Assembly (NCBI GenBank): GCA_024763055.1
Contig: JANTGH010000006.1
Coordinates: 1-53,701 of the forward strand
Direction: 5' to 3'
DNA: 53,701 bases
DNA from: Desulfobulbaceae bacterium
GTDB taxonomy: Bacteria > Desulfobacterota > Desulfobulbia > Desulfobulbales > Desulfobulbaceae
Part shown: positions 1 to 53,701 of the stretch, piece after piece
Position numbering within the stretch: the first letter of the stretch is position 1
How the letters are laid out: each line of letters opens with the position of its first letter
Translations under genes and position numbers: made by a program
The notes under the pieces: model-generated
What the model was told of the DNA's origin: nothing
Databases searched by the model: none
The model's input: the letters and a program-made list of their open reading frames with translations, nothing else

Positions 1-161
1 GTACCCTTGAAGATGGTGTGGAGATGGTTATGCCCGGCGATAATGTGCATATTTCCGGTGAACTGATCACCCCTATTGCCATGGAAGAGGGGCTGCGTTT
101 TGCGATTCGTGAAGGCGGCCGTACTGTTGGCGCAGGCGTCATCAGCGAAATTATTGAATAA
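1..161 (+). CDS. tuf: Elongation factor Tu, C-terminal end (partial)
   Basis: The open frame enters from the left edge (first whole codon at 3) and ends at TAA 159-161. It gives the last 52 residues of EF-Tu, the GTPase that carries aminoacyl-tRNA to the ribosome. The visible stretch is beta-barrel domain 3, with VMPGDNV, the [20 protein letters not shown] run and the GRTVGAGVI ending near-universal in bacterial EF-Tu. It lies 10 bp upstream of rpsJ in the same direction, the common tuf-S10 arrangement, so it is probably cotranscribed with the ribosomal genes. The rest of the gene and the operon promoter are outside the window. Confidence 0.97.
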
Positions 162-171
162 GTGGGGCCCA

Positions 172-486
172 ATGATATCGACAGATAAAATTCGTATCAG
201 ACTGAAAGGCTACGATCATAAACTGCTTGATCAGTCAACAAAAGAGATCGTAGAGACTGCACGTCGTACTGGTGCTACAGTTGCAGGACCGATTCCGTTG
301 CCGACCAGCATCAATAAGTATACGGTTCTTCGTTCTCCGCATGTAAATAAAAAGTCGCGGGAGCAATTTGAGATGAGGACCCATCGCCGATTGCTTGATA
401 TCCTTGAGCCGACGCAACAGACGATTGATTCATTAATGAAACTTGAGTTGTCCGCCGGCGTTGACGTGGAGATCAAGCTGCCCTGA
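172..486 (+). CDS. rpsJ: 30S ribosomal protein S10
   Basis: First gene of the S10 block, 104 residues, the usual family size. It starts [17 protein letters not shown] and carries the GPIPLPT and [20 protein letters not shown] signatures. S10 is a head protein of the small subunit and, as NusE, also takes part in antitermination with NusB. An upstream in-frame ATG exists at 76 but lies inside tuf; ATG 172 fits the family N-terminus and has a GTGGGG stretch just upstream. The 10-bp gap to tuf suggests coupled expression. Confidence 0.97.
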
Positions 487-548
487 TCTGTACCAACTGG
501 TAAGGAGCTGGGTGTTTAAAAGGTAATTGAAAAATTACGGGTAGGAAC

Positions 549-1181
549 ATGCCGAAAACAAAAGGAATACTGGGACGTAAGATAGGAATGACCCGTGTCT
601 ATAATGAACATGGTCGGTCGATTCCTGTGACTGTGATCGAAGCGGGTCCCTGTACCATACTGCAGAAGAAAACCGTTAAAAAAGAAGGGTACAATGCTAT
701 CCAGGTCGGTTTTCTTGAAAAGAAACAAACCCGGATGAGCAAACCGGAAACCGGACATTTCAAGCGTTCAGGCGGAAAGGGGTTTTATCATGTTCGTGAA
801 TTTAGGGTGGCTGATCCCGAAGCATATGATATCGGACAGCAGATAACGCTGAATGAAGTTCTTAATATAGGGGATAAAATAAATATTTCCGGCAGGGTTA
901 AAGGACGTGGTTTTCAGGGTGTCATGAAGCGGCATGGTTTTGCCGGCGGTAAGGCATCACATGGTTCCGGCTTTCATAGAGCACCTGGTTCCATTGGCTG
1001 TTCAGCCTATCCCGGGCGGGTTGTAAAAGGAAAAAAGCTTCCCGGTCAGATGGGGAACAATATAATTACCCAGAAAAATTTGACCATTGTTGATATCAGG
1101 GATGAGGAGAATGTTCTGCTTGTTGAGGGTGCCGTACCCGGAGCAAAGAACGGGTTGCTCAGTATCTACACAAAAGCATAG
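549..1181 (+). CDS. rplC: 50S ribosomal protein L3
   Basis: 210 residues, standard for L3. It starts MPKTKGILGRKIGMTRVY and has the central GRGFQGVMKRHGF loop that reaches toward the peptidyl-transferase centre and the PGRVVKGKKLPGQMGN segment. L3 is an early assembly protein of the large subunit. It is the second gene of the S10 block, 62 bp after rpsJ, with a purine-rich site (GGGTAGGAAC) ahead of ATG 549. No unusual residues were seen. Confidence 0.97.
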   Translation: MPKTKGILGRKIGMTRVYNEHGRSIPVTVIEAGPCTILQKKTVKKEGYNAIQVGFLEKKQTRMSKPETGHFKRSGGKGFYHVREFRVADPEAYDIGQQITLNEVLNIGDKINISGRVKGRGFQGVMKRHGFAGGKASHGSGFHRAPGSIGCSAYPGRVVKGKKLPGQMGNNIITQKNLTIVDIRDEENVLLVEGAVPGAKNGLLSIYTKA

Positions 1182-1210
1182 AGTTCCATCTGCTGTTGAA
1201 GGAGAAACAC

Positions 1211-1834
1211 ATGGCGGTTTGCGATGTTGTTAATACCTCCGCTGAAAAGGTCGGAGAAGTAGAGCTTAATGATGCTCTATTCAATGTAAAGGTTAAAAAT
1301 AGCGTACTGCATGACGTTGTTTGCATGCAACGGGCCAATCGTCGAGCAGGTAACGCCTGTACGAAAACTCGCGGAGAAGTACGTGGGGGCGGTGCAAAGC
1401 CATGGCGACAAAAGGGAACAGGCAGAGCCAGGTCTGGATCGCGTACATCACCTGTCTGGCGTGGTGGTGGGACTACTTTTGGACCCAGGCCTCGAGATTA
1501 CGGCTACAAACTGCCTAAAAAAGTGCGTCGACTTGCACTTCGTATGGCATTGTCTACTCGTAATGGCGAAGGGAATCTGGTTGTTGTCGATAATCTGATC
1601 CTCCCGGCCATGAAGACAAAAGAATTTGTCGAAGTCATGCGTAATTTTCAGTTTAAGGATTGTCTGGTTGTTACCGGAAGTGATGACCCCATGATAACCA
1701 AGTCTGCACGCAATGCCGTCGGCTATAAGGTGTTGCCGGTTGCTGGACTAAATGTCTTTGATATTCTTAAACATTCTAAGTTGATGCTTGTCCAGGAGTC
1801 TTTAGCACAACTTGAAGAGAGGTTGATGGTATGA
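1211..1834 (+). CDS. rplD: 50S ribosomal protein L4
   Basis: 207 residues. L4 lines the exit tunnel; its tunnel loop is visible as GGAKPWRQKGTGRARSGS followed by PVWRGGG. The frame extends back to a TTG at 1196, but AAGGAG at 1199-1204 sits 6 bases before ATG 1211, so the protein starts MAVCDVVN. The stop overlaps the start of rplW by 4 bases (ATGA), implying translational coupling. In E. coli L4 represses its own operon; the corresponding leader would lie outside this window. Confidence 0.96.
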   Translation: MAVCDVVNTSAEKVGEVELNDALFNVKVKNSVLHDVVCMQRANRRAGNACTKTRGEVRGGGAKPWRQKGTGRARSGSRTSPVWRGGGTTFGPRPRDYGYKLPKKVRRLALRMALSTRNGEGNLVVVDNLILPAMKTKEFVEVMRNFQFKDCLVVTGSDDPMITKSARNAVGYKVLPVAGLNVFDILKHSKLMLVQESLAQLEERLMV

Positions 1835-2121
1835 AGGTTCTGTATGAAGTCGTCAAGAGCCCTTGCCTGACTGAAAAAAGCAATATCCTTCAAGAATTGC
1901 AGGGTACAGTCGTGTTTAAGGTTGATCCGCGCGCCAATAAAATTGAAATAAAACAGGCTGTTGAAAAGCTGTTTAATGTTAAGGTGTCGAGTGTCAAGAC
2001 AACAGCAATGCGCGGCAAACAAAAAAGAGCGGGTATAAACTCCGTTGGCCGGACAAACGATTGGAAAAAAGCCTATGTAAACCTGTCTGAGGGAGAAATA
2101 AATTTCCTCGATGAATTATAG
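1831..2121 (+). CDS. rplW: 50S ribosomal protein L23
   Basis: 96 residues, normal length. It starts MKVLYEVVKSPCLTEKS and shows VDPRANKIEIKQAVEKLFNVKV, the conserved L23 core, then the GRTNDWKKAYVNL end. L23 sits at the tunnel exit and is the docking site for trigger factor and SRP. It overlaps rplD by 4 bases and precedes rplB by 58 bp. No anomalies were seen. Confidence 0.96.
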   Translation: MKVLYEVVKSPCLTEKSNILQELQGTVVFKVDPRANKIEIKQAVEKLFNVKVSSVKTTAMRGKQKRAGINSVGRTNDWKKAYVNLSEGEINFLDEL

Positions 2122-2179
2122 GCCGAATTGTTCTGCTGGAAATAGATGCTCGTATTGAGATAAGTTAACGGGAAAGACA

Positions 2180-2998
2180 ATGGCAATTAAGACCCATAAA
2201 CCGACATCGCCGGGGAAAAGACATCAGGTATCCGTCCATAGTTCCGAGTTATCGGCAAAAAGACCTGAAAAATCTCTGGTTGCACCACTCAAGCATAGCG
2301 GCGGACGTAATAATTATGGTCGTATCACCTCCAGGCATCGGGGAGGGGGGCATAAGCGGAAATATCGTATCATTGATTGGAAGAGAAACAAAACCGGCAT
2401 TTCAGCAACGGTTACTGCTATCGAGTACGATCCGAACCGGTCCGCACATATTGCATTATTAACCTATAGCGACGGTGAAAAGAGCTACATCCTTGCACCC
2501 GGCAATATTACTGTCGGTGATATCGTTATGGCCGGTGCGGATGTAGATATTAAACCGGGTAATTGTTTACCGATGGTTAATATTCCACTGGGCACCATTA
2601 TTCATAATGTGGAAATGAAAATTGGTAAAGGCGCCCAGATGGTTCGATCCGCAGGAGCGGCTGCCCAGTTGATGGCCAAGGATGAGGATTTTGTTCTTGT
2701 CAAACTGCCTTCCGGTGAGGTTCGGCGGTTTCGTAAGGAATGTCGTGCATGTATCGGCGCCGTTGGCAATTCTGAATACGGCAGTGAGAAATTAGGAAAA
2801 GCCGGTCGTACGCGATGGAAAGGACGACGGCCTTCTGTGCGTGGTGTTGCCATGAATCCCATTGATCACCCTATGGGTGGCGGTGAAGGAAAAAGCTCCG
2901 GCGGACGTCATCCTTGTACCCCCTGGGGAGTTCCAACCAAGGGATTTAAGACACGAAAACGGAAAGGTTCCGATCGGGATATCATCACCAAGCGATAG
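2180..2998 (+). CDS. rplB: 50S ribosomal protein L2
   Basis: 272 residues, close to the typical 273-276. L2 is a core 23S rRNA-binding protein needed for peptidyl transfer and subunit association. The [26 protein letters not shown] and [21 protein letters not shown] segments are visible; the last contains the histidine-rich loop near the catalytic centre. ATG 2180 is preceded by AACGGGAAAG. It is followed after 22 bp by rpsS. Confidence 0.97.
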
Positions 2999-3020
2999 TA
3001 TTACTTAGGAGAATAGAACA

Positions 3021-3293
3021 ATGGGTCGTTCCATTAAAAAAGGTCCCTTTATCGATGAACACCTTTTGAAGAAGGTTGAGCATGCGCAGGAGTCTGGATC
3101 TCGTAAAGTTATTAAAACCTGGTCGAGACGATCGGATATTATACCCGATATGGTAGGTTTGACTTTTGCCGTACATAATGGAAAAAAATTCATTCCGGTT
3201 TACGTGACCGAAAATATGGTAGGGCATAAGCTTGGAGAATTTTCTCCTACCCGTACCTATTATGGGCATACATCCGATAGAAGGAACCAGTAA
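3021..3293 (+). CDS. rpsS: 30S ribosomal protein S19
   Basis: 90 residues, normal length. It starts [20 protein letters not shown] and contains the [34 protein letters not shown] and [10 protein letters not shown] signatures. S19 forms a complex with S13 in the head of the small subunit near the A-site. TTAGGAG at 3005-3011 serves as ribosome site. It lies 22 bp after rplB and 37 bp before rplV. Confidence 0.97.
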
Positions 3294-3330
3294 AGAATGA
3301 TCGCTGAAGGCAACGATAAGGAGCAACTCG

Positions 3331-3663
3331 ATGGAAACTAAAGCCGTCGCTAAAAATATTCGTATTTCTCCCCAGAAAACCCGGTTAGTCGCCGATGTTG
3401 TTCGGGGAATGGACGTTGACACCGCTATTACTACGTTGCGTTTTATGCCGAAAAAAGCCGCGCGTATTCTACGGAAAGTTATAGAGTCCGCCGTGGCCAA
3501 TGCTGATCAGATGGAGACGATTGACGTCGACACCCTGTATGTCAAAACTATCCAGGTAAACGGCGGACCCAGTTTGAAAAGGTTTCGCCCCAGAGCCATG
3601 GGGCGGGCTACTGGAATTATAAAACGAACCAGCCATATAACTGTGATTGTTGATGAGGCCTGA
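3331..3663 (+). CDS. rplV: 50S ribosomal protein L22
   Basis: 110 residues, standard. L22 is an early assembly protein whose extended loop narrows the exit tunnel. The start METKAVAKNIRISPQKTRLVADVVRG and the ending loop RFRPRAMGRATGIIKRTSHITVIV are clear family features. AAGGAGC precedes ATG 3331. A 69-bp gap follows before rpsC, in which I saw no convincing promoter or terminator. Confidence 0.97.
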   Translation: METKAVAKNIRISPQKTRLVADVVRGMDVDTAITTLRFMPKKAARILRKVIESAVANADQMETIDVDTLYVKTIQVNGGPSLKRFRPRAMGRATGIIKRTSHITVIVDEA

Positions 3664-3732
3664 TCGTGCTCAACTACTTTGGACATTTTTCACCTTTTAG
3701 AGATCAACTGTTAGAGGGAACGGAGGAACACC

Positions 3733-4383
3733 TTGGGACAAAAAGTTAACCCCATTGGATTGCGGTTGGGTATAACGCGGTCTTGGGAATCAATCTGGTA
3801 TTCGAATAAGGACTATGCTGAGAACCTGTATCAGGATCAACATATTAGAAAATATCTCAAAAAACGTCTTTATCATGCCGGTATTGCAAGGATCGTTATT
3901 GAGCGAACCGGTGAAAAGATCCGGATTAAATTGTTTACTGCTCGTCCCGGAATTGTGATTGGAAAAAAAGGTGCGGAAATTGAGCTGCTGAAAAAAGATC
4001 TTGAACGTAAATTCGGGCGTGAGTGTCTGATTGATATTCAGGAAATACGCCGACCCGAGGCTGATGCGCAGTTGGTTGCTGAAAATATTGCCATGCAGCT
4101 TGAGCGTCGTATCGCCTTTCGCAGGGCCATGAAAAAATCCATAAATTCCGCACTCAGGTTCGGCGTAAAAGGCATTAAAATTTCCTGTGCCGGTCGTTTG
4201 GGAGGGGCTGAAATGTCACGCACAGAATGGTTTAAAGAGGGCAGGGTTCCTCTGCATACCCTTCGAGCTGATATTGATTACGGAACCGCTGAAGCAAAGA
4301 CAACCTATGGCATCATTGGCGTCAAGGTCTGGATTTTTAAAGGCGAGGTTCTGTCTGATACAGAGATGGCTTTAGCCCAATAA
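3733..4383 (+). CDS. rpsC: 30S ribosomal protein S3 (TTG start)
   Basis: 216 residues. It starts [19 protein letters not shown] after a TTG initiator; CGGAGGAAC at 3721-3729 places the start there, and no ATG is available nearby. The KH RNA-binding motif ([16 protein letters not shown]) lies near residues 75-92, and the C-terminal S3 domain shows [27 protein letters not shown]3 lies at the mRNA entry site and contributes to helicase activity. It is the first of four TTG-started small-subunit genes in this cluster. Confidence 0.96.
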
Positions 4384-4457
4384 TATGAATCTGGCCTTGC
4401 TTGGATCCAATGTAGGGTGAATTCAGGCAAAAAAGAGGGCAACAGGAGTTATAAACA

Positions 4458-4874
4458 ATGTTAAGTCCAAGAAAGATAAAACATAGAAAACAGCATAAAG
4501 GTCGGATGCGCGGTGCAGCGCATCGCGGCGCAGATTTTTCTTTTGGTGATTACGCCTTGAAGGCTGTTGGTTGCGGTCGATTGACGGCTCAACAAATTGA
4601 GGCTGGTCGTGTTGCTATAAACAGAAAGATTAAACGCGGCGGTCAAATGTGGATACGGATTTTCCCGGATAAACCTATCACCAAAAAACCGGCTGAAACC
4701 AGAATGGGGAAAGGTAAAGGATCGCCGGAATATTGGGTAGCAACCATTCGTCCAGGGAGGATTCTTTATGAATTGAAAGATGTTCCCGAGGAGCTTGCTG
4801 TTGAGGCGTTGCGACTTGCAAGCTTTAAGTTTCCCTTTCCTACAAAGATCATTACCAGGAGTACAACGATATGA
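4458..4874 (+). CDS. rplP: 50S ribosomal protein L16
   Basis: 138 residues, typical. It starts [19 protein letters not shown] and shows [23 protein letters not shown] and the [20 protein letters not shown] loop that contacts the A-site and peptidyl-transferase region. Its last codons overlap rpmC by 4 bases (ATGA), so the two are probably translationally coupled. ACAGGAG precedes ATG 4458. No anomaly was seen. Confidence 0.97.
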
Positions 4875-5062
4875 AGGCAAAGGAGCTTCGGGAACTGAGT
4901 TTTGAGGATTTGCAGAAAAAAGAGCAGGATATTCGTGAAGATCTTTTTAAGCTTAAATTTCAACATGGTATTCGCCGGCTTGAAAATCCAGCCCGGTTGT
5001 CTTTGTTGCGACGTAATATTGCCCGGATTCAGACAGTCAGGGCAGAACAGGCTAATCAATAG
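4871..5062 (+). CDS. rpmC: 50S ribosomal protein L29
   Basis: 63 residues, the usual size for this small two-helix protein. It starts [20 protein letters not shown] and ends with the [21 protein letters not shown] helix. L29 sits beside L23 at the tunnel exit. It overlaps rplP by 4 bases and is followed by rpsQ after 44 bp. Confidence 0.96.
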
Positions 5063-5106
5063 CGTTTTTGCTATTGATCAATGAAATATTCCACTGGACT
5101 GGAAGG

Positions 5107-5361
5107 ATGAGCGATAAAACCAGAAAGACCCGTCAGGGTTCGGTAATCAGTAACGGGATGGACAAGGGTATTGTTATCTTGGTTGAACGGAAAGTACGGC
5201 ATAAACTCTATGGTAAATATATTCGCAGGCGTATGAAATATATGGCTCATGATGCCTCCAATGCATGTAATATTGGAGACACCGTACTCATAGAAGAATG
5301 CCGCCCCTTGTCTAAAAACAAACGCTGGCGTGTACTGACCATTCTGGAGCGTGCTGAATAA
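5107..5361 (+). CDS. rpsQ: 30S ribosomal protein S17
   Basis: 84 residues from ATG 5107, the family's usual length. It starts MSDKTRKTRQGSVISNGMDKG and has KTVVV-like beta strands and the GDTVLIEECRPLSKNKRWRVL ending. The frame also runs upstream to a TTG at 5068, which would add 13 non-conserved residues. GGAAGG abuts ATG 5107 unusually closely (no spacer), so initiation may depend partly on coupling to rpmC. S17 is a primary 16S rRNA binder (OB fold). Confidence 0.94.
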   Translation: MSDKTRKTRQGSVISNGMDKGIVILVERKVRHKLYGKYIRRRMKYMAHDASNACNIGDTVLIEECRPLSKNKRWRVLTILERAE

Positions 5362-5413
5362 TTAATCAGCAGATTTATAACTGTCAGTAAATTAACGTTT
5401 CTCAGGTGGAACC

Positions 5414-5782
5414 ATGATTCAAACTGAAACCATACTCAATGTTGCCGATAATTCCGGGGCCAAAAAGGTACTCTGCATCAGAGTACTTGGCGGAACCAGG
5501 AGACGATATGCAAGTATCGGTGATGTTATTGTTGTGACCGTGAAGGAAGCAATTCCCCATGCAAAGGTCAAAAAAGGTGACGTACTTGATGCTGTTGTTG
5601 TCCGAACAAAAAAGGAAGTCAAACGGCCGGAAGATACAACTGTACGTTTTGATGAAAACGCGGCTGTGCTTCTTTCGAGTTCAGGTGAACCGGTAGGTAC
5701 CCGTATATTTGGCCCTGTTGCCCGTGAACTTCGTTCACTTGGGTTTATGAAGATAATATCTCTTGCCCCTGAAGTATTATAA
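5414..5782 (+). CDS. rplN: 50S ribosomal protein L14
   Basis: 122 residues, exactly the common length. It starts [27 protein letters not shown], the strongly conserved L14 opening, and ends [12 protein letters not shown]14 lies at the subunit interface and contacts L19 and helix 44 of 16S rRNA. CAGGTGG precedes ATG 5414. A run of eight Ts and a small 6-bp hairpin (AATGAA/TTCATT) follow the stop, in the wrong order for an intrinsic terminator. Confidence 0.97.
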
Positions 5783-5854
5783 TTTTTTTTAATGAAGAAT
5801 TCATTTAATGATAATTGCAGAAAAAGAGATAAGTGGGAATAGAGAGGAATAAGA

Positions 5855-6193
5855 ATGCGGCAAGGACAGACGAGTCTGAGGATCAATGATCAGGTTGAAG
5901 TAATCGCTGGTAAGGATAAAGGCAGGGTAGGCAAGATTCTTCGGATTGACAGCGGAAAAAACAGGGCGGTTGTCGAGCGGATAAATATGATCAAGAAGCA
6001 TCAAAAACCTGTTGATACAACACAGCCGGGTCAGGTCATTGATCGTGAGGCTTCACTTCATATTTCAAATTTAATGCTTGTCTGTCCGGAATGTGCGGAA
6101 ACAGTGCGTACCGGCAAGAAGTTTCTTGAAGACGGGACGAAGGTGAGGGTGTGTAAGGGTTGTGGCGCCACCATCGAAACCGCGAAGAATTAG
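5855..6193 (+). CDS. rplX: 50S ribosomal protein L24, zinc-ribbon form
   Basis: 112 residues. The KOW motif is at the start ([17 protein letters not shown], about 12-28). The second half has two CxxC pairs at C77/C80 and C100/C103 (VCPEC and VCKGC), the zinc-binding C+ form of L24. L24 nucleates large-subunit assembly. GAGAGGAAT precedes ATG 5855. The 72-bp upstream gap holds no clear site. Together with S14, S4 and L36 this suggests a ribosome built with zinc-dependent paralogs. Confidence 0.96.
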
Positions 6194-6219
6194 AAGGCAT
6201 ACCGCTTACGGAGTACAGA

Positions 6220-6762
6220 ATGGCAACACTGAAAGAAGATTACGAGCAGAATTTGCGGCCCCGGCTGCAGGAAGAGTTCAACTTGACCAACGTGATGGAT
6301 ATTCCCAGAGTTGAGAAAGTTGTTCTTAATATGGGGCTTGGCGAGGCGGTGCAGAATCCAAAGATTGTTGAAAAAGCAGTGAACGAATTAACGCTTATCG
6401 CAGGTCAAAGAGCAGTGGTAACAAGGGCAAAAAAATCCATCGCTACTTTCAAGCTGCGTGAGGGGATGCCTATCGGAGCGCGGGTAACGTTGCGGAAAGA
6501 TCGCATGTATGACTTTCTTTCCAAGCTTGTTAATATCGCCCTGCCACGTGTCCGTGACTTTCGTGGTGTCTCCGCAAAAGGTTTTGACGGTAATGGAAAT
6601 TTTTCCATGGGCGTCAGCGAGCACCTTATTTTTCCCGAAATTGATTATGACAAGATTGATAAAATAAGAGGGTTGAATATAACCATAGTGACATCGGCAA
6701 AAGATGATGAACAAGGACGAGAATTGCTTTCGTTAATCGGTATGCCGTTTAAAAAGAGATAA
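6220..6762 (+). CDS. rplE: 50S ribosomal protein L5
   Basis: 180 residues, standard. It starts [20 protein letters not shown] and shows [38 protein letters not shown] and the [19 protein letters not shown] ending. L5 binds 5S rRNA and forms an intersubunit bridge. An open frame extends 60 bases further upstream into rplX, but ATG 6220 matches the family start and has TACGGAG just upstream. Confidence 0.96.
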
Positions 6763-6807
6763 CTTACGATAGACAGCTGCATTTACTGCATTGTACAGGA
6801 GGAAGTT

Positions 6808-6993
6808 GTGGCAAAAAAATCACTTATTGCCAAAGTAGGACGGACACCTAAATTTAAGGTCCGGTCATATAACCGTTGCCCGCTTTGTGGGCGTTCCAGG
6901 GCCTATATTCGTAAATTCGGGATATGTCGGCTATGTTTTCGCAAGCTTGCGTCCCAGGGGGAAATTACCGGAGTGACCAAGTCGAGTTGGTAG
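6808..6993 (+). CDS. rpsN: 30S ribosomal protein S14, zinc (type Z) form, GTG start
   Basis: 61 residues, the length of zinc-type S14 (the zinc-free form is near 100). Four ligands are visible: C24, C27, C40 and C43 (RCPLCG and ICRLCF). It ends with the family-typical GVTKSSW. Initiation is at GTG 6808, placed by AGGAGGAAG at 6797-6805. S14 helps assemble the small-subunit head with S3 and S10. No zinc-free paralog occurs in the window. Confidence 0.96.
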
Positions 6994-7069
6994 TAACCGG
7001 GAAGAAGACTATTAGTATTACACGGATTATCTGTGTATTTGAAGCGATTTTGAAAAGAGGTAACGTCTC

Positions 7070-7468
7070 ATGTCTATGAGTGATCCACTGGCTGATATGC
7101 TCACCCGATTACGGAATGGAGCACGGGCTCGATTTGAATCGGTAGATATCCCGCTTTCCAAGTTGAAGGTCGGAGTTGCGAAGGTCCTGAAAGAAGAAGG
7201 ATATATCACGGATTATCAAATAATTGATCAGGGTGTTCAGGGTATATTGAAAGTCAACCTGAAGTACGGACCTAATGATGAGCAGATAATTACTGGTATT
7301 CGCAGGGTGAGTAAACCCGGTCTGCGGCAGTATAAGAAAAGTGCAAATATTCCAAAAGTAATGAGCGGCCTTGGTGTTGGCATTCTTTCAACCTCCCGTG
7401 GAGTGCTTACTGATCGTGAAGCCCGTAAGCTGAACGTCGGTGGCGAACTACTCTGCGAGGTATGGTAA
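7070..7468 (+). CDS. rpsH: 30S ribosomal protein S8
   Basis: 132 residues, typical. It starts MSMSDPLADMLTRLRNGARA and ends with the conserved ISTSRGVLTDREARKLNVGGELLCEVW. S8 is a primary binder of the central 16S domain and in E. coli represses the spc operon by binding near rplE. GAGGTAACG lies ahead of ATG 7070. Position after rpsN and before rplF is the usual spc order. Confidence 0.97.
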   Translation: MSMSDPLADMLTRLRNGARARFESVDIPLSKLKVGVAKVLKEEGYITDYQIIDQGVQGILKVNLKYGPNDEQIITGIRRVSKPGLRQYKKSANIPKVMSGLGVGILSTSRGVLTDREARKLNVGGELLCEVW

Positions 7469-7498
7469 CAGCTCTATCTGGAAAACAGGAGGCATACG

Positions 7499-8047
7499 AT
7501 GTCCAGGATTGGCAAACAACCTATTCCGGTGCCGGGAGGTGTCAAGGTTGAAATACATGGAACACATATAAAAGTGACCGGTGGTAACGGCACTCTTGAG
7601 CGTGATATACGGCCTGAAATTGAGATATCATTGAACGGCAGTGAGCTTGTTTGTACACCTAAGGGAACAAGTAAGCGGGTCATGGCGTTCTGGGGTATGA
7701 CTCGTTCGCTGGTTAACAACATGGTCCTTGGAGTACAGAAAGGATTTGAAAAGAAACTCCTTGTTGAAGGTGTAGGATACCGTGCCAAAGCGTCGGGTTC
7801 TACATTGACTCTCAACGTCGGTTACTCAAATCCGGTGGAATTTGTCCTGCCCAAAGACATTGCTATTACTGTAGATAAAGATAATACCATTACTCTTACC
7901 GGTATGGACAAGGAACTTGTCGGGATGACTGCTGCGCAAATCAGGCAGATACGCAAACCTGAGCCGTACAAAGGCAAGGGGATTCGCTATATAGACGAGC
8001 ATATTGTCCGCAAGGTTGGTAAGTCCGGCGCTGCAGTAGCAGCATAA
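7499..8047 (+). CDS. rplF: 50S ribosomal protein L6
   Basis: 182 residues, slightly longer than the usual 176-180. It starts MSRIGKQPIPVPGGVKVEI and has the two-domain L6 pattern, ending with KPEPYKGKGIRYIDEHIVRKVGKSGA. L6 lies near the factor-binding site. AACAGGAGG precedes ATG 7499 at good spacing. No anomaly was seen beyond the short alanine-rich tail. Confidence 0.97.
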   Translation: MSRIGKQPIPVPGGVKVEIHGTHIKVTGGNGTLERDIRPEIEISLNGSELVCTPKGTSKRVMAFWGMTRSLVNNMVLGVQKGFEKKLLVEGVGYRAKASGSTLTLNVGYSNPVEFVLPKDIAITVDKDNTITLTGMDKELVGMTAAQIRQIRKPEPYKGKGIRYIDEHIVRKVGKSGAAVAA

Positions 8048-8074
8048 GAGAATAGAGATTTAAAGAAGGGCATC

Positions 8075-8440
8075 ATGGCAAAAACAAGTGCAAAACTTAC
8101 TGCTCGCAGGAAAAGGATTAAGCGTATCAGGAAAAATATCTTTGGTACTTCCGAAAAACCAAGAATGAGGGTGTTCAGGAGTAATCGTCATATTTCCGTA
8201 CAGATAATCGATGATGAAAAGCAAATGACCTTGGCTGCCGCCTCTTCCGAAGGCAAAGATCTTGAAGGTGTCACTGTTGAAAATAAATGTGACCAGGCAA
8301 AAAAGGTGGGTGAAGCAATCGCAAAGAAAGCTCTTGCCGCCGGTATAGGCAGTGTGATTTTTGACCGAGGCGGCAATTTATATCACGGTAGGGTGAAGGC
8401 TTTTTCTGAAGGAGCTCGTGAAGGCGGGCTTAAGTTTTAA
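8075..8440 (+). CDS. rplR: 50S ribosomal protein L18
   Basis: 121 residues, normal. It starts with a basic N-terminus ([28 protein letters not shown]) and ends [26 protein letters not shown], the classic L18 signature. L18 binds 5S rRNA with L5. GAAGGGC precedes ATG 8075. It is placed between rplF and rpsE as expected. Confidence 0.97.
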
Positions 8441-8491
8441 TGAAATTAATCGTTTTGTCGTAAACGAAAGGAAATTTAACGGGGGTGTTTC

Positions 8492-9004
8492 TTGGCTGAT
8501 TTTAAACGAGCGAAAGATGGAAATCAGGAAGAGCTCATAGAAAAAATTGTGTTTATCAACCGTGTCGCAAAGGTTGTAAAAGGTGGCCGCCGTTTCAGCT
8601 TCAGCGCTATTGTTGTTGTTGGTGACGGTAAAGGTAAGGTTGGTTACGGCCTTGGCAAGGCGAACCAGGTTCCTGAAGCTATCCGTAAAGGAATTGAACG
8701 GGCAAGAAAAGATATGCAACACGTATCGTTGACGGATGTCTCTATCCCCCATGATATAACCGGTCAATTTAAATCCGGTTCTGTAATGTTGAAACCCGCA
8801 TCAGACGGTACCGGCGTTATTGCCGGTGGTGCAGTACGTGCTGTACTGGAAGCTGCGGGCGTACAAAATATTTTGACCAAGTGCCTGGGATCGAATAACC
8901 CTCATAATCTGGTCAAGGCAACCATAGACGGTTTGAGAAAACTGCGTTCGGCTGAACAGATCGCAAGCCTGCGTGGTCTCAATGTTGAAGATATGGTTGC
9001 ATAG
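8492..9004 (+). CDS. rpsE: 30S ribosomal protein S5 (TTG start)
   Basis: 170 residues. Initiation at TTG 8492 is supported by GGGGGTG at 8481-8487 and by the family-like start [34 protein letters not shown]. The S5 RNA-binding domain and the C-terminal fold ([21 protein letters not shown]) are complete. S5 acts at the mRNA entry and in decoding accuracy. No ATG lies in frame between the ribosome site and the conserved region. Confidence 0.96.
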
Positions 9005-9038
9005 CCTATTAATTTCATTTCCCGAACGGGTTGGAAAC

Positions 9039-9218
9039 ATGAGTGATACTATAACGATTACCCAGATTAAAAGTGAGATCGGCAGTACGAAGAAAATTCG
9101 TGCCACATTGGTTGGTCTTGGCTTGACCAGGATGTACAAAACCATTACGAGAAAGAATTGTCCCGAGATTCGCGGTATGATAGCCAAGGTTCAACATCTT
9201 GTACGGGTAGAGGAGTAG
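9039..9218 (+). CDS. rpmD: 50S ribosomal protein L30
   Basis: 59 residues from ATG 9039, the normal length for this small protein. The start MSDTITITQIKSEIGSTKKIRATL is followed by LGLTRMYKTITRKNCPEIRGMI. The open frame could extend to 8973 inside rpsE, but only the portion from 9039 is family-like; TTGGAAAC lies just upstream. It is separated from rplO by 3 bases. Confidence 0.95.
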   Translation: MSDTITITQIKSEIGSTKKIRATLVGLGLTRMYKTITRKNCPEIRGMIAKVQHLVRVEE

Positions 9219-9221
9219 GAT

Positions 9222-9662
9222 ATGTTAAAATTAAACAATCTCGCCCCGGAAAAAGGCGCACGTCGGAATAAAAAGCGCATTGGTCGAGGCCAGGGCAGTG
9301 GATTTGGAAAGACTGCGGGTCGAGGGCATAAGGGTGCACGTTCTCGTTCAGGATTTAGTCAAAAGCCGGGATTTGAAGGTGGGCAAATGCCGTTACATAG
9401 GCGCCTCCCCAAGCGAGGCTTCCAAAATATCTTTAAGACGACATATAAAATCATATCGTTGACGGATCTCGATCGTTTTGAGGCCGGAAGCGTGGTGGAC
9501 CGTCAGGCATTACTTGATGCAGGTATTTTAAAAAAACTTGACGGCTCGATAAAGGTGTTGGCCAACGGAGAAATTACCAAAGCTATTACTGTCGATGTTG
9601 ATAAAGTCAGTCGAACAGCAGGAGAAAAAATCAAGGCTGCCGGCGGCACCGTGAAGGAGTAG
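9222..9662 (+). CDS. rplO: 50S ribosomal protein L15
   Basis: 146 residues, typical. It starts [38 protein letters not shown], the glycine/arginine-rich L15 extension, followed by [19 protein letters not shown]15 is a late-assembly protein of the large subunit. Its ribosome site (AGAGGAGTAGG) overlaps the end of rpmD, and secY follows after 4 bases, so rpmD-rplO-secY are tightly coupled. Confidence 0.97.
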
Positions 9663-9666
9663 GGTA

Positions 9667-10971
9667 ATGAGCGGACTTGCCAGCGCTGCCAATATTCCGG
9701 AACTGAGAAAGAGGGTACTGTTTACCCTCTTTATGCTTTTTGTGTACCGGATGGGTGTACAGATACCTACTCCAGGTATTAATGGTGAAGCACTTGCCGC
9801 CTTTTTTCAACAGAATGCCGGTACCTTGTTTGGCATGTTCAATATGTTTTCAGGTGGTGCCTTGGCGAATTTTTCAATTTTCGCCCTTGGTATCATGCCG
9901 TATATCTCGGCATCTATTATCATCCAGTTGCTCACTGTCGTCATCCCCCAGCTTGAAGCTCTTTCCAAGGAAGGTGAGGCCGGGCGACGTAAAATTACCC
10001 AGTATACCCGCTACAGTACGGTCGCCCTTTCCATCATACAGGGATTTTTCATCGCATCCGGTCTTGAGGGTATGAGCGGGCCCGGAGGGACTGCAATTGT
10101 ACTTATGCCCGGGATTGAGTTTAAGCTGATGACCGTATTGACACTCACCACCGGAACGGCCTTTATTATGTGGCTTGGTGAACAGATAACCGAGCGTGGC
10201 ATCGGTAATGGCATTTCACTGATCATTTTTGCCGGTATTGTGGCCCGTATGCCTGCCGCCATCGGCAATTCCATTCAACTTATCAAGGCAGGTGAAATAG
10301 CGGTTATCTTTGTCCCGGTTATGCTGGCTTTGATGTTTTTTATTGTTGCCTTTATTATTTTTGTTGAGACTGCCCAGCGCCGAATACCTATCCAGTATGC
10401 CAAACGTGTGGTCGGGCGAAAGGTGTATGGTGGCCAATCCTCCCATTTACCGCTAAAGCTTAATATTTCGGGCGTTATTCCACCTATTTTTGCTTCGTCG
10501 ATCATGATGTTTCCTGCGACCATTGGCTCTTTTATTAGAATCGATTGGGTACAGCAGGTTTCAGCTGCTTTGTCACCGGGAACCATCTATTATTACATAC
10601 TCTATGTCGCCATGATTGTGTTTTTCTGTTTTTTTTATACGGCTGTTACCTTTAAACCTGATGATGTCGCTGAAAATTTAAAGAAAAATGGAGGGTTTAT
10701 TCCCGGGATAAGGCCAGGCAGGAAAACCTCTGAATTCATTGATTTTGTTCTTACCCGGCTTACCGTTGTCGGGGCTATCTATTTAAGTGCTGTCTGTGTT
10801 ATGCCCACCCTGCTTATTAATAAATTTAATGTGCCTTTTTATTTCGGCGGTACAGCGCTCCTTATTGTTGTAGGCGTGGCGATAGACACTATTTCCCAGA
10901 TTGAATCACACCTTGTTATGCGTAATTATGATGGATTTATGAAGGCGGGTCGAATAAAAGGTCGTCGTTGA
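9667..10971 (+). CDS. secY: Protein translocase subunit SecY
   Basis: 434 residues, with ten hydrophobic segments expected for the SecYEG channel. It starts [38 protein letters not shown] and includes the plug-region glycine-rich segment [26 protein letters not shown], the cytoplasmic loop [29 protein letters not shown] that contacts SecA or the ribosome, and [14 protein letters not shown]. SecY is the inner-membrane pore for protein export. It is the last spc-type gene; no adk gene follows, map comes directly after 7 bp. Confidence 0.97.
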
Positions 10972-10978
10972 GGTACAA

Positions 10979-11788
10979 GTGACCGGAGCAGGACAGGATA
11001 AGGCCATAACGGTCAAATCATCTGAGGAAATTCAGGTGATGTTTGAGGCGAACCGGATTGTAGCCGACGTTCTCAGTATGCTTGAAAAAGAAATGCGTCC
11101 GGGACTCTCTACCTTCCAACTTGATAAGTGGGCGGAAGAATACTGTCGTGATCAAGGGGCTGAGCCAGCGTTTAAGGGTTATCGAGGTTTTCCAGCTTCT
11201 CTTTGTGTTTCAATAAATGAACAGGTTGTTCATGGGATTCCTTCAAGACGGATCAAGGTCAAAGAAGGAGACATCGTTTCTGTAGATTTCGGAACCAGAT
11301 ATAAAGGATTTTATGGGGATAGTGCGGTGACCATACCTGTCGGGGAAATTCGCATAGAACTGAAAAAACTCCTTACCGTAACTAACGAGGCCCTGTATAA
11401 GGGCATTGATCAGGTCCGGATTGGTAATCGCATTTCCGATATTTCCAGGGCGGTGCAAAATCATGTTGAAGCCCATGGATTTTCAGTTGTTCGCCAGTTT
11501 GTTGGTCATGGAATAGGAACCAATCTGCACGAAGGGCCTGAGATTCCCAATTATATTCAGAAACAGGCCTCTCCGAGGATTATAGAGGGAATGGTTGTTG
11601 CCATCGAACCAATGGTGAATATCGGCACCCACAAAGTCAAGGTGCTCAGGGATCGTTGGACAGTTGTTACCGCTGATAACAAACCATCGGCACATTTTGA
11701 ACATTCAGTAGCCGCCTCGGTTGAGGGTCCTGTTATACTCAGTGATCGTAAGATTGCCGGAAAGTCATCCGCAGAAAAAATTGATTAA
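10979..11788 (+). CDS. map: Type I methionine aminopeptidase (GTG start)
   Basis: 269 residues. It removes the initiator methionine from nascent proteins. The five metal ligands of the pita-bread fold are visible: D103 (VDFGT), D114 (GDSAV), H177 (GHGIG), E210 (IEPM) and E241 (FEHSV). GTG 10979 is used, 7 bp after secY; family alignment begins near residue 12 (VKSSEEIQVMFEANRIV). The C-terminal 20 residues are an extra tail. Direct secY-map adjacency without adk is as in some other lineages. Confidence 0.96.
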   Translation: MTGAGQDKAITVKSSEEIQVMFEANRIVADVLSMLEKEMRPGLSTFQLDKWAEEYCRDQGAEPAFKGYRGFPASLCVSINEQVVHGIPSRRIKVKEGDIVSVDFGTRYKGFYGDSAVTIPVGEIRIELKKLLTVTNEALYKGIDQVRIGNRISDISRAVQNHVEAHGFSVVRQFVGHGIGTNLHEGPEIPNYIQKQASPRIIEGMVVAIEPMVNIGTHKVKVLRDRWTVVTADNKPSAHFEHSVAASVEGPVILSDRKIAGKSSAEKID

Positions 11789-11827
11789 GAGAACGTCAAC
11801 TTTTGTCCCTGTTTTCATCAAAAAGAG

Positions 11828-11855
11828 TTGAAAAAAAATAAGAATAATATATACT
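11828..11855 (+). promoter_or_regulatory. Candidate sigma-70 promoter for infA-rpmJ and the alpha block
   Basis: TTGAAA (11828-11833), a 16-base spacer and TATACT (11850-11855) match the sigma-70 consensus well. They lie in the 108-bp map-infA gap, the first sizeable gap after secY, about 40 bp upstream of infA. I infer a second promoter that would let infA, rpmJ, rpsM-rpsK-rpsD, rpoA and rplQ be expressed apart from the upstream blocks. Confidence 0.55.
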
Positions 11856-11880
11856 ATTTATTTTTGCTCGAAAAATAAAT
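11856..11880 (+). promoter_or_regulatory. Perfect A/T inverted repeat at the candidate infA transcription start
   Basis: ATTTATTTTT, a GCTCG loop and AAAAATAAAT form a perfect 10-bp stem beginning one base after the candidate -10 box. It could be an operator or a 5' RNA stem. It could act as a weak terminator only in reverse, since no T run follows it on the plus strand. Confidence 0.4.
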
Positions 11881-11896
11881 ATAAATGGATGGTGTT

Positions 11897-12130
11897 ATGG
11901 CCAAAGAAGAAGCCATTGAAGTAGAAGGAACCATTATAGAACCGTTGCCCAATGCAATGTTTCGGGTGGAACTGGAAAACGGGCACAAAGTGCTTGCCCA
12001 TATTTCAGGTAAAATGCGGATGCATTATATTAAAATCCTGCCCGGAGACCAGGTAACAGTTGAACTGTCTCCCTATGATCTTACCCGGGGTAGAGTAACG
12101 TTTCGATCCAAAGGCGGGAAGGGAAGATAA
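11897..12130 (+). CDS. infA: Translation initiation factor IF-1
   Basis: 77 residues from ATG 11897, slightly longer than the usual 72. It starts [41 protein letters not shown], the conserved OB-fold of IF-1, and ends with a basic RSKGGKGR tail. IF-1 blocks the A-site during initiation. An in-frame ATG at 11885 would add MDGV; the family start and position after GGATGG favour 11897. It lies downstream of a candidate promoter. Confidence 0.96.
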
Positions 12131-12157
12131 AGTTTTTTTTAGTCCGAGGAGATTGTC

Positions 12158-12271
12158 ATGAAGGTACGTTCTTCAGTGAAAAAAATGTGCAGTGACTGCA
12201 AGATTTACAAACGCAAAGGCGTAGTGCGTGTCAGCTGTAAAAATAAAAAACATAAACAACGGCAGGGATAA
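12158..12271 (+). CDS. rpmJ: 50S ribosomal protein L36, zinc form
   Basis: 37 residues, the exact usual length of the smallest ribosomal protein. It starts [20 protein letters not shown]; zinc ligands C11, C14, C27 and H32 are present, so this is the zinc-binding form. TCCGAGGAG at 12143-12151 is a strong ribosome site before ATG 12158. It sits between infA and rpsM as in most bacteria. Confidence 0.95.
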
Positions 12272-12280
12272 CCTGTTGTT
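12255..12280 (+). promoter_or_regulatory. Bulged hairpin at the rpmJ end / rpsM leader
   Basis: AACAA pairs with TTGTT and CAGG with CCTG around a GATAA loop, leaving a three-base CGG bulge on the 5' side; the rpmJ stop codon is in the loop. It resembles the rpsD-leader hairpin in layout. S4 represses the alpha operon through the rpsM leader in E. coli; a similar role here is inference only. Confidence 0.3.
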
Positions 12281-12315
12281 GACATACTGTTTTCAGTCTA
12301 ACAAGGAGTAAGATC

Positions 12316-12678
12316 TTGGCACGGATATCGGGCGTGGATTTGCCACGGAATAAACATATGGATCGGGCGTTAACCTATATTTACGGAATAGGGTTGACTA
12401 CAGCTCGGGAGATTCTCGACAAAGCTGATTTGCCTTATCAGATGAACAGTGATGATCTCAACGGAGATGATGTTACCAGGATCAGAAAAATCATTGAAAA
12501 TGACTATGTGGTTGAAGGTGACAGACGTCGTGAAGTTTCCATGGATATTAAACGATTGATGGATCTTGGCTGTTATCGTGGTCGCCGTCATCGTCGCAGT
12601 CTGCCCTGTCGTGGGCAGAGAACCAAGACAAATGCGAGAACCAGGAAAGGTCCTCGACGTGGATCAGTACGAAGGTAA
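12316..12678 (+). CDS. rpsM: 30S ribosomal protein S13 (TTG start)
   Basis: 120 residues. Initiation is at TTG 12316, set by AAGGAG at 12303-12308. It starts [25 protein letters not shown] and ends with [20 protein letters not shown]13 forms intersubunit bridges in the head and contacts P-site tRNA. First gene of the alpha block (rpsM-rpsK-rpsD-rpoA-rplQ). Confidence 0.97.
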
Positions 12679-12719
12679 AAAGAACCATTTGAACGTAGAG
12701 TTCAGCAAACGGAGCAGGT

Positions 12720-13115
12720 ATGGCAACGGCAGCAAAAGGCGCTCGCTCTAAGCGGCGTGAAAAGAAAAATATTCCGGAAGGGATAGTTTTTATATATTCC
12801 ACATTTAACAATACGGTCGTCACGGTAGCAGACCGCCAGGGCAATACACTCGCTTGGTCAAGTGCCGGTGTTATCGGCTTTAAGGGCTCGAGAAAGTCCA
12901 CACCCTTTGCCGCTCAGAAAGCTTTGAGTGACGCAGTGGGTAAGGCAAGAGAACATGGTGTGCGCAAGGTGGAAGTGCGGGTTAAAGGCCCTGGCCCTGG
13001 ACGTGAGGCCGCTTTGCGGGCATTGACCACCACGGAACTTGAAGTAAGTAAGATTGTTGATGTTACATCGATTCCGCATAATGGATGTAAGCCGCCAAAG
13101 CGGAGGAGAGTTTAA
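12720..13115 (+). CDS. rpsK: 30S ribosomal protein S11
   Basis: 131 residues, typical. It contains [42 protein letters not shown] and [14 protein letters not shown], and ends [14 protein letters not shown], all hallmark S11 features. S11 lines the mRNA exit channel on the platform. GGAGCAGGT precedes ATG 12720. A 90-bp gap follows before rpsD, which holds two hairpins. Confidence 0.97.
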
Positions 13116-13120
13116 ACACT

Positions 13121-13171
13121 TACAAGGTGTTTCTTGTACGGTCGCAGCCAGTGGAATGACTGAACGCTGCG
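13121..13171 (+). promoter_or_regulatory. Structured rpsD leader, candidate S4 autoregulatory RNA
   Basis: Two stems lie just after rpsK. The first is TACAAG/CTTGTA around GTGTTT (13121-13138). The second is CGCAGC/GCTGCG stacked on CAGT/ACTG around GGAATG, with a three-base AAC bulge (13143-13171). Together they fill much of the gap before the TTG start of rpsD. S4 is a known autogenous repressor in other bacteria; assigning that role here is inference. Confidence 0.35.
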
Positions 13172-13205
13172 TAAAACCGATACCGATTAATGATGGAGGG
13201 CTACA

Positions 13206-13835
13206 TTGGCCAGATATACCGGAGCTTCCTGCAGGACATGCAGGCGTGAAAATCTTAAGCTTTTTTTAAAAGGTGACCGTTGTTATTCCGACAAATGTTC
13301 TTTTGAGCGTCGGTCATATTCTCCCGGACAACATGGACAGAATCGTTTCCGTAAGATTTCTGATTATGCCGTTCAGTTGCGTGAGAAGCAGAAAGTTAAA
13401 CATATGTATGGAATGCTGGAAAGCCAGTTTCGCCGGTATTTTCATATGGCGGACCAAGCCAAGGGCGTGACCGGCGAAAATCTTCTCATTATGCTGGAAA
13501 GGCGCCTTGACAATACCGTTTATCGCCTCGGTTTTGCCAGTTCACGGGATCAGGCACGGCAACTTATCAGGCATAATCATTTTAACCTGAATGGGAAAAA
13601 AATCAATATTCCTTCCTGTTTTGTTCAGGCAGGTGATGTTGTCAGTCTCAAGGAAAAAAGCAGGAAAAATGAAATGATTAAAGACAATCTTGAAGGGGCG
13701 GCCCGGCGAGGAGTCCCGAGTTGGATTGACCTTGATCAGAATAATTTCCAGGGAACGATCAAAGCTCTGCCGAATCGTGAAGAGATTACCCTCCCGATTC
13801 AGGAACAGCTTATCGTTGAATTGTACTCCAAGTAA
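13206..13835 (+). CDS. rpsD: 30S ribosomal protein S4, zinc form (TTG start)
   Basis: 209 residues. Starts at TTG 13206, with GATGGAGGG at 13192-13200 as ribosome site. The N-terminal zinc cluster is complete: C9, C12, C26 and C31 (SCRTC, RCYSDKC). The S4 RNA-binding domain follows ([29 protein letters not shown]). S4 is a primary 16S rRNA binder and a translational repressor of alpha-operon genes in known systems. It is followed by rpoA after 20 bp. Confidence 0.96.
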
Positions 13836-13855
13836 CCCTAAGAATCAGGTATTGC

Positions 13856-14899
13856 ATGGTACAGGAAGTTCGGGACGAGAATCCCTTTTATAAAAATTGG
13901 CATGAGCTTATCACTCCGGAACGTTTAGAGGTCACGGAAGAGACCCATAGCGAAAGCTATGGGCGATTTATCTGCCAGCCTTTTGAACGTGGTTTTGCTG
14001 CAACAATTGGTAATTCCTTACGTAGGGTGTTGCTCTCCTCTATTCGAGGTGCTGCCATTACATCTGTCAGGATTGACAAAGCACTGCATGAATTCACAAC
14101 TATTGATGGTATCCATGAAGACGTTGCTGAAATCATATTGAATTTGAAACAGGTGCGGCTCAAATTGAACGGGCCGGACACCACGACCGTTGTGCTGGAA
14201 AAAGTTGGTGCAGGCAGTGTTACGGCAGGGGATATCAATGGTGGAGTTTCCGTGGAGGTTATGAACCCCGATCAGCATATCTGTACCATAACCGGTGATA
14301 CAACCTTTCGAGCCGAACTTGAGGTGCAATGGGGAAAGGGCTATGTTCCTGCTGAACAGAATAAGAATGAAGGTCAGGCCATTGGCGTAATTCCTATTGA
14401 TTCCGCTTTTTCTCCCATTATTCGTATTGAATACGTTGTCAGTTCTGCCCGCGTCGGCCAGCGTACTGATTATGATCGTCTTACCATGGAGATTGAGACG
14501 GATGGTAGCGTGCGTCCTGAAAATGCACTGGCCTATGCCGCTAAAATCCTTAAAGAACAGATGAGCATTTTTATTAATTTTGACGAGGATGCGGCCAAGG
14601 CTCCGGACAAGGTGGAGGGAGAAGGAGATGATATTGTTTACCCGCCTTTTCTTGATAAAAATGTTGAAGATCTTGAACTTTCGGTGCGTTCTGCCAACTG
14701 TCTGAAAAATGCGGATATCCAATTTATCGGGCAATTGGTTCAGAAGACGGATGCCGAGATGCTGAAGACCAAAAATTTTGGTCGTAAATCGCTTAATGAA
14801 ATAAAAGCATTGCTCGCCGAGCATGACCTGACCCTTGGTATGAAGGCCGAAGGGTGGAAGGCTCCTGGTGAGGTTGAGGAAAACGACGAAGAGAGTTAG
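13856..14899 (+). CDS. rpoA: RNA polymerase alpha subunit
   Basis: 347 residues. The N-terminal dimerisation domain (about 20-245) shows RFICQPFERGFAATIGNSLRRVLLSS; the C-terminal domain (about 270-335) shows LELSVRSANCLKNADIQFIGQLVQKT and NFGRKSLNEIKALLAEHDLTLGM, which binds UP-element DNA and activators. It scaffolds RNA polymerase assembly. Placement rpsD-rpoA-rplQ is the standard alpha-operon order. A 348-codon open frame on the opposite strand is a codon-bias shadow. Confidence 0.97.
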   Translation: MVQEVRDENPFYKNWHELITPERLEVTEETHSESYGRFICQPFERGFAATIGNSLRRVLLSSIRGAAITSVRIDKALHEFTTIDGIHEDVAEIILNLKQVRLKLNGPDTTTVVLEKVGAGSVTAGDINGGVSVEVMNPDQHICTITGDTTFRAELEVQWGKGYVPAEQNKNEGQAIGVIPIDSAFSPIIRIEYVVSSARVGQRTDYDRLTMEIETDGSVRPENALAYAAKILKEQMSIFINFDEDAAKAPDKVEGEGDDIVYPPFLDKNVEDLELSVRSANCLKNADIQFIGQLVQKTDAEMLKTKNFGRKSLNEIKALLAEHDLTLGMKAEGWKAPGEVEENDEES

Positions 14900-14971
14900 C
14901 AATACAGCGTAGACGGTTGCTTCCCTGCACGGGAAGGGATTTAATTTTAGTGGAACACGAAGGACAGAATA

Positions 14972-15370
14972 ATGAAACATAAAGTAGTTGGCCGCAAATT
15001 TGGTCGCAACCCGTCGCACAGGAAGGCTATGCTTCGTAATATAGTCACCTCTCTGCTCGAACATGAGCGAATCGTCACCACGGTGCCCAAGGCAAAAGAG
15101 GTGCGAAGGATTACAGAAAAAATGATTACTCTTGGCAAGCGAGGTGATCTACATGCACGTCGACAAGTGCTTTCGTATATTCGCACCAAGGATGTCGTTG
15201 CCAAGCTTTTTGATGATTTGAGTCCACAATATGCCGACCGACAGGGTGGGTATACACGCATTATACGTACGGGTACCCGTTATGGCGATGCAGCTCCCAT
15301 GGCTATTGTTGAGCTTGTCGGTTACGAGGAAGCTTATGAAGAGCCTGCCGTGGCTGATGAGGAGGAATAG
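14972..15370 (+). CDS. rplQ: 50S ribosomal protein L17
   Basis: 132 residues, normal for the short L17. It starts [34 protein letters not shown] and includes [30 protein letters not shown], with an acidic tail. L17 lies near the tunnel exit. It is the last gene of the superoperon and is followed after 33 bp by a strong intrinsic terminator. Confidence 0.97.
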
Positions 15371-15403
15371 CGTACGGATTGCGCTGAAGCGGTGTGTAGA
15401 TAC

Positions 15404-15443
15404 AGGCTGGTACGATGAAAATCATCGACCAGCCTTTTTTTTT
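15404..15443 (+). terminator. Intrinsic terminator closing the ribosomal superoperon
   Basis: AGGCTGGT (15404-15411) pairs with ACCAGCCT (15428-15435), with a second inner stem GATGA/TCATC around AAA, and nine Ts follow (15435-15443). It lies directly after rplQ and covers the first possible start codon (15415) of the next gene, showing that the gene really starts further on. Confidence 0.9.
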
Positions 15444-15453
15444 GGAGGAAGTG

Positions 15454-16227
15454 ATGGAAACGGGTTGTAATGTATTCCCTGTTCCCGAGGGAAGGACCGT
15501 AGTTGGTAAGGAACCATTTCATTTTCACTGTCACCCCGAGGTAAGTTGTTATCTTACCTGTTGTCATAAGGTGGAAATGTACCTTTATCCGTATGATATA
15601 CTCAGATTGAAGAATCGTCTTGGTTTACATTCTGCAGAATTCATGCGTCGGCATACCAGGATTGCCGAAGGATCTCATCCCTATTTTCCTGCCGTAATGC
15701 TCAACATGGCTGATGCGGAAGAATACCCCTGCCCTTTTCTCAAAAAGCATGGTTGCTCGGTCTATAAAGACCGTCCATCTTCATGCCGGACCTATCCTCT
15801 GGAGCGAGCTGTAGAGCGCCTCCCTGGTAATAATTTACTAAAGGCGCATTATTTTATGACTCATCACCCCTACTGTAAAGGGCACTTCGAAGAAAGAGCC
15901 TATACGATAAAGCAATGGGAGAGGGATCAGTTTCTCCATGAGTTTAACTTGATGAATGATTTATGGGCCGAAGTTGACGCTTTTTTTGCAACCAATCCCT
16001 GGCAGGGAGAGGGGCATGCAGGGGAAAGACAACAACTTGCCTTTATGGTTTGCTATAATATCGATGAGTTTCGTACCTTTTGCAGCAGGCATAATGTATT
16101 GTCAGGCTTTCGATTAAACAAGGATGAGCGGCGGAGAATCAAGCGCAATGATGTTGAATTGCTTAAGTTCGGTTTTAATTGGCTGCAGTTTGTCCTGGGC
16201 GAGCGGCGGACACTGGTTCCCCGCTAA
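15454..16227 (+). CDS. YkgJ-type cysteine-cluster protein
   Basis: 257 residues. Eight cysteines fall in the first 111 residues (5, 26, 32, 36, 37, 93, 101, 111), in the pattern CHPEVSCYLTCC, then YPCPFL, GCSVYKDRPSSCRTYP, which is the YkgJ/UPF0153 family signature. These proteins are thought to bind zinc or an iron-sulfur cluster; their cellular role is unknown. An open frame begins at ATG 15415, but that codon lies in the upstream terminator hairpin; GGAGG at 15444-15448 sets ATG 15454. It has its own terminator (16316-16345), so it is an independent or read-through unit between two ribosomal blocks. Confidence 0.8.
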   Translation: METGCNVFPVPEGRTVVGKEPFHFHCHPEVSCYLTCCHKVEMYLYPYDILRLKNRLGLHSAEFMRRHTRIAEGSHPYFPAVMLNMADAEEYPCPFLKKHGCSVYKDRPSSCRTYPLERAVERLPGNNLLKAHYFMTHHPYCKGHFEERAYTIKQWERDQFLHEFNLMNDLWAEVDAFFATNPWQGEGHAGERQQLAFMVCYNIDEFRTFCSRHNVLSGFRLNKDERRRIKRNDVELLKFGFNWLQFVLGERRTLVPR

Positions 16228-16315
16228 CATGCCGCAGCTGTCATAGCTGTGTATTGCCCAACCTTTCATTGTCCCAGAGGCCTGAAAAATTAAAAAGGAA
16301 AAGATGCGCATTTGT

Positions 16316-16345
16316 GTGAGAGAATATGTTTCTCACTGATTTTTT
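16316..16345 (+). terminator. Intrinsic terminator after the YkgJ-type gene
   Basis: GTGAGAGA (16316-16323) pairs with TTTCTCAC (16329-16336; one G-U pair) around a five-base loop, followed after three bases by six Ts (16340-16345). Confidence 0.7.
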
Positions 16346-16522
16346 GGGGAGATGAGCTTGAAAACAATAGAGTAACGTGGTATTTAAAAAGATTCATATT
16401 TTAATAGTTCCGGGCTATTTGTCCGGGACGAATCACACACACCCTGCATTGATCCTTTGGTGTCCGCTGGACCAGCGGATTGGATAACGGGGTGGAGGAA
16501 TAACCATAAACAGGAGATAACC
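16346..16522 (+). promoter_or_regulatory. rpsB leader region with perfect palindrome
   Basis: This 177-bp stretch precedes rpsB. TTGAAA at 16358-16363 is a good -35 box, but 17 bases on only TATTTA (16381-16386) is present, so the promoter is uncertain. At 16463-16479 lies the perfect palindrome TCCGCTGGACCAGCGGA, able to form a 6-bp stem with a 5-base loop in RNA. S2 autoregulates rpsB-tsf through its leader in E. coli; whether this is the equivalent is unknown. Confidence 0.35.
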
Positions 16523-17320
16523 ATGGCAAACGTAACAATGCGACAAATGCTTGAGGCCGGCCTTCATTTCGGCCACCAAACCAGGCGATGGAATCCGAAA
16601 ATGAAGCCATATATTTATGGGCCGCGTAACGGAATTTATATCGTCAACCTTGATATAACCATGAAGATGTTTCGCAAGGCGTATTCATATATCGTTGATG
16701 TGGTGGCAAATGATGGTAATGTCTTGTTTGTCGGCACCAAACGCCAGGCCCAGGCAATTGTCCGCGAAGAGGCCGAACGTTGTGGGATGTTTTATGTTAA
16801 CCATCGCTGGCTTGGCGGCATGATGACCAATTTCCAAACCATTAAACACTCCGTTGATCGACTGAAAAAGATAGAGGCAATGCAGGAAGACGGAACTATT
16901 AACCGTTTCCCGAAAAAGGAGATTCTTTTGATGGAAAAGGAAAGAATCAAGCTTGATCGGAACCTTGGCGGCATAAAAAATATGCGGACCCTGCCGGATG
17001 TTTTATTTGTCGTTGATCCGAAGAAAGAGGAGATTGCCGTCAGCGAGGCAGGTAAACTCGGCATTCCCGTGGTTGCTTTGACGGATACCAACTGCGATCC
17101 CGATGGTATCACTTTTATTATTCCCGGCAATGATGATGCCATTCGCGCGGTTAAGCTTGTTTCCTCATTGATGGCGGAAGCTGTACTTGAAGGCAAAGCC
17201 AGGCGCGGCGAAGAGCAGGATGCGGATGTCGAGGAGCTTGAGGCTGCCATGAGCGGGCAGGTTGAAACCGACGAGAGCAACAGTGATATCGCTCCGGAAA
17301 CAGAAGAGAAAGCTGAATAA
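16523..17320 (+). CDS. rpsB: 30S ribosomal protein S2
   Basis: 265 residues. It starts [38 protein letters not shown] and contains [15 protein letters not shown] and the [16 protein letters not shown] segment. S2 links head and body of the small subunit and supports S1 binding. The open frame reaches back to 16457, but CAGGAG at 16511-16516 fixes ATG 16523. The last 35 residues form an acidic tail. A terminator follows before tsf. Confidence 0.97.
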
Positions 17321-17346
17321 TCTTTTTTTACGCTGTATTGCGTTGG

Positions 17347-17370
17347 AAGGGGCTTCTACGCCCCTTTTTT
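17347..17370 (+). terminator. Intrinsic terminator between rpsB and tsf
   Basis: AAGGGGC (17347-17353) pairs with GCCCCTT (17360-17366) around TTCTAC, followed by a run of Ts to 17370. In E. coli rpsB-tsf has an attenuating terminator at the same place, which would lower tsf relative to rpsB. Confidence 0.85.
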
Positions 17371-17472
17371 AGTGCTTAAGGATATAAATCGTCGTGGGAG
17401 ATTTCAAAGCAACTCGCAGTAACATATAGCATTCTATTCATACATTTATAATTAAATAAGGAGACTCGTATC

Positions 17473-18066
17473 GTGAAAATTACAAGCCAGATGGTCAAGG
17501 AGCTGCGCGAAAAGACCAATGCCGGCATGATGGACTGCAAAAAAGCCTTGGGAGAAACCGAGGGCGATGTGGAAAAAGCAGTAGATCTGCTTCGACAGAA
17601 AGGTCTTGCTGTTGCGGCAAAGCGAGCGGACCGGGCCACGAAAGAGGGTGTGGTTGAGTGTTATATTCATGCAGGCGGAAAACTTGGTGTGATGGTTGAG
17701 GTCGGCTGTGAAACTGATTTTGTGGCAAAAACTGATGACTTTAAAGCTTTTGCCCGTGATATCGCCATGCATGTAGCAGCCGTTAATCCTGTTTCAGTCA
17801 GCCGGGAGGACGTGCCGACGGATCTTATAGAACGCGAGAAGGCAATTTATACCAAGCAGGCTTTGGATTCAGGCAAGCCGGAAAATATTGTTGAAAAAAT
17901 TGTTACCGGCAAGCTCGAAAAATATATATCGGAAATCTGTTTGCTGGAACAGGAGTTTGTAAAAAATCCCGACCTCAGTATTCAGGACCTGCTCAACGAG
18001 TTGGTGGCAAAGATGGGAGAAAATATTTCCATTAAACGGTTTGCCCGGTTTCAGATTGGCGGCTGA
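17473..18066 (+). CDS. tsf: Elongation factor Ts, short form (GTG start)
   Basis: 197 residues, much shorter than the E. coli protein (283) and like the one-module EF-Ts of Thermus. The N-terminal UBA-like domain ([25 protein letters not shown]) and the TDFVAKT motif that opens the EF-Tu nucleotide site are present, with a single core subdomain. EF-Ts regenerates EF-Tu-GTP. AAGGAGAC at 17457-17464 places GTG 17473. TATAAT at 17447-17452 resembles a -10 box but has no good -35, so expression may depend on read-through from rpsB. Confidence 0.96.
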
Positions 18067-18152
18067 AAAGAGCTAAATACAGGGCAAGGGTTTTTCTGCC
18101 CGGAGAATTCTTTGGGTTTGGATACAGGGAATGCATCAAACCAGGGGGACGG

Positions 18153-18860
18153 ATGAAATTTAGACGGATTCTTTTAAAAATCAGTGGTGAAGCCCTGATG
18201 GGAGAGGGATCGTATGGCATCAGTCCGGAAATGATTCGCTTTGTGGCTTCAGAAATTAAAGCTGTCCATGAACGGGGTGTGCAGTTGGCCCTCGTCATTG
18301 GGGCCGGTAATATTTTTCGTGGAGTCGCTGGTGCTGCCGGGGGTATGGATCGTGGCGCCGCCGATAACATGGGCATGCTGGCCACAGTGATTAACTCTCT
18401 CGCCATGCAGGATGGCTTGACTACGGCAGGGGTCCCTACCGTAGTCATGTCAGCGATTACCATGCGCAATGTCTGTGAGCCTTATATCCGCAGCAAGGCC
18501 CTGCACTATTTAAAAAGAGAACGGATAATTATCTTTGCCGCTGGTACCGGCAATCCATATTTTACCACGGATACTGCTGCCGTACTGAGGGCTCTGGAAA
18601 TCCAGGCTGATGTTATCATGAAAGCCACCCGGGTGGACGGCGTTTATGATCGTGATCCGGAAAAAGACAGTGCGGCCGTTCGTTTTGATAGTTTAAGCTA
18701 TACCAGGGTGTTGCAGGACGATTTGCGTGTTATGGATGCAGCGGGTATCTCGCTGGCCCGCGAGAATAAACTGCCTATTTTTGTCTTCAATATGAAAGAA
18801 CCCGGCAATATTGTTAGGGCAGCAGCCGGAGAAAAAATAGGTACACTGATCAGCGCTTAG
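18153..18860 (+). CDS. pyrH: Uridylate kinase
   Basis: 235 residues, typical. It starts [25 protein letters not shown] with the amino-acid-kinase glycine motif, GAGNIFRG for nucleotide binding, and the [20 protein letters not shown] substrate loop. It phosphorylates UMP to UDP, the first step to UTP and CTP. CAGGGGGAC lies upstream of ATG 18153. It is in the widespread rpsB-tsf-pyrH-frr order. Confidence 0.97.
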
Positions 18861-18933
18861 GTATATTTACAGCAAATATTTCCCTCTTTATTCTTACAGT
18901 GTTACGATACGTACTTTTCTTAAGGAGAATATC

Positions 18934-19491
18934 ATGTCCAATGCGGTGATTGATGAACTTAAAGAGAAAATGGAAGGCAGTGTAGACGCATATAAACGAG
19001 AGCTTACTAAGATCAGGACCGGTCGAGCCTCTCTTGCCCTGCTTAATGGAATAAAGGTTGATGCATATGGTTCCATGCTGCCCGTAGACCAGGTCGGGAC
19101 GTTGACCATTCCCGAATCAAGCATGATCGCTATTAAGCCCTGGGATCCGCAAATGATTGGTCCTATTGAAAAGGCAATACTTTCCTCCGATTTAGGGCTG
19201 ACCCCTGCCAATGACGGTAATGTTATCCGGCTGACTATTCCTCCTCTGACCGAGGAGCGTCGTAAGGAACTTGTTAAACAGGTCAAGAAAATGGGGGAAG
19301 AATTTAAGGTCGCCATCCGTAATGTCCGCCGCGAGGCCAATGATGAGTTAAAAAAACAGAAAAAGGATAAGGAGATATCTGAAGACGATATGTTTCGGCT
19401 GCAGGATGAAGCACAGAAGGCCACGGATACCTTTATCAAGAAGATTGACGAGGTCGCTGCCGGTAAAGAAAAGGAAGTCATGGAGGTGTAA
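18934..19491 (+). CDS. frr: Ribosome recycling factor
   Basis: 185 residues, standard. The three-helix bundle and beta domain are visible through the start (ELKEKMEGSVDAYKRELTKIRTGRAS), LTIPESSMIAIKPWDP and the TEERRKELVKQVKKMGEEFKVAIRNVRREAND helix. With EF-G it splits post-termination ribosomes. AAGGAG lies upstream of ATG 18934. The gene ends in a sequence containing a second ribosome site (GGAGG at 19482-19486) aimed at a TTG at 19494. Confidence 0.97.
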   Translation: MSNAVIDELKEKMEGSVDAYKRELTKIRTGRASLALLNGIKVDAYGSMLPVDQVGTLTIPESSMIAIKPWDPQMIGPIEKAILSSDLGLTPANDGNVIRLTIPPLTEERRKELVKQVKKMGEEFKVAIRNVRREANDELKKQKKDKEISEDDMFRLQDEAQKATDTFIKKIDEVAAGKEKEVMEV

Positions 19492-19493
19492 AT

Positions 19494-19751
19494 TTGGCGA
19501 CTGTTTTCAAAGTGCCCCCTTACAGGAGCACCTATACGATTTCATGTCCCTCAAGCCTGTAAGGTGGACCGGATGCTTCGGATTTGCGCAGTTACTTCCC
19601 ATCACCATGCCCCTCTCTCCATAGACCGGAGTATCTTGAGTCTTCATTTCGTTTCTCTTACCCGGAGTCTCGCAAGCTCGCTTATCTACGTGAAGACGGG
19701 ACTCTTGTGACGATCTATTTTCAAGTTGTATGCAAGAAAGTACATCTTTAG
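19494..19751 (+). pseudogene. Interrupted reading frame between frr and uppS, identity unknown
   Basis: GGAGG (19482-19486) stands 7 bases before TTG 19494, which opens a frame of 22 codons ending at TAA 19560-19562. Past that stop the same frame stays open for another 62 codons to TAG 19749-19751, overlapping the uppS start. The downstream part includes the protein-like stretches RPEYLESSFRFSYPESRK and LAYLREDGTLVTIYFQVV. I do not recognise it. It may be a decayed gene, a 22-residue peptide gene with chance open frame after it, or structured non-coding DNA, since the TAA lies in an inverted repeat (19518-19564). The 238-bp interval is unusual in this otherwise compact block. Confidence 0.3.
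19518..19564 (+). repeat. Inverted repeat in the frr-uppS interval
   Basis: CCTTACAGG (19518-19526) and CCTGTAAGG (19556-19564) are perfect 9-bp inverted copies 29 bases apart; after one mismatch two more outer pairs are possible. A further 7-bp pair (GTCTTCA at 19640, TGAAGAC at 19691) lies downstream. No T run follows, so it is not an intrinsic terminator. Confidence 0.55.
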
Positions 19752-20476
19752 ATATTCGCCTGATTCCGACCCATGTGGCCATTATTATGGATGGCAACGG
19801 CCGATGGGCGGAGAAACGGCATAAACCACGTCTATCCGGGCATAAGGCCGGCGTTGATTCTGTTCGTTCAGTTGTTGAAACCGCAAGAGAAATCGGGATC
19901 CGCCATTTGACGCTCTATGCCTTCTCCACGGAAAACTGGCAGCGGCCGCCCACGGAAGTAAAAGGGTTGATGAAATTACTCAGAACCTACCTTGAGTCGG
20001 AACTGCGTACCATGCTGAAAAATGATATCCGCCTGTTTTGCCTTGGCCAGCAGGAACGTTTGCCTGCTGACGTGTTGAGCGTTCTCAATATGGTCATGGA
20101 GGAGACCGCTCAGTGTGGCGGAATGACCCTGAACCTGGCTTTGAGCTATGGCGGTCGCAATGAGATGATGCGTGCCGTACGCGACCTTGCCGGTAGATGC
20201 GTGGCCGGTGAACTTGATTACCACGCATTGTCCGAAGAAATGCTCAGCAATCGGCTTGATACCGCAGGACAACCGGATCCCGACCTGCTGATCAGAACCG
20301 GCGGTGAACACCGGCTTTCCAATTTTCTTCTCTGGCAGTCCTCGTATACCGAGTTGTATTTTACCGAGACGCAATGGCCTGAGTTCAGAAAGGACCAGCT
20401 GCTTGAGGCCATTGCAGTCTACGGGAGCCGGCAACGACGCTTTGGGAAGACCGGTGCCCAACTCCATGTGGAGTAA
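19730..20476 (+). CDS. uppS: Isoprenyl transferase (undecaprenyl diphosphate synthase)
   Basis: 248 residues, normal. It carries the cis-prenyltransferase signature HVAIIMDGNGRWAEKR with the catalytic aspartate, the LTLYAFSTENWQRP segment and the C-terminal PDLLIRTGGEHRLSNFLLWQSSYTELYF motif. It makes the C55 lipid carrier for peptidoglycan and O-antigen. ATG 19730 has only a weak ribosome site. Six bases before cdsA. Confidence 0.96.
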   Translation: MQESTSLDIRLIPTHVAIIMDGNGRWAEKRHKPRLSGHKAGVDSVRSVVETAREIGIRHLTLYAFSTENWQRPPTEVKGLMKLLRTYLESELRTMLKNDIRLFCLGQQERLPADVLSVLNMVMEETAQCGGMTLNLALSYGGRNEMMRAVRDLAGRCVAGELDYHALSEEMLSNRLDTAGQPDPDLLIRTGGEHRLSNFLLWQSSYTELYFTETQWPEFRKDQLLEAIAVYGSRQRRFGKTGAQLHVE

Positions 20477-20481
20477 CTGAT

Positions 20482-21282
20482 ATGGGACGTGTCTTACCCG
20501 GTTTTCTCATGGCGGTTTTGTGGGTCCTGCTGCTTTGTTTTGCCGGGGCTGAATTTTTCTGGTTGATTATTGTTGTCGGAGGCGGCATTGCCCTTCATGA
20601 ATATTACCGCATGAGTTGTTCTTTTCTTTCAGGCTTTCAGCATTTTTCAGCAGTTTTTGTTTCGTTGCTCCCGGTCTTTGCCTCCTTTTCAGGCCATACC
20701 GACATGGTTCTGGCGGGACTTTTTGGAAGCTTTTGTTGTATTATTCTGCTCGCCTTTTTCCAGTATACCCGGCTTGATGATGTCCTGGCTTTTCTTGGCC
20801 GGGCAGGATTCGGTGTTTTCTATATCAGTCTGTGTGCGGCACATGTCGTACTGCTCAGGTATTTGCCCCATGGTATCTACTGGCTTGCGATCCTGACCGC
20901 AATAACCATTGGGTCTGATACCGGTGCCTATTATGCAGGCAAACATTTTGGTCGTCGTAAATTATGCCCCAGCATCAGTCCGGGAAAGACTGTCGTCGGG
21001 GCTGTGGGGGGACTGCTGACCGGAACGGTGGCCGCCATGTTTGTCGGAGCACTGTTTGGTGAGGTCAGGATTTTCGTACTGGCGTTTGCCGGCTTGCTTC
21101 TTGTTCCCGTCGGCATTGCTGGAGATTTGACCGAATCGGTAATAAAACGGGCAACAGGAACCAAGGACTCCGGAACTATTTTGGCCGGTCATGGAGGGTT
21201 GCTGGACCGGATTGACAGCCTGCTTTTAACCGCTCCAGTGCTTTATTACCTTCTTTTTTTCGGGATGATTTCATGGGTATAA
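20482..21282 (+). CDS. cdsA: Phosphatidate cytidylyltransferase
   Basis: 266 residues with about seven hydrophobic helices. The CdsA signature is clear at the C-terminus: GDLTESVIKRATGTKDSGTILAGHGGLLDRIDS, preceded by SDTGAYYAGKHFGRRKLCPSISPGKT. It makes CDP-diacylglycerol from phosphatidate and CTP in the inner membrane for phospholipid synthesis. It overlaps dxr by 10 bases and is part of the uppS-cdsA-dxr-rseP run. Confidence 0.96.
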   Translation: MGRVLPGFLMAVLWVLLLCFAGAEFFWLIIVVGGGIALHEYYRMSCSFLSGFQHFSAVFVSLLPVFASFSGHTDMVLAGLFGSFCCIILLAFFQYTRLDDVLAFLGRAGFGVFYISLCAAHVVLLRYLPHGIYWLAILTAITIGSDTGAYYAGKHFGRRKLCPSISPGKTVVGAVGGLLTGTVAAMFVGALFGEVRIFVLAFAGLLLVPVGIAGDLTESVIKRATGTKDSGTILAGHGGLLDRIDSLLLTAPVLYYLLFFGMISWV

Positions 21283-22442
21283 AAAATATTTCCTTGCTGG
21301 GCTCAACAGGATCGATCGGAAAAAATGTTCTGGCTGTTGTTCGTGCTTATCCGGAGCGATTCAGGATTGTCGGGCTTTCCGCCGGGCAGAATATCGAAAT
21401 GCTTGCTGACCAGGTGGAAGAATTCTCCCCGCTGTGTGTTTCGGTCTCGCGGGAGGAGCTTGTCGCTCCGCTTACCGATATGTTGCCGCAGGAATACCGG
21501 TCACGGACATATTGGGGTGAGGATGGAAATTGCCGGGTGGCGACATTGGCCGAGGCCGATATGGTTGTTACCGCAGTGGTCGGAGCTGCGGGTCTGCTCC
21601 CTACCTTGCAGGCCATTCAGTCCGGAAAGGATATCGGCCTTGCCAATAAAGAGACCCTGGTTATGGCCGGCCGGCTCATTATGGAGGCTGTTCGGGAAAA
21701 CGGCGTCCGGTTATTGCCCATTGATTCCGAGCACAGTGCCGTCTTTCAGGCTCTTGAAGCCGGACGAATGCAGGATGTGCACCGGATTATTCTGACTGCC
21801 TCCGGCGGCCCTTTTCGCACCTTGGTTCCGGAGGATTTTTCTTTGATTACGCCCGACCAGGCCCTTGCCCATCCAAACTGGGAGATGGGTAAAAAGATTT
21901 CCATAGATTCAGCCACGTTAATGAATAAGGGGCTGGAGGTTATTGAAGCCCGCTGGCTTTTTGATATTACACCGGACCGTATCGGGGTTGTCGTCCATTC
22001 CGAATCCATTATCCATTCTCTCGTGGAATTTATCGATGGTTCCGTGGTCGCCCAGTTAGGAATCCCTGATATGCGTATTCCCATAGCCTATGCCCTGTCC
22101 TATCCGGAGCGACTGGATCTTGCTCTGCCCCGCTTAAGTCTTTCGAAGTGTGCGAACCTGAGCTTTGAAGAGCCTCGCTATGACCGTTTTCCCGCCCTGC
22201 GGATGGCCACTCATGCACTTGAGCAGGGAGGGGTACAACCAGCGGTGCTTAATGCAGCCAATGAAGTTGCTGTTGAAGCCTTTCTCTCCCATCGTATCGG
22301 GTTTGCTGATATTGCGGCTATTGTTGCGGAGACATTGGCTACTGATATGGCCGGCGATGATCTGGATCTGCAGGCAATACTTACCGCAGACAGGCAAGCG
22401 CGAGGGATTGCCGAACAGGAAGTTGTCCGTCGCGGTAAATAG
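21273..22442 (+). CDS. dxr: 1-deoxy-D-xylulose 5-phosphate reductoisomerase
   Basis: 389 residues, typical. The NADPH-binding start (LLGSTGSIGKN), the metal and substrate motifs LPIDSEHSAVFQAL, SGGPFR, HPNWEMGKKISIDSATLMNKGLEVIEA are present. It converts DXP to MEP, the committed step of the MEP isoprenoid pathway that supplies uppS; ispG of the same pathway lies 1.9 kb downstream. Its start overlaps cdsA by 10 bases. Confidence 0.97.
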   Translation: MGIKNISLLGSTGSIGKNVLAVVRAYPERFRIVGLSAGQNIEMLADQVEEFSPLCVSVSREELVAPLTDMLPQEYRSRTYWGEDGNCRVATLAEADMVVTAVVGAAGLLPTLQAIQSGKDIGLANKETLVMAGRLIMEAVRENGVRLLPIDSEHSAVFQALEAGRMQDVHRIILTASGGPFRTLVPEDFSLITPDQALAHPNWEMGKKISIDSATLMNKGLEVIEARWLFDITPDRIGVVVHSESIIHSLVEFIDGSVVAQLGIPDMRIPIAYALSYPERLDLALPRLSLSKCANLSFEEPRYDRFPALRMATHALEQGGVQPAVLNAANEVAVEAFLSHRIGFADIAAIVAETLATDMAGDDLDLQAILTADRQARGIAEQEVVRRGK

Positions 22443-22500
22443 GGATCTGTCCGGTAACCGTTTTTTTATTGCAGATCTCGGGTTTAATACTCCGGCCCTT

Positions 22501-22544
22501 GGGGTGTAAAATATTTTCGATACCCCGTCCGTTTGTGGCGGGGT
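22501..22544 (+). promoter_or_regulatory. Two mutually exclusive hairpins in the rseP leader
   Basis: The segment ACCCC (22522-22526) can pair upstream with GGGGT (22501-22505) or, as ACCCCG, downstream with CGGGGT (22539-22544). The two stems cannot form together, an attenuator- or switch-like layout. It lies in the 121-bp dxr-rseP gap, ending 19 bases before the rseP start. No T run follows either stem. Function is inference. Confidence 0.35.
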
Positions 22545-22563
22545 CGTTCATTGGAAGAAAAAC

Positions 22564-23649
22564 ATGAATTCACTTCTCTCTTTTGTCCTCGTTTTAGGCA
22601 TTCTTATATTTGTCCATGAGTTTGGTCATTTTCTTGTTGCCAAACTCTGTGGCGTGCGGGTGCTTAAGTTTTCTCTTGGTTTCGGCAACAAAGTTGTCGG
22701 AAAAAAATGGGGGGAGACTGAATATCTGATTTCCGCCTTCCCGTTGGGTGGGTATGTCAAGATGTTTGGAGAGCAGCAGGGAGAGGAAATCCCTGAATCT
22801 GAAAGGGTACGATCCTTTTCCCACAAGCCGGTCTGGCAGCGGTTCGGAATCGTGTTTGGCGGACCATTGTTTAATTTGCTGTTTGCCGTAGTGTTGTTTT
22901 TTACCATGTTTACCCTGGTTGGACTGCCCGAGCCGGTGGACACTACCCTGATCGGGCATGTTTCTTCCGGTTCTGCCGCGCAAAAGGCCGGCGTCAAGGA
23001 TGGCGATGTAATTCTGTCTATTGACGGACAGAAAACCACCTCATGGATTCAGGTTTCCGAGTTGATTAAAAATAGCAAGGGACAAGAGGTCGAACTCATT
23101 GTGGACCGTGACGGAACCAGAATCACGATCAGGGCCACTCCGGTCATGGAAAAGATAAAAAATATTTTTGGTGAGGAGACTGGCGAACGTTACCTGCTTG
23201 GCATTACCCGCAGTGAGGAGGTGCGCTACCAAAAGGCAGGGATTGTGGAGTCGATCAAGGCGGCATTGATTCAAACCTGGAACCTGATCTATTTGACAAT
23301 TATGGGAATTGTCAAGATACTGCAGCGGGTGATTCCGGCAAGCGAGCTGGGCGGGCCGATCCGGATAGCTGAAATAGCCGGGCAGCAGCTCGAAGCCGGC
23401 TGGATGAATCTTCTGTATTTTATGGGGCTGCTGAGTGTTAACCTCGGGGTGTTGAATCTGCTTCCAATACCTGTCCTTGATGGTGGCCATCTGGTTTTTT
23501 TAACCATAGAGGGGGTTCGTGGAAAACCGTTGTCGGACCGGGTGATGGAAGTCAGCCAGAAGGTGGGAATCGGCCTGCTTGGTACCCTGATGCTGTTTGT
23601 GTTTTATAATGATATTTTCAGGATTGTGCAGCGGTGGATGGGTTCCTGA
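22564..23649 (+). CDS. rseP: RIP metalloprotease RseP
   Basis: 361 residues, a site-2 protease of family M50. The zinc site HEFGH is at 18-22 in the first membrane helix, a single PDZ domain lies about 115-200 (GHVSSGSAAQKAGVKDGDVILSIDG), and the third ligand is in LLPIPVLDGGHLVF near 300. E. coli RseP has two PDZ domains; the one-PDZ form is common elsewhere. It cleaves anti-sigma factors and signal-peptide remnants inside the inner membrane. It overlaps tsaB by 16 bases. Confidence 0.95.
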   Translation: MNSLLSFVLVLGILIFVHEFGHFLVAKLCGVRVLKFSLGFGNKVVGKKWGETEYLISAFPLGGYVKMFGEQQGEEIPESERVRSFSHKPVWQRFGIVFGGPLFNLLFAVVLFFTMFTLVGLPEPVDTTLIGHVSSGSAAQKAGVKDGDVILSIDGQKTTSWIQVSELIKNSKGQEVELIVDRDGTRITIRATPVMEKIKNIFGEETGERYLLGITRSEEVRYQKAGIVESIKAALIQTWNLIYLTIMGIVKILQRVIPASELGGPIRIAEIAGQQLEAGWMNLLYFMGLLSVNLGVLNLLPIPVLDGGHLVFLTIEGVRGKPLSDRVMEVSQKVGIGLLGTLMLFVFYNDIFRIVQRWMGS

Positions 23650-24338
23650 TTCTCTCCATTGAAACGTCTACCGGTTGCGGCAGTATTGCCTTGACGCGAG
23701 GAGAACGATTATTGGCAGAGACAACGACCCAGCCGGAGGTGACCCACTCCAGACGGCTGTTGGGCACGGTTTCCTGGCTCATGAAGGCAGTGGCAGTGGA
23801 GTGGTCTGATCTGGACGGAATTGGTGTGAGTCTCGGGCCGGGCTCTTTTACCGGCTTGCGCATTGGCATGGCAGCGGCCAAGGGACTGGCAATGGCTGCT
23901 GGTGTTCCCCTTTTCGGGGTGGAAACTCTGGATGCCCTGGCCCTTTCCTGTTCATCGGTAGCCGAGCAGATTTGCCCGGTCCTTGATGCCCGTAAGCAGG
24001 AGGTGTATGCTGCAATGTATCAACCCGGCGAAGATGGTTATCCGCTTCGCCTGACCGGCGACCAGGCGCTTGCCCCTGAATTATTGGCTGACAGTATCGA
24101 CCGGCCCACTGTTCTGGCCGGGCCGGCAGTAGCAGTCTATGGAGAATTGTTCAGGAAAAATACCTTAATCCGGGTAGTACCCGCACCCCTGGCTCATCCC
24201 AGGGGATTGTATGTGGGCCTGCTGGCTTGCAGAATGTTGGCGACAGGGCAGAATATGGATCCCGCAACGGCCACGCCGAAGTATGTGCGGGCATCAGAAG
24301 CCGAGATAACTTTGCGGAAAAAAGAAGGAATAGAATAA
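23634..24338 (+). CDS. tsaB: tRNA t6A biosynthesis protein TsaB (GTG start)
   Basis: 234 residues, typical. It starts DGFLILSIETSTGCGSIALTRGERLLAE and contains the GVSLGPGSFTGLRIGMAAAKGLAMA motif of the TsaB/YeaZ ASKHA fold and VLDARKQEVYAAMY. TsaB partners TsaD and TsaE to add threonylcarbamoyl to A37 of ANN-reading tRNAs. GTG 23634 lies inside the end of rseP. ispG follows after 17 bases. Confidence 0.93.
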   Translation: MDGFLILSIETSTGCGSIALTRGERLLAETTTQPEVTHSRRLLGTVSWLMKAVAVEWSDLDGIGVSLGPGSFTGLRIGMAAAKGLAMAAGVPLFGVETLDALALSCSSVAEQICPVLDARKQEVYAAMYQPGEDGYPLRLTGDQALAPELLADSIDRPTVLAGPAVAVYGELFRKNTLIRVVPAPLAHPRGLYVGLLACRMLATGQNMDPATATPKYVRASEAEITLRKKEGIE

Positions 24339-24355
24339 CAACGCATTGAAGAATT

Positions 24356-25444
24356 ATGATTTTACGCAGGCAGACACGACAGATTCAAGTGGGTGATGTG
24401 GCCATAGGCGGCGGCGCTCCCATTTCGGTGCAGTCGATGACCAATACCGATACAGCTGATGTCGATACAACCGTGGCCCAGATTCATCGGCTGGAAAAGG
24501 CCGGCTGTGAGATTGTCCGGGTGGCCGTCCCTGATATGGACGCGGCAGCAGCTATTGAGGCGATTCGTGCCCGAATTACCATCCCCCTTATTGCCGACAT
24601 TCATTTTGACTCCAGACTGGCTGTGGCCTCCATGGAGCATGGGGCCCAGGCTATCCGCATCAATCCCGGCAACCTTGGCGGACCGGACATGCTGGCCCAT
24701 GTGGTAGACGCGGCCAAGCAACACCATGTGCCGATCCGGGTCGGAGTTAATTCCGGCTCCATTGAAAAAGATCTTCTGGGGGAATTTGGCTATCCGACTT
24801 CGGAGAGGCCGGACGCACTGATTAACAGCGCGCTTAGAAATGTGCGCCTGTTGGAAAAACAGGGTTTTGAGGAGATTAAGATTTCCATCAAATCATCCGA
24901 CACCCTGACCACTATTGCCGGCTATCGCCAGCTTGCTGATAAAACGGATTATCCTCTCCATATCGGAGTGACCGAAGCCGGTGGTCTGATTGCCGGTACG
25001 GTCAAGTCCAGTGTGGCCCTTGGCATTTTACTGTTTGACGGAGTTGGCGATACCTTTCGAATTTCCCTGACAAGAGATCCGGAAGAAGAGATACGGGTGG
25101 CTTATGAGCTGCTTCGCTCCCTTCGTATCCGGCAGCGAGGGCCGGAGATGATCTCCTGTCCGACCTGTGGACGCACCAGGATTGACTTGTTTCCCCTGGC
25201 CGAGGAGGTTGAACGCTATCTGCAGACCATGCAGTCCCATCTCAAGGTCGCAGTCATGGGTTGCGTGGTCAATGGGCCAGGCGAGGCGCGGGAAGCGGAT
25301 ATAGGCATTGCCGGTGGTGTCGGAGTCGGCATAATTTTTAAAAAGGGTGAAGTCTGGAAGAAACTGCCGGAAAAAGAATTGCTGCCTGTTTTTCTGGAAG
25401 AACTGAGAAAAATGGAAGAAGAGCAGGGAAGTGTCGGCAAATAA
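24356..25444 (+). CDS. ispG: 4-hydroxy-3-methylbut-2-enyl-diphosphate synthase
   Basis: 362 residues. A TIM barrel (VQSMTNTDTADVDTTVAQIHRLEKAGCEIVRVAVPD) is followed by a reductase-like domain with the 4Fe-4S ligands SCPTCGR and VMGCVVNGPGEA plus a glutamate of the same motif region. It converts MEcPP to HMBPP, the penultimate MEP pathway step, using reduced ferredoxin or flavodoxin. It completes the same isoprenoid set as dxr and uppS. No strong terminator was seen after it, only a 4-bp stem with four Ts near 25468-25482. Confidence 0.97.
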   Translation: MILRRQTRQIQVGDVAIGGGAPISVQSMTNTDTADVDTTVAQIHRLEKAGCEIVRVAVPDMDAAAAIEAIRARITIPLIADIHFDSRLAVASMEHGAQAIRINPGNLGGPDMLAHVVDAAKQHHVPIRVGVNSGSIEKDLLGEFGYPTSERPDALINSALRNVRLLEKQGFEEIKISIKSSDTLTTIAGYRQLADKTDYPLHIGVTEAGGLIAGTVKSSVALGILLFDGVGDTFRISLTRDPEEEIRVAYELLRSLRIRQRGPEMISCPTCGRTRIDLFPLAEEVERYLQTMQSHLKVAVMGCVVNGPGEAREADIGIAGGVGVGIIFKKGEVWKKLPEKELLPVFLEELRKMEEEQGSVGK

Positions 25445-25485
25445 CAGCAGCGCCTTGGTGAAAATATCGGCATTGCCGTTTTGGA

Positions 25486-26223
25486 TCAGGTTTTTTGTTC
25501 CCGTACAATTGCGATAAAATTCTTAAATAATAGGGTGAACTCGGTTTTTATTTTTTGGAATTGCCCTTCAGTTTTTTGCAGAAGATCTCTTGACAATCGA
25601 TCTCCCTCGGGTAGGGAGGCGATCCAATCCGCGTCGTGCTGCACCCATGAGCGCACATCATCCGGGTGAGCGGCGTGATTGTCACTCTGCAGGCCAACGA
25701 TGTGAGGTCGATCGACAACACCGAAGGCCTCGACGACGCATTCGCTGGACGTGGCCAATATTTCAAGATCACGCGGTAGAGGGGTCTGTACGGACTGGCC
25801 GTGCCATTTAAAGAGGGAGAGCGGCGATTTGATTCCCTCGAATATCGGATGTTCTTTACCGGCAGGGGTCAGCCGTCCCTGGATGAAGCCGACGCTTGGA
25901 GTAATGTTTGGGCTGACGTCTGCGCCAAGGGCATCGGCAAGCAGTTGATGGCCCAGGCAGAATCCCAGGCAGGGCCTGTCCATGGCCAGCCAGGCTCTGA
26001 GTAATCGTTTCTCCTCTTGCAGGAACGGATATCGTTTTTCTTCATGCACATTGGGCGGACCGCCTAACAGGAGAAGCGCGTCAAAACCTGTCGGGTCCGG
26101 GGCGGCCTGTTGATCAATTTTTGTAATCTCAAGGCCGAGGTCCGTTTCCTGAGCGGCGTCGAAAAGTATTTTTCCCGGTGTTTCCCAATCTACATGTTGC
26201 AGGACAAGAAATTTGAGCGGCAT
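25486..26223 (-). CDS. Class I glutamine-amidotransferase-like protein with altered His-Glu site
   Basis: 245 residues with the GATase1 fold: LLLLGGPPNVHEE, and the nucleophile elbow CLGFCLGHQLLADALGA (C89). In this family the catalytic His-x-Glu lies in a GLQFHxE motif; here the equivalent reads GLQSDNHAAHPDD (177-189), so the usual His and Glu are not in place, although H183 or H186 could substitute. It may be a divergent hydrolase or an inactive homolog. It stands alone on the minus strand, convergent with ispG and divergent from thiC, so its target is unknown. Confidence 0.8.
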   Translation of the reverse strand: MPLKFLVLQHVDWETPGKILFDAAQETDLGLEITKIDQQAAPDPTGFDALLLLGGPPNVHEEKRYPFLQEEKRLLRAWLAMDRPCLGFCLGHQLLADALGADVSPNITPSVGFIQGRLTPAGKEHPIFEGIKSPLSLFKWHGQSVQTPLPRDLEILATSSECVVEAFGVVDRPHIVGLQSDNHAAHPDDVRSWVQHDADWIASLPEGDRLSRDLLQKTEGQFQKIKTEFTLLFKNFIAIVREQKT

Positions 26224-26588
26224 GGTTCTCTGATTTTTGAGGTAACCTTTATTATTTCAGGCATTGTACCTGTTGGAACAAAAAAATCCAGGGAAATGGT
26301 CGTCCCTGCAGAGGGGGAACACTGAAGCGGCAGGGAGGAGCGCGTTCGGTTCATTTTTATGGTAAAATGTGAAGAATCGCGACCAAGCGAAGTAATCAAC
26401 GACGTTTAGAAGAGAGATATAATTACTTGAGATTTCCGTTTTTGCCTGTTTTCTTTCCCATTGACAGGGAAGGATGGGGATTGCTATGCTGATTATGCTG
26501 TTATTGAGAGTTCTTCGGTATTTTTCCGGAGTTAAGATAAAAAATTATCCTCTGTGAGGATTGTATTGTATAATAGGGAAGGTGTTCA
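26224..26588. other. 365-bp divergent intergenic region before the thiC-family gene
   Basis: I looked for a TPP riboswitch (CTGAGA and the downstream GA-rich pairing elements) and for a cobalamin box and saw neither. A perfect 6-bp hairpin ATCCTC-TGT-GAGGAT lies at 26547-26561. TATAAT at 26569-26574 is only 14 bases from the start codon, too close to serve a leadered mRNA. AGGGA/TCCCT could pair at about 26290-26310. No gene was seen here. Confidence 0.6.
26547..26561 (+). promoter_or_regulatory. Perfect hairpin just upstream of the thiC-family gene
   Basis: ATCCTC-TGT-GAGGAT forms a 6-bp stem with a 3-base loop, 27 bases before the start codon and 14 bases ahead of the GGGAAGGTG ribosome site. 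It could be an operator or an mRNA stem near the site of initiation. Confidence 0.3.
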
Positions 26589-27920
26589 ATGAGTATACGT
26601 GAGGATGCGTTATTAAATAAGCAAACCGACTTGTTTGAGGTTTGTGCCGAGAATGAGAATATAGATATCGAGACCTTGATGGCTGGTGTGGCCGAAGGGA
26701 CTATTGCCATTCCGAAAAACAGGCACCATGATTTCAAAAAAATCATGGCCATCGGCCAGGGAACGGCGACCAAGGTCAATGCCAATATAGGGTCATCAAA
26801 GGATATAGCGCTGCTTGGCAGCGAGTTGGAAAAACTGGACGTTTCGATAAAGGCCGGAACCGATACGGTTATGGATCTTTCCATGGGTGGAGACCTTGAT
26901 GCCGTTCGTCGGGGCATCCTTGCAAACTGTCCCGTACCTCTTGGTACCGTTCCCATCTACCAGGCGGTTGCTGAGACTGTTGAGCAGAAGAAAAAAGATA
27001 TTGTTGAGGTGACCGAAGATCATATCTTTAAGACCATAGAAAAGCAGGCCATAGACGGTGTGGATTTCATGACCATCCACTGTGGTATTACCCGTGATCT
27101 GCAGAACCGTCTTCTTAAACAGAAACGTATTATGGGGGTTGTCAGCCGTGGCGGTTCCTTCCTTCTTGAGTGGATGAGTCACCACGATAAGGAAAACCCG
27201 TTGTATGAGCATTTTGATGATCTGCTTGCCATTTTAAAAGAGCATGAAGTGACGCTCAGTCTTGGGGACGGTATCCGGCCGGGGTGCCTTGCCGATGCCA
27301 CGGATCGCAACCAGATACAGGAGTTGATTCATCTCGGTGAATTGACTGAGCGCGCATGGGATGCCGGAGTACAGGTGATTATCGAGGGACCGGGTCATAT
27401 GCCCATGGATCAGATTGCCGCCAATGTGCTTTTGCAGAAAAAGATGTGCAAGGGGGCGCCCTTTTATGTTCTTGGGCCGTTGGTCACAGATGTCGCACCC
27501 GGATATGATCACATCACCGGTGCCATCGGCGGAGCGATTGCCGCGGCCGCCGGCGCTGATTATTTATGCTATGTAACTCCGGCCGAACATTTAAAGCTGC
27601 CGAGTATTGACGATGTTCATGAGGGGGTTATCGCCTCGAAGATCGCCGCCCATGCCGCTGATCTGGTCAAAGGTATCCCCGGAGCCAGGGAGCGCGATGA
27701 TGAAATGGCCGAGCGGCGTAATAATCTTGACTGGAAGGGACAGATTGAACTGTCCATGGATCCGGCAAAGGCGGCCCGCTTCCGAAAGGAGGGACTAAGT
27801 GATAAGGGGCCGGCCTGTTCAATGTGCGGTTCTTACTGCGCCATTCAGGTGTTTAACCGTTCAGAGCATAATCTGGAAAAGGAGTTGAAGAATGACGAAT
27901 CTGGGAGCAATTGCGGGTAA
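26589..27920 (+). CDS. thiC: ThiC-family radical SAM enzyme (phosphomethylpyrimidine synthase)
   Basis: 443 residues, the short ThiC form of anaerobes (E. coli 631). Family motifs are MAIGQGTATKVNANIGSS, MDLSMGG, VDFMTIHCGI, EGPGHMPMDQI and TDVAPGYDHITGAIGGA. The C-terminal iron-sulfur motif is CSMCGSYC at 410-417, spacing CX2CX3C, whereas the classical ThiC motif is CX2CX4C. ThiC converts AIR to HMP-P for thiamine; the related BzaF makes 5-hydroxybenzimidazole for the anaerobic cobamide pathway, and I cannot separate them by eye. No TPP riboswitch and no other thiamine gene are in view. GGGAAGGTG precedes ATG 26589. The next gene overlaps its end by 29 bases. Confidence 0.85.
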   Translation: MSIREDALLNKQTDLFEVCAENENIDIETLMAGVAEGTIAIPKNRHHDFKKIMAIGQGTATKVNANIGSSKDIALLGSELEKLDVSIKAGTDTVMDLSMGGDLDAVRRGILANCPVPLGTVPIYQAVAETVEQKKKDIVEVTEDHIFKTIEKQAIDGVDFMTIHCGITRDLQNRLLKQKRIMGVVSRGGSFLLEWMSHHDKENPLYEHFDDLLAILKEHEVTLSLGDGIRPGCLADATDRNQIQELIHLGELTERAWDAGVQVIIEGPGHMPMDQIAANVLLQKKMCKGAPFYVLGPLVTDVAPGYDHITGAIGGAIAAAAGADYLCYVTPAEHLKLPSIDDVHEGVIASKIAAHAADLVKGIPGARERDDEMAERRNNLDWKGQIELSMDPAKAARFRKEGLSDKGPACSMCGSYCAIQVFNRSEHNLEKELKNDESGSNCG

Positions 27921-28266
27921 CTTGTTGGATAAAGTCGGGTCGTTCTTTTCATCCATAGGGGAGTTGCTGCAGGCAACCCATCTGCCGGAGCAGATTAAAG
28001 ATGTCGATTTTTCCGCCTTGTTTACCAATCCCTGGTTTCTGGTTCCTTTTATTGGTTTTATCGGCTATCAGATCTATAAACAGGCCTTCCGTGATTTGTT
28101 TGTTATTGCCTTGCTCATGGGGGTCTGGTATGTCTCCGGCACTGAATATATGCAGACCCTGGTTGTGGGGGATGAGCTGCAGGTAAACAAGGTCCTGCCC
28201 CTGCTCTTCGGCGGGGCCGTGGTGGTGGGGATCATTATCTACGTTTATTTTGGTCGCTCTGATTAA
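27892..28266 (+). CDS. Small membrane protein of unknown function
   Basis: 124 residues, not recognised. A soluble N-terminus of about 47 residues precedes three likely membrane helices (about 48-63, 68-83 and 101-120), with a short YFGRSD tail. Its ATG lies inside the thiC-family gene, overlapping by 29 bases, with AAAGGAGTTG just upstream, so translation is probably coupled. The overlap suggests a shared task with the upstream enzyme, for example membrane tethering or transport, but nothing in the sequence proves this. Confidence 0.75.
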   Translation: MTNLGAIAGNLLDKVGSFFSSIGELLQATHLPEQIKDVDFSALFTNPWFLVPFIGFIGYQIYKQAFRDLFVIALLMGVWYVSGTEYMQTLVVGDELQVNKVLPLLFGGAVVVGIIIYVYFGRSD

Positions 28267-28320
28267 AAGGCAAGGGGATCCTTGGGTGAAAATGTGATGT
28301 TTTTTTGATTTCAAGTGACT

Positions 28321-29394
28321 ATGGATTATAAAAACGCCATTTTTATTGTCACCGAAGAACGGGCCTGCCCTTTGTATAATGTGGGTGAAGAGTTCAAAGT
28401 GGAGGATATGGGGCTGACCGTGCCTGAAGCCAAACCTGCCTGTTTAAACATGGTACGCAGAGTGATCAAGGCAACTACCGAGGAGCAGAGTTTCGAGCGT
28501 TTTACTCAGCAGGGAATTCAGAAATCAAAGTTTGAATGTGGCGGCTGTACCGGCCTGATTCGATTTGAATTTAAAAAGGAGAAGGGGTTTGCCACTCTGC
28601 AGATGAAGCTTCTGGCCGCTGCTGAGCGGCGAGAAAAAATGAAACATATGGATCGGTTCTTTGATCTGCTTCGCTGCCTGGATATCTTTGAACCCTTGGA
28701 TGATGATTCCCTGCGTGATCTTTCGGCCCTTTTAAAACTTAGAGAATACGGGAATAATAAGATTATTTTAAAAAGAGGTGACCCGGGAACTCATCTCTAT
28801 ATTCTTCTTGAAGGCAAGGTTGCTGTTATCGCTGATGATGGGAAGACACTGTCGGAAATGAGTGTTGGTGAGATTTTTGGTGAAATGAGCCTGCTTTCCG
28901 GTGAACCGGTGACCACGACCATACATACCAGGGCCAAAACCAGACTCGCATCGCTCAGCAGTAAGGATTTTAAGCATGTGCTCAATAAGTACCCGGTGCT
29001 TCAGGTATTTTTTTACCGGATGCTGGTGGATCGGGCCCAGGTCAACACTTTGCGTTCAGGAACCATCAGCTCCGGTATGACCGGAGAGCTTGCCGAAATC
29101 AATACCGTGGATCTTTTTCAGCTTATCAATTCCAGCCAGAAAACCGGGCGTGTTGAATTTGACCTGCATGATGGCAAAGCGCTGGTTCTTTTCAACGAAG
29201 GCGAATTAATTCAGGCCCGTTATAATTCCCTTGCCGGTAAAGATGCGGTTTTCGCCTTGCTGGCCAAAAGATCCGGACATTTTATCTATAATGCGGGTAT
29301 TTCCGATGAGGCGAAAAAACTCGATGTAATCGGCGGTTTTATGGCGCTGATTATGGAGGGGATGCGCCGGATTGACGAGGAGAAAGAGGGTTAA
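28321..29394 (+). CDS. Signalling protein: Cys-containing N-domain, cNMP-binding domain, PATAN (DUF4388) domain
   Basis: 357 residues from ATG 28321 (a GTG at 28315 is also possible). About 1-105: unnamed domain with C16, C41 and a C73xxC76 pair (ECGGC). About 118-230: cyclic-nucleotide-binding fold (IILKRGDPGTHLYILLEGKVAV, VGEIFGEMSLLSGEP). The phosphate cassette keeps its glutamate (E188) but has PVTTT where cAMP-binding proteins have an arginine, so it may sense another ligand. About 254-345: PATAN domain (INTVDLFQLINSSQKTGRVEF, LVLFNEGELIQARYNSLAGKDAVFALL), common in deltaproteobacterial regulators. No DNA-binding domain was seen. Its stop overlaps the guaD stop tail to tail. Confidence 0.85.
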   Translation: MDYKNAIFIVTEERACPLYNVGEEFKVEDMGLTVPEAKPACLNMVRRVIKATTEEQSFERFTQQGIQKSKFECGGCTGLIRFEFKKEKGFATLQMKLLAAAERREKMKHMDRFFDLLRCLDIFEPLDDDSLRDLSALLKLREYGNNKIILKRGDPGTHLYILLEGKVAVIADDGKTLSEMSVGEIFGEMSLLSGEPVTTTIHTRAKTRLASLSSKDFKHVLNKYPVLQVFFYRMLVDRAQVNTLRSGTISSGMTGELAEINTVDLFQLINSSQKTGRVEFDLHDGKALVLFNEGELIQARYNSLAGKDAVFALLAKRSGHFIYNAGISDEAKKLDVIGGFMALIMEGMRRIDEEKEG

Positions 29395-29897
29395 TAGGTC
29401 GGATGACCGTTTAAATCAGGCCACTGTCGTATGACTTTCAGGGCTGTTTTTCGTCCCTCTCGATTAACCGTAATGGATCGTTGTTCTTTGGGCAGGCAGA
29501 TTTCCCGGTAGAGTTCCGAGTCAATAAACCCGATCCGTTCGGCATCGGCTCGTGACGCCGCAAATGTTATCTTTCTGATTCTGGCCCAGTAGATGGCTGC
29601 GAGACACATCGGACAAGGCTCGCAGTTGACATATATACGGCAATCTTCCAACCAGTAGGATCCTTTAGCTGAGCAGGCCTCCCGAATAGCCGTAATTTCC
29701 CCATGGGCGGTCGGGTCCTTGTCGGTCAGGACCCTGTTCCATCCCCTGCCGATGATTTTTGTTTTTTGAACAATCACCGCCCCGAATGGTCCTCCGTCTC
29801 CCCTGTCCATGCCGAGTTTAGAGAGCCTGATAGCTTCTGCCATGAAAGGCGAGAGAGTTTCCGGCATAGAGGTTACATTTTTTTGAAAATCAGGCAT
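29391..29897 (-). CDS. guaD: Nucleoside/guanine deaminase family protein
   Basis: 168 residues with the cytidine-deaminase-like zinc site: H65 and E67 in [12 protein letters not shown], and C95/C98 in [16 protein letters not shown]. The AIYWARI run and overall size match guanine deaminases of the B. subtilis GuaD type (guanine to xanthine), though tRNA-adenosine or other nucleobase deaminases are related. Its start overlaps the end of fabB by 25 bases; an internal ATG at 29864, just after the fabB stop, is an alternative. Last gene of the minus-strand ydfG-fabB-guaD run. Confidence 0.83.
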
Positions 29898-31081
29898 CCG
29901 TTTGTACCGCCAAATCCATAACTGTTGGACATAACGGTTGTCAGCTCGGCTTCCCTGACCGTGCGGACGATGTTCATCCCGGCGGCTTCGGGATCCAGTT
30001 CATCAATGTTTGCCGTGGCGGAAATAAAGTTATGATTGAGCATGAGCAGGGTGTAGATAGCCTCGTGGACCCCCGCTGCTCCAAGAGAGTGGCCGGAGAG
30101 TGACTTGGTCGAGCTGATGGGAGGGATAGTACTGCCGAATATTTTTCGAATTGCCCAAAGTTCAACCAGATCACCTATCGGTGTCGATGTACCGTGAGTA
30201 TTGATATAGTCAATGGAACAGTCGATGTTTTTCAGGGCCAGGCTTATGCAGCGTTCGGCGCCTTTTCCGGAGGGGGCAACCATTTCGTAGCCGTCGGCCG
30301 TGGCCCCATAGCCGACAAGCTCTCCGTAAATTTTTGCACCCCTTTTTCGGGCATGATCCAGTTCTTCAACGACTATGAGCCCTGCCCCGTTGGCGACCAC
30401 AAAGCCGTCCCGGTTAATATCATAGGGTCTGGACGCCGCCATCGGCCGGTCATTAAATTTTGTTGATAAAGCGCCCATGGCATCAAACATTGAGGTCTGA
30501 GTCCAATGTTCTTCGTCGGATCCTCCTGCAAAAACGATGTCCTGTTTGTCCATCTGGATTTGTTCCATGGCTGCGCCGATGCAGTGCGAGCCGGTGGCGC
30601 AGGCGGAAGAGATAGCGTAGCAGGTGCCTTTGATTTTAAAAGGGGCAGTCAGGCAGGCTGAAACCGTACTCGACATGGTGCGTGGCACCATAAACGGACT
30701 GAGCCGTTTGAGTCCCCTTGTCCGCATGACATCCGCGGTCAGGACCACATTTTCCGCCGAAGTACCTCCGGATCCGATAATCATGCCGGTGCGGGGATGT
30801 GAAACCTGGCCTTCCGTTAAACCGGCATCACTAATGGCCCGTGTCATGGCAAGATAAGCATACGCGGCGGCATTACCCATAAAGCGCAGATGTTTTTTAT
30901 CAATATATTCCTTGGGAACGATGTCTGTAAAGGCGCCGACCTGGGAGCGGAGGCCGAGTTTTTGATAAGCGGGCTGGAAACGAATTCCGGATCGCCCTTC
31001 CCGTAGAGAGCGCAGTGTCTCTTCAAGGGTATTGCCCAGCGGAGAGATCAGACCCATTCCTGTAATAACGGCACGTCGCAT
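29873..31081 (-). CDS. fabB: Beta-ketoacyl-ACP synthase I (FabB type)
   Basis: 402 residues. Catalytic residues are visible: C161 ([10 protein letters not shown]), H296 (THGTST), K326 and H331 ([13 protein letters not shown]). Several stretches ([44 protein letters not shown]) follow E. coli FabB rather than FabF as I recall them, so KAS I is favoured; this enzyme elongates cis-unsaturated acyl-ACPs in the FabA/FabB pathway. No fabA is in the window. It lies 42 bp after ydfG and overlaps guaD. Confidence 0.85.
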
Positions 31082-31123
31082 GTTTTATTTTAAATTTCAG
31101 TAAAATATGGCAGGGAAAATTTT

Positions 31124-31882
31124 TCAGGATTCTTCCCTGTGAATGGTAAACGGGGCACAACTTTGGCAGACAGGCATGACTTCAACGGTATTGATATTTA
31201 CATGAGGAGGTACGCTGGTTACCCAGTGAATAATCTCGGCAATATCATCAGGTGTCAAAGGCTGGGTGCCTTTATACACCTGGTTCGCTTTTTTTTCGTT
31301 ACCATGGAAACGTACCAGGGAAAATTCGCTTTCGGCAAGACCGGGTTCAATATTAGTCACCCGGATCTTGGTTTCCACAAGGTCAGTGAGCAGGTTCCTT
31401 GAGAATTGTTTGACAAAGGCCTTGGTGCCTCCATAGACGTTGCCGCCGGGGTAAGGATAGTTTCCTGCAACGGAGCCGAGATTTATGATATGGCCTCGGT
31501 TACGCTTAATCATGCCGGGCAGAACGGTCCGGGTCATATACATCAACCCTTTGATATTGGTGTCGACCATGGTCTCCCAGTCGTCCAGGTCCGCTTCCTG
31601 TGCCCCGGAAAGCCCCAGGGCCAGCCCGGCATTATTGACAAGAACGTCAATGTCCTTGAATGCCGCCGGCAGGTCGGCAATACATTGTTCAACCTGCCTC
31701 CGCTTGCGAACATCAAGTGTAATCGCATGGATGGGAATATCCGGGTGCCCGGTGCGGAAACGCTCCAGCCGTTTGCCGCGTCTTCCAGCGATAATCAGCT
31801 TCCAGCCCTTCCGGGCAAAGCGATCACTGCAGGCAAGACCGAAACCGGCTGTTGCCCCTGTAATCAGAATGGTTTTTTGCAT
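31124..31882 (-). CDS. ydfG: Short-chain dehydrogenase, YdfG type
   Basis: 252 residues from ATG 31882 (GTG 31891 is also possible; neither has a clear ribosome site). It shows the NADP-binding TGATAGFG, NNAGLALG, catalytic serine (LGSVAG) and YGGTK. The stretch DWETMVDTNIKGLMYMTRTVLPGM and the ending PPHVNINTVEVMPV closely recall E. coli YdfG, which oxidises L-allo-threonine, serine and 3-hydroxy acids and reduces malonic semialdehyde. First gene of the minus-strand trio and divergent from ferritin. Confidence 0.88.
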   Translation of the reverse strand: MQKTILITGATAGFGLACSDRFARKGWKLIIAGRRGKRLERFRTGHPDIPIHAITLDVRKRRQVEQCIADLPAAFKDIDVLVNNAGLALGLSGAQEADLDDWETMVDTNIKGLMYMTRTVLPGMIKRNRGHIINLGSVAGNYPYPGGNVYGGTKAFVKQFSRNLLTDLVETKIRVTNIEPGLAESEFSLVRFHGNEKKANQVYKGTQPLTPDDIAEIIHWVTSVPPHVNINTVEVMPVCQSCAPFTIHREES

Positions 31883-32001
31883 AGACGACACTCACAGAAA
31901 AGAGGGAGATTATTCAATAGACTCGGTTTGGAAAGAAAGCAGGTTTGCGGAGAAAAAACAACATTTTTTCAGGACTGTCTGGAAATTAACCATTCAATGG
32001 T

Positions 32002-32039
32002 TATAATAGCCCCTATGTCTGTTATTGTTAATCAAATAA
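32002..32039 (+). promoter_or_regulatory. Candidate ferritin promoter and weak operator
   Basis: A perfect TATAAT -10 box is at 32002-32007; the -35 region is poor, suggesting activation or regulation. Just downstream, 32021-32039 matches the 19-base Fur-box consensus at 11 of 19 positions, which is weak. Ferritin genes are often iron-regulated; the site is a candidate only. Confidence 0.35.
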
Positions 32040-32052
32040 AAAGGAGCTGTTT

Positions 32053-32568
32053 ATGTTAAAAAAGAAAATGCAGAAGGCCTTGAATGAACAGATCAATGCT
32101 GAAATGTATTCGGCATATCTCTACCTGTCCATGGAGTCGTATTTTCAGTCTATCAGCCTGGGTGGGTTTGCGACCTGGATGCGTGGTCAGGTACAGGAAG
32201 AGCTCCTGCATGCAATGAAATTTTATGATTTTGTTAATGAACGGGGTGGTCGGGTTACCCTGGAATTAATTAATAAACCGGAAACCAGCTGGAAGGGACC
32301 GTTGACTGCTTTTAAGCATATCCTCAGACATGAGCAGATGGTTACCGGCCTGATTAATGATCTCGTTGATCTGGCAGAAAAGGAGAGGGACCATGCAACC
32401 AGAATTTTTCTCCAGTGGTTTGTCACCGAACAGGTGGAGGAAGAGGCCAGTGTCGGGGAGATTGTCGATAAGCTGGAGTTGATACAAGAGAACACCTCCG
32501 GATTGTTTTTGCTGGATGCTGATTTGGGTAAGCGGGCCTTCACCTTACCCGCTGCTTCCGGGGAATAA
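32053..32568 (+). CDS. ftnA: Non-haem ferritin
   Basis: 171 residues, a four-helix-bundle iron store. Ferroxidase ligands are visible by family position: E17 (NAEMYSAYLY), E50 and H53 (QEELLHAMKF), E94 (HEQM) and the E127-E130 region (TEQVEEEASV). It oxidises Fe(II) and stores it as mineral in a 24-mer, protecting anaerobes against oxygen-driven Fenton chemistry. AAAGGAGC precedes ATG 32053. It is divergent from ydfG. Confidence 0.92.
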   Translation: MLKKKMQKALNEQINAEMYSAYLYLSMESYFQSISLGGFATWMRGQVQEELLHAMKFYDFVNERGGRVTLELINKPETSWKGPLTAFKHILRHEQMVTGLINDLVDLAEKERDHATRIFLQWFVTEQVEEEASVGEIVDKLELIQENTSGLFLLDADLGKRAFTLPAASGE

Positions 32569-32634
32569 TTTTATAAAAGACATCGTTCCTTCCTTGAGGA
32601 GAAGGCCTCTTGATATCGGAAAGGCGTGGAAGAT

Positions 32635-33336
32635 ATGGGGACCCGCGAATTAAAAAAACAAATATTTTCTCTGCTCAAGCAGCCTGACATTGGGCGGGTA
32701 TTGTCTGATATTCAGGTGTTTCCAGCCAAGGAAGTTGTGAATGTGTTGTTTTCAGCCATCTGTCAGGTTGATGAATTATTGCGCTGGCACGGGATAAGCG
32801 CCATGGGCGTGATGGTTACCCGTCTGGCGGATGCTGATCTGGAAGAGGGCCGGATAATAATGAGGCGGCTGTTGTGGAGCCTCAATGATGAGTCCGGAGG
32901 GATCGGCTGGGGCGCACCGGAGTCCATGGCCGAAATCATGCACCACCATGAGAAGCTGTCCCTGGAATATATCCATATGTTGATCTCTTATGCCCGTCCG
33001 GACGGTCAGGAACTTGAACAGGACGGGAACTATCTTGAATATGAAATCCTGCAACGCGGTCTACTCTGGGGATTTGACCGGCTTTGTGAGCGCCGCCTGG
33101 GACTGCTTGTGGAAAAAGGATTACCCGGAGATATCCTCCCCTATCTGAGATCAGGGGACCATGTGGTACGCGGCCTCGCGGCCCGGCTTTGCGGGAGGCT
33201 GTCCATCCGTTCGGCCCGTGACGCTCTTCAACTGTTACTTGCTGATCATGCTGTTATAACCTTTTATCAGGAGGGAGAGTTTCTTGAGCGTACGGTAGGA
33301 GATTTCGCCGGGACAGCATTAAAGGGGTTGGCATGA
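32635..33336 (+). CDS. DVU0298-like HEAT-type protein
   Basis: 233 residues from ATG 32635; a GTG at 32626 is equally possible and neither has ideal spacing. It is helical throughout, with HEAT-like pairs, and has the stretch WSLNDESGGIGWGAPESMAEIM, which I recognise from DVU0298-family proteins of sulfate reducers. Function is unknown. Its stop overlaps the start of the nitrilase-RfaE2 fusion (ATGA), so the two are translationally coupled. Confidence 0.75.
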   Translation: MGTRELKKQIFSLLKQPDIGRVLSDIQVFPAKEVVNVLFSAICQVDELLRWHGISAMGVMVTRLADADLEEGRIIMRRLLWSLNDESGGIGWGAPESMAEIMHHHEKLSLEYIHMLISYARPDGQELEQDGNYLEYEILQRGLLWGFDRLCERRLGLLVEKGLPGDILPYLRSGDHVVRGLAARLCGRLSIRSARDALQLLLADHAVITFYQEGEFLERTVGDFAGTALKGLA

Positions 33337-34601
33337 TGGCAGTGGGTTTATTTTCGAGGGCTGCTGCCCTGCAGTTTGAGGTAACAACCGGGAAACCGGG
33401 AATCAACCTTGCCACGGTAAAGCGACTGCTTAAAGCAAATGCTTTTAAAACGGGTACCCTTGTTGTATTGCCGGAGTTGTGGGCAACCGGGTTTGATACC
33501 CTCCATTATCGGCAGATGGCGGAACAAACACCGGCGTTGTTGCAGGAACTGCAGAACCTTGCCGATTTTTCAGGGTTGGTGCTTGCCGGTTCCCTGCTTG
33601 AACCGACCGGTGTGATGGAAAATGACAAGCCGTATAATACCCTGTTTGTTGTAGATGGGCGTGGTATCGTCGGCCGGTATCGCAAACAGCATCTGTTTGC
33701 CTATTGGAAAGAAGGCCATGTCTTTTCTGCCGGAGATCGGCCGGGGCCGATTGCGACGGAAAAAGGAGGGCTTGGCCCTCTTGTTTGTTATGATTTACGT
33801 TTTCCGGATCTGGCGCGCAACCATGCTTTTGCAGGCGCGCAGATTCTTGTTGTTTCGGCCCAATGGCCTGCAGGCAGGGTTGATCACTGGCGAACACTGC
33901 TTCGGGCCAGGGCCATTGAAAACCAGATCTTTGTCGTGGCCTGCAACAGTTGCGGCCAGGTGGGAAAAATCGAATTTGCAGGCCATTCCATGGTGGTTGC
34001 TCCGGATGGACGGACACTTGCCGAAGCGGGTCCAGGGGAAGAGGTTTTGTCTTGTGGACTTGATAGAGAAGCCCTGTCGGAATTACGCGGCCGTTTTTGC
34101 AGTGTCGGCGAGCGGCCATGGCTGTCCCATGATATTGATAAGGTCTGTGCTCTTGAACAATTGCGTGCCCGGTTATCAAAAATCCGTGACCAGGGCAGCC
34201 GGGTGGCCTTTACCAACGGCTGCTTTGATCTGTTGCACAGCGGCCATGTCAGCTACCTTGAACATGCCCGTCGCACGGCTGATGTCCTGATTGTCGGACT
34301 CAATTCCGACCGCTCGGTCAGGGCGCTTAAGGGCGAGGATCGTCCGGTCAATACTGAGAAGGACCGGGCCCGGGTGTTGGCGGCCCTTGGTTGTGTGGAT
34401 TTTGTCACCATCTTTGATGAAGATACGCCGCATAACCTGATAACAGGTATTCTCCCCGACGTGCTCGTCAAAGGAGCGGATTGGTCCGAAGATGAAATAG
34501 TCGGCGCGCCTGAGGTCAAGGCAGCCGGCGGCCGGGTTGAACGAGTGGTCTTTGAGCATCAGTGCTCGACTACGGCCCTCATTGATAAAATACAACAATA
34601 A
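33333..34601 (+). CDS. Fusion: nitrilase-superfamily amidase + D-glycero-beta-D-manno-heptose-1-phosphate adenylyltransferase (RfaE2)
   Basis: 422 residues in two complete domains. About 8-265: carbon-nitrogen hydrolase with triad E48 (VLPELWATGF), K118 (YRKQHLF) and C152 (VCYDLRFPD), most like omega-amidase/YafV-type enzymes. About 280-420: nucleotidyltransferase with GCFDLLHSGH at 296-305, GLNSDRSVRALKGEDRPVN, and the CSTTALI end, matching RfaE2/HldE C-domain, which makes ADP-heptose for lipopolysaccharide core. HldE normally fuses this domain to a heptose kinase, not to an amidase. The linker is about 15 residues and no frame change occurs. The gene overlaps its upstream neighbour by 4 bases. 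Confidence 0.9.
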   Translation: MMAVGLFSRAAALQFEVTTGKPGINLATVKRLLKANAFKTGTLVVLPELWATGFDTLHYRQMAEQTPALLQELQNLADFSGLVLAGSLLEPTGVMENDKPYNTLFVVDGRGIVGRYRKQHLFAYWKEGHVFSAGDRPGPIATEKGGLGPLVCYDLRFPDLARNHAFAGAQILVVSAQWPAGRVDHWRTLLRARAIENQIFVVACNSCGQVGKIEFAGHSMVVAPDGRTLAEAGPGEEVLSCGLDREALSELRGRFCSVGERPWLSHDIDKVCALEQLRARLSKIRDQGSRVAFTNGCFDLLHSGHVSYLEHARRTADVLIVGLNSDRSVRALKGEDRPVNTEKDRARVLAALGCVDFVTIFDEDTPHNLITGILPDVLVKGADWSEDEIVGAPEVKAAGGRVERVVFEHQCSTTALIDKIQQ

Positions 34602-34657
34602 CAAAGAGATCCGGATACAGCAGTTGTTGAATTCGGGGCCATATATTCGGAGGTATT

Positions 34658-34852
34658 ATGTCCACAATTACTGTTCAAGGCATGAAATGTCAGCACTGCG
34701 CGGCCGGCACCCGAAAGGCCCTGGAAGAAATCGAAGGGATTTCGGATGTAAGGGTCAACCTCGAAACAGGGGAGATCTCTTTTGAGGGAGACGCACCCAT
34801 GGAAATTATTAAAGCTGCTGTTGCCGCCAAAGGCTATACGGTTGTTGAATAA
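34658..34852 (+). CDS. Heavy-metal-associated domain protein (CopZ-like)
   Basis: 64 residues, a single HMA domain. The metal-binding loop GMKCQHC (residues 8-14) and the VNLETGEISFEG strand identify a CopZ/Atx1-type copper chaperone or similar metal carrier. CGGAGG precedes ATG 34658. No copper ATPase lies nearby. It ends at a hairpin shared with the convergent aspS. Confidence 0.88.
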   Translation: MSTITVQGMKCQHCAAGTRKALEEIEGISDVRVNLETGEISFEGDAPMEIIKAAVAAKGYTVVE

Positions 34853-34855
34853 GCA

Positions 34856-34895
34856 AAACGATCAAATGATCAAACACTTGATTGCTTGATCGTTT
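34856..34895. terminator. Bidirectional terminator between copZ-like gene and aspS
   Basis: AAACGATCAA (34856-34865) pairs with TTGATCGTTT (34886-34895), with an inner ATCAA/TTGAT stem around ACAC. The T run is short in both directions (four Ts on the minus side, TTTATTT on the plus side). It sits exactly between the two convergent stop codons and overlaps the aspS stop by two bases. Confidence 0.7.
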
Positions 34896-36678
34896 ATTTC
34901 TCCTTCCAGTCGGGCCGCAGCGAGAGTTCCGTCAGCTGTTTTCTTGAAATCGGGGCAGGGGCCTCGGTCAACGGACAGGTCGCCTTTTGGGTCTTGGGAA
35001 AGGCGATGACGTCACGGATGGATTCAGACTCGGTCAGGATCATCATCAATCGATCGACACCAAAGGCGATACCACCATGGGGCGGAGCGCCAAGCTCCAG
35101 TGCCCGCAGGAGAAAGCCGAACTTCTCCTCGGCTTCCTGTTTATCAATACCCAGTGCCCGCAAAACTTTTTCCTGGACAGCTCTCTGGTGGATACGGATA
35201 GAGCCGCCGCCGATTTCATTGCCGTTTAAGACCAGGTCATAGGCCCGGCTTTTCACCTTGCCCGGCTCTGTTGTCAGCAGCTCCATCTGGTCTTCCGCGG
35301 GAGCGGTGAACGGATGGTGGACAGCGGTATGTCGTTTCTGTTCATGGTCGTATTCCAGCAGGGGAAAGTCGGTGATCCAGAGGAAGTCAAAGGTTTCCCT
35401 GTCGATAAGATTAAGCCGGCCGGCCAGTTCAAGACGCAGTTCAGCCAACACCTGCTGGACAATATTAAGGCTGTCGGCGCCGAAGAGTATCAGGTCGCCG
35501 GGCTGGGCATCCAGGGCCTTGCCCATTGCCGTAAGTTCATCTTCACTGAAAAACTTGGTGATCGGCGACTGCCATTCGTCTTCTTTAATTTTTATCCAGG
35601 CCATACCGCGGGCGCCGAATCTTCCGGCGTATTCGGTGAGATTGTCAAGATCCTTGCGGGAGAAGGTGGCGCATCCCTTGGCGTTGATCGCCTTGACCAC
35701 CCCGCCTTTTTCAATAATCGAGTTGAAGACCTTAAAGCCGCATCCCCGCAAAGTTTCAGTCAGGTCGATCAGCTCCAGCCCGAAACGGGTGTCGGGCCGG
35801 TCGGTTCCGAATCTGCGCATGGCTTCATCATAGGTCATGCGTTTAAAGGGAGGCGTAAGGTCAATGTTCCGGGTGGCCGCAAACAGCGCTTTGATCATTT
35901 TTTCGGTGATGGCGATGATTTCCTCTTCATGGACAAAGCTGAGCTCCATATCGATCTGGGTAAATTCCGGCTGACGGTCGGCACGCAGATCTTCATCACG
36001 AAAACATTTTACCACTTGAAAATACCTGTCCATACCCGCGATCATCAGCATTTGTTTGAATAGTTGGGGTGACTGGGGCAGGGCATAGAAACGACCGGTA
36101 TTCACCCGGCTGGGTACGAGGTAATCCCTGGCGCCTTCCGGAGTTGAGCGGGTGAGGACCGGGGTCTCAATTTCCAAAAAGCCGTTATCGCTGAGATAAG
36201 CACGAACCGCCTGGGCAGCCTTGTGGCGCATAATGATCTTGGCTGCCATTTCCGGGCGTCGCAAGTCAAGATAGCGATATTGCAGGCGGAGACTATCTGA
36301 AACTTCAACGTCTTCATCAAGAGGAAAGGGAGGGGTTTCGCTGGCATTGAGGATGCGCAATTCGTTGACAAGAATTTCAATTGCGCCTGTTTTCAGCTTG
36401 GGATTTGCCATGTCATCCGGCCTTGCCTCAACCCTGCCCCGTACTGCCAGCACCCATTCACTGCGCAGCTGATGGGCCTTTTGATGCACCTCGGGATTGA
36501 TTTCAGGGTTAAAGACTATCTGGGTGATGCCCCAGCGGTCACGCAGATCAATAAAGATGACGCCCCCGTGATCCCGACGCCTGAGCACCCACCCCATGAG
36601 GACAACCTCCTCTGCCAGATGGTCGGTGCCGAGTTCATTACAGTTATGTGTACGCAAGAGCGTTCCGAGTGCATCCAT
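34894..36678 (-). CDS. aspS: Aspartyl-tRNA synthetase
   Basis: 594 residues, the bacterial-type length with the GAD insertion. The N-terminal OB fold (GWVLRRRDHGGVIFIDLRDRWG), class II motif 2 (FRDEDLRADRQPEFTQIDMELSF) and motif 3 (GIAFGVDRLMMIL) are present. It charges tRNA-Asp and, in organisms with GatCAB, may also charge tRNA-Asn; the sequence alone does not show which. It lies 78 bp downstream of hisS on the same strand, a common pairing. Confidence 0.97.
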   Translation of the reverse strand: MDALGTLLRTHNCNELGTDHLAEEVVLMGWVLRRRDHGGVIFIDLRDRWGITQIVFNPEINPEVHQKAHQLRSEWVLAVRGRVEARPDDMANPKLKTGAIEILVNELRILNASETPPFPLDEDVEVSDSLRLQYRYLDLRRPEMAAKIIMRHKAAQAVRAYLSDNGFLEIETPVLTRSTPEGARDYLVPSRVNTGRFYALPQSPQLFKQMLMIAGMDRYFQVVKCFRDEDLRADRQPEFTQIDMELSFVHEEEIIAITEKMIKALFAATRNIDLTPPFKRMTYDEAMRRFGTDRPDTRFGLELIDLTETLRGCGFKVFNSIIEKGGVVKAINAKGCATFSRKDLDNLTEYAGRFGARGMAWIKIKEDEWQSPITKFFSEDELTAMGKALDAQPGDLILFGADSLNIVQQVLAELRLELAGRLNLIDRETFDFLWITDFPLLEYDHEQKRHTAVHHPFTAPAEDQMELLTTEPGKVKSRAYDLVLNGNEIGGGSIRIHQRAVQEKVLRALGIDKQEAEEKFGFLLRALELGAPPHGGIAFGVDRLMMILTESESIRDVIAFPKTQKATCPLTEAPAPISRKQLTELSLRPDWKEK

Positions 36679-36756
36679 TATTTATATACTCCAGGTATGA
36701 TTTTTCCGGGTATTTTTGGTCCCGTGAAGTGATTTTTCGTGCTTTTCAGCAGGACA

Positions 36757-38022
36757 TCAACTTTGAATTATTATGGGCAGCTTTTTGGCCTGTTTCTCTA
36801 TACTTTCACCCAAAGGGAACGTCACCTGCTCCTGGGTCTGCATGTTACGCAGAATGGCTTTTTTTTCCGAGAGTTCCCTGTCACCGATTATGAGGGTATA
36901 GCGGCTGTCTGTTCGGGCAGCCTGCTTCATCTGTGCCTTGAGGCTTCGGCCGCTGTAATCCATAGCAGTTTTCAAGTTATGCTCTCTGCACTTGTGAACC
37001 AATACGGCTGCATATTCGGCCGCTTCCTTGCCCAGTGCGGCAATAAAAAGATCGGTTGATGGCTTCAGGGCTTTGCAGTTGTCCTGCTGTGTCATGAGCA
37101 GAACCAACCGTTCTATACCAAGGGCAAAGCCGATGCCGGGCAGATCAGGTCCTCCAAGTTGCCTGATGAGGCCGTCGTACCTGCCGCCGGCGCCGACAGC
37201 TGCCTGTGCTCCCAGTTCATCGGTGATGAATTCAAAGGTGGTGCGGGTATAATAGTCAAGCCCACGCACCATGAAACGATTTTTTTTATAGCTGACACCA
37301 AGCAGGTTGAGTGTTTGCTCTACAGCGGCAAAATGTTCACTGCAGTTGTTACAGAGTGCGTCAAGGATAGAGGGTGCGTCCTGGACCAGGGCTTTGCATC
37401 CCCGGTTCTTGCAGTCAAGTGTCCGCAGGGGATTTATCGTCAGGCGGCGCCGACAGTCCGGACAAAGGTCTTCTTTGCGCTCTTCAAGATACTTGATGAG
37501 GTGCGCGCGAAAACCCGGCCGGCAGTCCGGACATCCAAGGGAATTAATTTCAAGGCTGACTGAAAGACCCAGAGCGTCCATCAGCATCTGGCCCATGGCC
37601 ATCAGTTCGGCGTCCACCTGCGGCTCATGAGCCCCGATGATCTCGACGTCCATCTGATGGAATTGGCGTAGACGGCCTTTCTGTGGTCGCTCATGCCGAA
37701 ACATGGGGCCAATGGTATAGAGGCGCTGGACCGGTTGCAGGACATGGAGCCCGTGTTCGATAAAGGCGCGCAAAAGGGAGGCCGTAGCCTCGGGTCGCAT
37801 GGTTATTCCCTTGTCGGTAAAGGTGTACATTTCCTTTTCGACAATATCTGTTGCCTCACCGATCGAACGGGAAAAGAGTTCGGTTTTTTCAAGAATAGGC
37901 GTCCGGATTTCACGCATGCCGAACCGTTCAAAGATGTCCCGGGCCGTCTGTTCAATGTGCTGCCATCGGAGCACCGTATCCAGCAGAATATCCTTAAAGC
38001 CGTTGATGGCCTTGATTTTCAC
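36757..38022 (-). CDS. hisS: Histidyl-tRNA synthetase (GTG start)
   Basis: 421 residues, typical. It starts KIKAINGFKDILLD; class II motifs include MRPEATASLLRAF, FRHERPQKGRLRQFHQMDVEIIG and the HisRS signature GLDYYTRTTFEF and GGRYDGL. The anticodon-binding domain fills the last 90 residues. A longer frame begins at 38058, but GGGGAG eight bases upstream of GTG 38022 and the family start favour the latter. A TATAAT at 38063-38068 (minus strand) has no good -35 box. Confidence 0.96.
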   Translation of the reverse strand: MKIKAINGFKDILLDTVLRWQHIEQTARDIFERFGMREIRTPILEKTELFSRSIGEATDIVEKEMYTFTDKGITMRPEATASLLRAFIEHGLHVLQPVQRLYTIGPMFRHERPQKGRLRQFHQMDVEIIGAHEPQVDAELMAMGQMLMDALGLSVSLEINSLGCPDCRPGFRAHLIKYLEERKEDLCPDCRRRLTINPLRTLDCKNRGCKALVQDAPSILDALCNNCSEHFAAVEQTLNLLGVSYKKNRFMVRGLDYYTRTTFEFITDELGAQAAVGAGGRYDGLIRQLGGPDLPGIGFALGIERLVLLMTQQDNCKALKPSTDLFIAALGKEAAEYAAVLVHKCREHNLKTAMDYSGRSLKAQMKQAARTDSRYTLIIGDRELSEKKAILRNMQTQEQVTFPLGESIEKQAKKLPIIIQS

Positions 38023-38274
38023 AATTGTTTCTCCCCGTAATCGGCAACTTGGTGCCAATTACATTATATGAAGGAATTTGTCTGTAGGCAGAAGTCAAAA
38101 ATATCAAATTTTACCCGGAAAAGAGGTGAAAAGTCAAGCTGATGTGGAAATTATATGGTATATTAATTTTTTTATTCTTTTTAGGCGATGAAATGTCGCA
38201 ATCCGGTCTTGACAAAGCGCACCGGGCAAGGCATTATCAGCCAGTTTGTTATCTCGTTGATTAAAGTGAAATGT

Positions 38275-39243
38275 ATGAAACTTCCAGAACTTAAAATTGG
38301 TCCGTTTATTGCCAGAGTTCCCATAATTCAAGGTGGAATGTCGATACGGGTATCGACATCCGCCCTGGCCATTCCCGTTGCCGAGTGTGGAGGAATAGGA
38401 ACTATCGGTGGTTCCGGTATCCCCGTGCCCGAGCTGAAGGAAGATATTCGTCGAGCTAAAGAGGGCACGGATGGTGTCATCGCCGTCAATATTATGTATG
38501 CGATGAAGAATTTTTATGACTTGGTGATGTGCTCTATTGAGGCCGGAGCCGACATGATCATCACCGGAGCAGGATTTTCCCGCGATATTTTTAAAATAGG
38601 GAAAAAACACAACATTCCTATTGTCTCTATTGTGTCTTCGCCGGCCTTTGCCCGCCTGGCGGAAAAATTAGGTGCTGCAGCCATAATCGTTGAGGCGGCT
38701 GAGGCCGGGGGGCATTTGGGAACGGATAAGTCTCTGCGGGATATCTTTCCGTCTATTCGCAAGGTGATTTCCAAGGTGCCGCTTATTGCTGCCGGTGGCA
38801 TCATCAATGGCTTTGAGATGGCGGAAATCATGGATAAATTCGGAGCAGATGGTATCCAGATCGCTTCCCGGTTTGTCCTCAGTAAGGAATGTTCCGTCTC
38901 CCGGAAATTTAAAGAAACCTTTCTACAGGCCAGAAAAGAGGATATCGTTCTTGTGCAGTCACCGGTGGGCATGCCGGGTCGTGCCATAAAAACGCCTTTT
39001 ATTGAGCAACTGGAGAGAGGCGAAGATGTTTCAGCCGAGAAATGCAAGTTTAAATGTCTGAAAAAATGTTCTTATAAATATTGTATCAATGATCGATTAA
39101 CCGCCTCCCAGAATGGCGATGTGGAAAAGGGGTTGGTTTTTTCCGGGGCAAATACCTGGAAGATGGATGAGATTCTACCTGTGCGGGAAATTTTTGACCG
39201 TTTTGTTACCGATGCCGAATCGGTTTATAAGGAAGAGAAGTAG
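38275..39243 (+). CDS. Nitronate monooxygenase / FabK-like FMN oxidoreductase
   Basis: 322 residues from ATG 38275; upstream codons to 38188 are not family-like. It starts MKLPELKIGPFIARVPIIQGGMS and has GGIGTIGGSG, the catalytic-histidine-bearing EAAEAGGHLG motif and the AAGGI and GADGIQIASRF FMN-phosphate site. The C-terminal half carries CKFKCLKKCSYKYC, a four-cysteine cluster seen in this subgroup in anaerobes and possibly metal-binding. The reaction may be nitronate oxidation or an enoyl-ACP-reductase-like step. First gene of a three-gene run with pcnB and the EEP nuclease. Confidence 0.87.
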   Translation: MKLPELKIGPFIARVPIIQGGMSIRVSTSALAIPVAECGGIGTIGGSGIPVPELKEDIRRAKEGTDGVIAVNIMYAMKNFYDLVMCSIEAGADMIITGAGFSRDIFKIGKKHNIPIVSIVSSPAFARLAEKLGAAAIIVEAAEAGGHLGTDKSLRDIFPSIRKVISKVPLIAAGGIINGFEMAEIMDKFGADGIQIASRFVLSKECSVSRKFKETFLQARKEDIVLVQSPVGMPGRAIKTPFIEQLERGEDVSAEKCKFKCLKKCSYKYCINDRLTASQNGDVEKGLVFSGANTWKMDEILPVREIFDRFVTDAESVYKEEK

Positions 39244-39284
39244 CAGCCTTTTCCCAGGTCATGGAATAGCTGATATAAGGGATC

Positions 39285-40643
39285 ATGGTTGTTGACTCGG
39301 CGGATCTGAAGAGGAAACGGAAACAGGATTCCGAAATTCAGGCGACTGTTATTCAGGAGGCTGATCATCCCATTCGACCCGGTGATATAGATCGTGAGGC
39401 CTTGAAGGTTCTCTATCGTCTCCGGGACGCCGGTTTTTCAGGCTATCTTGTCGGTGGCGGAGTGCGGGATTTGTATCTTGGCAAGCGGCCCAAGGACTTT
39501 GATATTTCGACAAATGCCCGTCCAGGGCAGCTCAGACGGTTGTTTCGCAACAGCCGGACCATCGGCCGTCGTTTTCGCCTGGTCCAGGTATTCTTTCACG
39601 GAAATAGAATCATAGAAGTTTCTACTCTTCGTTCCCAGAGTGAGTACGATATTCGTGACACCAAGGTGCTGCCTACTAATAATACATTCGGTACCCTTGA
39701 GGAAGACGCCTTTCGTCGTGATCTGACTATTAATTCCCTGTTTTACGAGATTGAACATAAAACCATCCTTGACTATGTCGGTGGAGTTGATGATTTAAAC
39801 GATGGAATAGTACGCATTGTAGGTGATCCCGAAGTTCGCATTATCCGTGATCCTGTGCGCATGCTGCGCGCGGTTCGCCATGCGGCCCGGACAGGTTTCT
39901 CCATAGATAATCGCAGCTGGCAGGCTATTGTCGCTCATCGTAACAAGCTCAATCTCTGCCCCCCTTCGCGGATCAGGGATGAACTGCTTAAAGATCTTGT
40001 TTCCGGGCATAGCCGGGCATGGGCTGATCTCTGTATTCAAAGCGGTGTTTTCTCCACCCTTTTTCCCTTTTATGCATCATTATTGCAGGATAATGGATGT
40101 GGGCCGGAGTTGTATTCCATCCTTGATGTTATCGATAGGCTGCATACTGATTCGGGTGACGGAAAAATTTATCTGCCTGAACATATGCTTATGGCCCTGC
40201 TTCTGTTTCCGTGGATAGAAAGGGAGCTTGATCTTTTGAAACGTGAGGTCAAAGGTGGAGGCTACCGGATTTTGTTAGGTGAAATCCGTGCCACCCTCGA
40301 AGATGTCATCTGTTCTCGCTTTAATATTAAACGCTCGGTAAAAGAGGCTATAACCACCCTCTATGTCAACATGCCCGGTTTTCAGCGGTATCGGAAACAA
40401 AAAAAACAGCCTTCCTGGTTGAAAAAGAAAAGCTATTTTAATGATTGCGTAAAATTTTCCGCGCTTATTGAAGAGGCGCGGGGGGGAACTGTTGCCTCTT
40501 CCGCGTTGTTTGCCCGCGGTCCGGCAAAGACGGGCAGAGTATGGTTAAAGAACCGAAGTGGTGGCGGAGGTCGAGGCCGTCGGGGGGGAAATCCGGCGTT
40601 CACGGGCCGGAAGGGCGGTGTGTTTGGCTTTCGTTCCGTCTGA
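39285..40643 (+). CDS. pcnB: Poly(A) polymerase / tRNA nucleotidyltransferase family protein (PcnB type)
   Basis: 452 residues. The nucleotidyltransferase core is at about 50-190, with LVGGGVRD (55-62), metal-binding DFD (71-73) and EEDAFRRDLTINSLFY; the flexible-loop segment STLR is present. PcnB-type features include the early basic region and the IRDPVRMLRAVRHAARTGF segment. The last 29 residues (424-452) are a Gly/Arg tail (GGGGRGRRGG), unlike the usual Arg/Pro-rich ending. It adds 3' A tails that promote RNA decay, or repairs CCA ends. AAGGGATC precedes ATG 39285. Confidence 0.85.
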   Translation: MVVDSADLKRKRKQDSEIQATVIQEADHPIRPGDIDREALKVLYRLRDAGFSGYLVGGGVRDLYLGKRPKDFDISTNARPGQLRRLFRNSRTIGRRFRLVQVFFHGNRIIEVSTLRSQSEYDIRDTKVLPTNNTFGTLEEDAFRRDLTINSLFYEIEHKTILDYVGGVDDLNDGIVRIVGDPEVRIIRDPVRMLRAVRHAARTGFSIDNRSWQAIVAHRNKLNLCPPSRIRDELLKDLVSGHSRAWADLCIQSGVFSTLFPFYASLLQDNGCGPELYSILDVIDRLHTDSGDGKIYLPEHMLMALLLFPWIERELDLLKREVKGGGYRILLGEIRATLEDVICSRFNIKRSVKEAITTLYVNMPGFQRYRKQKKQPSWLKKKSYFNDCVKFSALIEEARGGTVASSALFARGPAKTGRVWLKNRSGGGGRGRRGGNPAFTGRKGGVFGFRSV

Positions 40644-40711
40644 CCAGTACTGACAGGACAAATAAAAGCAAAGATTTTTGCCGGGTTAACTTGCAGATTT
40701 CGGGAGTATTT

Positions 40712-41452
40712 GTGCGTTTTCTCCTCTATAATATTCGTTACTGTGCCGGCATTGGAATCAGGTTCCATTTGCCGGTACCGTATGCAGGGTACCTGAAACG
40801 GTCGACAAAGGTACTTGATGAAATTATACGTTTCATTAAGGAGTTCTCCCCTGATATTATCGGTCTTGTCGAGGTTGACAGCGGATCATTTCGGACCCGG
40901 CATCTATGCCAGGCAGGGCAGATCGCCAGTCAACTTGGCCATTATCATGTGGTCCAATCCAAGTATGGAGTACAGTCAGTTGCCGGTAAGGTACCGTTGC
41001 TCAACAGGCAGGGTAATGCCGTTCTTTCCAGATTGCCCATTGTGGAGCACCGTTTTCATTATTTTGAACAGGGGATCAAGCGGCTGGTGATCGAGGCCCG
41101 CATGGAACCGCTTACCGTTTTTTTGGTACATCTTTCCTTGACCTACCGAAATCGTCAGTATCAGCTTGAGCGTCTCTATAGATTGATCAGTGAGGTGGAG
41201 GGGCCTGTTATCCTGACTGGAGATTTTAATGTGCTTTGGGGGGACAAGGAGCTGGATCTGTTTTTAGGCGCCACCGGTCTGATCAATGCCAATATCAAGG
41301 GGTGTCCTTCGCATCCCAGCAGGTCACCGAAACGTCAGTTGGATTTCATTCTTCATAGCCCCGATATCAGGGTAACCGATTTTAAGATTCCCGGCGTGCT
41401 CTATTCGGACCATGCTCCGCTTGTCTGTGATTTTGAATTGTCATCTGAATAG
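40712..41452 (+). CDS. Endonuclease/exonuclease/phosphatase (EEP) family protein (GTG start)
   Basis: 246 residues. Catalytic positions of the EEP fold are visible: N7 (LLYNIRY), E54 (GLVEVD), H140 (LVHLSL), D171/N173 (TGDFNV), D211 (QLDFIL) and D233/H234 (YSDHAPL). Substrates range from DNA to phosphoinositides, and the true one is unknown. A longer frame starts at 40541 inside pcnB, but CGGGAG at 40701-40706 and the family start point to GTG 40712. A terminator follows at 41472. Confidence 0.87.
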   Translation: MRFLLYNIRYCAGIGIRFHLPVPYAGYLKRSTKVLDEIIRFIKEFSPDIIGLVEVDSGSFRTRHLCQAGQIASQLGHYHVVQSKYGVQSVAGKVPLLNRQGNAVLSRLPIVEHRFHYFEQGIKRLVIEARMEPLTVFLVHLSLTYRNRQYQLERLYRLISEVEGPVILTGDFNVLWGDKELDLFLGATGLINANIKGCPSHPSRSPKRQLDFILHSPDIRVTDFKIPGVLYSDHAPLVCDFELSSE

Positions 41453-41471
41453 TGCATCATGGCGTATTTTT

Positions 41472-41493
41472 AAGATGAATACGCATCTTTTTT
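41472..41493 (+). terminator. Intrinsic terminator after the EEP gene
   Basis: AAGATG (41472-41477) pairs with CATCTT (41484-41489) around AATACG, followed by Ts to 41493. An overlapping alternative stem GCGTATT/AATACGC (41462-41484) is also possible. It lies between the convergent EEP and pgeF genes. Confidence 0.7.
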
Positions 41494-41494
41494 G

Positions 41495-42262
41495 TTATTG
41501 ATCCCCAGGCAGAACGATTATTGATCCGTTTCTCCCTGTCGTTCCGGTTCCTCTTTTTGTTGCTCTTCTATACGAGAAAAAATTATTGGAGCAGGCCGTG
41601 CATGTTCCGGCAATTTCAATATTTTTTTCCATGATTCCTGATTGTTTGAGCTGGTGCTTGCTGATTGCCCTGAAATCAAAATGATTGTTTGCGCTCTTAA
41701 AAGGATAAAAGTCTGAAGGCAGTTCCTGTTGATATTGAAGAAATTCAGCACAGCAAAGGCCAAGAGATGGGCTGATAACAGCCAGTATATCAGATGCCTG
41801 AACCGCAAAGTCCTGCTGCATACGATCGATGGTTTTTTTGATTATATTGGTCACTGATCCACGCCAGCCATTGTGAATGGCGGCAATGACGTGCTTGACC
41901 GGATCGTGAAGGAGTACCGCCTGACAATCAGCTTGCTGGATGAGCAGGCCGATTCCAGGTGAATTGGTTATCATTGCATCATTTTTGGTTGATTCGGTTG
42001 CCTGATCAATGCTATCAACCCTGAGTATGGAATTCCCATGCACCTGGGTGATACCCTTGATGACCTGTATCCCCAGGGCCTTTTTCATCCGTCTTCGGTT
42101 ATCCCGAACCGTAGAAACATTGTCGCCGACACCATAGCTGCAGTTTAGAGAACTATAGGGAGCTATGCTGTCCCCTCCGTGTCGGGCAAACATTGCATGT
42201 GGAATCCTGAGGATATCACTCTTGTATAAGAGGAGTCCGTCTTTGTGTATTTTTATCACCAT
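41495..42262 (-). CDS. pgeF: LACC1/YfiH-family purine nucleoside phosphorylase (PgeF)
   Basis: 255 residues from ATG 42262. Zinc ligands are visible: H75 (QVHG), C113 (QQADCQAVLLHD) and H130 (HNGWRGS). Members of this family cleave adenosine, inosine or related nucleosides and act on peptidoglycan precursor quality. A longer frame would start at 42289, but those codons are the stem and T tract of the porin terminator, so they are not coding. No clear ribosome site lies before ATG 42262. A terminator separates it from the porin. Confidence 0.88.
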   Translation of the reverse strand: MVIKIHKDGLLLYKSDILRIPHAMFARHGGDSIAPYSSLNCSYGVGDNVSTVRDNRRRMKKALGIQVIKGITQVHGNSILRVDSIDQATESTKNDAMITNSPGIGLLIQQADCQAVLLHDPVKHVIAAIHNGWRGSVTNIIKKTIDRMQQDFAVQASDILAVISPSLGLCCAEFLQYQQELPSDFYPFKSANNHFDFRAISKHQLKQSGIMEKNIEIAGTCTACSNNFFSYRRATKRGTGTTGRNGSIIVLPGDQ

Positions 42263-42270
42263 CGGCGGAT

Positions 42271-42303
42271 AAAAAAAAAGGAAAGCCAAGAAATCGGCTT
42301 TCC
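42271..42303 (-). terminator. Intrinsic terminator after the porin gene
   Basis: On the minus strand GGAAAGCC pairs with GGCTTTCC (plus-strand positions 42296-42303 and 42280-42287) around an eight-base loop, followed by nine Ts (42279-42271). It lies between the porin and pgeF. Confidence 0.9.
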
Positions 42304-42341
42304 CCCTTTGCTGAGATAGGATTGAGGTTTAAAGTAATCGA

Positions 42342-43934
42342 TTAAAAGTATGCTTCAAAAGTCAGGTACACCTGATTGGCGCTTTCAACCGGATTCAGTC
42401 CCATAGCCTGTAAGGTCTGTCTGTCGTCATCAAGATCATAAGGCTTCATGTTCCAGTCAAAACCACCGGCATAATTGTAGTCATAGTACTGCCAGCCAAG
42501 ACGGACAAAGGTTTTGGCATACTTGGAGATAGCCTCGCCGGTGGGCAGATCATATATCAGGTACAGTTCGTAAGCGTTACCGCGAGTGGCGAGCTTGGAC
42601 TGGTACAGATCATCATGTCCCGGACTGAAGGAAACCCAGTACTGCGAGCCATAATTGTATTCAGCGCCAAGCTTCAGACCTATGGAGTCAATGTCATAAC
42701 GAATACCGGCATAGACTGAGTAACCATCTTCAGAGTCGGTATTTGGTCCGGTCAGCCCCTGCATCATCCCGGCAAAGTCGTTGAATATGCCGTTGCCGTT
42801 GGGGTCGCTGTGACTCCAGCCGCCGGCAAGAAAGAAGTTCAGGTCAGCAACCTTATCCATGTATACCGCACTGGTATGGTAGAAATTTCCCAGATCCTTG
42901 CGAGGGCCAAAACCACCTTGGTCTTGCGGGAAGGCAGCGCCGAAATTAACAAAATCGCTTTGAAAATCGGGATAGCTGAATAGATTATATACGCCAAAGG
43001 CCTGGATGTTCATAAAACGGTTTCCGGATTTCAAGACATCCCAGGAAAAGCCGGCAAAATCCGTGTCATCCATTTTGTTCAACTGGTTGTCAAGCTGGAG
43101 GCCGTTTTCAAAACCGCGTCCGTAGCAGAAGCGGATACGGCCGGTACCCAGCATATCATTGCCCCATGCATAGGCGTAACCAAGGGAAATGCCGTCAAAG
43201 GGATAGTCCATGTAGGCAATGGGAGTTGCCATCCGGGTATCGTTACCCATGCGGATGTGAGCAGGCGGTCCGTCCGTGGTTGGACGACGGCCGATGGAAA
43301 ACCAGATCGGCATGCCGCCGATGTTGTTCCAGTTGAGAAAAGCGCGATCAACGTACAGAGCGCTGTCGGAGGGCTGGCGGCTTACACTGCCGTCAAAAAC
43401 AGGATATCCGTTACCAAGACCCTGTGGTGTGGTCTGCATGCCCCAAGCTTTGTACATGGCAAGACGCCCCTTGAACTCCACATTCTCAGTGGCCTTGACC
43501 CGCATATTCAAACGAAAACGGTTGGTAAAAATTGTATCGTTTTCCGCATCCCCCTGAGATACACCGGCAAAGACAGGCATACCGGTTGCCGGATTCATTC
43601 CAGCCATAAGAAGAGGAGTGCCGGCTGGGAAAAGTGAGTCTGCCCGGTAGTAGTCCATCCGGGCACGGAAGTCACCATAAAATTTGAACCTGGCGGCCAG
43701 ATCCCAGGATTCGGATTTTTCTTCAAGCAATTCGTCCATATCGTCGACCTTATCACCATATTCGGTAATGGTCTCGTTCTGCTGGGCGAGCTGTGCCTTG
43801 AGAGCGTCAAGCTCACGGGAAAGCGCATCAATTTTTGCCGTCAGATCCTGTGGGGCTTTGCCGGCACTGGCCGAGGCCATAACCGGCAGTGCAAGGAGTC
43901 CTGCTATTGCCAACATAGAAAATTTTTTGACCAT
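42342..43934 (-). CDS. DUF3373-like outer-membrane porin
   Basis: 530 residues. A signal peptide (VKKFSMLAIAGLLALPVMASASA, cut near residue 24) is followed by a coiled-coil segment (about 32-62, with LSRELDALKAQLAQQNETI) like the trimer-forming stalk of porins, then alternating beta strands and a C-terminal phenylalanine (YLTFEAYF), typical of outer-membrane barrels. It matches DUF3373-type proteins of deltaproteobacteria as far as I recognise. AAGGAGAAGGAGG precedes ATG 43934. It has a strong promoter and a terminator, so it is monocistronic. Confidence 0.85.
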   Translation of the reverse strand: MVKKFSMLAIAGLLALPVMASASAGKAPQDLTAKIDALSRELDALKAQLAQQNETITEYGDKVDDMDELLEEKSESWDLAARFKFYGDFRARMDYYRADSLFPAGTPLLMAGMNPATGMPVFAGVSQGDAENDTIFTNRFRLNMRVKATENVEFKGRLAMYKAWGMQTTPQGLGNGYPVFDGSVSRQPSDSALYVDRAFLNWNNIGGMPIWFSIGRRPTTDGPPAHIRMGNDTRMATPIAYMDYPFDGISLGYAYAWGNDMLGTGRIRFCYGRGFENGLQLDNQLNKMDDTDFAGFSWDVLKSGNRFMNIQAFGVYNLFSYPDFQSDFVNFGAAFPQDQGGFGPRKDLGNFYHTSAVYMDKVADLNFFLAGGWSHSDPNGNGIFNDFAGMMQGLTGPNTDSEDGYSVYAGIRYDIDSIGLKLGAEYNYGSQYWVSFSPGHDDLYQSKLATRGNAYELYLIYDLPTGEAISKYAKTFVRLGWQYYDYNYAGGFDWNMKPYDLDDDRQTLQAMGLNPVESANQVYLTFEAYF

Positions 43935-44079
43935 TCTTCTTCCTCCTTCTCCTTTATGTTGTTTGCGGGATAATCCCGTATGTCCAACTGTCCAGGAAAA
44001 CTAATAAAAATGGATAGGTTATCCTCAAGCAGTACGCCTGCAAAGAGTTTCAATATAAATAATATATTGTATGAGAAAA

Positions 44080-44108
44080 TTTGTATCTTATTTGTGACGT
44101 GTTGTCAA
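44080..44108 (-). promoter_or_regulatory. Sigma-70-like promoter for the porin
   Basis: On the minus strand a perfect TTGACA (44108-44103), a 17-base spacer and TACAAA (44085-44080) form a good promoter. The inferred 5' leader is about 140 bases, long for a porin and open to small-RNA or structural control; it contains CGGGA-TAA-TCCCG. Confidence 0.6.
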
Positions 44109-44164
44109 CAGGTTCTCTGAAGAAAGTAAAAAAAATTGTACTTTTGAGGTGTGAAAGGGAGAGT

Positions 44165-44198
44165 AAAAAAACCACCGGAGCCGTACGGTTTCCGGTGG
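44165..44198 (-). terminator. Intrinsic terminator after clpA
   Basis: CCACCGGA (44172-44179) pairs with TCCGGTGG (44191-44198), with a CCGTACGG palindrome inside the loop, followed in the minus direction by seven Ts (44171-44165). It lies 21 bp past the clpA stop. Confidence 0.88.
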
Positions 44199-44219
44199 AT
44201 CACTCTTTATGTTACGAGA

Positions 44220-46490
44220 TCACTTATCCGGGAACCGGAAAGTTGTCGTTTTATTTCTGCGTCCTATTCGTACGGCACCACCTTTGCTGAGACGGCCGAA
44301 GAGGATCTCCTCGGTGAGGACATCGCCGATTTCTTTTGTGATCAGCCGCCTGAGGGGACGGGCGCCGTAGGCCGGTTCGTAGCCATGGCCGGCAAGGTAC
44401 CTGCGGGCGGCAGGGGTCAGGGATATCTTCACTTTCTTTTCCGACAGTTGTTCCTGCAGCTCTCCAATCATCTTGTCCACGACTTTTTCTACAGTGTCCT
44501 GCTCAAGCGTGTTGAAGGTGATAATGGAATCCAGCCGGTTTCTGAATTCCGGCGAGAAGAGATTTTTCAGGGCCTTTTGTTCTTTGCCGGAACCGTCGCC
44601 TAAAAAACCAATGGCCCGCTCGCTCATCTCTCTTGCCCCGGCATTTGTCGTCATGATCAAAATAACATTACGAAAATCAGCACGCCTGCCGCTGTTATCG
44701 GTCAGGGTCGAATGATCCATTACCTGCAGGAGGATGGAAAAAACATCAGGATGTGCCTTTTCGATTTCATCAAGAAGCAGCACGCTGTAGGGGTGTTTAC
44801 GGATGGCATCGGTGAGCAGCCCGCCCTGCTCAAATCCGATGTAACCGGGAGGGGCACCGATCAGCCGGGCAACCGCATGCTTTTCCATGTACTCGCTCAT
44901 GTCAAAGCGTTCAAAGTTGATTTTCATGGCTGCGGCTAACTGCCTGGCTACCTCGGTTTTACCTACCCCAGTGGGGCCTGCAAAAAGAAACGAACCTGTG
45001 GGTGAGGTGGGATTGCCAAGGCCGGCCCTGGACCGTTTTACTGCCTTGACAAGACCATTTATGGCCGTATCCTGCCCAAAGATATAGGACTTCAGTACTC
45101 CGTCCAGATCACGCAGTTCCTCAAGATCGTTACCGTCCTTTGTTGTAACCGGTACCCTGGCCATTTTGGACACAATACGTTCAATATCCCGTACGCTCAC
45201 TGTTCGTCCGGTTTTTCCGTCAAGCCTGAACGAGGCGCCCACTTCATCCATCACGTCAATAGCCTTGTCCGGCAGAAAACGGTCGTTGAGATAGCGGCCG
45301 GACAGTTCAGCGGTCGCCCGGATGGCAGGTTTTGAATAACGTATCTGATGGTGTTTTTCATACCGGGACTGCAGGCCACGGAGAATGCCGCAGGTATCGT
45401 CAACGGAGGGTTCTTCTATGTCGATTTTCTGAAAGCGCCTGGACAGCGCCCGGTCTTTTTCTATGTGGTTTTTATACTCCTCATACGTGGTTGAGCCGAT
45501 ACAGCGAATAGTTCCAGCCTGGAGGGCTGGTTTAAGCAGGTTGGAGGCATCCATGGATCCGCCGCTGGTCGCACCGGCACCGACAATGGTGTGCATTTCA
45601 TCAATAAAGAGGATGGCGTTGTCATTTTTTTCAATGGCGCCGATGACATCCTTGAGGCGTTTTTCAAAATCACCCCGGTACTTGGTGCCGGCCACAAGAG
45701 TCCCCATGTCCAGCATGTAGATTTCGGTCCCGGCCAGCAGGTCGGGAACCAGCTTTTTGGGTTTGACGTGTATTTCTTTCCTGGCCAGCATATCCTCGTG
45801 GATGCGCAGAGCAAGTCCCTCGGCCATGGCTGTTTTACCGACTCCCGGCTCGCCAACCAGCAGGGGATTGTTTTTTTTGCGACGGCAAAGCACCTGCATC
45901 ATGCGTTGTAATTCCATATCGCGGCCGATAAGAGGATCAATAGTTCCCTCAGCAGCCCGAATGGAAAAATTCACCGTGAATTCTTTGAGAGGATCGTTGC
46001 CGGCTTTTTGCTTTTTTTGTCGCAGACGCGGCTGCACCTGCCGTAAAGGCTCTCTCTGCAGACTTTCAGGGATATGGTGGGAGATATACTCCACAACCTC
46101 TAACCTGCCGATCCCTTCAGTGCCTAAAAAGTAAACAGCATGGGACTCGGTTTCTGTAAAAATGGAGACCAGGACATCCCCGGTATCCACCTGTTTTTTA
46201 CCGCAGCTCTGGACGTGATTAACCGCCCGTTGCAGAACACGGTTGAAAGCTATGGTCTGGGCCGGTTCCGCCCCTTCATTTTTTAGTATCGGCAGTCCTC
46301 CGGAGAAAAAGCGTTCCAGTCGCTCTTTAAGGTTGTCGTTGCTGCCGCCACATTTATCTATAATATGACGGGCCAGATCATCATGGAGAAGTCCATACAG
46401 CATATGCTCCACGGTAACGTATTCGTGCCGGTGTGTTTTTGCTTCCTTTATCGCCTTGATAAGGGCCAACTCAAGTTCTCTGCTTAGCAT
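44220..46490 (-). CDS. clpA: ATP-dependent Clp protease ATP-binding subunit ClpA
   Basis: 756 residues, typical. An N-terminal double-Clp domain (VTVEHMLYGLLHD) that binds ClpS is followed by AAA+ module 1 (Walker A GEPGVGKT, Walker B AILFIDEMH) and module 2 (GPTGVGKT, LLLDEIEK). The IGF tripeptide in ERAIGFLGDG is the loop that docks on ClpP. It unfolds N-degron and ssrA-tagged proteins for ClpP. It lies 20 bp downstream of clpS. Confidence 0.96.
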   Translation of the reverse strand: MLSRELELALIKAIKEAKTHRHEYVTVEHMLYGLLHDDLARHIIDKCGGSNDNLKERLERFFSGGLPILKNEGAEPAQTIAFNRVLQRAVNHVQSCGKKQVDTGDVLVSIFTETESHAVYFLGTEGIGRLEVVEYISHHIPESLQREPLRQVQPRLRQKKQKAGNDPLKEFTVNFSIRAAEGTIDPLIGRDMELQRMMQVLCRRKKNNPLLVGEPGVGKTAMAEGLALRIHEDMLARKEIHVKPKKLVPDLLAGTEIYMLDMGTLVAGTKYRGDFEKRLKDVIGAIEKNDNAILFIDEMHTIVGAGATSGGSMDASNLLKPALQAGTIRCIGSTTYEEYKNHIEKDRALSRRFQKIDIEEPSVDDTCGILRGLQSRYEKHHQIRYSKPAIRATAELSGRYLNDRFLPDKAIDVMDEVGASFRLDGKTGRTVSVRDIERIVSKMARVPVTTKDGNDLEELRDLDGVLKSYIFGQDTAINGLVKAVKRSRAGLGNPTSPTGSFLFAGPTGVGKTEVARQLAAAMKINFERFDMSEYMEKHAVARLIGAPPGYIGFEQGGLLTDAIRKHPYSVLLLDEIEKAHPDVFSILLQVMDHSTLTDNSGRRADFRNVILIMTTNAGAREMSERAIGFLGDGSGKEQKALKNLFSPEFRNRLDSIITFNTLEQDTVEKVVDKMIGELQEQLSEKKVKISLTPAARRYLAGHGYEPAYGARPLRRLITKEIGDVLTEEILFGRLSKGGAVRIGRRNKTTTFRFPDK

Positions 46491-46510
46491 AATATCTCAA
46501 ACCGATTAGT

Positions 46511-46828
46511 TCAGCTCACCTGTTCCAGAGAGCATTTCAGCGGATACTGATTTTTTCGGGCCATGCGATGAACAGACGCGACCTTGGTCTCTCCAATTTC
46601 GCGAGTGTAGACACCGGCAATGCCCAGTCCCTGGTGATGCACATTGAGCATGATTCGGGTTGCCTCATCAGTGTTTTTATGAAAAATTGTTTCTAAAATC
46701 ATGACGACAAAATCCATGGAGGTGTAGTCGTCATTATGCAGAAGCACTTTGTACAGATGTGGTTCCTGCAGGTTTTCCCTTTCACGGGTCAGGATGTCTT
46801 CCTGACTGGTTGTTTTATTTTTTGCCAT
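46511..46828 (-). CDS. clpS: Clp protease adaptor ClpS
   Basis: 105 residues. The adaptor core is intact: KVLLHNDDYTSMDFVVMIL, HHQGLGIAGVYTREIGETKV and the ending YPLKCSLEQV. It delivers N-end-rule substrates to ClpA through the HxD/M pocket residues visible in the first segment. It precedes clpA by 20 bp, the standard pairing, with a promoter at 46952-46979. Confidence 0.95.
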   Translation of the reverse strand: MAKNKTTSQEDILTRERENLQEPHLYKVLLHNDDYTSMDFVVMILETIFHKNTDEATRIMLNVHHQGLGIAGVYTREIGETKVASVHRMARKNQYPLKCSLEQVS

Positions 46829-46879
46829 TGCTGCCGGAGTATTCTAAAAAAATGATTACTGTTTACCACTTTTCATACC

Positions 46880-46916
46880 TTTCCGGTTTTTTCAGATGAA
46901 AAGTCACACCCGGAAA
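46880..46916 (-). promoter_or_regulatory. Hairpin in the clpSA 5' leader
   Basis: TTTCCGG (46880-46886) and CCGGAAA (46910-46916) pair across a region that holds a second small stem (TTTTC/GAAAA). It lies between the promoter and the clpS start, in the transcribed leader. No terminator T run follows. Confidence 0.35.
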
Positions 46917-46951
46917 ATAGGATTGGAGTACAACAGAATTATTCTTACTCT

Positions 46952-46979
46952 ATTGTAATGCTCTCTTCTGATTTTGCAA
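46952..46979 (-). promoter_or_regulatory. Sigma-70-like promoter for clpS-clpA
   Basis: On the minus strand TTGCAA (46979-46974), 16-base spacer and TACAAT (46957-46952) fit sigma-70. The leader to clpS would be about 120 bases. Confidence 0.55.
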
Positions 46980-47025
46980 GGTCACAAACCATTGGAAAAA
47001 ATATCGGCAGGCGGGTTTGTTGAAA

Positions 47026-48423
47026 TTATTGCAACTTTTTTGTCGCAGGCCTGGTTTTTTGATCGGCGGGTCCCAGCATGGTGATAAGCAGATGCTGCAC
47101 AATGGTGAGCGGTTCGAGCGGTGAGCTTTTCAGGCGTTGTTCAGTTTTCAGGACCTGCTGCAGCCAATGCTGCAGTTCGGCAAGTGAAAACAGGGACGCT
47201 GTTTTAAACTGCATGTAAATCGCATAGGGGTGGCCTTTGAGTTCCTGTTTCCAGTGTTCCTGTTCTTTCAGCTTTGGCAGGCATTGTCGTTGAAAAACAT
47301 TGGCCTGCATGCCGCGTCGGTATCCGTATTCCGGTTGTTCCTGCAGGGCCTTGAATAACAGCAGGGTTCGGACGTAATTTCTCAGGGTGGCGACAAGGGC
47401 AAGTGGGTGGATACCGTTTTCCAGCAGGCGGCCACTGATGATAAGGGACGGGCCAAGTTGCCGGTTGCCGATTGCGCCGGTAAGCTCAAACAGGGCTTCC
47501 TGCCTGGTCCGGCCGATTATGGCGTCAAGATCTTTCCGTTCGATCCTGTCACGCTCCCCTATGGACAGGCAGAGTTTTTCAGTTTCCATGACCACGGCCA
47601 CCGGATGGAATCCGACCCGGTCAAGCAACTGATCCATGCCCCCGGGGACCATGGTTTTTTTCATCTCGTTCAAGGTAGTCCTGATCAGCTCCACAAGCAC
47701 TGATTTTTGTACTTTCCGTGCCTTGCTGCCGGCACCCTTGTCAACACTGAGATCAACAACCACTTGCCGATCTTTCAGATATTTATAAAGCCGCTTTCGT
47801 TTGTCGACCTCCTCGGCAAGAAGGATCAGGATATTGGATGCCGGGATACCTACTTCCAGGGTTTCCTGCAGCAGGGCGGCCGGATCTGCAGCTGTTGTCG
47901 TCGTTGTTGGTTTTGAAGTATTTCCAGTCTCCATCAGCAGGCGAGTTGTCCAGGAAAGATCACCACCGGGATGGGGAAAATCAAAGCATTTTTTCCATTC
48001 ATGGTTGCCCATCCTTGCCGGATCACTGTCCGGGTTTTCCGGATCCAGGCCACCGGCGGCGAGCATAGCACGAAGGTGGCGGGCAGCGGTCTCGGTTTTT
48101 TTCGCATCTTTTGCCGTAAGGATTCGTTTCCATAGAGATTTGGCCACTTGTTTAGAATAAAACAGACGGGTATCGCTGATCCGGTATATCTGACGCCCCG
48201 GCAATAGACTGAAACTGCGAAGCCGTGAAATCGTTTTTGCGGGTTCTTCCTCCTCTCCATCAAGAGCATGGACGGTACCACCACCGGATAGCAGGGATTT
48301 TTCAAGTCGTCCGGCCGTCTGCCGGCAGAGAAATCTATCCCCGATAAGTAGATAGGCGCAGGATGGATTTTGGTCGGCATCGGCCAGAAAACCGGATAGT
48401 TTTTCCCTGGTATAAACAGGCAT
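47026..48423 (-). CDS. holA: DNA polymerase III delta subunit, enlarged
   Basis: 465 residues against a usual 330-345. The N-terminal part (SCAYLLIGDRFLCRQTAGRLE, LPGRQIYRISD) and the C-terminal collar domain (GRLLENGIHPLALVATLRNYVRTLLLFKAL) match HolA, the clamp-loader subunit that opens the beta clamp. Extra sequence of about 100 residues at roughly 95-190 (including a TTTTTT run) separates the first subdomain from the rest. It lies 3 bp downstream of the large unknown gene, so the two are cotranscribed. Confidence 0.85.
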   Translation of the reverse strand: MPVYTREKLSGFLADADQNPSCAYLLIGDRFLCRQTAGRLEKSLLSGGGTVHALDGEEEEPAKTISRLRSFSLLPGRQIYRISDTRLFYSKQVAKSLWKRILTAKDAKKTETAARHLRAMLAAGGLDPENPDSDPARMGNHEWKKCFDFPHPGGDLSWTTRLLMETGNTSKPTTTTTAADPAALLQETLEVGIPASNILILLAEEVDKRKRLYKYLKDRQVVVDLSVDKGAGSKARKVQKSVLVELIRTTLNEMKKTMVPGGMDQLLDRVGFHPVAVVMETEKLCLSIGERDRIERKDLDAIIGRTRQEALFELTGAIGNRQLGPSLIISGRLLENGIHPLALVATLRNYVRTLLLFKALQEQPEYGYRRGMQANVFQRQCLPKLKEQEHWKQELKGHPYAIYMQFKTASLFSLAELQHWLQQVLKTEQRLKSSPLEPLTIVQHLLITMLGPADQKTRPATKKLQ

Positions 48424-48426
48424 GCT

Positions 48427-50955
48427 TCAGTTCTCTTCCGGGCAAAAGGTATCTATGATCATACAGTCGAAATCCTGTTCCAGCTCTTCACCTTTTTTGT
48501 CCTCGTCGATTATTTTATGTAAAATTGCGGTCAGTGATCCCGGCTGCAGGTAGTCCTGGCCGCGGCCCCCCTTAAAGATAAAAGAGAGATGGTCCTCTAC
48601 ACCTTTCCAGGAGATGTTTGCGGGATTTTTAGCAATTATTTCAAAAAAATTTTTATTGTATGGATCATTGATCATCGCCATACCGGTGCCGATGGTGGCA
48701 AGAATGTCAATATGCCCCCGGAACAGTCGGGTCAACCTTGTGTAGGCCTTTACGCCTCCACAGGAACCCAGGCTGAGAAATCGTTGTTTGAAATCAATGT
48801 CCGCGTCGGTTATGGCGTGTTCACGCAGTGATTTGACAAGGGGTTCGGTTATTTGTTCCGATCGCCAGTAGCTGTGCCCCCGCTGGGCGAACATCTCATC
48901 ACCTCCCTTGAGAAAACGCTCAAGAAGGCGTTGCTGGGTTTTTTCATTAACGTACACATGCTGGCTATGTCGAATGGTCAGCCCGCCAAGCTGTCTGGTA
49001 AACTCGACGGCAAAATGTTTATGCCGCATGGCGGAGAACAATCGCGGCATCCCGGTAGCCGGGTTTTTTCGGGCCTCATGGATTATTTGTTTAAATGCCT
49101 GCCGTTTTCCGGAATTCAGGGGCGCAAAGGTGTACTGTTCGGAAAGATCAAGTCGATAGCCGCTTCGCTGCAGGGTTCGTGCATTTGAGCAAAAGGATTT
49201 ACGACCGTCATCATCGGGATGAAAGACTGATATTGATCCCAGTCTGCCGTCTTCTTTCCACTTGGCAAAGGGTGTATGCTGGTATTTGCTCAGGTCAATA
49301 GCACCTCTGCGGATAATAAGACGGGTGATGGCGACCCGGTCCTTACTGCTGAGAAGCTCGGGGTATTCCTGCATGTAATACTGGAGAATAACACTGATCA
49401 GGCGAGAAAAGGTGGATGTGTCCCTGTCCGCCTCCTGAGTCATCTTGTCGATCAGATAAGTGCGGGCATCAGGTTGCAGTACCTTGAGGAGGTGGACAAA
49501 GGTTGCTGAAAACAGGAGAATGGAGTCTTCATTTTTAAAGGCGGACGCCGCGACCAGCTTGAGAATTTCCTTTTGCCGGGCCTCATCTTCGGGGAAAAAG
49601 GTGGTGAGCTTGCCCTTCTGGGCAAGACTGACAATGAAACTTGAAACCAGCAGGTTATCCGGATCAATGGCTTGGACAAATGCCAGCAGATCGCCATGGT
49701 GATTTTCGATCATTCGTTTTTTCAGCACAGGAACCAGGATATCACGGAAGGAGGAGTCATAGAGTTCGCTGCCCTGGGAAAGCAGGGCATATATATTGGC
49801 TGAACTTAAATCGCGGGCTGTTTGTATCCGGTCGGCAGCAGTCGCCCTGCGTAAGACGGAGATCATGGTTACCCTGTTACCGGCAGCCATGGCGGGATAA
49901 AACTGTCTATTGTAGGCAAACTGAACCTGACGGGAGAGTTTTTGAAATCGCAGGTAAAGCTGTTTTTTGCTCTGTCGTCTCAGTTCCACTTCGGATACTT
50001 CAAAACCAAATCGGTTGGTGATTGCATGCAGGTTATTTATTTTCCAGATCAACTCTTCGCCGCCATCGTAAAAGGCCTGTAAAAGCGCTTTCTTATGCTC
50101 ATCATCCTGGCGGTAATATTGGGCCTCCTGAACCATGGGCGGGAGTGCGAAATACCGGACAATCCACAGCCAGCCGTCAATACGGGTCATGTTTTTTTGT
50201 TTAAACAGATTGTGGGCGTTCCAGGCATCCTCCTGGCGCAGTTGTTTAAGCAGGGGCAGGGTATCAAACATAGTTTCAGTTGTCATGTCATGGATTCGTG
50301 CATAACTGTCCGCTGCACGGGCCTGATGGTCGATGAGTCGGGCCAGGCTTATCATGCCGTCCAGCGCCTTAACCCCATCGATATCCTGGATGGTTATCAG
50401 GCCCTGCACCGCTCTCTTGTTGACATCCTTGAGACCGTTGAGCAACGGAATGGTTTTTAAAGAATGTCGCGGAGAAATATCGGGTAATTCCAAATAACTG
50501 CGAAATGCCCGTCCGGTTTCATAACTGAGATCGGCAAGTTGCGGCAGGGCCTGCAGGGCCAGGGGAAGATCCACCCCGTCCAGATCACTCCATTCTTCAA
50601 AGGCAAGCACCTGTTCAAAAGAAAGATGCGTTTTGAGCAGGACCCTCCAGGACTGCATGCTTGTCGCAAAGGTAATTCCCGGCAGGAGGCAGATTTTACG
50701 AAATATTCTCTGGGAGTTATAATCAAGGCCTCGAATAATTTCCCGGCCGTAATCAAACTGATCCCGGGTCAGACAGGGAATGGAACCATACAGAGCAAGT
50801 GTCTTGCGGGAACTGGCATCGGTTAATGCATATCGTTTACCTGCTGCCGGAGTCAGAAAAATTGCGGACAGCAGAAGTAGGATACAACCGATGAAGATAT
50901 ATTTGCGGGTTTGTCCTGCCCGTTTTATGGTAGCGTTTTTTTGTGGAGTAGTCAT
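48427..50955 (-). CDS. Large membrane-anchored protein with putative caspase-like His/Cys dyad
   Basis: 842 residues from ATG 50955 (a longer frame to 51078 would cross the divergent gene). A basic N-terminus and one hydrophobic helix (about 19-37) suggest an inner-membrane anchor or uncleaved signal with the bulk in the periplasm. The next 560 residues are mainly helical and not recognised. Near the C-terminus H694 (FAQRGHSYW) and C732 (LSLGSCGG), 38 residues apart and each after a hydrophobic strand, resemble the catalytic dyad of clan CD (caspase/gingipain-fold) peptidases, followed by a strand DILATIGTGMAM. I assign no substrate. It is 3 bp upstream of holA and divergent from the EamA gene. 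Confidence 0.7.
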   Translation of the reverse strand: MTTPQKNATIKRAGQTRKYIFIGCILLLLSAIFLTPAAGKRYALTDASSRKTLALYGSIPCLTRDQFDYGREIIRGLDYNSQRIFRKICLLPGITFATSMQSWRVLLKTHLSFEQVLAFEEWSDLDGVDLPLALQALPQLADLSYETGRAFRSYLELPDISPRHSLKTIPLLNGLKDVNKRAVQGLITIQDIDGVKALDGMISLARLIDHQARAADSYARIHDMTTETMFDTLPLLKQLRQEDAWNAHNLFKQKNMTRIDGWLWIVRYFALPPMVQEAQYYRQDDEHKKALLQAFYDGGEELIWKINNLHAITNRFGFEVSEVELRRQSKKQLYLRFQKLSRQVQFAYNRQFYPAMAAGNRVTMISVLRRATAADRIQTARDLSSANIYALLSQGSELYDSSFRDILVPVLKKRMIENHHGDLLAFVQAIDPDNLLVSSFIVSLAQKGKLTTFFPEDEARQKEILKLVAASAFKNEDSILLFSATFVHLLKVLQPDARTYLIDKMTQEADRDTSTFSRLISVILQYYMQEYPELLSSKDRVAITRLIIRRGAIDLSKYQHTPFAKWKEDGRLGSISVFHPDDDGRKSFCSNARTLQRSGYRLDLSEQYTFAPLNSGKRQAFKQIIHEARKNPATGMPRLFSAMRHKHFAVEFTRQLGGLTIRHSQHVYVNEKTQQRLLERFLKGGDEMFAQRGHSYWRSEQITEPLVKSLREHAITDADIDFKQRFLSLGSCGGVKAYTRLTRLFRGHIDILATIGTGMAMINDPYNKNFFEIIAKNPANISWKGVEDHLSFIFKGGRGQDYLQPGSLTAILHKIIDEDKKGEELEQDFDCMIIDTFCPEEN

Positions 50956-50990
50956 CTGTGTTCTATTGTTAACCCGGTAAGAGAGATATT

Positions 50991-51896
50991 TTGATTGTGG
51001 CCCGTCCTTCAAGTCGTCTTCTTTCAGTGTCAGCGTTGCTTGCGGCCATGTTTCTCTGGGGGAGCTCCTTTGTGGCAATGAAATATGCCATCCGGGAAAT
51101 GGATCCCATGTTGATTGTGTTCGGGAGGATGATTATCGCCTCGTTGTGTTTTCTTCCTTTTGTTCGTTCATTTTCCCGTCTTGGGCTTCAACGTACTCAT
51201 ATCCTGCCGCTTCTTGGCATGGGACTCTGTGAACCCTGTCTCTATTTTCTTTTTGAAGCCACAGCTCTTGATCTGACCAGCGCCTCTCAGGCTTCCATGA
51301 TCACCACCATGCTGCCCCTGCTTGTCGCCCTGGCTGCCGGGTTGTTTCTTGGTGAATCGATCACCAGACGGGTGGTTGCCGGACTTTTTCTCGCGGCTGT
51401 GGGAGCGGTCTGGCTTGGCCTTGCAGCAGCGGTTTCCGAATATGCGCCGCACCCGGTTTTAGGCAATTTTCTGGAGTTCCTGGCCATGGTCGCGGCTACA
51501 GGATACATTATTTTGCTGAAAAAATTAAGTGCCAGTCTGCCGCCGCTTTTTCTTACGGCGACTCAGGCGTTTACAGGAGCGGTTTTTTTTCTTTTCGTCA
51601 CCCTGTTTTCGGGAACGGAAATTCCAAAGATTATTTCTCTTTCCGGCTTGCTTTCTGTTTTATATCTTGGGACCTTTGTCAGTGTCGGCGCCTATGGTCT
51701 CTATAACTTTGCGGTCAGCCGGGTCCCGGCAAACCAGGCAGCGGCCTTTATAAATCTGATCCCGGTCTGTACCATTGTTCTTGGTTTTTTGTGTCTTGGT
51801 GAACGATTAACCGGCTGGCAATTGACGGCCTGCCTGCTTATCTTTGCAGGTGTGATGTTGACCCAGTATAATAAATCTGAAAGGGAGAAGCTCTGA
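50991..51896 (+). CDS. EamA/DMT-family transporter
   Basis: 301 residues with ten hydrophobic helices in two EamA repeats; the first repeat begins LLAAMFLWGSSFVAMKYAI and the second FLEFLAMVAATGYIILLKKL, both family hallmarks. Such proteins export amino acids or other metabolites across the inner membrane. Start may be TTG 50991 (6 bases after GAGAGA) or GTG 50997. Only 35 bp separate it from the divergent large gene. DUF2905 follows after one base. Confidence 0.86.
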   Translation: MIVARPSSRLLSVSALLAAMFLWGSSFVAMKYAIREMDPMLIVFGRMIIASLCFLPFVRSFSRLGLQRTHILPLLGMGLCEPCLYFLFEATALDLTSASQASMITTMLPLLVALAAGLFLGESITRRVVAGLFLAAVGAVWLGLAAAVSEYAPHPVLGNFLEFLAMVAATGYIILLKKLSASLPPLFLTATQAFTGAVFFLFVTLFSGTEIPKIISLSGLLSVLYLGTFVSVGAYGLYNFAVSRVPANQAAAFINLIPVCTIVLGFLCLGERLTGWQLTACLLIFAGVMLTQYNKSEREKL

Positions 51897-51897
51897 T

Positions 51898-52098
51898 ATG
51901 GCACGAATTCTCATTTCTTGCGGTCTTTGTTTGCTCGCGGCCGGCTTATTATGGCCATGGCTGAAACAGATACCCCTTGGTCGTCTGCCTGGTGACCTGG
52001 TTTTTGGGAAGGAACATTTTCGTTTCTACCTTCCGTTGACCAGTTCTATCCTGGTAAGTCTGCTCCTTTCCCTGCTTTTTTATCTGTTCAGGAAATAG
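51898..52098 (+). CDS. DUF2905 membrane protein
   Basis: 66 residues with two membrane helices and the conserved middle GRLPGDLVFGKEHFRFYLPLTSSI of DUF2905. Function unknown. GGGAGAAG lies before ATG 51898, one base after the EamA stop, so the genes are coupled. Confidence 0.85.
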   Translation: MARILISCGLCLLAAGLLWPWLKQIPLGRLPGDLVFGKEHFRFYLPLTSSILVSLLLSLLFYLFRK

Positions 52099-52106
52099 AA
52101 AAATCA

Positions 52107-52880
52107 ATGTTTTTTGGGAAAAAGTCTTTACCGGGATGTTCAGGCTACTGTAAACGATGCGGTCGAAACCATTATCTTGACAGTGTGCTTGCCCGTACAA
52201 AGGCAGAAAAACTGATGGCATTTATGGATAAATACAACCATATCAACCTGATGACGCCGAAAGCTCAGGTTACTTCCCGATATACAACAAATCTTCTGTT
52301 CAGTTCGGCTCAGGGTAAGATGTTCGGCGTTTTGCTCTGTCGGAATGCCCTGGGCAAAGAAATTGTGCTGTATGGGTTTTCAGGACAGTTTAACGGGCAG
52401 TGGCAGGTGCCCGGCTGGGTCGGCCCGCTTTTTGACGAGCGGGCCTTCCACCAGTGTGCGGACGATACGGAGCGGGAGATTAAGGCTCTTGGCCGGAGTC
52501 TGGAGAGGGAAGCGCAGGGGAGTGATAACCGGCGGCAGCTCAAAGAATATCGCCGAAATCTTTCCCGTAAGCTTATGCAAACTCTATTTTCCCTTTACCG
52601 GGTACCCGATTTCAGAGGCAATATATATTCCCTTGAGCAGGCCTTTACCGGGAAAACAGGTATGCCCACGGGTACCGGCGACTGCTGCGCGCCGAAATTA
52701 CTTGCCCACGCAGCTACGCACCACTTGCGGCCGGTCAGTCTGTCCGAGTTTTATTATGGCCGTGAGAATTCTTCAGGTACCCGGGTTCATAAACAGTTCT
52801 ACTCTGCCTGTGAAGAAAAATGCAGACCAATCCTTGGAACCATGCTCTGCGGCATAGAGGAATGTCATGGGTGCGGATGA
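52107..52880 (+). CDS. RluA-associated N-terminal domain protein
   Basis: 257 residues. In some gammaproteobacteria this region is the N-terminal half of a single RluA-family pseudouridine synthase; the signature GTGDCCAPKLLAHAATHHLRPVSLSEFYYG and QFYSACEEKCRPILGTML is intact. Cysteine pairs near the start (C11, C15, C18) and end (CGIEECHGCG) suggest metal binding. A helical basic stretch (about 120-155) precedes the conserved part. Its role is unknown; adjacency suggests assisting RNA recognition by the synthase. It overlaps the rluA start by 14 bases. Confidence 0.8.
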   Translation: MFFGKKSLPGCSGYCKRCGRNHYLDSVLARTKAEKLMAFMDKYNHINLMTPKAQVTSRYTTNLLFSSAQGKMFGVLLCRNALGKEIVLYGFSGQFNGQWQVPGWVGPLFDERAFHQCADDTEREIKALGRSLEREAQGSDNRRQLKEYRRNLSRKLMQTLFSLYRVPDFRGNIYSLEQAFTGKTGMPTGTGDCCAPKLLAHAATHHLRPVSLSEFYYGRENSSGTRVHKQFYSACEEKCRPILGTMLCGIEECHGCG

Positions 52881-53514
52881 GTTGCGGATACGCCTGCTCT
52901 ATGTTGATGCGGATCTCATTGTCGTAGAGAAACCCGCCGGTCTCTTGTCCGTGCCCGGACGCGGCCCTGACAAACAGGGCTGCGTGGCCCGTCAGGTACG
53001 GGATTTTTTTCCTGATACTATTAAACAGCCGGCAGTTCACCGGCTGGACATGGACACCTCCGGTCTCATGGTCCTGGCCCGGACAAAACAGGCCCATGCC
53101 CACCTGTCCGATCAATTTGCCCGGCAAAGAGTGCGTAAACGCTACGCGGCTATTCTTGAGGGAGTGATTGCTGAAGATGAGGGGCAAATAGAGCTGTCCT
53201 TCAGGCTTGATCCGGAAAACCGGCCGTACCAGGTTTATGATCCGGTTCAAGGCAAATCCGGAGTGACCAGGTGGCTGAAACTTGCCGTGCACAAAGGCAG
53301 AACCCGGGTTGAGTTTATTCCGCTCACCGGCCGCACCCATCAACTGCGGCTTCATGCCGCCCATGAGCGAGGTCTGGGCTGTCCCATCGTCGGTGATCGC
53401 TTGTATGGAATAAGAAAACCGGGTGAGCGCATGCTGCTCCATGCCCAGTATCTGCAATTTACCCTTCCCGGTACGGAGAAGATGGTGGTCTTTCATTCGA
53501 TCGTGCCCTTCTGA
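52867..53514 (+). CDS. rluA: RluA-family pseudouridine synthase
   Basis: 215 residues, a compact catalytic domain. The active-site motif HRLDMDTSG holds the nucleophilic D61; EKPAGLLSVPG and the LTGRTHQLRLHAA segment, followed by GDRLYG, complete the fold. E. coli RluA modifies 23S U746 and tRNA U32. No S4 domain is present. ATG 52867 lies inside the preceding gene's last codons, with GCATAGAGGAATG as ribosome site. Confidence 0.92.
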   Translation: MGADELRIRLLYVDADLIVVEKPAGLLSVPGRGPDKQGCVARQVRDFFPDTIKQPAVHRLDMDTSGLMVLARTKQAHAHLSDQFARQRVRKRYAAILEGVIAEDEGQIELSFRLDPENRPYQVYDPVQGKSGVTRWLKLAVHKGRTRVEFIPLTGRTHQLRLHAAHERGLGCPIVGDRLYGIRKPGERMLLHAQYLQFTLPGTEKMVVFHSIVPF

Positions 53515-53536
53515 TTTATCCCGTTTTTTCAACAGT

Positions 53537-53701
53537 TCACTGAAACACTGCCGGGTATGAGCGGTAACCATAAATCGTATTGACGACCGGATTGGCCGGA
53601 GTTATCGTTGTGTGCCGGGCACGGCACACGTTCTTAAGGGTGAGTTCATCATAGCAACTCGGGCTATAATGAGCAAGTCCCAGACCCAGCCTGATGGAGG
53701 C
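53537..53701 (-). CDS. Possible 3' end of a gene crossing the right edge
   Basis: A minus-strand frame open from the edge to TGA at 53537 gives 54 residues (it begins ASIRLGLGLAHYSPSCYDEL). It is not recognised, and 54 codons can stay open by chance. A perfect hairpin at 53610-53629 lies inside it. It may be a coding end, an element end or non-coding. Confidence 0.25.
   Translation of the reverse strand, partial: ASIRLGLGLAHYSPSCYDELTLKNVCRARHTTITPANPVVNTIYGYRSYPAVFQ
53610..53629. repeat. Perfect GC-rich inverted repeat near the right edge
   Basis: GTGTGCCG-GGCA-CGGCACAC is an 8-bp perfect stem with a 4-base loop. No T run follows on either strand. It could be a REP-like element or an operator; its wider context is cut off by the window. 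Confidence 0.4.

Follow-up and report, generated by a model that had tools for sequence, protein, structure and literature searches.

A predicted exported caspase-like His-Cys protein family of the Desulfobulbales, usually encoded next to holA

The window, a stretch of 53,701 nucleotides from the genome of a Desulfobulbaceae bacterium, carries on its minus strand an intact open reading frame (48427-50955, as judged from its translation) for a protein of 842 residues, whose stop codon lies 3 bp before the ATG of holA, exactly as the original prediction had it, with clpS and clpA coming next. A TIGR01128 match of 126.8 bits, well over the cut-off of 80, confirms the identity of holA. The features of the locus are the following:

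48427..50955, minus strand: coding sequence of the predicted exported His-Cys protein, 842 residues (translation; homologs in 130 of 243 Desulfobulbales genomes)
50842..50955, minus strand: predicted Sec-type signal peptide, about residues 1-38 (family-wide hydrophobic core, with an AxA-type site behind the core in half)
49279..50817, minus strand: all-helical region, residues 47-559 (AlphaFold secondary structure, pLDDT mostly 85-94)
48445..49269, minus strand: C-terminal alpha/beta domain, predicted to be caspase-like, residues 563-837 (domain model and structure comparison)
49204..49215, minus strand: acidic DDDG motif after strand b1, residues 581-584, candidate S1-pocket acid
48874..48876, minus strand: H694, predicted catalytic base, in RGHSYW just past strand b3 (invariant in 66/66)
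48760..48762, minus strand: C732, predicted nucleophile, in LGSCGG at the end of strand b4 (invariant in 66/66, the only invariant Cys)
47026..48423, minus strand: holA, DNA polymerase III delta, downstream operon partner by position (TIGR01128; adjacent in 74/86 loci)
46511..46828, minus strand: clpS, in the conserved holA-clpS-clpA block (PF02617; synteny)
44220..46490, minus strand: clpA, in the same conserved block (Clp_N and AAA domains; synteny)

Across the family holA is found immediately downstream of the gene, often overlapping it, in 74 of the 86 loci with enough sequence. Where a family lacks the gene, and likewise in cable bacteria, the place upstream of holA is taken by other genes, and ClpS- and/or ClpA-like genes usually still come after holA; the gene therefore joined an older holA-clpS-clpA block. 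The link to holA would then represent an insertion into this pre-existing block and not a function in replication. The view that the coupling reflects operon economy is thus upheld, in that it is mostly positional and the block stands without the gene elsewhere in the order; a replication link through holA was rejected as the main reading, because the holA of cable bacteria and of other Desulfobulbales families stands without it.

There are also loci where the gene has other partners. Three of the Electronema type show it 11-59 bp after rodA, at an mreC-mreD-pbp2-rodA cluster away from holA; the cluster was checked with Pfam on one locus, whose mreD candidate gave no match. In five loci of family f3 the gene is convergent with a conserved gene for an exported L,D-transpeptidase (YkuD), the domain being confirmed in three of these, with the other two 59-60% identical:

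Electronema-type loci linked to rodA: L074:380-7415, L073:333-7361, L068:300-7385
YkuD genes of the f3 loci: L159:6514-7305, L161:6820-7614, L162:6564-7343, L165:6882-7730, L168:3626-4483

These cell-wall neighbours away from holA are a hint pointing to the cell wall. As a separate observation, some f12 loci have a divergent upstream gene with a shared N-terminal motif (CWCNSGKKYKKCH-like; L154:6875-7873, L155:1186-2196, L156:3004-4011), and the L154 copy encodes a peptidase M24 of the methionine aminopeptidase type with a SEC-C motif.

Whole-genome searches, which did not depend on the QRGHSYWR motif, recovered homologs in 37 of 57 near genomes and, in the 243 genomes of the order, in members spread over three families, while in a sample of 297 genomes from the phylum homologs were found only inside Desulfobulbales. 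Named relatives come from Desulfobulbus, Desulfocapsa, Desulfofustis, Desulfogranum and the cable bacteria Electrothrix and Electronema; in the scan of named genomes QRGHSYWR was one of two search patterns, so that the conservation counts from that scan are partly biased. The gene is almost always single-copy, as it is in the source genome, and double matches are mostly complementary gene pieces on split contigs. In the tree f1 and f3 lie apart, with f12 members on several branches outside them, and this grouping by family is consistent with vertical inheritance. No relative was found on viral contigs or plasmids; a mobile or viral origin was rejected on this ground and on that of the grouping by family in the tree. 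Searches of Pfam, NCBIfam, PADLOC and PDB sequences, run singly and with alignments, assigned no family, and profile searches of 46 members (E up to 1 at full length and up to 10 for the domain) gave no match to PF00656, PF12770, PF03415 or PF01364. We found no literature pairing caspases with Desulfobulbaceae or cable bacteria. This is an undescribed, single-copy, vertically inherited family of the Desulfobulbales.

A strong hydrophobic core was seen in 99 of 101 distinct N-termini in a simple scan (not SignalP), and a strict AxA site stands close behind the core in half of the members (e.g. ARA followed by RFR, or ASA followed by RFR), while few have a lipobox. The window's own copy has a weaker site, TPAAGK, and residues 1-15 and 33-43 of its full model are of low confidence. 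For the N-terminal membrane helix proposed earlier, a Sec signal peptide is accordingly a better fit to the core and the AxA sites than a lasting anchor would be; once the leader is removed, the protein is probably either secreted or present in soluble form in the periplasm, as judged from these N-termini.

The translated frame contains both residues on which the original prediction was built, H694 within RGHSYW and, 38 residues further on, C732 within LGSCGG. They are invariant in all 66 aligned homologs, down to about 35% identity, and rank seventh and fifth, respectively, in conservation among the 842 columns; no complete homolog lacks either of them, and the most diverged members keep the dyad. 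C732 is the sole invariant one among the seven cysteines of the protein in the 66 aligned members, and of its 22 histidines only H694 and H310 do not vary. The flanking G693, S695 and G733 are likewise present in 66/66, while residue 731, directly before C732, is Ser in 59 and Ala in 7 of the 66 and nothing else, giving a family motif of the form G-H-S...[SA]-C-G-G. Clan CD peptidases have a Gly next to the catalytic His, usually as H-G, with Gly following; here the next residue is Ser in every member, so that the H-G form is absent, and the His is flanked by the invariant glycine, G693, that precedes it. As with the Ser or Ala at position 731, a small residue precedes the catalytic Cys in clan CD, with Ala-Cys in C11 and others. 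Beyond the dyad, D581, D583 and G584 are conserved in 65/65 alignment rows with letters, and N763 and, for the most part, Y766-N767 are conserved after the last parallel strand. Several further positions were noted in the same alignment. H310 (window 50026-50028), within an NNLH stretch of the helical region, could reach the active site or serve structure. A disulfide between C61 and C89 was rejected, as the two cysteines vary independently. At residues 756-760 (window 48676-48690), beyond the last parallel strand, f3 members read GSLGAGKT, an apparent Walker A motif, and most others GTG[K/M/L]A; the resemblance is probably a coincidence, and a P-loop NTPase reading of it was rejected, Lys being present in only 30/66.

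The AlphaFold model of the full protein (pLDDT 85.5) is all-helical over residues 47-559, in agreement with the long helical region first predicted, and alpha/beta thereafter; the domain modelled by itself reached a pLDDT of 89.8 and a pTM of 0.89. The domain opens with b1 (571-578), a1 (582-597) and b2 (601-604), followed by an insert of two helices and a hairpin, after which come a2 (671-684), b3 (688-692), a3, b4 (725-732), a4, b5 (749-754) and a5. In both models H694 lies two residues past strand 688-692 and C732 is the last residue of strand 725-732, so that the predicted placement of the dyad at the ends of strands is reproduced, and the structure-prediction check proposed at the outset assigns them to two consecutive strands, one residue at each strand end, within one alpha/beta domain. 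The caspase-haemoglobinase fold has a sheet order of 2-1-3-4 with helices a1-a3. The clan CD dyad is located at the C-terminal ends of Hb3 (His) and Hb4 (Cys) (PMC4357240). The succession of strands and helices predicted along the chain is as described for clan CD, and the strands bearing the His and Cys would fit b3 and b4.

Among the matches listed by VIA-align 2 for the domain were SAVED-CHAT (8tl0; Z 8.7, 162 residues aligned, rmsd 3.7), procaspase-3 (Z 7.9, 171, 4.4), caspase-8 (Z 7.4, 170, 4.4), caspase-7 (Z 7.3, 171, 4.6), gingipain R (Z 7.2, 176, 4.2) and a C11 peptidase (Z 7.1, 181, 5.3), and for the full model separase (Z 7.8 and 7.5, 170-177 aligned, rmsd 4.2-4.5) and C11 (Z 6.6, 183, 5.4). 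For the caspase-haemoglobinase fold, the clan CD Z-scores of the domain run from 7.1 to 8.7, and those of domain and full model are tied with the scores of other doubly wound folds, namely receptor ligand-binding and Ras-like folds, in the same lists; Foldseek gave no match below E 0.001 with either model, so that clan CD folds came up in the VIA-align 2 comparison alone. These ties, along with the lack of a profile link to any peptidase family, are what favour the reading of the C-terminal domain as another Rossmann-like fold, of the periplasmic-binding-protein or GTPase-like kind, in which the His and Cys would serve binding, structure or a non-peptidase reaction. We regard this as unlikely, since the clan CD matches span five separate families, with alignments (162-183 residues) that are the longest or close to it, there is no conserved GTP-binding motif (Lys stands at position 759 of the GxG[K/M/L] loop in only 30/66), and a sole invariant Cys after one strand with an invariant His after the preceding strand would be unexpected in a binding fold. 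Counted from the start of each alignment, the catalytic His of gingipain R, of caspase-3 and of caspase-7 comes exactly 52 residues earlier than the His of the model (44 for caspase-8). This offset of 52 roughly equals the length of the insert, made of helices and a hairpin, that separates b2 from a2, which suggests indirectly that the dyads coincide. What was claimed of a clan CD-type dyad therefore stands as regards the order of His before Cys on successive strands, and clan CD membership is likely on the basis of the models, with Z-scores that are shared by other folds.

The G-S-C-G-G segment directly after a strand and before a helix also recalls the nucleophile elbow of class I glutamine amidotransferases, DJ-1 or alpha/beta-hydrolases, where the partner of C732 would be the strongly conserved H813 and not H694. 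H813, however, is Tyr in 9/66 members, including f3 members with intact dyads, whereas H694 never varies, and we consider an elbow of this type very improbable; glutamine-amidotransferase-like or hydrolase folds were absent from the 50 domain matches listed, an absence that carries no evidential weight. Hardly more probable is a pseudo-enzyme or scaffold, in which a caspase-like domain would no longer be catalytic and would work through binding: the catalytic residues of pseudo-enzymes decay, yet all complete homologs seen have kept the dyad. Some prokaryotic caspase homologs do lack the dyad, an intact one being reported for 84% of putative bacterial metacaspases (PMC3501461).

The domain was also compared by local hhalign with alignments for C14, CHAT, C11 and C25 that had been assembled from loci within the order or the phylum, and nothing significant emerged; the C14 (E 0.26 over 29 columns) and C25 (E 0.15 over 20 columns) values mean little, and both weak alignments fall after the last parallel strand. 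The suggested comparison with these four families thus came out divided, with structural matches to CHAT, caspases, C11 and gingipain on one side and no profile link to C14, C11, C25 or CHAT on the other, and going by its sequence the family should not be filed under any of them.

Taken together, we consider it probable that the protein is an exported, periplasmic, site-specific cysteine protease of the caspase type, with the fold as modelled, and with its helical region presumably gating the C-terminal domain. Sec would export the protein and signal peptidase I would remove the leader, as the family-wide signal peptides suggest. The helical region of about 510 residues would carry, and probably gate, the predicted caspase-like domain, where H694 would activate C732 as the nucleophile. 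A basic P1 residue is probably recognised by the invariant DDDG loop that follows the first strand, a preference proposed because gingipain R binds P1 through an Asp, and the enzyme would cut a protein of the periplasm or envelope in a limited, site-specific manner. More tentatively, and with somewhat greater reserve than belief, we propose a new clan CD family, exported and separase-like, with a helical gate and a variant dyad, which would belong, as a single-copy gene, to the core set of Desulfobulbaceae, Desulfocapsaceae and one further related family, with cable bacteria among the carriers, and would site-specifically cleave a protein of the envelope or of cell-wall elongation.

Bacterial caspase-type proteases are mostly scattered accessory genes. 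In the present case the gene appears to belong to the core set and to be passed on vertically in several families of an order of sulfur bacteria with environmental importance, the filamentous cable bacteria among them, and we found no description in the literature of an envelope enzyme of this kind in these organisms. If it is active, clan CD would gain a family, and a step of regulated envelope proteolysis would be indicated for these organisms.

Several known systems share parts of this organization. The SAVED-CHAT filament is the best structural match of the domain (8tl0, Z 8.7), and the helical plus caspase-like layout recalls TPR-CHAT; unlike CHAT (PF12770), the family has neither a CHAT profile nor an hhalign match, is not part of a defence locus, is predicted to be exported and has H-S in place of H-G. 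Caspases, metacaspases and orthocaspases (C14, PF00656) likewise have His and then Cys at successive strand ends, with Z 7.3-7.9 for caspase-3, -7 and -8, but the family protein has no PF00656 match and a genuine C14 protein is encoded elsewhere in the same genome. The latter, on another contig (Peptidase_C14 L187, G000:C61:7752-8546), stands beside a Peptidase_C25 gene (L235, G000:C61:8971-9948), both on the minus strand and with some 400 bp between their domains. Gingipain (C25) and clostripain-like (C11) enzymes are exported bacterial members of clan CD (Z 7.2 and 7.1), and the acidic loop of the family could similarly select a basic P1; they differ in that the family gives no PF01364 or PF03415 match and has a large N-terminal helical region instead. 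The sporulation protease YabG offers the case of a clan CD candidate without detectable sequence similarity to other members (PMC12445089); unlike the present family, it is spore-specific and belongs to Firmicutes. Finally, separase (MEROPS C50), which in terms of fold only is the clan CD protein that the full model matches best (Z 7.8, 170 aligned), resembles the modelled protein in that a caspase-like domain with His and Cys comes at the C-terminus after a long helical region, whereas it is eukaryotic, intracellular and much larger, and the family protein is exported and has no PDB sequence match. The family is absent from the family databases searched, exported, and separase-like in its layout.
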